From a virus, in the IMG/VR virus record IMGVR_UViG_3300048592_000055, positions 1 through 21,946 of that record: a stretch of DNA of 21,946 bases; one strand, written 5' to 3'. The notes beneath the pieces were generated by a model. The model was given only the letters and a program-made list of their open reading frames with translations, did not search any database and was not told the origin of the DNA. Position 1 is the first letter of the stretch, and each line of letters opens with the position of its first letter. This document shows, in pieces, positions 1 through 21,946 of this stretch. The position numbers were made by a program, and so were the translations under genes.

Positions 1-241
1 CGTTAGCACTCTCTACCTTGGCCCAACAGCACGCCTTGAATCTGTCGCCCCAATACACCGTGACGTGTTTCTTAGGGAAGCGCACGCCCATAAACATATC
101 GCAGTCTTGGCAATCGCCCTTGTATTGCGCCTTCGGTGGTTCGTCCAAAGGGCAATCCGCCTTATCGGCTGTAGCCTTCCCGCGCCCCCACACCGAAACC
201 GTTATGTTCGGTGCCCACTTGCTGAAATCTTTTGCAACCAT
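1..241 (-). CDS. Cysteine-rich small protein, partial at its C-terminus
   Basis: Open frame of 80 codons without a stop, running off the left edge. The start at 241 is set by a strong Shine-Dalgarno (GGAGG) five bases before ATG. The protein begins MVAKDFSKWAPNITVSVWG and has several cysteines (a CQDC pair near residue 45 and a CC pair near residue 73), suggesting metal binding. I do not recognise the family. It is the next gene leftward after attC-like site 260-329, so it reads as cargo of the same cassette-like array. Plus-strand frames over the same bases lack ribosome sites and look like shadows. Confidence 0.6.
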   Translation of the reverse strand, partial: MVAKDFSKWAPNITVSVWGRGKATADKADCPLDEPPKAQYKGDCQDCDMFMGVRFPKKHVTVYWGDRFKACCWAKVESAN

Positions 242-259
242 GCCGTCCTCCAAGTCGAG

Positions 260-329
260 TTCTAACCTTCCGGTGCAGGGGAGCCGTGCAAGCTACGCTT
301 GCCCGTCCCCCTGACCTTGCACGTTAGGT
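260..329 (+). other. attC-like integron recombination site 1
   Basis: Core-like boxes TTCTAAC (1L, 260-266) and GTTAGGT (1R, 323-329) flank a second pair, 2L GGTGCAG and 2R CTGACC. 2L carries one extra base (G) relative to 2R, as in classical attC sites. The centre folds as GGGGA/TCCCC followed by GCAAGC-TAC-GCTTGC. By the extra-base rule the site polarity is left to right, opposite to the genes around it. The 3' end of the Mom-like gene lies inside this site, with its stop at 293. Confidence 0.8.
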
Positions 330-874
330 TTCAAATCCAGCTCCCACCGTATTTTGTCGCCGGGGGCTTGGTCTATTGCTCTTGTCCTTCTTGTTGTATT
401 GGAAAATCCGCCACTTTTCCTAGCTCCGGTACAAACCCACCCAGCAGCTTTATAGATCGTCCCTGAATGAACCTGTGGATCTTGGTAGCTAATCAATCTA
501 GGGCATTGCGGGAATTTTTTTCGTATATCTTTTACCATCCATCCAAGCATCCTTGTGGCCGTATTTTTTGGGGCATCATCACTAATAGCCATCCGCTTCA
601 ACTCTATCCAACTAGAGTCAATCATTGCGCTTGAAGGGTTTGACCATATGGCTATCGCAAAAAAAACACCCTGATATTCCGCGCCGTAACTGGCGAGGCA
701 TTGCGTCTGTGCATACCTTGGGAGCCTTGAATGCCACAAATCATTTAGTCCTTTGGCGACCTTCAAGGTTATTTGGCCGAAGTGAAGTTGGAGCGGCGAG
801 GTCGGAATCGAACCGCCTCCTTCCACTTGGAAAAGTGGATGTACTACCCGTATACAATCGCCGCGTGTGTTCAT
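293..874 (-). CDS. Mom-like GNAT-fold DNA modification protein
   Basis: From about residue 37 the protein resembles the phage Mom / XF1762-type family: a WHSRLP segment, an AIW strand, an ELKRMAIS strand, DAPKNTATRMLGWMV, then LISYQDPQVHSGTIYKAAGW, the hallmark C-terminal motif. Mu Mom converts adenine in phage DNA to a carbamoylmethyl form that resists host restriction. The same role here is inferred from family. The stop lies within attC-like site 1. The start is doubtful: residues 1-28 are the translation of a tRNA-like gene (789-864) and the homologous part begins directly after the tRNA CCA. ATG at 874 has only a weak AGG six bases upstream; TTG at 766 is an alternative start. Confidence 0.75.
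   Translation of the reverse strand: MNTRGDCIRVVHPLFQVEGGGSIPTSPLQLHFGQITLKVAKGLNDLWHSRLPRYAQTQCLASYGAEYQGVFFAIAIWSNPSSAMIDSSWIELKRMAISDDAPKNTATRMLGWMVKDIRKKFPQCPRLISYQDPQVHSGTIYKAAGWVCTGARKSGGFSNTTRRTRAIDQAPGDKIRWELDLKPNVQGQGDGQA
789..864 (-). tRNA. tRNA-Gly(TCC)-like gene with enlarged anticodon loop
   Basis: Read on the minus strand: 7-bp acceptor stem GCGGCGA/TCGCCGC with encoded discriminator U and CCA, D arm GTAT...GTAC with GGG in the loop, anticodon stem TCCAC/GTGGA, T loop TTCGATT. Overall it resembles bacterial tRNA-Gly(UCC). Two irregularities are visible. The anticodon loop is TTTTCCAA, eight bases instead of seven. The 3' side of the T stem has six bases (CCGACC), so the stem needs a bulged A or a mismatch. 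It may be a frameshifting tRNA, a decaying tRNA or a tRNA-like RNA. It sits between attC-like site 2 and the Mom-like domain. Confidence 0.7.
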
Positions 875-879
875 TTGAA

Positions 880-943
880 ACCTAACTCGTCGGTCAACAC
901 GGACGCGCCAAAAGCGGCGCGCCGGTTACCTAGATCGTTGGGC
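880..943 (+). other. attC-like integron recombination site 2
   Basis: 1L ACCTAAC (880-886) and 1R GTTGGGC (937-943) both fit the RYYYAAC/GTTRRRY consensus. Inside are GGTCAACAC and GGTTACC, which pair with an extrahelical C at the same position as in the classical aadA attC (GTTCAAGC/GCTTAAC). The centre is a perfect stem, CGCGCC-AAAAGC-GGCGCG. Polarity by the extra base is left to right. The stop of the 59-aa gene lies two bases from 1R. Confidence 0.85.
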
Positions 944-944
944 C

Positions 945-1124
945 TCACGGGTCTATCCAGTTGCCCGGCTTCTTATCACCGCGTCGCTTTACCGTTTGCC
1001 GGAACCCGCACCACTTACACCAAAGTTGCGTGTCGCCTTCTGGGTAAATAGGCGGGGCGTAGTGCCAGTTGAAACGGTGCGCAAGACGCATCGTCCACAT
1101 GTAAAGCAATCCTCGAATGCTCAT
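945..1124 (-). CDS. 59-aa zinc-ribbon-like cassette protein
   Basis: ATG at 1124 is preceded by a near-perfect Shine-Dalgarno (AGGAGG, four bases upstream). The frame encodes 59 residues starting MSIRGLLYMWTMRLAHRFNW and containing a CKWCGFRQTVKRR segment, a CxxC knuckle followed by basic residues, then ending in NWIDP. Function is unknown; a small nucleic-acid or protein binding role is plausible. The start overlaps the stop of the upstream 99-aa gene as ATGA, so translation is probably coupled. The stop is beside 1R of attC-like site 2. Confidence 0.75.
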   Translation of the reverse strand: MSIRGLLYMWTMRLAHRFNWHYAPPIYPEGDTQLWCKWCGFRQTVKRRGDKKPGNWIDP

Positions 1125-1420
1125 GTTTCCTCCTGTGCGCCAGGCCCAACCCGGCGTTCCAGCGGAGCCTCCGGCGATAATGCTGCCGGAGTCCCGCTGA
1201 ACTCCACGTTGGGCGTCAGGATCGTAATAGCTGGAGCTTCCTCGACTATGGCTATTAATGTTTTCTCTACGTCATCACGAATCCACAGAATTTCTTCCCA
1301 TACTTCTTCCATTGTCTCGGCAGCGAATCTGTATTCGGCGCGGTCAATTTCAGTTGTTTTCACCCCGTCGACTTTCCGTGTTTTACCGTCTCGCTCTATG
1401 ATTACACGAAATACTTTCAT
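1121..1420 (-). CDS. 99-aa cassette protein of unknown function
   Basis: Begins MKVFRVIIERDGKTRKVDG, with an acidic helical middle (AETMEEVWEEILWIRDDVEK). The region looks like a small alpha/beta protein. I do not recognise the family. ATG at 1420 has a purine-rich AGAGG site upstream and lies 17 bases beyond attC-like site 4. The last ~30 residues (from TPNVEFSG onward) are a translation of attC-like site 3, and the stop overlaps the next start as ATGA. The native C-terminus may therefore have been replaced when this piece of DNA was joined to its neighbour. Confidence 0.7.
   Translation of the reverse strand: MKVFRVIIERDGKTRKVDGVKTTEIDRAEYRFAAETMEEVWEEILWIRDDVEKTLIAIVEEAPAITILTPNVEFSGTPAALSPEAPLERRVGPGAQEET
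1144..1214 (+). other. attC-like integron recombination site 3
   Basis: Textbook form: 1L GCCCAAC (1144-1150) is perfectly complementary to 1R GTTGGGC (1208-1214). 2L GTTCCAG pairs with 2R CTGAAC, leaving one extra C in 2L. A central stem CTCCGGC/GCCGGAG closes a short loop. The five-base spacer between 1L and 2L is also typical. Polarity is left to right. The 99-aa gene reads straight through it in the other direction. Confidence 0.92.
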
Positions 1421-1436
1421 ATCTCATCCTCTCTAC

Positions 1437-1507
1437 GCCCAACCGGGCGTTCCAGAGGGACGCTACGCGGCGATGCCGCTTCGCGCCCCTGAACTTCGAC
1501 GTTAGTA
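1437..1507 (+). other. attC-like integron recombination site 4
   Basis: 1L GCCCAAC (1437-1443), 2L GTTCCAG, 2R CTGAAC and a degenerate 1R GTTAGTA (1501-1507), with a central GCGGC-GAT-GCCGC stem. 2L has the extra C, as in site 3, and the 1L-2L stretch is nearly the same as in site 3. Polarity is left to right. The Cro-like gene's stop codon lies inside 1R, so this is the junction between phage control genes and the cassette-like array. Confidence 0.88.
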
Positions 1508-1687
1508 ATAATCCTTGTCAATCTTCAGCTTCCCGCCAGTAATAACGAAAAGCTGAAACTGCCGCAACTCAGGTACGCCATCTCTGCGCCAGTTGTCCAT
1601 GATCTGCCGGTAGATACCGTATTGAGCCAACGCAGTCATAGCCTCGCGCTGGCCCCCGTAGTGTTTGATGATGTCGTCGTGTGTCAT
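1502..1687 (-). CDS. Cro-like transcriptional repressor
   Basis: A 61-residue protein starting MTHDDIIKHYGGQREAMTAL. The helix-turn-helix lies at about residues 13-35 (GGQREAMTALAQYGI turn YRQIMDNWRRDG). The C-terminal VPELRQFQLFVITGGKLKIDK matches the usual ending of small Cro/YdaS-type phage repressors. It should bind operators in the divergent region 1690-1800 and control early transcription. No Shine-Dalgarno precedes ATG 1687. Instead a -10-like box ends six bases upstream, so the message is probably leaderless. Longer starts (1705, 1747) would place the promoter within the gene. Cassette-like genes follow downstream in the same direction. Confidence 0.8.
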   Translation of the reverse strand: MTHDDIIKHYGGQREAMTALAQYGIYRQIMDNWRRDGVPELRQFQLFVITGGKLKIDKDYY

Positions 1688-1722
1688 GTAGCAATTTAAG
1701 CACATCACAAAACTATTTGCAA
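1688..1722 (-). promoter_or_regulatory. Putative leaderless promoter of the Cro-like gene
   Basis: On the minus strand, TTGCAA (1717-1722) and TTAAAT (1694-1699) are separated by exactly 17 bases. Transcription would start at or within a base or two of the ATG at 1687, which explains the missing ribosome site. Both boxes are only 4/6 matches, so this is a moderate call. Leaderless repressor messages are known, for example lambda cI from PRM. Confidence 0.5.
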
Positions 1723-1729
1723 GGCTTGC
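1719..1729. promoter_or_regulatory. Putative operator dyad
   Basis: The perfect inverted repeat GCAAG-G-CTTGC overlaps the putative -35 box of the Cro-like gene. Further TTGC half-site-like words recur rightward (TTGCGTAA near 1727, TTGCGGTA near 1754). This is the expected place for Cro/repressor operators. The assignment rests on position and symmetry only. Confidence 0.45.
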
Positions 1730-1740
1730 GTAAAAAATTC

Positions 1741-1769
1741 TTGACATTTATTTTGCGGTATGCCATTCT
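1741..1769 (+). promoter_or_regulatory. Putative rightward early promoter
   Basis: A consensus -35 box, TTGACA, lies at 1741-1746, about 55 bases before the first plus-strand gene. The best -10 at 17 bases is CATTCT, a poor match, so activity may need a regulator or the -10 may be misplaced. It faces away from the Cro-like gene, giving the usual divergent phage control layout. Confidence 0.45.
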
Positions 1770-1800
1770 TCAACCGTACCATTCAAATAGGGGTATCACC

Positions 1801-2004
1801 GTGGCAATCGAAATGAACATCTTCGAGGGCGAATCCATCGCCATCACGAACAAGTTGGGAGCGTCCGGTAGCAAGTGGGTCAAGATCGTTGTCCGAGACG
1901 TGCATAACCAGCAGCATGAGATTCACGTCATTCCGGCCGATAACGAGCGGAACATGGCGTTTTTCATTGGCTGCGATGAACTCGAAGTCGAGCAGGCCGC
2001 ATGA
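1801..2004 (+). CDS. Early phage protein of unknown function (67 aa)
   Basis: First gene of the rightward operon. GTG at 1801 follows AGGGG by about eight bases. A downstream ATG at 1813 (MNIFEGESIAITNKLG) is an alternative start. The protein alternates short beta-like stretches (KWVKIVVRDV, QHEIHVIP) and ends in an acidic ELEVEQAA tail. I do not recognise the family. Its position suggests an early regulatory or host-takeover role, but nothing in the sequence proves it. The stop overlaps the next ATG (ATGA). Confidence 0.65.
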   Translation: MAIEMNIFEGESIAITNKLGASGSKWVKIVVRDVHNQQHEIHVIPADNERNMAFFIGCDELEVEQAA

Positions 2005-2216
2005 ACCGCAGTATCGTAACCGCGCTTACCGGCCAGCCCGAGCCGCCTTGCACAATATACAAGTGCGAGTCCGAACGGGAATGCGCCACATGCGGCAAGG
2101 CGTGCATGGCGTTCTACCGCTATATCACCAGCGCATCTGGCCGGTTTCCGTCTGCGCCAATGTTCCGCGAGGCGACGGACTTTTACTATCACAAGATATT
2201 TGAGAGCGAGGAATGA
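2001..2216 (+). CDS. Cysteine-rich early protein (71 aa)
   Basis: Begins MNRSIVTALTGQPEPPC. Cysteines occur in the pattern C-x4-C-x6-C-x2-C-x3-C across residues 17-35, with CATCGKAC at the core, suggesting a zinc-binding module. The C-terminal half ends FREATDFYYHKIFESEE. Not recognised as a known family. It is translationally coupled on both sides by ATGA overlaps. Confidence 0.65.
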   Translation: MNRSIVTALTGQPEPPCTIYKCESERECATCGKACMAFYRYITSASGRFPSAPMFREATDFYYHKIFESEE

Positions 2217-2425
2217 TAACCTACATCGTCTATCGGCAAGACCCGCCGCTGCCAACTGGCAATCGAATTGACAAATTTGGCCGCTATTCCCTAACCGGCG
2301 AGTACGAGGAGCATACAGCCAACCTGGTCGCACTCGGCCACATTACCGCAGCGACCGAGCTTGAGGCGTGGGACAAGGCGCACAAGATGACGCGGAAGCC
2401 TGTGCTGGAGGAGATAAAGCAATGA
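2213..2425 (+). CDS. Small early phage protein (70 aa)
   Basis: Begins MITYIVYRQDPPLPTGNRID and ends in a charged helical tail with a KPVLEEIKQ end. No motif is recognised. Start and stop both overlap neighbours as ATGA, which supports the frame. It lies directly before the Gp157-like gene, so a role near recombination or replication is possible but not shown. Confidence 0.6.
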   Translation: MITYIVYRQDPPLPTGNRIDKFGRYSLTGEYEEHTANLVALGHITAATELEAWDKAHKMTRKPVLEEIKQ

Positions 2426-2919
2426 GCGACATGACACTGTACCAATTGTCTGATGACTATCTAGCCGCGTTCGATCAGCTAAAGCAGCTAGACATGCCGC
2501 CAGAAGTCGTCAATGACACGCTGGAATCCATGCGCGGCGATGTTCAGGTCAAGGCTACCAACGTAGCCATGTTCGTCCGCAATCTGGAAAGCATGGCCGA
2601 CGCTATCGAAGACGCAGAAAAACAAATGTCCATCAGGCGCAGAGCCATTGAACATCGCGCCAAAGCGATCCGCGACTATCTGCTATACAACATGCAGCGC
2701 ACAGGCATAAATGAAATCAATTGCCCTTACTTTGCGATCAAGCGTAAGCTTAATCCGCCAAAGGTCGTACTGCATGGGGCTGTGCCTGACGAGTTTTTGC
2801 GGCATCCTGAACCGCCCCCGCCAGAGGCCGACAAGAAGGCCATCGCGGAATACATCAAAGCCGGTAACGCGCCAGATTGGGCGGAACTGATTCAATCTGA
2901 ACGAGTGGAGATCAAATGA
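2422..2919 (+). CDS. Siphovirus Gp157-like protein
   Basis: 165 residues starting MSDMTLYQLSDDYLAAFDQL. The pattern of an N-terminal helix with YLAA, a long central coiled region (AMFVRNLESMADAIEDAEKQ), the phrase RAKAIRDYLLYNMQRTG and the later FAIKRKLNPPKVV is that of the Sipho_Gp157 family (PF05565). Family members sit next to phage recombination genes and one was linked to phage resistance in Streptococcus; the biochemical role is unsettled. ATG 2422 overlaps the previous stop, which excludes the longer frame from 2368. The next gene is a RecT-like annealing protein. Confidence 0.8.
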   Translation: MSDMTLYQLSDDYLAAFDQLKQLDMPPEVVNDTLESMRGDVQVKATNVAMFVRNLESMADAIEDAEKQMSIRRRAIEHRAKAIRDYLLYNMQRTGINEINCPYFAIKRKLNPPKVVLHGAVPDEFLRHPEPPPPEADKKAIAEYIKAGNAPDWAELIQSERVEIK

Positions 2920-3665
2920 CTACGAACATCATTCCTGTCAATGAAGTGAACATCATGGCCGCTGCTGTTGCAAAATCCGGGCTGTTCGGCATGAAAACAC
3001 CAGAGCAGGCTATGGCGCTAATGCTGGTAGCGCAATCCGAAGGGCTGCATCCTGCACGCGCTGCGATTGAGTACCATATTATAAATAACCGTCCTGCGCT
3101 CAAGGCCGATGCCATGCTTGCCCGTTTTCAGGCCGCTGGCGGCAAGGTGGAATGGCATGACTACACTCCAGAGAAGGTATCCGCCACGTTCAGCCATCCG
3201 CAAGGAGGGAGCATCCGCATTGAATGGACGCGCAAGATGGCCGACGACGCCAAACTGACGAGCAAGGAAACGTGGCGGCAGTACCCGCGCCAGATGCTCC
3301 GCGCTCGGTGCATCAGCGAAGGTATCCGCACCGTGTTTCCCGGCGTGTCTGTCGGCATCTACACGCCAGAGGAGGTGCAGGACTTCGTACCGGCCCCGCA
3401 ACAGCAAGCCGAAAAAGAAGTAACTGGCGAGGTATTGCCGCCTGACGTTGTACAGGAACCGGAAGCTTACGACTACGACGCCGCCCTGGACGACATGGCC
3501 GATGCTGTATCCGAGGCGCAGCTTAAGGCTATCTTCGCTCCTGCATGGCAACGCGCCAAGAAGGATGGTAACGCGGAAATGATGGAAACGCTGAAGGCCA
3601 ATTACGACACCTTCAAGGCCAAGTTTGCCGAACCTGCGCCTACTGCTAAAGGAACGGTGATATGA
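2916..3665 (+). CDS. RecT-like single-strand annealing protein
   Basis: 249 residues. The N-terminal two thirds carry features of phage RecT-type recombinases: an opening with KTPEQAMALMLVAQSEGLHP, YHIINNRPALKADAMLARF, a SHPQGGSIRIEW strand, and SKETWRQYPRQMLRARCISEGIR, followed by GVSVGIYTPEEVQDF. RecT proteins anneal complementary DNA strands in phage recombination and replication. The C-terminal ~80 residues are acidic and helical and may bind a partner. It directly follows the Gp157-like gene with an ATGA overlap, a common pairing in phages. No exonuclease partner is seen in the window. Confidence 0.7.
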   Translation: MTTNIIPVNEVNIMAAAVAKSGLFGMKTPEQAMALMLVAQSEGLHPARAAIEYHIINNRPALKADAMLARFQAAGGKVEWHDYTPEKVSATFSHPQGGSIRIEWTRKMADDAKLTSKETWRQYPRQMLRARCISEGIRTVFPGVSVGIYTPEEVQDFVPAPQQQAEKEVTGEVLPPDVVQEPEAYDYDAALDDMADAVSEAQLKAIFAPAWQRAKKDGNAEMMETLKANYDTFKAKFAEPAPTAKGTVI

Positions 3666-3748
3666 AAACATGGCCCTGCCCAAAATGTGGGCATATGAAT
3701 CCGCTGCGCTACTATAGGTGCAGTAATTGCAAGTGGGAGGTAGCGTGA
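3662..3748 (+). CDS. 28-aa zinc-ribbon microprotein
   Basis: A complete frame encodes 28 residues, opening MKTWPCPKCGHMNPLRYYRC, with two CxxC knuckles (CPKC and CSNC) 14 residues apart, an intact minimal zinc ribbon. The start overlaps the RecT-like stop (ATGA), and the stop overlaps the next start (GTGA). This ordered coupling and the fully conserved cysteine pairs argue that it is expressed despite its size. Function unknown. Confidence 0.65.
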   Translation: MKTWPCPKCGHMNPLRYYRCSNCKWEVA

Positions 3749-3999
3749 AACAGTCAAAAGCCGATCAAGCATGGGGGCTATTCCAATCCCTGATGCGCCA
3801 GTATCCGCTATGGCCTAGCACGTTCTCCACATGCGAATGTGGGCGTGAATTGGCGCGTGGTGCTGGTAAATGCCCCCTTTGTATCACGGAAGAATTGTCT
3901 AAACTTGTCGGTACTGAACTGACAGATAATGCCGTAACCGCGCTGGAAGATGTTGCTAAGGCGTGGGGCGAAATATTGCTGAAAGCGAGGGAAGAATGA
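3745..3999 (+). CDS. Early protein with CxC/CxxC motif (84 aa)
   Basis: GTG 3745 overlaps the previous stop. The protein starts MKQSKADQAWGLFQSLMRQY and holds a zinc-type knuckle CECG-(x8)-CPLC at about residues 30-44, then an acidic helix ending LLKAREE. The family is not recognised. Another start at 3727 is possible but would ignore the GTGA coupling seen throughout this operon. Confidence 0.6.
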   Translation: MKQSKADQAWGLFQSLMRQYPLWPSTFSTCECGRELARGAGKCPLCITEELSKLVGTELTDNAVTALEDVAKAWGEILLKAREE

Positions 4000-4238
4000 A
4001 AGCCATCCTTGAGTTCAACCTTCCGGAAGAATCTGAGGAGCATATCCGCGCTGTACATTGCTATGATGCGTGGAATGCGTTGTCTGCGATCAGGTTTATG
4101 GTACGCAATCACGCAAAGTACGGCAATCCAGCGAACAGCGAAGACGTAATGGCGAGCATCCAAAGCATAGTTTCTGATGTCGAAGTATTGCTAGGAGAAT
4201 ATCCATGCCAAAATGCCGATCCTGCGGCTGCACAATAG
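3996..4238 (+). CDS. Early phage protein (80 aa)
   Basis: Starts MKAILEFNLPEESEEHIRAV and continues with CYDAWNALSAIRFMVRN. The opening strand followed by an acidic loop and a helix is a pattern I have seen in small conserved phage proteins of unknown function. It is coupled to the gene before by ATGA. The C-terminus overlaps the next gene by 34 bases, since that gene begins at 4205 with its own ribosome site. Confidence 0.6.
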   Translation: MKAILEFNLPEESEEHIRAVHCYDAWNALSAIRFMVRNHAKYGNPANSEDVMASIQSIVSDVEVLLGEYPCQNADPAAAQ

Positions 4239-4390
4239 GCTGCGAACGTGATGCCGGACATTACATTGCTGAGACTGGCGAGTTTGTCTGCGATGGCTGC
4301 TACGACCCGCTGACGGATGCTGATCGGGAGTGGGATAACTACTCGAACGAGAGCATACAAGACATAATCGAGGGCGATGGGAATGGCTGA
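4205..4390 (+). CDS. Cysteine-rich early protein (61 aa)
   Basis: ATG 4205 follows AGGAGA by six bases. Sequence opens MPKCRSCGCTIGCERDAGHY and later has a CDGC pair, so four or more cysteines plus a histidine could bind zinc. The C-terminal third is strongly acidic. It resembles small phage or bacterial zinc-ribbon proteins but no family can be named. The 3' end overlaps the start of the methyltransferase gene by eight bases. Confidence 0.6.
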   Translation: MPKCRSCGCTIGCERDAGHYIAETGEFVCDGCYDPLTDADREWDNYSNESIQDIIEGDGNG

Positions 4391-5114
4391 GAAAGTGACA
4401 ATCGGGAATTGCGAACTGTGGCACGGCGACTGCCGCGAGATACTGCCGCTGCTGCCGCCCGTCGATCTGGTTCTGACCGACCCGCCGTATGGGATACGCG
4501 CAGACGAGAACCCCGTTCGTGGAAAGTGGGGGGGGGGGGTTGTGGATAACGCTATTGCTTGGGACAGGAAGCGTCCAGACCCGGACGAGATTACTCTAGT
4601 TGTTCGCTCTGGACGTGATGCAATTGTATGGGGCGGGAACTACTTTGCCGACTTACTGCCGCCGTCTCAGGGGTGGTTGGTGTGGGACAAGATAACGCGC
4701 AACTTTAGTCTTGCCGACTGCGAATTGGCGTGGTCGACGTTTGATCGTGCAAGCCGCGTTTTATCAAAACCACGGACGCCAGATTTTGACAAATCACACC
4801 CGACGCAAAAGCCACTTTACCTGATGGAGTGGTGCCTTTCGCTAGTACCAAAGGCGAAGTCAGTGCTTGATGCCTACATGGGCAGCGGAACGACCGGCGT
4901 TGCCTGCGCCCGGATGGGTTTGCAGTTCGTCGGCATCGAGCGTGAGCGCAAATACTTTGACATCGCCTGCCGCCGAATAGAGCAAGCCTACGCACAGCCA
5001 CGGCTGTTTGAGGACAAACAGCCAGCGCCAAAGGAACCGCAGCAGTCATTGCTAGACTCGTATGAGCAGACCGACCGTGACGCACCGCTAACTGATATAG
5101 GAGAGGTGGAATGA
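4383..5114 (+). CDS. DNA methyltransferase (N6_N4_Mtase family, beta-type order)
   Basis: 243 residues from ATG 4383 (GAGGG eight bases upstream; ATG 4377 is an alternative). The catalytic motif DPPYG is near residue 34, and the SAM-binding motif comes late as DAYMGSGTTGVACARMG followed by GIERERKYFDIACRRIE. HPTQKP precedes it. This DPPY-first order is that of beta-class amino-methyltransferases; DPPY points to adenine N6 as the likely target. It probably protects phage DNA or acts in regulation. No cognate nuclease is seen. A run of 12 G (4528-4539) codes for glycines in the middle of the gene and may make it phase variable. The first 59 bases are repeated at 5965-6023. Confidence 0.88.
   Translation: MAEKVTIGNCELWHGDCREILPLLPPVDLVLTDPPYGIRADENPVRGKWGGGVVDNAIAWDRKRPDPDEITLVVRSGRDAIVWGGNYFADLLPPSQGWLVWDKITRNFSLADCELAWSTFDRASRVLSKPRTPDFDKSHPTQKPLYLMEWCLSLVPKAKSVLDAYMGSGTTGVACARMGLQFVGIERERKYFDIACRRIEQAYAQPRLFEDKQPAPKEPQQSLLDSYEQTDRDAPLTDIGEVE
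4528..4539 (+). repeat. Poly-G tract (12 G) inside the methyltransferase gene
   Basis: Twelve consecutive G in a coding region, read as Trp-Gly-Gly-Gly-Val. One added or lost base would shift the frame after about 50 residues, before the SAM-binding motif. Such tracts are typical contingency sites for slipped-strand phase variation. They are also typical sites of sequencing error, although the frame is intact here. Confidence 0.9.
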
Positions 5115-5269
5115 CCACGCTATCCCGCCTGATGCTGCACCTGTACCGCTTCTGGCACGTCATCGACCTGCACGCGGCGATGCAAGTCGGAAACTGGACG
5201 ATGGCGACCGACTGCCGCAACCGGATCAGCGAGTGCGATGCGGAACTTGACCGACTGGAGTTGAAATGA
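5111..5269 (+). CDS. Small early protein (52 aa)
   Basis: ATG 5111 overlaps the methyltransferase stop, and the stop overlaps the next ATG. The frame encodes 52 residues starting MTTLSRLMLHLYRFWHVIDL, with two cysteines (DCRNRISEC) and a leucine-rich helical end (DRLELK). It is probably a small helical protein. Function unknown; support comes from the coupling on both sides. Confidence 0.55.
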   Translation: MTTLSRLMLHLYRFWHVIDLHAAMQVGNWTMATDCRNRISECDAELDRLELK

Positions 5270-5370
5270 ACCGCTTCCTAACCGCCCTAGCCTTCGCCTT
5301 CGTCGCCGCAAGCGTAACTACCATCGCGGCGCTGTTGTTAATCCTAGCCGTGCAATGGGTGATGAAATGA
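5266..5370 (+). CDS. Single-pass membrane microprotein (34 aa)
   Basis: Encodes 34 residues opening MNRFLTALAFAFVAASVTTI. Nearly the whole chain is one hydrophobic segment, ending VQWVMK, so it should insert in the inner membrane. Start and stop both overlap neighbours as ATGA. No lysis partner is next to it; the lysis genes are in the late operon. Function unknown. Confidence 0.5.
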   Translation: MNRFLTALAFAFVAASVTTIAALLLILAVQWVMK

Positions 5371-5621
5371 CGCCACTACAACTAAGCATCCTTATCCACT
5401 ACTACGGCCACGCAGAGGATTACCGCTTTGGTGACTTCTCCGCGCCAGCAGTACGCGAAGCAATCGACTGGTTTAATGGTGATGCAGACCTGCTAGAACA
5501 CGACTTTAGTGGTTATCAGAAAGCAGTCTATAAGCTAACCGAAAAGGGAAAGTTCTTCGTTGAACACCTCTGTTCGGTTCCTCTTCCAGTTCCTAAACAC
5601 TCTTGGATGATCCCTAAATGA
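5367..5621 (+). CDS. Conserved phage protein of unknown function (84 aa)
   Basis: Starts MTPLQLSILIHYYGHAEDYR and has GDFSAPAVREAIDWF, YKLTEKGKFFVEHLCSVPLP. This pattern is familiar from small conserved proteins of many proteobacterial phages, and the second half looks like a winged-helix strand (LTEKG). A DNA-binding role is a guess. It is linked by ATGA overlaps to both neighbours. Confidence 0.65.
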   Translation: MTPLQLSILIHYYGHAEDYRFGDFSAPAVREAIDWFNGDADLLEHDFSGYQKAVYKLTEKGKFFVEHLCSVPLPVPKHSWMIPK

Positions 5622-5875
5622 CCGGCCTACCCCTAATAGTCTCCCTCTCCGTCCTGAACGGCATCCTAGTGGCTACGAACCTGTCCAGCCTGTTGCACGA
5701 CGCTGATCTGCGCCAGATGGCAGCCGTGTCCGAAGCCAATCTGCGCCAAGCCGAGCGCAAGTGGATGGCGTGCCATGAAAGCGGCGTCTATACCGTTGGC
5801 ACGGACATCTATTTGAGCAAGGTTAGGAAAAGCGAGATGACTACGGCACAGGTTTATGAGGCGCATGGGTTGTAA
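5618..5875 (+). CDS. Membrane-anchored early protein, paralogue 1 (85 aa)
   Basis: Begins MTGLPLIVSLSVLNGILVAT, a likely N-terminal membrane anchor, followed by a helical stretch (EANLRQAERKWMACHESGVY) and a short beta-like domain. Paralogous to the protein at 6313-6570: ERKWMACHESG is identical in both and the first codons match closely. The stop codon lies inside the fifth attC-like site. Function unknown. Confidence 0.7.
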   Translation: MTGLPLIVSLSVLNGILVATNLSSLLHDADLRQMAAVSEANLRQAERKWMACHESGVYTVGTDIYLSKVRKSEMTTAQVYEAHGL

Positions 5876-5939
5876 CGCATAGCTAAGGGGCGCGACGCGG
5901 CCTTATCGCGGCGCGTCCCGCTTGAGCGACGGGTTGGCA
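5870..5939 (-). other. attC-like recombination site 5 in the early operon
   Basis: Read on the minus strand: 1L TGCCAAC (5933-5939), spacer CCGTC, 2L GCTCAAGC, a GC-rich stem with GACGCG/CGCGTC around 5894-5917, 2R CTTAGC, and 1R GTTACAA (5870-5876). 2L again has an extra C relative to 2R (GCT-C-AAG against GCT-AAG). 1L/1R pair only through AAC/GTT, so it is more degenerate than sites 1-4. The polarity is right to left, again opposite to the adjacent gene, whose stop lies in 1R. Confidence 0.7.
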
Positions 5940-5964
5940 GGCAAAACGTAACTACGGAGTGATG

Positions 5965-6061
5965 ATGGCTGAGAAAGTGACAATCGGGAATTGCGAACTG
6001 TGGCACGGCGACTGCCGCGAGATTTTGCCGACGCTGCTGCCGCTTGGCAACACCAAGCGGA
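5965..6061 (+). pseudogene. Truncated duplicate of the methyltransferase 5' end
   Basis: Bases 5965-6023 are identical to 4383-4441, the first 59 bases of the methyltransferase gene. Similarity then fades through a GCTGCTGCCG stretch to about 6045, and the frame runs on into unrelated sequence until 6183. Only the first ~20 residues are methyltransferase, without DPPY or SAM motifs, so it cannot be an enzyme. It starts 25 bases after attC-like site 5 and probably marks a recombination junction. Confidence 0.85.
6040..6060 (+). repeat. Perfect hairpin at the end of the methyltransferase fragment
   Basis: CCGCTTGG-CAACA-CCAAGCGG, an 8-bp perfect stem with a five-base loop, followed by a second small CTGCA-CACA-TGCAG stem. 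No T tract follows, so it is not a clear terminator. It sits where similarity to the methyltransferase gene ends and may be a recombination remnant. Confidence 0.5.
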
Positions 6062-6107
6062 GAGCTGCACACATGCAGTGCCTATTTAACAGCCAAGGAG
6101 AAGTAAG

Positions 6108-6311
6108 ATGCGCTTTATTTCCAAGGAACTCGGTCGTCAGGAATGTTACGGCGACTCAGATGAAGGTGTTGAGGACACGCTAAAGGGCTGGATACACAAA
6201 TGCCTCGATCAGTATTGGCGATTCCGTGCAATTGATGGAATGATGCTCACGCACAAGGACTGTCGGCAAATTGCCGAGCAACTTTCCGCGTTGAATACAA
6301 GAGAGGGGTGA
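6108..6311 (+). CDS. Small early protein (67 aa)
   Basis: ATG 6108 follows AAGGAG by seven bases, a strong ribosome site. The protein opens MRFISKELGRQECYGDSDEG and has a helical, tryptophan-containing middle (LKGWIHKCLDQYWRF). Not recognised. It lies between the methyltransferase fragment and paralogue 2, in the segment apparently inserted or duplicated with attC-like site 5. Confidence 0.6.
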   Translation: MRFISKELGRQECYGDSDEGVEDTLKGWIHKCLDQYWRFRAIDGMMLTHKDCRQIAEQLSALNTREG

Positions 6312-6312
6312 A

Positions 6313-6570
6313 ATGACCGGCCTACCCATAATCGTAACCCTCGCCGTCCTGAATGGCGTCATCGCAGCCGTCAATCTGGCCGGGATCGTCCATGCAGCCG
6401 ACTTGCGGAAACAATCCGCAATCGCAGAGGCCAATTTGGCACAGGCCGAGCGGAAATGGATGGCGTGTCATGAAAGCGGCATCTATACCGTGGGCGAGGA
6501 CGTGTATGTGGCGCGGGTTAAAAAGAGTGCGCTTAATGTGCGCGAGTTGCCGGAAGTGAGGGGTTTGTGA
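6313..6570 (+). CDS. Membrane-anchored early protein, paralogue 2 (85 aa)
   Basis: Begins MTGLPIIVTLAVLNGVIAAV, an N-terminal membrane anchor, then EANLAQAERKWMACHESGIY. Same length as and closely similar to the protein at 5618-5875, so the two arose by duplication and have since diverged at many positions. The gene follows the previous stop by one base, without ATGA coupling. Function unknown; the shared ERKWMACHESG core is the likely functional part. Confidence 0.7.
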   Translation: MTGLPIIVTLAVLNGVIAAVNLAGIVHAADLRKQSAIAEANLAQAERKWMACHESGIYTVGEDVYVARVKKSALNVRELPEVRGL

Positions 6571-6713
6571 CAGATGCAGCCAAACAATTGCTATGGCTAA
6601 TTGATACCGCCTTGATCCATCTATCGCTTCAAAGCGGTATCAACATCACTTTGTCATCCGTTGGCTTCGCTCTCGGAGCCGTCTTTGTAGCATTTCAAAT
6701 TCTTCAGGAGTGA
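6567..6713 (+). CDS. Possible membrane microprotein (48 aa)
   Basis: GTG 6567 overlaps the previous stop as GTGA, the coupling used throughout this operon. The 48-residue frame (TDAAKQLLWLIDTALIHLSL at positions 2-21) is mostly hydrophobic, with a second apolar stretch near its end, so it could be a small membrane protein. It overlaps the convergent gene 6646-6999 by 68 bases and spans a long hairpin, which lowers confidence. Confidence 0.35.
   Translation: MTDAAKQLLWLIDTALIHLSLQSGINITLSSVGFALGAVFVAFQILQE
6601..6643. terminator. Possible terminator hairpin between converging operons
   Basis: Perfect 10-bp inverted repeat TTGATACCGC / GCGGTATCAA with a 23-base loop, lying three bases beyond the stop of the leftward operon and inside the end of the rightward operon. 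No strong T tract follows on either strand. Position favours a bidirectional stop; the long loop is a weakness. Confidence 0.4.
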
Positions 6714-6999
6714 CATATCTCCCGTCAGGTGTCTGTACCGTTGCCCTCGGGTTGGGTGGCGATGAATAGTTCCCCGGCCCCGGCGCTACAGGCGGTGCAA
6801 CAGGACGCGGCCCGTATAACTCTGGATCGTTCTCGATGATCTGCTTCTGCATACCAGCTTTCGGAGCTTGGGCGAGCATCAATAGGCCATTCGGATTTTG
6901 TTGCGGCGCATTATTGTAAAGAGCCTCGGACAGCAGCCCCATCATGGGGTTGTCCTGCTGTGCGCCTTGGTAGTACATCAAATCCGATAGCCTGTTCAT
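6646..6999 (-). CDS. Last gene of the late operon, unknown function (117 aa)
   Basis: ATG 6999 follows AAAGGAGG by five bases, a strong site; the upstream frame to 7020 is not needed. The protein opens MNRLSDLMYYQGAQQDNPMM, is rich in Gln, Asn, Met and Pro, with a proline-rich middle (PRPVAPPVAPGPG) and a charged C-terminal helix (PEEFEMLQRRLRER). Low-complexity composition suggests a virion-associated or flexible protein. No family recognised. Confidence 0.65.
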   Translation of the reverse strand: MNRLSDLMYYQGAQQDNPMMGLLSEALYNNAPQQNPNGLLMLAQAPKAGMQKQIIENDPELYGPRPVAPPVAPGPGNYSSPPNPRATVQTPDGRYVTPEEFEMLQRRLRERSQRMTK

Positions 7000-7034
7000 G
7001 TTGCCTCCTTTGCGTGCCAATACCTAGCCGAATC

Positions 7035-7106
7035 GTGCCAATAATCGGTAGGGCGGGCTGCTTCAACAGCCAGGATTTCCCGACCTACGGCACGGTTCCT
7101 TTTTTT
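7035..7106 (+). terminator. Structured intergenic element with T tract (rightward terminator candidate)
   Basis: Nested stems: GTGCC (7035-7039) and GTAGG (7048-7052) pair with the continuous CCTACGGCAC (7084-7093), enclosing GGCTG-CTTCAA-CAGCC (7056-7071). On the plus strand a run of seven T follows at 7100-7106. It could stop rightward readthrough from the early operon into the antisense of the late genes. In the leftward message it forms a structured leader 36 bases upstream of the last gene. Confidence 0.45.
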
Positions 7107-7110
7107 CGCC

Positions 7111-8067
7111 CTAAACCTTAACTATTCCACCCCTGAATTCCATGTGGTCATTGTCGTACTTTAGCACCATTTCAGGCATCAGCAGCTTCCCATCTTTGAA
7201 GGTAAGTACGATAAATCCGCTCCTCCACGACACGGGGTTTATCTCGGTATAATCTTGGAATTGTGGGCCGTATGGTTCTGCTAATGTCCCGCAGTCGATG
7301 CCCCACCTTGTCCCGTTGTAATCGCTCCAAGGGACAACCTTTAAGCTATGCAGGTGTCCAGTTACTATACTTTTCCCACTTTGTATAACATTGTTATGCG
7401 GCGCATGGATACCGCCCTTGAACCGATGTTTCACCACCACGTCATTGTTAATCATAGCCATCCATGCCGGAGTCCAGCGCGGGAAGTGATCCTTCAAATG
7501 CACCCCGCTAACCTTGGCAAACTCCGGCGCACAGGACGCCAGCTTCGTTTCCAGCCGCCCGTCGTGATTGCCTAGCGTCCAAATGAAAGCGGCCCCTTTT
7601 GGAGCCGCTTGTACGATTTCCTCTAGTCTGTCCTGGCAGGTTTCTATCTCCTGAATGACGGACGGGCGACTTTCCCACCCGATAGGAGGGAATCGGGAAA
7701 TGGTCGCAAAGTCGCAAACATCCCCGTTCATAATGACTACTTTCGGCTTCAACCCGTCACAGAAATGGACGAAACCGCGATGCGCCGTGGTAATTATATT
7801 CGGCCAGTAATGCGCGTCGCTGCCGATCAGGACGATGCCATCCTTGATTTCAAGCTGCTTTACTGACGGATGGTTGTCTAGCTGCTCGTGGATGGTGTTT
7901 CTGATGCCTCCGGCCTTTAGCTCGACGCCTAGCTTTGCCTCTATGTTGCGACGCCGCAGATAGACTTGGCGCACATCACAGTTGAACTTCTTGGCGATCA
8001 GCGTTGGTGATTTAAGCTCCTGAAACGCGCCGATCAACTCGTCGTCCGTGAATTTCTGAGCCGCCAT
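7111..8067 (-). CDS. Calcineurin-like metallophosphoesterase
   Basis: 318 residues. Residues 1-50 look like a helix-turn-helix (FTDDELIGAFQELKSPTLIA...CDVRQVYLRRRN). The rest has the metallophosphatase signature in order: GSDAHYWPN (DxH type), MNGDVCDF (GDxxD), LGNHDGR (GNHD) and VTGHLHSLK (GHxH). Such enzymes use two metal ions to cleave phosphoesters, here perhaps DNA or nucleotides. Similar HTH-phosphoesterase fusions occur in phages; the substrate is unknown. Start by GAGGAG before ATG 8067. It lies at the end of the late operon near lysis genes. Confidence 0.85.
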   Translation of the reverse strand: MAAQKFTDDELIGAFQELKSPTLIAKKFNCDVRQVYLRRRNIEAKLGVELKAGGIRNTIHEQLDNHPSVKQLEIKDGIVLIGSDAHYWPNIITTAHRGFVHFCDGLKPKVVIMNGDVCDFATISRFPPIGWESRPSVIQEIETCQDRLEEIVQAAPKGAAFIWTLGNHDGRLETKLASCAPEFAKVSGVHLKDHFPRWTPAWMAMINNDVVVKHRFKGGIHAPHNNVIQSGKSIVTGHLHSLKVVPWSDYNGTRWGIDCGTLAEPYGPQFQDYTEINPVSWRSGFIVLTFKDGKLLMPEMVLKYDNDHMEFRGGIVKV

Positions 8068-8085
8068 GTAGTCTCCTCTGGATTG

Positions 8086-8373
8086 TTATGCTTCGTCGTT
8101 CCCAAGCTCAACCACCATGATCCCCGAAATGATCCCTCCGCATCGTGGATTGCCGCACTCTATCTCACCATCATCGTAGAGGTAGAATATTGCGCTGCCG
8201 CATTCTGAACACTCGTAGCAATTCACCTGTTCCGTCTTTTCCGGCTTTTTCGTTGCAATTTTGACTACGTTCGTACTAATATCGACAACGCCAATGTCGG
8301 GGTCTTCCGGCTGATCTATCGGGTACGCTTCTGGCGTCGCCATCGGGCCGCGTGGGAAGTCGACTATTGGCAT
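8086..8373 (-). CDS. Zinc-ribbon late protein (95 aa)
   Basis: Starts MPIVDFPRGPMATPEAYPID after AGGAGA. The N-terminal half is disordered and acidic. The C-terminal half has CYECSECGSAIFY and CGNPRCGG, a four-or-more-cysteine zinc ribbon. Function unknown; a regulatory or nucleic-acid contact is plausible. It lies between endolysin and phosphoesterase genes. Confidence 0.7.
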   Translation of the reverse strand: MPIVDFPRGPMATPEAYPIDQPEDPDIGVVDISTNVVKIATKKPEKTEQVNCYECSECGSAIFYLYDDGEIECGNPRCGGIISGIMVVELGNDEA

Positions 8374-8382
8374 GATCGTCTC

Positions 8383-8907
8383 CTATTCTCCAATCACCTG
8401 CAAAGCCTTCTGGTAGTATTTCCACCGCTCATGCCAGCCGTTCGTCCCGCCGTTGATCCTCTTGGTTATCCGCAGGAAGTCGTGCTTGTCGGCCAACTCA
8501 TTGCATCCGTGTGATTGCCAGAACCATGCTGCGCTGCGGCAAGCATTTACAGGCTCCTCTAGCAACTCAGGACAGGCTATCAGGTCTAGGCCAAGGGCTT
8601 CCCCACATGCCTCGTAATTAGCCCGTCCTGTAAGCTGTATCAGCCCCCTGCCCTTGTATTTGACGCCATCCCCGTTGTAGAGGTTTCCTAGGTCGTCCCG
8701 GCCCTCGTAGGCTTCCCCTGTAGCCAATTCCTCGACATACCTCAGTTCCCCGCTCTCATGGGCGATCTGAGCCAAAAACGCCGCCTCCCTGATGCCGTTC
8801 TCTGATATATCAAATTCCTTCATGGCTGCATTAAGCGGCTCTATGAACTTGTCTGCTCTTTGCTTGGCATAGGGCATGATGCGAATAAGCTGATCGTAGG
8901 CAATCAC
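8383..8907 (-). CDS. Endolysin, GH19 chitinase-like muramidase
   Basis: 174 residues. Glycoside hydrolase 19 features: FLAQIAHESGELRYVEE with the catalytic glutamate, a loop with GDGVKYKGRGLIQLTGRANY, then ACRSAAWFWQSHGCNELAD and a final ITKRINGGTNGWHERWKYY. GH19 phage enzymes cleave the glycan backbone of peptidoglycan for host lysis. GTG 8907 is preferred: AGGAG lies eight bases before it and it overlaps the previous stop as GTGA, whereas ATG 8913 is only two bases from AGGAG. No signal peptide, so export depends on the holin encoded two genes upstream. Confidence 0.88.
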   Translation of the reverse strand: MIAYDQLIRIMPYAKQRADKFIEPLNAAMKEFDISENGIREAAFLAQIAHESGELRYVEELATGEAYEGRDDLGNLYNGDGVKYKGRGLIQLTGRANYEACGEALGLDLIACPELLEEPVNACRSAAWFWQSHGCNELADKHDFLRITKRINGGTNGWHERWKYYQKALQVIGE

Positions 8908-9101
8908 GCGCATTGCTCCTTCTTCATCTTGGCAATGGTATTCGTGAGCTTGGCTATCTCGCCCAACAGGAAGTCATAGGCGTGCTGCGTGATGAACAGG
9001 CAACCACCCTGTTCCTTGCACTTTACCTCAATATCGTCGGCAGCATAGACCGTCGCTGCGGCTATGAGCATGAAGGCTATCAGGGCGATTAGACGTTTCA
9101 T
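8904..9101 (-). CDS. Small secreted lysis-cassette protein (spanin-like candidate)
   Basis: 65 residues beginning MKRLIALIAFMLIAAATVYA, a clear signal peptide or membrane anchor with a likely cut after AYA/YA. The mature part has two cysteines (KCKEQGGC) and a C-terminal helix with heptad-like spacing (LLGEIAKLTNTIAKMKKEQ). Place and form between holin-like and endolysin genes suggest a spanin-type component, but there is no lipobox, so it is not a classical outer-membrane spanin. Start 9101 is supported by an ATGA overlap. Confidence 0.6.
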   Translation of the reverse strand: MKRLIALIAFMLIAAATVYAADDIEVKCKEQGGCLFITQHAYDFLLGEIAKLTNTIAKMKKEQCA

Positions 9102-9310
9102 AGCTTCAGATGGCCGGAGCCATTCATCCATGCAGCCACCGCAAGAGACGCCGCCCCAACCAGCCATAGAAACTTGCTGACAACGCTTTTCCCGATGGAC
9201 GTATAGACCCTCTCCAAGGCCACTTCCGCCGCACGCTCGGCAATTCGCTCGATTTGGTCATCGGATAGTTGCGGAAATTGTCGTCTCTCTGGGCCTTGGT
9301 ATTCATCCAT
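9098..9310 (-). CDS. Holin-like protein (70 aa)
   Basis: Starts MDEYQGPERRQFPQLSDDQI after AAGGAAGG. A cytoplasmic amphipathic helix (IERIAERAAEVALERV) is followed by one membrane segment near residues 46-63 (FLWLVGAASLAVAAWM) and a short end GSGHLKL. This layout is common in small phage holins and holin-like proteins next to endolysins. A holin would form the lesions that release the endolysin. Only one membrane span is visible. It is coupled to the following gene by ATGA. Confidence 0.65.
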   Translation of the reverse strand: MDEYQGPERRQFPQLSDDQIERIAERAAEVALERVYTSIGKSVVSKFLWLVGAASLAVAAWMNGSGHLKL

Positions 9311-9327
9311 TTTTGCCTTCCTTTTTG

Positions 9328-9741
9328 TTAAGGCGCTTCCTGCATGGGGTTACTCTCGCCTTGATCTGGATGTCCTGCATTTGCGAATTCCACCGCCGCA
9401 TACCAAATCGAAGCCCTCATCTTCCACATGCCATCCTCGATACATTGCTGCTTGAATAATTCATTTACCGTATCCTGCCATTTGTCGTAGTCAATGAGTT
9501 TTCCCCGCATCATCTGGCAGAATGTGTCATGTACCAGCGACGGGCGCATCGAGGATTTGGTGTCGAACGTCGGGCCGCTTGCACCGTCCCAAGCGAACCC
9601 TTTTTTTATCCAAAGCTTTCCGTTTTTTGATAGGGTAAAATATTCACGCTTTATTGGTTTTTCAGGTTTTATAGGCGTCATTACAGAGTAGCTTTCTGCT
9701 AATATGTACTTGTATCCAGCCTTGTACCGTATCTTTTTCAT
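9328..9741 (-). CDS. DUF1353-like phage protein
   Basis: 137 residues. Core LWIKKGFAWDGASGPTFDT, then SMRPSLVHDTFCQMMRGKLI, fits the DUF1353-like family of phage proteins, where the WDGASGP turn and the VHD motif are conserved. Biochemical role unknown; these genes usually lie near tail fibre or lysis genes, as here. The start has no strong ribosome site, and lies 12 bases after the preceding stop. Confidence 0.65.
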   Translation of the reverse strand: MKKIRYKAGYKYILAESYSVMTPIKPEKPIKREYFTLSKNGKLWIKKGFAWDGASGPTFDTKSSMRPSLVHDTFCQMMRGKLIDYDKWQDTVNELFKQQCIEDGMWKMRASIWYAAVEFANAGHPDQGESNPMQEAP

Positions 9742-9752
9742 AAAGCACCAAC

Positions 9753-10679
9753 TTACGAATAGAAATTAGGCGATTTGTTCTTTGTCGCCATGTTTGTTGA
9801 TTGATAGTGAATATCGCATGTATGCCCAAATGGAGCCTGGTCTAATGTATCTGCCGCATTACCCTTGATTCTATATGCCCGAACAAGTAAAAGGCCATCA
9901 ACTACTATTGTGTTGCTATCAATCAACCCGCCAGTTCCACCATTGTTTGTGAATTGTACCTCTGCGATCATGTGGCCGTATTGCGTTGTTGATCCTTGCT
10001 GAACAACGGTGACTGTGATTGGAACTATGAATGGATCAGCCGCACCGCCAGCGGTTCCATGTCCATCGGCATACGATATGTCAAAGTTCCACTCTACATT
10101 ACCAGGAATTCCCGCTAGACCTCCGGTATCGACTACGTTTTGGCTCCAGTGCATGTGTATATACATATCCGAGCCTGGGACGTAATCATGCGGAATGTGG
10201 AAAGTGATAAAACATTCCGCAGTCGCCGTATCAAACGTATAGGCGTAAATTGACCCTCGATACGCAGTCCATACTGGATCAGTAGCGCCGATTGATTTAA
10301 TACCAATAGGGCCAAGGATGTCGCGCCATCCGAACGTAGGTGTTGCAACATCGACCTTAATCCCGACACCTGATGTTTTTGGGATTACAGGCGATCCAGT
10401 CGGGTGCAGAATCTCATGGTAGTGGAGAATCGTATTCCCTGCGTCAGTCAGGTCTGTGTGATTCGTAGCGGAAAGGTGTGTGTAGCTGGCCGTGTTTATG
10501 TTCTGCAAATCTGCATGGTTGCGCGTTGCTATGTCCGTCAAATTTGACAAGGCGAAGTCAATCTGCGCCCATAGAATCTGCCCTGATGCTATGATCCGCT
10601 GATACATCAGGCGCATCCACCGATTGAACGTGTGGGCCTGATCTACATTGGGCGGCGGGCCTAGCGGGTTTTGTGCCAT
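9753..10679 (-). CDS. Putative tail fibre or virion surface protein
   Basis: 308 residues. N-terminal part: a helical region (FNRWMRLMYQRIIASGQILW) and repeated NHADL/NHTDL words. C-terminal part: a beta-rich domain with YIHMHWSQNV, GNVEWNFDISYADG, and a terminal FGHTCDIHYQSTNM-KNKSPNFY, a form seen in phage structural proteins with jelly-roll-like ends. It probably binds the host surface or decorates the virion. Position after ejection proteins and before lysis genes fits a fibre. Start overlaps the upstream stop as TAATG. Confidence 0.6.
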   Translation of the reverse strand: MAQNPLGPPPNVDQAHTFNRWMRLMYQRIIASGQILWAQIDFALSNLTDIATRNHADLQNINTASYTHLSATNHTDLTDAGNTILHYHEILHPTGSPVIPKTSGVGIKVDVATPTFGWRDILGPIGIKSIGATDPVWTAYRGSIYAYTFDTATAECFITFHIPHDYVPGSDMYIHMHWSQNVVDTGGLAGIPGNVEWNFDISYADGHGTAGGAADPFIVPITVTVVQQGSTTQYGHMIAEVQFTNNGGTGGLIDSNTIVVDGLLLVRAYRIKGNAADTLDQAPFGHTCDIHYQSTNMATKNKSPNFYS

Positions 10680-12634
10680 TAATTGCTCCCGATACCCCTG
10701 CCAGCAGCTTGTGCGCTAGTCGATATTGCCGTGTTCCGCATGAACTCCTTTGCCAATACCATGCGTTCTTGTGGCGTCGCCGCTTTCATCAGCCTGTATA
10801 ACTCTTGCGGATTCGCCATCAGGCGTGAAATCTCATCCGTCGTCTTTTGACCGCCGTATCCTTCCAGTCTGCGAATAACAGCGTTCGCAACCATCACACC
10901 ACGATGCAGCGGATTCGGAAGCGTTCCGGGGGCTTCGTCCATCTTTGTAATCTTCGCTGCCTTGGACAAACCTTCAGCGCCCATCTTCCGCGCTTCCTCG
11001 CCGCGAAGTACCCGAGCATTTATCTTGTCAGCGCCTTCAGAATACTTCGCAAGGTATTCTTTCCACCGTCCGCCTCCCGCCTTTTCAACGGCGTCGTCAA
11101 TGGTTCCCTGAATGCTTTTTTCCAAGCCGGATGTAAGCCTCTTATCCCAATTCTGGTTTTCCTTGGCGTATGTCTTGATGCTATTGCCAATCTCTTTCCT
11201 GATCGTGTATAAGTCGTGCGCGTCTAAGACGCCATCTTTCGAATGCGTGTTGATTCGTTCCTTCAGGTCGTTGAGCGTGGCTTGGACTACTTTTGATGCA
11301 CGCTGCCCCGGTACATTCAATTTGGCGTTGATTGAAGTAATGATTGAGTCGCTTTTTAGAGGGCGCAATCCGTGAGCGGCAAGGCTGTCGGCCTGCATCT
11401 GCTTGAATCTTGCTCCTTCTCCGAGAATAAGCGATTCGTCGGCTGCTTGACCGGCCACTTTGTCAGCACGTTTAGCAAGCTCGTCAGCATAGCTATAGCG
11501 CCCCGGCGTCCGTGGCATACCTTCAACCGGATACCATTTTTGAGCCATTTCATCAGCACGTTGTCCTGCTGCTGAAAATCTACGCACATCTTCGGCTTTT
11601 CTGGCGGCGGCTCCGGCAAGCTTTTCAGCTTCACCCTGCAACTTCGGAAGTGCCTTTCCAGCAACATTTGCCGTATCAAGCTCACCCTTACCAATCGGCC
11701 ACAGCTTCTTGTTCAAGTCCTCCCACATCTGCCCGATGCGTGATTCTTCGGCAATGCGAATATCCCTAAACTTTGACGGATCGTTCTTTGCCGCAATGCG
11801 CTGCAAACCTGCGAACTCTGCGCTACCAGCGGGAGCAGCGGCTTGCGCCGCCGTTTCTCCTGCTTCGGCCTGTCCTAGCCGCTCAACTACCGGCGCACGT
11901 CTTTCGCCCAAAATATCGTTGATAACTTTTAGTGCAGCGCGTTGAGTACCTTCTTTCCCCATAGACGGAGAAATCAGGTTTTTAAGCGTGTTGTAGGTTC
12001 CACCAACAAGTGCAGTCGTCGCAGGAATAGCGCCGCCTATCGTCATGCCAGCGCCAATTTGCGAGTTCTTCTCGCCCTCGAAATCGTTACCACTTGTAAC
12101 TGGCGACATTAGGCCAATCGCGCCACCAGCTCCAGCGCCCTGCCTGATCCTTTCCCATGTCGTTTCTGCTGGCGCTACTTTCCCCATCCCCTTCATGCCA
12201 AGAACGGCCACAGGGTCAATGACGTTACCGGCTAGGCGCATGGCGTCAAAGCCTTCCCTGCCTGCCGCTTCCCGTCCTGCTTGGTATTCAGCCTCTTTCC
12301 GCTGAATGGCGTCGTTTATGCCCTCGCCAATGCCTAATGCGTTGGCTGCATATTGCGCCCCGCCAACAGCAAGGTTGGATGCGCCCATGCCAAGGCCGCG
12401 AAGTTGAGATTCTTCTTTTGGCGTCAGCAATTCGCCACGCCCACCACGTTCGTACATATCTGCTGCCATGCCGAACGGGGTAGATTTAAGCATCTTGCTA
12501 GGTATGCTTGCGAAGAAGCCTTTTTCTTCTTGCGGTTCTGCAGCGACAGCGGTTGAAGCACCGCCGTACTTTTCCCAAGGCCCGCGTTCCACGCTAGGCT
12601 GGATAGACTGGTATTTTTCCCAAGGCCCGCTCAT
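10679..12634 (-). CDS. Internal virion / DNA ejection protein (651 aa)
   Basis: Large protein rich in Ala and Gly with long helical regions, starting MSGPWEKYQ; GPWEKY is repeated 15 residues later. Mid-regions have glycine-alanine membrane-active stretches (GAGAGGAIGLM, GAGMTIGGAIPATTALVGG), followed by coiled-coil-rich segments. This composition and place, last of three consecutive genes after tail accessory genes, match podovirus ejection (pilot) proteins that enter the cell with the DNA. ATG 12634 overlaps the previous stop; an earlier start at 12649 is possible. No transglycosylase motif was seen. Confidence 0.7.
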   Translation of the reverse strand: MSGPWEKYQSIQPSVERGPWEKYGGASTAVAAEPQEEKGFFASIPSKMLKSTPFGMAADMYERGGRGELLTPKEESQLRGLGMGASNLAVGGAQYAANALGIGEGINDAIQRKEAEYQAGREAAGREGFDAMRLAGNVIDPVAVLGMKGMGKVAPAETTWERIRQGAGAGGAIGLMSPVTSGNDFEGEKNSQIGAGMTIGGAIPATTALVGGTYNTLKNLISPSMGKEGTQRAALKVINDILGERRAPVVERLGQAEAGETAAQAAAPAGSAEFAGLQRIAAKNDPSKFRDIRIAEESRIGQMWEDLNKKLWPIGKGELDTANVAGKALPKLQGEAEKLAGAAARKAEDVRRFSAAGQRADEMAQKWYPVEGMPRTPGRYSYADELAKRADKVAGQAADESLILGEGARFKQMQADSLAAHGLRPLKSDSIITSINAKLNVPGQRASKVVQATLNDLKERINTHSKDGVLDAHDLYTIRKEIGNSIKTYAKENQNWDKRLTSGLEKSIQGTIDDAVEKAGGGRWKEYLAKYSEGADKINARVLRGEEARKMGAEGLSKAAKITKMDEAPGTLPNPLHRGVMVANAVIRRLEGYGGQKTTDEISRLMANPQELYRLMKAATPQERMVLAKEFMRNTAISTSAQAAGRGIGSN

Positions 12635-13821
12635 TTCACTCTCATCCACGATTCAGGCTTCGACGGATCGCCGCCCTTATAAACGTACCCGTCCTCCATC
12701 CCGCCTACTTTCGGTGCAGCAGATTGCGGTTGCGGCTTATTCCCTCCACCCACAGCAGGAATGTTAAGCACGCTCAATGCTGATTCCATTTCAGGAGTCC
12801 AAGCGTTAGCAGCCCGCACCTTCGCGGCCTCAATCAGTCCCTTCATGCGTTCATTCTTGGCATTGACGGCTTCAGGCTCGTCCGTGAAGTTAGGCAGATA
12901 CGATGCCCGTTGTTGCGCCAATTGTTCCTTGTTGTAAGCCGCGCCGGTAGCCAAGTACAGCAGCGAGTCGATAATGTCAGCTTGAGACTGATTGACAATT
13001 TGCCTGTTCTTGTCCCGCGCCAAGTTTTTCAATCCCTCTTGAGCTGAATCCCACATCGGTGTTACTCCAGCCGCCGCCTCAAGGAATCCTGGGGCCATAG
13101 CCGCAGTCCCACCTTTGCCTTCCGTGGTCTTTTGGATCATCTTTGCAGATTCCAAGATGCGACCCACGTTGTAGGCCGTCTTGCGCTCATCCTCTGTTGG
13201 CTTCTTCTGGAATCCTCCTACAGGCACCGCTTGACCTTGCGGATTTGTTTGCGAAGGCGGATACACCCATTGACCTTCAACCAGCTTCGGCTCCGGCATT
13301 GCATTGGCTTCCCTATTCGCCTTCCGCGCCTCACCCACCGCCTTCTCGTACTGCGCCTTCTTCATCATCGCAGGATTCAGATAATCCGGCGTCTCGATCT
13401 CGCGCACGATCTTGGACGATTGCCGCCCGAAGCCGTCAAGCGCGGGGGCTTCCTTGATAACCTCAATCGTCCCGTCAGCCAGTTGCTTGCGCGACAACAC
13501 ACGCGGCCCATCCACCCACGGATCGGACTTGACGCGGCGACCATCAGGCGCGACACCGCTACCACCCGGCGCAGCATAGCCAAGGTCAATCGTCCGGCCT
13601 GAACTCGACCGGATCGTGTTTAGCCGCTGCTCCTGCGGTGCGGCAAACTGTACGCCCGGATCGCCACCCATAGCGTTGTCGGCCTGCATCGCCGCGAGTT
13701 GCTCCTGATTCAGCAGGTCTGACAGGCGTCTGCTATTGGTATTGCCGCGCAAGGTCTGCGTGGAAAGCCAAGCGTTAAGCTCGTCCTCTGTCGGGTTGAT
13801 TACGGGGTCAAGGTAGCTCAT
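12631..13821 (-). CDS. Putative internal virion / DNA transfer protein (396 aa)
   Basis: Starts MSYLDPVINPTEDELNAWL. N-terminal ~150 residues are loop-rich, then helical stretches (KKAQYEKAVGEARKANREAN), and a conserved-looking segment IIDSLLYLATGAAYNKEQL through ASYLPNFTDEPEAVNAKNER, typical of phage DNA-transfer proteins. C-terminal end is a flexible tail ending SWMRVK. It is the second of three adjacent genes for likely ejection proteins. Exact family not certain. Confidence 0.65.
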   Translation of the reverse strand: MSYLDPVINPTEDELNAWLSTQTLRGNTNSRRLSDLLNQEQLAAMQADNAMGGDPGVQFAAPQEQRLNTIRSSSGRTIDLGYAAPGGSGVAPDGRRVKSDPWVDGPRVLSRKQLADGTIEVIKEAPALDGFGRQSSKIVREIETPDYLNPAMMKKAQYEKAVGEARKANREANAMPEPKLVEGQWVYPPSQTNPQGQAVPVGGFQKKPTEDERKTAYNVGRILESAKMIQKTTEGKGGTAAMAPGFLEAAAGVTPMWDSAQEGLKNLARDKNRQIVNQSQADIIDSLLYLATGAAYNKEQLAQQRASYLPNFTDEPEAVNAKNERMKGLIEAAKVRAANAWTPEMESALSVLNIPAVGGGNKPQPQSAAPKVGGMEDGYVYKGGDPSKPESWMRVK

Positions 13822-13824
13822 GGT

Positions 13825-14388
13825 TTAGTCCCACCTAGTAACAATTGCGCCCGGTACGTTATGCACTCCGGGTGCCATGTAACGCTTGTTCATCTCCATC
13901 GCAGAAAGCGCCATTTGCATGTTCTGCGCCCGAGCGTCGTTTTCCAGCTTCTTCTGAGCAAGTTGCCGCTGGAACTCGGCCTCGTATTCCTGAGAAGCCA
14001 TGCCTTGACCATACTTGGTTAGCTCTGCCAAGCGGTTTCCTGAACCGAGCATCCCTCTGGCCGCAGCGGTACGATTCACCGCCTCAAGCCCTTGGTTATA
14101 TCGCCATTGATATGAAGGCGACTGTTCGATATTCGCCAGATTCGACAAGGTTCCGCCGCTCGTCCCGCTATTGGCATTTAACGATTTCATCCAATAGTTC
14201 GGGTCGGACATGCGTTGCTGGTTCGCCCACTCAATATCTTCCCGTTTCTGGCCTTGAAGTGAAGCTTGGTTAGCCATTGAGTTAGCCTGCTGCCATCCGG
14301 CATCGCTGCCCCAATACTGAGAAGCGGGGGTATATACCCTATCACGAAGGTATGCTTGAACTTCCGGGCTATAGTCATTTGTCGCCAT
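13825..14388 (-). CDS. Putative DNA ejection / internal virion protein (187 aa)
   Basis: Starts MATNDYSPEVQAYLRDRVYT after AGGAGG, overlapping the gp10-like gene by 14 bases. Core segment with QSPSYQWRYNQGLEAVNRTA followed by RGMLGSGNRLAELTKYGQGM and ASQEYEAEFQRQLAQKK is a pattern found in short phage DNA-transfer proteins. It is probably packed inside the capsid and leaves with the genome. The helical second half could oligomerise. Confidence 0.65.
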   Translation of the reverse strand: MATNDYSPEVQAYLRDRVYTPASQYWGSDAGWQQANSMANQASLQGQKREDIEWANQQRMSDPNYWMKSLNANSGTSGGTLSNLANIEQSPSYQWRYNQGLEAVNRTAAARGMLGSGNRLAELTKYGQGMASQEYEAEFQRQLAQKKLENDARAQNMQMALSAMEMNKRYMAPGVHNVPGAIVTRWD

Positions 14389-15739
14389 TGTTGCCTCCTG
14401 CGTCTAGGTCAATTGATTTCAGTCTCAACCTCGTACTATCTGTGTATCTTAGCTCAAATGCACGCTTCACGAAATTTCCAAGTCTGCGATACTTTGGCCG
14501 TTTTACGTCAAGCGATGTTTTCCTGTAGTTCGTGTACGTCTGGTAGTCATCGTCCGTATGCCGAATCAGCAAACTACCAGCAACCTTATCTGCAACAACC
14601 GCCAACTCTCCCGCGAATTTCATGCCAGAATTGCCGTTGCTAAAGTTGCTAGTCCTCACCTTAACGTCAATGTATTGCCCATCATCGTCAAGGAACGTCG
14701 AATCAAAGTGGTACACCTTGCCGTTCGTTTCATGCAGCAAGTAGTTGTTTCCGCCAGATGCCGTGAAATAGATGAACGGGAAATACGTTTCAGTCGTTAC
14801 TGTCGCCGTGATCGTTCCTGTTGCTGGCGTTGATAGTGCGCTATCAACCGGATAAGTGAATGTGTTCGCGTCAACCTTGGTGATATTGAACGTCCCGTTG
14901 TATCCGGAAGGCGTCGCTCCGGCAATGGTCGTAACGTCTCCATCTGATAGCCCATGCGATGTTTTAGTGGCCGTAGCGGTTCCGCTTGATTGAGTCAGGC
15001 TTGTCAGCGTAATTGACGCCGCAGCAGCACGGTATGTCCATTGCGACCAAATCTTCGTAGCCAAGTCAAAGACAAGCGTAAGATTCTCGTCCTTTAGCGT
15101 CAGGATATACAGCGGATGCCCGTCGATTCTGAGGCCATACGCATACACGTTCGTTAGCGTTGCCGCACCCAAAATGCGTTGCACATCAGCATTCGCAACC
15201 TCAACCGGAGACAAGCTTTCAGGCGCAAAGTAATGCACGCTGCGGCCCTCTGATTTGCTGCGTGATATAAAGATGATGCCGCCGTCTATCTTTGCAACGC
15301 TGCGGCCATGAGCGCATCCAACCTGAATTGCCGTATTCCCGTAAGGTGAAAGTGGTGACCCGGTAGCGTTTGCCGCGTCGTAGAAAAGTTCGGTCGTGTA
15401 GTCCTTCAGCGCAACGATGTAGTTTTGGTGCTTGGATATTGCTACGCCTGAGTCTGATTCTGATTCAGCCGTAATGTAGTTAAGCGCGTTCCAGCTTGTC
15501 GGGTCTTCAAGGTCTGAGTTGTAGATAATCCCGTCAGCGTCCATAACGAAGAAGTAGCCGTCAAGGTACTCTACTCCCGGAACAGTAGGGTCTGGATAGT
15601 CCGCGTCGGTAATCTTTGTCAGTACACCAGCGTCGAACACATAGGCGTCCCGCGTGGATTTCATGACGAATCCAGCCGCGCCCGAAGCCGTATTGGCTTT
15701 GACGAAATCGAACGGTAATCCTGCTACTGTAACGGCCAT
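14375..15739 (-). CDS. P22 gp10-like tail accessory factor, main (C-terminal) part
   Basis: 454 residues with the propeller-like pattern of packaged-DNA stabilisation proteins: AYVFDAGVLTKITDADYPDP, TVPGVEYLDGYFFVMDADG, IYNSDLEDPTSWNALNYITA, FFYDAANATGSPLSP, GCAHGRSVAKI. Residues ~243-315 hold an inserted beta-sandwich (TATKTSHGLSDGDVTTIAGA). It seals the portal under the tail. The usual N-terminal module (SRDGTL...KRPG) is missing here and occurs in the two upstream genes. The start follows the previous stop by one base, without a ribosome site, so translation probably depends on reinitiation or coupling. Confidence 0.78.
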   Translation of the reverse strand: MAVTVAGLPFDFVKANTASGAAGFVMKSTRDAYVFDAGVLTKITDADYPDPTVPGVEYLDGYFFVMDADGIIYNSDLEDPTSWNALNYITAESESDSGVAISKHQNYIVALKDYTTELFYDAANATGSPLSPYGNTAIQVGCAHGRSVAKIDGGIIFISRSKSEGRSVHYFAPESLSPVEVANADVQRILGAATLTNVYAYGLRIDGHPLYILTLKDENLTLVFDLATKIWSQWTYRAAAASITLTSLTQSSGTATATKTSHGLSDGDVTTIAGATPSGYNGTFNITKVDANTFTYPVDSALSTPATGTITATVTTETYFPFIYFTASGGNNYLLHETNGKVYHFDSTFLDDDGQYIDVKVRTSNFSNGNSGMKFAGELAVVADKVAGSLLIRHTDDDYQTYTNYRKTSLDVKRPKYRRLGNFVKRAFELRYTDSTRLRLKSIDLDAGGNNGDK

Positions 15740-15740
15740 T

Positions 15741-16439
15741 TTATATAGTAACTACATATCCAATTGCTGTTCCACCTTGATTCGTTGACGAGCTACAGTT
15801 CCCATTAAATTGAGTAGTGTTTATATTGTCACCGAATCCTTGTCTTATCCCAATGTACACTTGCCAATTATTAAACCTATCCCTTGCATCGCAGGCATTA
15901 TATGGGTAGATAATCCATGCTGCATATGATGCCGCATCCTTTGTAGAACATATAGCCCCAAATGACCCGTTATAACTCAAATAGCCTTTGTATCTAGCTA
16001 CTCCAGGTTCATTTTCATCCCATACATCGGTTGTTGTTGCATTCCCTATATTCCCGTCCATTTGGCTATATAGTTTTTGCCCATTATGTATTACAGCATC
16101 CCCAATGTCGTAAGTAGTACCAGCGTCGTAATCCTGCGTCATGCTTTCATTGAAATACGTTCCGCCACCGCCGCCGTACATTGTTCCTCCACCGACATAT
16201 ACCCAAAACCCAAGTACATCCCCAAACATCATGAATAGGTAGCCGTCGTAGTTGAACAGCCCTTGCCCGTAGATGTCGTTACCTGAGATAACGGCATCGC
16301 CCTCGTCTATCCCAGCACGCTTGATAACGAGCGTGGTTTTGTTTTCCTCGTCCTCCTCACCAAAGCAATTAACCATCCGTTCGTCTTTATCGACGGTTCC
16401 ATCGCGTGAGGCCAACGGGGTTATGATATGGTGTCTCAT
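15741..16439 (-). CDS. gp10-like N-terminal module with unique C-terminal domain (232 aa)
   Basis: Residues 1-85 (MRHHIITPLASRDGTVDKDE, later TLVIKRAGIDEGD and GQGLFNYDGYLFMMFGD) match the N-terminal module of gp10-like tail proteins. The rest is different: Gly/Tyr/Asn-rich (YGGGGGTYF), with YDIGDAVIHNGQKLYSQM, a carbohydrate-binding-like or fibre-like repeat, and four or more cysteines. Base composition of this second half is more AT-rich than neighbouring genes, suggesting transfer. Coupled to the gene before by ATGA. It may be a split or duplicated tail hub piece or a separate tail-tip protein. Confidence 0.65.
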   Translation of the reverse strand: MRHHIITPLASRDGTVDKDERMVNCFGEEDEENKTTLVIKRAGIDEGDAVISGNDIYGQGLFNYDGYLFMMFGDVLGFWVYVGGGTMYGGGGGTYFNESMTQDYDAGTTYDIGDAVIHNGQKLYSQMDGNIGNATTTDVWDENEPGVARYKGYLSYNGSFGAICSTKDAASYAAWIIYPYNACDARDRFNNWQVYIGIRQGFGDNINTTQFNGNCSSSTNQGGTAIGYVVTI

Positions 16440-16693
16440 GTTGCGTATGTGGTCGTGTTGTTCTTAATCAGCACATCATCAACCACCGAATAGATGTCGT
16501 TGTTGTAGGTAAAGATTCCTTGTCCTACCCACGGATCAGAACCATAGGCTTGAAGGTTGTAATACAAGTCCGATCCACCACGCTTGATGCAGATGTCAGG
16601 GTTCTCGATTTCAGAGAGGGCATTGACCAGCCCGGAATCCTTCGCTAGGGTTCCGTCCCTTGACCGTATCTTTGTGGCTATTTGCAGTCTCAC
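16436..16693 (-). CDS. Short gp10-like N-terminal module (85 aa)
   Basis: Begins (GTG start) MRLQIATKIRSRDGTLAKDS, then NALSEIENPDICIKRGGSDL and GQGIFTYNNDIYSVVDDVL, the same module as at the start of the next gene but clearly diverged. It stops after 85 residues. GTGA overlap with the gp4-like gene and ATGA overlap with the following gene suggest an expressed short protein, not a simple sequencing break. Its role alone is unknown. Confidence 0.65.
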   Translation of the reverse strand: MRLQIATKIRSRDGTLAKDSGLVNALSEIENPDICIKRGGSDLYYNLQAYGSDPWVGQGIFTYNNDIYSVVDDVLIKNNTTTYAT

Positions 16694-17391
16694 GGCGTAT
16701 CCGCAACGATATTGGAACGCCGACCACCGCCAACAAGATACGGCAGGTCAGTTCCAGCGATCATCGGCCTGTTGTTTCCGCGCCGCAACGCAGAAAGCGA
16801 GTCGTTCGCCACCTTCACCACCGCGTCAGGAACTTGCTTCTCGTACTCCGGCGCAATGTCAATTGCCAAGTTGTACGCCAAAGCGCGTTCGTATCCGGGC
16901 GGCAGGGAAACCGCCGTACTAAGCGCGGCAAACGCCGTGAATGGCGTCCACATGATTACGTGCAGCGTATTGGCCGCGCTAGGCACAGGCCACAGGTTAA
17001 GCACGCCAAGCGGGTAGCTAGGCTCGTAATAGCCGTACTCAGGGATTTCGCTCGTAACCGTCTTGCTTGCGATGGAGTGCCACTCGCCAGCCGTTACCAT
17101 CGTCACCGGATAGTCAGTCCCGCTTGCTGTGATATAGACGTTCTCGATGCGATCCGGGCGCGTGGTGATATTGCCAGCAGCGCCTAGCGTGATTGAACCG
17201 TCAGCCGGAACAAGCGTAAAGGTCTTGTCCTGAAACGCAAACACTGTAAGTCGGTCAAGCTGCCACGACTCAAGCATGGCATTTAGTGCTATCAGGCCGT
17301 CGTTGGATTCGTCAGAGGTAGGGGATTCACCGGAACTGATTGCGCCAATCAGCCGTAATGCCCTGTTGATAATTGTCTGAGCAGTAGCCAT
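16690..17391 (-). CDS. P22 gp4-like head-tail accessory protein
   Basis: 233 residues starting MATAQTIINRALRLIGAISS, followed by NDGLIALNAMLESWQLDRLT, an N-terminal helical pattern characteristic of P22 gp4-type tail accessory factors. GYERALAYNLAIDIAPEYEK and a basic C-terminus also fit. gp4 proteins attach under the portal and bind gp10, the product of the next genes, which matches the gene order. P22 gp4 also has a muramidase activity; I see no motif here that proves it. Confidence 0.8.
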   Translation of the reverse strand: MATAQTIINRALRLIGAISSGESPTSDESNDGLIALNAMLESWQLDRLTVFAFQDKTFTLVPADGSITLGAAGNITTRPDRIENVYITASGTDYPVTMVTAGEWHSIASKTVTSEIPEYGYYEPSYPLGVLNLWPVPSAANTLHVIMWTPFTAFAALSTAVSLPPGYERALAYNLAIDIAPEYEKQVPDAVVKVANDSLSALRRGNNRPMIAGTDLPYLVGGGRRSNIVADTP

Positions 17392-17399
17392 CGCTCATC

Positions 17400-17621
17400 C
17401 TAAATTACAACGCCGCTATCCGCTTTGCGCGGTCGTCCAACCTGGCGCTTTGGCTCTGGCTGTACTTGAATTGTAGCATTATTTTCTTCTATTGCAAGGG
17501 GCGGCTTGTTTATAGGGTCGTGCGGATGTACGTCCAATTTCCACCCATTTTTGACCATTTCCGGCACTTCGGCCTCGGTCGCTTGGTGATACCCATGTTC
17601 AGGGTGTGACATGAAGGGCAT
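17400..17621 (-). CDS. Small protein with AT-hook-like end (73 aa)
   Basis: Starts MPFMSHPEHGYHQATEAEVP after AAGGAG, which lies in the last codons of the glycosyltransferase gene. A short N-terminal segment ends EMVKNGWKLD; the C-terminus has KRQVGRPRKADSG, with the GRPRK core of an AT-hook. It is of a type often found between head and tail genes of phages. Function unknown; DNA contact is a guess from the motif. Confidence 0.65.
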   Translation of the reverse strand: MPFMSHPEHGYHQATEAEVPEMVKNGWKLDVHPHDPINKPPLAIEENNATIQVQPEPKRQVGRPRKADSGVVI

Positions 17622-17624
17622 TTT

Positions 17625-18320
17625 TTACTCCTTGAAGTTGCTCCCGCCCGGTTGTTCCAGCAGGAATTGATGGTAGTTACCGTGGAAGGCTTGATCTGCC
17701 GAGTGGTGCGTAAGGTTCAAATCCGGGACAATCCAGATTTCTCCACCTGCATCCCTCCAGTTCCGGCAAAATGAATAGTCCTCTCCCCAAAAAGCTCCTT
17801 TGTGCGCCCCGAAATTGAACAAATCAACCGATGGATTGCACGCCTCACCGTACATCAGATGTGGGTAGGCTTGCATAAATCTATTGACTGTATTCCGTGT
17901 GATCTTCATAAATCCAGCAGGGACTAAGGTTGCCTTGATGCACCCATCATCACGAACTTGTGGCATTCCGTCCTTGTCATCATCCAGAACACCCATATAA
18001 CGCACTTCTTCCGGCGTCTTGAATCGGTATAACCCGGCAACAACGTCCCCATCTGTCTTAATCAGCTTAACCAGATCATCAGGTTTCCACGAAACATCAT
18101 GGTCAATGAACACAATTATGTCGGCCTTTATGTCGAGCGCCTTCCTTAGCATTGCCGCTCTGGCCCCATTTATGTACGGATTCCCTATTTCGCTAACCAT
18201 ATAGTGTTCGTATCCAGCAGCATCCAGAGCTGGTATTGAGTCCCTTATGCTATCTAGGGTTTGCTGATAAGGTCGCGTTAGCGTGGGAACACACAATACA
18301 ACTTTGACTTTTTCTTTCAT
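17625..18320 (-). CDS. GT-A fold glycosyltransferase
   Basis: 231 residues. Opening KVKVVLCVPTLTRPYQQTLD, a conserved NGARAAMLRKAL helix, DIIVFIDHDVSWKP (DxD-type metal and nucleotide-sugar site), VVAGLYRFK, and late GEDYSFCRNWRDAGGEIWIV with DLNLTHH. These fit phage family-2-like glycosyltransferases. It would move a sugar from a nucleotide donor; target may be a virion protein, phage DNA or host surface. It lies within structural genes together with a SAM methyltransferase. The start overlaps the HNH stop as ATGA. Confidence 0.8.
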   Translation of the reverse strand: MKEKVKVVLCVPTLTRPYQQTLDSIRDSIPALDAAGYEHYMVSEIGNPYINGARAAMLRKALDIKADIIVFIDHDVSWKPDDLVKLIKTDGDVVAGLYRFKTPEEVRYMGVLDDDKDGMPQVRDDGCIKATLVPAGFMKITRNTVNRFMQAYPHLMYGEACNPSVDLFNFGAHKGAFWGEDYSFCRNWRDAGGEIWIVPDLNLTHHSADQAFHGNYHQFLLEQPGGSNFKE

Positions 18321-18802
18321 AGAAGCTTCCCTAATTGATTTGCATAATCAATTGGATGCTTAGCCCCTTTTTTTGTGTTACAAGTAGGGCATAGCAATTG
18401 AATATTCAATATATCATTGTTACCATTTAAAGCTATAGGAATAATATGATCTCTATGAAATTTATCTGCGATACTTCCCCCGCATATAGCGCACATACCT
18501 TTTTGCTTAGAATAAAGAGTTGAAATCTGTTCTTTAGTAAATTTCCCACCGGCACCTTTCTTTCTGGCTCGGCGAGTGGCTTCATTTGCTGCCCGCACTT
18601 CTGGGTGGTCCCTCATCCACTTTTTACAATTCTCTAAAACTTTTTCTTTGTTTGCAATTTTCCACGCCTTTCGAATTGCACGCATTTTTTCCATATTGTT
18701 AGCAATCCATTTCGCCCTAATTTCCTTTCGACGTTCTGGGTTCTCTTTTTGCCACTTAGCGGCCCTTATCCGCGCTTTCTCTTGTATAGATTGAGTGATC
18801 AT
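18317..18802 (-). CDS. HNH endonuclease (free-standing, homing type)
   Basis: 161 residues. The N-terminal half has repeated basic KxW helices (AAKWQKENPERRKEIRAKW and similar). The C-terminal HNH domain has CAICGGSI, FHRDHIIPIALNGNN, NIQLLCPTCNTKK: two CxxC knuckles and the catalytic His/Asn set, all present. These enzymes nick or cut DNA and spread by homing. The gene is AT-rich compared with its neighbours and joined to both by perfect ATGA overlaps. Confidence 0.88.
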   Translation of the reverse strand: MITQSIQEKARIRAAKWQKENPERRKEIRAKWIANNMEKMRAIRKAWKIANKEKVLENCKKWMRDHPEVRAANEATRRARKKGAGGKFTKEQISTLYSKQKGMCAICGGSIADKFHRDHIIPIALNGNNDILNIQLLCPTCNTKKGAKHPIDYANQLGKLL

Positions 18803-19302
18803 TTTTTTGCAACCCCCATCATCGCATAGTCAGATAGCCTAGTTACTGCAGCTTTGGTGAATCCGGCATCCGTGAATGCTTTGTGAAGTGTGGCACTGGT
18901 GAAACCAGTCCTATGCGCCATGTATGGTTTGTCCTTGAGCATTTTACGGTATCCATAGATCAAGTCTAATCCAGTAATAGGCCCGGCAGGCGCAGTGAAT
19001 AGAACGTCCTCTGTAGCTTTAACGTCCTCAAGATCAGGCACGAAAACTATTACCGCACCACCATCATTCAAGACGCGCTTGAACTCATGCAGCGCAATTC
19101 CAACGTCGTGAGGGTAAAGATGTTCCAACGCATGACTGCAATATACAGCGTCGAACGGGCCAATGTCGCCCAATGAAACCATATCCGCAACGATATGCGG
19201 ATTGTGTGATGGGTCGATGTCCAGCCTGATTTCGTCGTACTGACTTAACCAGGCTGGAATCGAATCGCCGCCGCAGCCAACGTGCAGCAGGCGTTTCTGC
19301 AT
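18799..19302 (-). CDS. SAM-dependent methyltransferase (class I)
   Basis: 167 residues. LLHVGCGGDSIPAWL is the SAM-binding glycine loop, RLDIDPSHNP the acidic strand 2, DAVYCSHALEHLYPHDV and FKRVLNDGGAVIVFVPDL the standard methyltransferase type 11 motifs. Small-molecule, sugar or protein targets are all possible. Its nearness to the glycosyltransferase suggests modification of a glycan, possibly on the virion. The start overlaps the previous stop as TAATG. Confidence 0.8.
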   Translation of the reverse strand: MQKRLLHVGCGGDSIPAWLSQYDEIRLDIDPSHNPHIVADMVSLGDIGPFDAVYCSHALEHLYPHDVGIALHEFKRVLNDGGAVIVFVPDLEDVKATEDVLFTAPAGPITGLDLIYGYRKMLKDKPYMAHRTGFTSATLHKAFTDAGFTKAAVTRLSDYAMMGVAKK

Positions 19303-19532
19303 TACGCCGCCCAGATGCCGAGGGCGATCAGGGTATTCTGAATCTCCTGAATTTGTGCGACTTGCAGGGTGCCGAATGATGCCGAAGTGACGACGTTGGT
19401 CGTAGTATGGGTGGTTGCGGTAGCACGCTGTACAACCGGCGTAGCCCCGTAAAACCCAACCTTGTCAGCAGCAGCGCCACCGACTTGGCAACCGTCAGCA
19501 GAGCCATAATCAAGACGTTCGTAAGTAGCCAT
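19302..19532 (-). CDS. Small virion (head-associated) protein (76 aa)
   Basis: Starts MATYERLDYGSADGCQVGGA after AAAGGAA. Core ADKVGFYGATPVVQRATATT and C-terminal TLQVAQIQEIQNTLIALGIW form a pattern common in small phage proteins encoded next to the coat gene, likely head fibre, decoration or trimeric proteins with a C-terminal coiled end. Role is inferred from place and pattern. Confidence 0.65.
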   Translation of the reverse strand: MATYERLDYGSADGCQVGGAAADKVGFYGATPVVQRATATTHTTTNVVTSASFGTLQVAQIQEIQNTLIALGIWAA

Positions 19533-19557
19533 CTCATTTCCTTTCGTAGATATTTGT

Positions 19558-19581
19558 ATGGGCCGGTATTACCCGGCCCAT
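19558..19581. terminator. Strong hairpin after the coat gene
   Basis: ATGGGCCGG-TATTAC-CCGGCCCAT: nine-base perfect stem, six-base loop, six bases after the coat stop codon. Without a T tract it is probably a partial terminator or an RNA-stabilising structure that sets the ratio of coat to downstream products. Confidence 0.55.
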
Positions 19582-19586
19582 CACGA

Positions 19587-20822
19587 TTAAGCAGCCGCCG
19601 AGCCGATCATGCGGCAAGACCATTCGGGACGGAGAGCAGCGAAACCGTACAGAATGTCAATACGCATGAGCAGTTCATCGTTGCGAATGTCAGACGCGAT
19701 CCAGCAGCGCAACGACAGGCCGTCTTGCACCTTGCGCGTACACTTATGTGCGTCATCCATCAGCGGCAGGTCAGCAGACACGAACTGGAACGCCTCCTTG
19801 TGATACATCAGCGATTGCATGTAGCTGGTAGAAGCGGCACCAACGAACGTAAGCGTCTTGCTGTTGAAATCCGTAGTCGCCAGATTGGCACCAGTCGAGG
19901 AACACACGTTTTTGCGTGCGCCAGTCAGGATGGTTGCCGGGGATACGGTGCAAAGGCCGGAAGAATTCGCGGTTACGGTGAATTGCTTCAGATGCGGATA
20001 GGCCGCTTTCGTTTCCGGGTGGCAATCATACACGCCAGCAATGGTGAATACCGAACCAACAACAGCATTGGTAATGGTATCGGCCATATCGACAGTAGTA
20101 CCACCATCTGTGACCTGAGCAGCGGCGTCGGTAGTGCCAGTAACGTCGTTGCTGTTGGTCAGCGTCCAGACACGCTCGTTCTCGTAGTAGTCAGCCATCG
20201 AGGTACGGGCAACCAGACCTTCGCGGTATTGCTCGGCAATTGCATTGGACGGATTGAAGTAAGCCGCCACGCCATTAACCAGAGCGCCCATCGTTACGCT
20301 ATCCATCTGAATGTTCCGCTCACCCTTGGGGGCAAGCGACTGGTTCAGTTTGGCACGCGCTGCACCGGGGGCAACCAGAGAGTTGATCGCAGTACCGGCA
20401 GTACCGGCAACCTGATACGTCGCTTTGGTAGCGTAGGCAAGGAAATCACCTTCGATACCTGAAGTCAGAACCGACATGGCAGGCTGGATGTACCGCTTGC
20501 TGAAACGGGCAACATCATCCACGCTATCAGTGTCGAGGGTCAGTTCAGCAGAATTGAACCGCATATCGACGTGATCCTGAGTCGCCAGCGTGATGCTTTG
20601 CACGGCTTCGTCCTGATCCTGCACATCCATAACGCGGGAACCTTGCGTGCGGGTGTATTGGTTCGGCTTGCGGACGCGGAGAGCGGAACCGATTTTTGCG
20701 CCTTTCTGAGCGAACGAATCATCATACTGCTTATCCACAGTACCGATGAACGTGCACTTTTCATGCGCGATGGCCTGCGCTTCACGCGCTACCATATCGA
20801 TGAATTTCAGGGTGTTGCTCAT
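19587..20822 (-). CDS. Major capsid (coat) protein, P22 gp5-like
   Basis: 411 residues. Opens MSNTLKFIDMVAREAQAIAH; P22-coat family features are a KGAKIGSALRVRKPNQYTRT stretch near residue 40, VDMRFNSAELTL, LAPKGERNIQMDS and the late MTLF-like DLPLMDDAHKCTRKV and RCWIASDIRNDELLMRIDIL. The family adopts the HK97 fold with an inserted domain and forms the icosahedral shell. Start by AAGGA in a hairpin loop (20823-20841). Its place after a scaffold-like gene is standard. Confidence 0.88.
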   Translation of the reverse strand: MSNTLKFIDMVAREAQAIAHEKCTFIGTVDKQYDDSFAQKGAKIGSALRVRKPNQYTRTQGSRVMDVQDQDEAVQSITLATQDHVDMRFNSAELTLDTDSVDDVARFSKRYIQPAMSVLTSGIEGDFLAYATKATYQVAGTAGTAINSLVAPGAARAKLNQSLAPKGERNIQMDSVTMGALVNGVAAYFNPSNAIAEQYREGLVARTSMADYYENERVWTLTNSNDVTGTTDAAAQVTDGGTTVDMADTITNAVVGSVFTIAGVYDCHPETKAAYPHLKQFTVTANSSGLCTVSPATILTGARKNVCSSTGANLATTDFNSKTLTFVGAASTSYMQSLMYHKEAFQFVSADLPLMDDAHKCTRKVQDGLSLRCWIASDIRNDELLMRIDILYGFAALRPEWSCRMIGSAAA

Positions 20823-20841
20823 GTTTTACTCCTTGTAAAAC
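20823..20841 (-). promoter_or_regulatory. Hairpin presenting the coat gene ribosome site
   Basis: On the minus strand GTTTTAC-AAGGA-GTAAAAC is a perfect 7-bp stem whose five-base loop is the Shine-Dalgarno; the ATG begins immediately after the stem. Loop presentation may enhance or tune coat translation. The glimpse of a near-identical AAGGAGTAAAA before the 17621 start lacks the upstream stem half. Confidence 0.65.
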
Positions 20842-20885
20842 TTGGTGTATGATGTAATCTCATCTAACAACTTGGAGTTGCCACC

Positions 20886-21464
20886 ATGATTAGCTTTACG
20901 CATGACGGAATCGAATATCGATCCTTTGACCACATGTACGCCGTTTCTAGGTGCGGAAAAGTCCTTAGAAATTTTCTCCAATACAATCCTACGATCCGTT
21001 GTGATGGGTACGCCACTCTCGGAAGAAGAGGGCTTATGCATAGGATTATTGCAACCTGTTGGATTCCTAATCCTACTAATGCCAAGTACGTTCATCATAA
21101 GAACGGCATTAAATCGGACAATAGAGTAGAAAACCTTGAATGGATGCAACCATCTGAACACTGCAAGCATCATGAATTTGGGGCAAAATCTGGCTATCAA
21201 AGAACCCCAGAAACCATTGCCAAATTTATCGCATCCCGTACCGGCGTCAAAGACTCTCCGGAATCCGCCGCAGTTAAGCGGAAGAATCTCGATAAAGTCA
21301 GGCCCAGTACAGTTTGCAAGTTTCAAGGTGTCACCTATCCTTCAGTTGCGTCGGCTGCTCGCGCTGCCGGAATCCCAACCCCAACTTTTAGGGTGAGAGC
21401 AATTTCTAAGAACTTTCCCGAGTACGAGATCGTTCGTTTGTACTACGGTAGCCCGGATAGCTAA
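20886..21464 (+). CDS. HNH homing endonuclease, antisense between scaffold and coat genes
   Basis: 192 residues starting MISFTHDGIEYRSFDHMYAV (NUMOD4-like opening), then RGLMHRIIATCWIPNPTNAK, YVHHKNGIKSDNRVENLEWM (HNH core with paired His and Asn), and a C-terminal repeat-type DNA-binding part, FQGVTYPSVASAARAAGIP (NUMOD1-like helix-turn-helix). It is the only plus-strand gene in the late region, with TTGGAG before the start. It is probably a mobile intruder that does not join the late operon. Confidence 0.85.
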   Translation: MISFTHDGIEYRSFDHMYAVSRCGKVLRNFLQYNPTIRCDGYATLGRRGLMHRIIATCWIPNPTNAKYVHHKNGIKSDNRVENLEWMQPSEHCKHHEFGAKSGYQRTPETIAKFIASRTGVKDSPESAAVKRKNLDKVRPSTVCKFQGVTYPSVASAARAAGIPTPTFRVRAISKNFPEYEIVRLYYGSPDS

Positions 21465-21470
21465 TCCGTT

Positions 21471-21946
21471 TCATGCTCGGCCCTTTTTACGCCATTCGGC
21501 GTATTCAGCATCCGTCATCTGGCCAGGGTCTTTCTGTACTGACGCTTTTCCTCCAACGGGCTTCAGCGGTGCCGGAGCGGCTGTTGGTTTCTTGGGAGCC
21601 TTCGCTTGGCTCTCCAATCGTTCTTCAATGCGACCAATCGCCTTGACGGTCGCCAACGGGGACATAGATGCGATTTTCTTTGCTTCGTCGGGATTGTTGG
21701 CAAGCCAGTAAGCTACCTTCGGCCCGAGATCGCTTTCTACAATCGCGTCCCGCATGAAGTCACTCATCGGCACATCACTCGATTCAATGACTTCCTTAAA
21801 GTCCGGCAATTCAGCCGTAGCCTTCTCTAACCTCTGGTTCCAACCATCAACAGCTTGGTAGTGCGCTGCTGCCGCACGCTCCTCTGCTGAACGCCGTTCG
21901 CGCTCATTCAGAGTTTCATTGATCTTCTTCGACGCAATCCATTCGG
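21471..21946 (-). CDS. Scaffolding protein, C-terminal part (partial)
   Basis: 158 codons without a stop run to the right edge, so the start is outside the window. Charged, helical sequence (NERERRSAEERAAAAHYQAV), then SDFMRDAIVESDLGPKVAYW, LANNPDEAKKIASMSPLATV and a C-terminus rich in Lys/Pro/Ala, ending AEYAEWRKKGRA. The pattern fits scaffolding proteins of P22-like podophages, which guide coat assembly and then leave the head. Gene order (scaffold then coat) agrees. A TTG at 21809 is not the true start. Confidence 0.75.
   Translation of the reverse strand, partial: EWIASKKINETLNERERRSAEERAAAAHYQAVDGWNQRLEKATAELPDFKEVIESSDVPMSDFMRDAIVESDLGPKVAYWLANNPDEAKKIASMSPLATVKAIGRIEERLESQAKAPKKPTAAPAPLKPVGGKASVQKDPGQMTDAEYAEWRKKGRA

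Follow-up and report, generated by a model that had tools for sequence, protein, structure and literature searches.

An integron-type attC cassette array in the early operons of a P22-like phage, with cassettes probably exchanged by a host integrase

The phage genome fragment analysed here carries a true integron cassette array in its early operons, with no integrase of its own; the cassettes are probably swapped by the integron integrase (IntI) of the host. Integrons are a gene-capture device of bacteria. As judged from the sequences, the phage array and those of related phages combine true attC sites, cassette units, records devoid of an integrase, attI sites in relatives, precise junctions between close relatives, and genes inverted relative to their attC.

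The window, that is, the whole stretch of DNA analysed, is a complete IMG/VR virus record of 21,946 bases and represents a linear fragment of a P22-like phage. Its encoded proteins include a P22-like capsid, a P22_Cro-like protein, a DNA methylase and proteins resembling RecT and Gam. No match was obtained between the window DNA and named phages or plasmids. Near position 1750 two operons diverge: the leftward one, on the - strand, comprises the Cro-like gene and the left-array genes, and the rightward one, on the + strand, is the RecT operon. The Cro-like gene has its stop codon inside the 1R box (GTTAGTA) of attC site 4, and the partial gene at the left end of the record is probably a further cassette. 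The coordinates are listed in Table 1.

Table 1. Array features of the window (attC scores are those of covariance model R1)
Feature	Position	Strand	Description
Partial gene left of site 1	2..253	-	open frame only; truncated by the record end; starts beside attC site 1
attC site 1	260..329	+	46.6 bits, E 2e-10; 1L TTCTAAC, 1R GTTAGGT (323-329); cut after 323; extra base in 2L
Cassette A	324..937	-	Mom-like gene (about 293-736) and tRNA-like sequence (793-864), antisense to attC; 14-bp inverted repeat at ends
attC site 2	880..943	+	47.6 bits, E 9e-11; 1L ACCTAAC, complement of 1R of site 1; cut after 937
Cassette B	938..1208	-	59-aa gene (945-1124) supported by a ribosome-binding site and its codon score; antisense to attC; boxes 7/7
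attC site 3	1144..1214	+	60.0 bits, E 5e-14; cut after 1208
Cassette C	1209..1501	-	99-aa gene 1121-1420, antisense to attC, running through attC site 3; boxes 7/7
attC site 4	1437..1507	+	46.5 bits, E 2e-10; last of array; 1R GTTAGTA; cut after 1501
Cro-like gene	1502..1747	-	P22_Cro 1.5e-9; promoter side of left array
attC site 5, inverted	5870..5939 with full boxes	-	36.4 bits, E 8e-8 over 5873-5936; in rightward operon
DNA methylase gene-start copy, truncated	5959..6041	+	adjoins attC site 5; 94% identical over 77 nt to paralogue

Bacterial loci around integron integrases (80 in total) served as the training source, and a pattern scanner gave 96 attC matches on their array strand versus 4 on the other. 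Covariance model R1 was built from 42 aligned attC sites adjoining intI genes, taken from bacterial genomes only. All 145 R1 matches in about 1.06 Mb of intI-bearing loci fell on the array strand, and none was obtained in 0.85 Mb of phage relatives (80 loci found via the window capsid). In the window, sites 1-4 were all recovered on the + strand at 46-60 bits, and site 5 was found in addition; the next-best match after it reached 14 bits and was the reverse of site 3. Thus the covariance-model check proposed in an earlier note on this DNA gave scores far above background, and the coordinates and boxes of the four attC elements described there were right. On this evidence the four sites are genuine. 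Sites 4 and 5 were missed by the initial pattern scanner because their outer 1L/1R boxes fit the pattern poorly.

The window sites display the attC architecture, namely 1L, 2L, 2R and 1R boxes, an extra base in 2L and a foldable bottom strand. Compared with shuffled sequences, the bottom-strand fold was clearly better for site 1 (z -4.3), site 3 (z -7.2) and site 4 (z -2.9) and modestly so for site 2 (z -2.0) and site 5 (z -1.2). With four sites in 1.25 kb and no intI, the cluster is a CALIN (at least two nearby attC sites, no intI). Site 3 has near-identical counterparts in a Sulfuritalea integron (L124:8086-8156) and in phage G008, and the core of site 5 matches the attC of a methylase cassette in phage G007 (18714-18782). 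The truncated methylase copy beside site 5 has a full-length paralogue at 4377-5114 (N6_N4_Mtase). A paralogous pair of 85-aa genes (5618-5875 and 6313-6570, DNA 70-76% identical) brackets site 5 and this copy, which suggests an insertion or duplication in the rightward operon.

Among 80 RecT relatives of the window, two phages with arrays were found (L002 and L003). Further array phages were collected by a search with the gene beside the L003 array, and searches with the Gam and primase genes yielded L300, L301, L305, L308 and L309; the window Cro-like gene as query returned no relative. The related metagenomic phages have 2-13 attC sites each. The nearest named phage by capsid is MW202573 (65.6% identity), whose closed circular genome (34,630 bases) has four attC sites. 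The window record matched neither TIGR02249 nor PF00589, and no integron integrase was found in G000-G005. A PF00589 tyrosine recombinase was likewise absent from the records searched, including the closed MW202573, so that the intI gene of a complete integron was seen neither in the window record nor in its relatives. The claim of the earlier note that a phage holds a cassette cluster without its own integrase is supported. In G006 (L254), two near-identical attC sites within one array (32445-32512 and 34054-34121) are a sign of cassette duplication or of a common attC on different cassettes.

An integrase-inserted cassette begins with bases complementing the 1L of its own attC, as these closed the circle. 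We refer to this relation between neighbouring boxes as the R'/R'' rule. In the window, 1R is the complement of the next 1L in 3/3 units. Over the window and seven related phages the rule held perfectly in 27 of 43 neighbouring pairs, against 3.3 expected and a maximum of 10 in 10,000 box shuffles, while the boxes inside a single linear attC matched in 3/54 cases only. Since the boxes obey the rule, the units are cassettes A to C of Table 1, exactly the borders proposed earlier. Extended inverted repeats at cassette ends were considered as a special feature and discarded, being equally common in bacterial arrays.

The Mom-like gene of cassette A was recognised by Pfam (Mom, 1e-15) and PHROG (Mom-like, 3e-21). 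The tRNA-like sequence on its - strand has a perfect 7-bp acceptor stem, scored 26.6 bits in Rfam, under the 29-bit cut-off, and was not among ARAGORN calls, which included no tRNA in the window. The cassette C gene had a codon score of 11.5 vs -3.9; neither it nor the cassette B gene matched a Pfam or PHROG family. Thus the Cro-like, Mom-like and tRNA-like labels given previously hold, the last with the reservation just stated, while the zinc ribbon label corresponds to no Pfam or PHROG family. Over all phages, the recognised cassette genes encode Mom, three N6_N4 methylases, MT-A70, Dam, RNA ligase, GNAT, ASCH and HD domains, and most others belong to no family; no known resistance gene was seen among the identified ones. 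The functional theme of the phage cassettes is DNA modification, as likewise noted by Qi et al. 2023 (PMC9892861).

The phage cassettes differ from bacterial ones in the direction of their genes. Orientation by longest open reading frame was too noisy (27 antisense, 16 sense) and was replaced by codon-use scoring, by which the gene was antisense to attC in 28/28 clear cases of the first phage set and 9/9 in further phages (37/37). In bacterial arrays, by contrast, 29 of 31 genes were sense to attC (Fisher 8e-15 versus the first phage set). The sense orientation that is usual, though not absolute, for cassettes is therefore not seen in these phages. The window Mom-like gene is weak by codon use, and its Pfam match lies on the antisense strand; one exception is a cassette at L300:4825, which is sense in L300 and inverted in L301. 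G008 (L257) has two oppositely oriented arrays (6277-8849 and 12800-16348), one per divergent operon, with genes antisense to attC in both. Being antisense to attC, the genes are read from the phage promoter in the direction of attI, which argues against a Pc promoter reading from attI into the array. One idea is that, when transcription runs this way, the displaced strand may be the recombinogenic bottom strand.

The median distance from an attC to the start codon that follows it is 24 nt, and the stop codon falls inside the next attC in 23/40 cases. Tails of many cassette proteins (G002, G007, G008, and window 1121-1420) are encoded by the neighbouring attC, ending for example in ...PNV, ...NAEITGRASGPG or ...NVEFSGTPAA; hence movement of a cassette alters the protein end. 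The sites might be viewed as attC-like hairpins that the operon retains for its transcription, translation or RNA processing rather than for recombination, being intergenic, about 24 nt before start codons and often supplying the stop codon of the preceding gene. Such hairpins do not account for the conserved core boxes, the extra base in 2L and the box rule between sites, which together form a recombination signature, and we consider this reading very improbable.

An assembly chimera, in which a bacterial integron fragment has been joined to a phage contig, was suggested by the position of the array at the end of a metagenomic contig. However, many independent contigs and one closed circular genome share this architecture, the genes are antisense unlike those of bacterial arrays, the Cro-like gene ends within attC site 4, and Mom is a phage gene. 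We regard a chimera as extremely improbable and, in practice, already refuted.

The arrays of relatives begin at an attI-like site, and in several cases this site matches attI from chromosomal integrons, most of them betaproteobacterial. Seven phages have in common, with changes, ACCTTGCACGGTAGG...ACTTAACG/TT (the slash marks the cut) just before the same gene and exactly at the start of the first cassette. Bacterial attI sites were extracted beside intI via the box rule, and class 1 attI1 was recovered correctly as a control. With the resulting profile the phage site was the top-ranking GTT position in three phages, G001, G002 and G007 (1st of 710, 1175 and 883 positions); it ranked only 6th in G008 and 19th in G006, and the insertion site in L300/L301 does not conform to the profile. 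The attI core of G002, CTACTTAACG/TTAGCC, is identical to the attI beside intI in Thiobacillus and Hydrogenophilales loci. The bare 16-mer core occurred in 6 of 399 genomes of one order, as did its reversed control (6 genomes), and genome-wide counts are therefore uninformative; the four matches that were fetched all have the extended attI context, and two of them adjoin intI or an intI remnant. A search of IMG/VR with the phage attI-flank pattern returned seven contigs, of which five were already known, one has a possible decayed array and one is probably a chance match. The window record holds no array head, and its own attI would fall left of base 1.

Comparison of close phage pairs revealed that whole arrays or single cassettes differ and that most junctions are at the R-box cut point. 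G001 and G002 are 98% and 95% identical in the flanks and have different arrays (5 vs 11 attC sites); at one array end the identity stops at GTTTAA/C, at the opposite end it stops at attI. Three differences separate L300 from L301 (about 97% identical): a single cassette of about 350 bp and a unit of about 760 bp at an attI-like site, both with an AA/C junction, and an inverted cassette body between inverted R-box repeats. The pattern, with distal cassettes in common and a variable attI side, fits insertion at attI. The earlier note had named gene borders away from the G/TT points of 1R as a refutation; in related phages, genes changed at these points at both ends of the whole-array swap, at one inserted cassette and at one insertion exactly at an attI-like site; the comparison was made on other array phages, as our searches found no near-identical phage sharing the window's own array. 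The inverted body (L300:4285-4831, L301:4109-4655) lies beside an attC, carries an HD-domain gene and is bounded by the inverted R-box repeats GTTATGCAGCAC; its inversion could be a route by which a gene flips relative to its attC. Gene replacements without attC are also seen in these phages.

These junctions bear on two other explanations. The attC sites might act merely as short common sequences for homologous recombination by a RecT-like annealing protein, without IntI. The window does encode RecT-like and Gam-like proteins, and G012 and G002 have their last cassette in common and then diverge at the 1L end of the common attC, which is not a cut point. At the ends of the G001/G002 arrays and the L300 insertions, on the other hand, homology ends at the R-box cut and the remaining attC differs, while annealing within attC homology would scatter junctions through the site and does not predict the R'/R'' rule. 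We thus consider annealing unlikely. The second explanation is passive hitchhiking, with a single past capture of part of a host integron array, which is now decaying, and no cassette exchange in phages. It agrees with the lack of an integrase in the phages, with the truncated methylase copy beside site 5 and with the published capture of integron pieces by prophages (PMC9892861). The exact gain and loss described above already disfavours it. Moreover, several related phages have arrays at the same places, and the arrays of phages that are 95-98% identical differ wholly; the arrays obey the box rule, and the direction of their genes is the reverse of that in host arrays. Hitchhiking therefore appears even a little less likely than annealing.

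For exchange by the host integrase, the following course can be proposed. During infection, the integron integrase of the host would fold and cut the bottom strand of attC, and would insert or excise cassettes both between attC sites and at the attI of the phage. The phage would thereby gain a fast turnover of small early genes, several of them DNA-modifying. The acting enzyme is presumably a host IntI, and the hosts appear to be mainly Betaproteobacteria. We infer that the inverted genes reflect selection for read-out from the phage promoter, under which a cassette would have been retained only if its gene was inverted with respect to attC. The broader proposal, that the phage lineage has evolved an integrase-less integron with a host-imitating attI and a pool of inverted-gene cassettes, from which host IntI reshuffles counter-defence and other early genes under the phage promoter, has in our estimate an even chance of being correct.

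If these phages exchange early genes, many of them DNA-modifying, via a host enzyme, integrons also serve virus evolution, and phages would store and carry cassettes as a reservoir and vehicle in their own right. What sets cassette orientation can be tested directly on the inverted genes, and cassette turnover in a virus becomes measurable through the precise gain and loss seen between close relatives.

Phage attC clusters without an integrase have been known since 2023. Such CALIN were reported by Qi et al. 2023, including MW202573 from Manatee Spring (Figure 2D), and the phage attC sites tested there recombine with IntI1 and attI1 (PMC9892861). They resemble the window in having attC in phage genomes without intI. 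The main text of that paper does not discuss gene orientation relative to attC, an integrase-less phage attI common with host integrons, or gain and loss between near-identical phages, and the antisense orientation is not described in the published phage work that we found. The overall reading of the earlier note stands, and it missed three points, namely the antisense genes, the attI in relatives and the prior publication of phage attC clusters (PMC9892861). Phage TJE1, unlike the phages studied here, has the usual gene orientation at the one site examined. Mobile class 1 integrons have the same attC architecture and cassette rule as the phages; they differ in the attI1 core (CCCTAAAACAAAG/TT), encode IntI1, and most of the genes they carry confer resistance. 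The sedentary integrons of chromosomes, principally those of Betaproteobacteria (Sulfuritalea, Thiobacillus, Gallionella, Pseudoduganella), have attC sites near-identical to site 3 (L124) and to a G001 site (L157) and the attI core CTACTTAACG/TT as in G002, while, unlike in the phages, intI stands beside attI and the genes are sense to attC and point away from attI.
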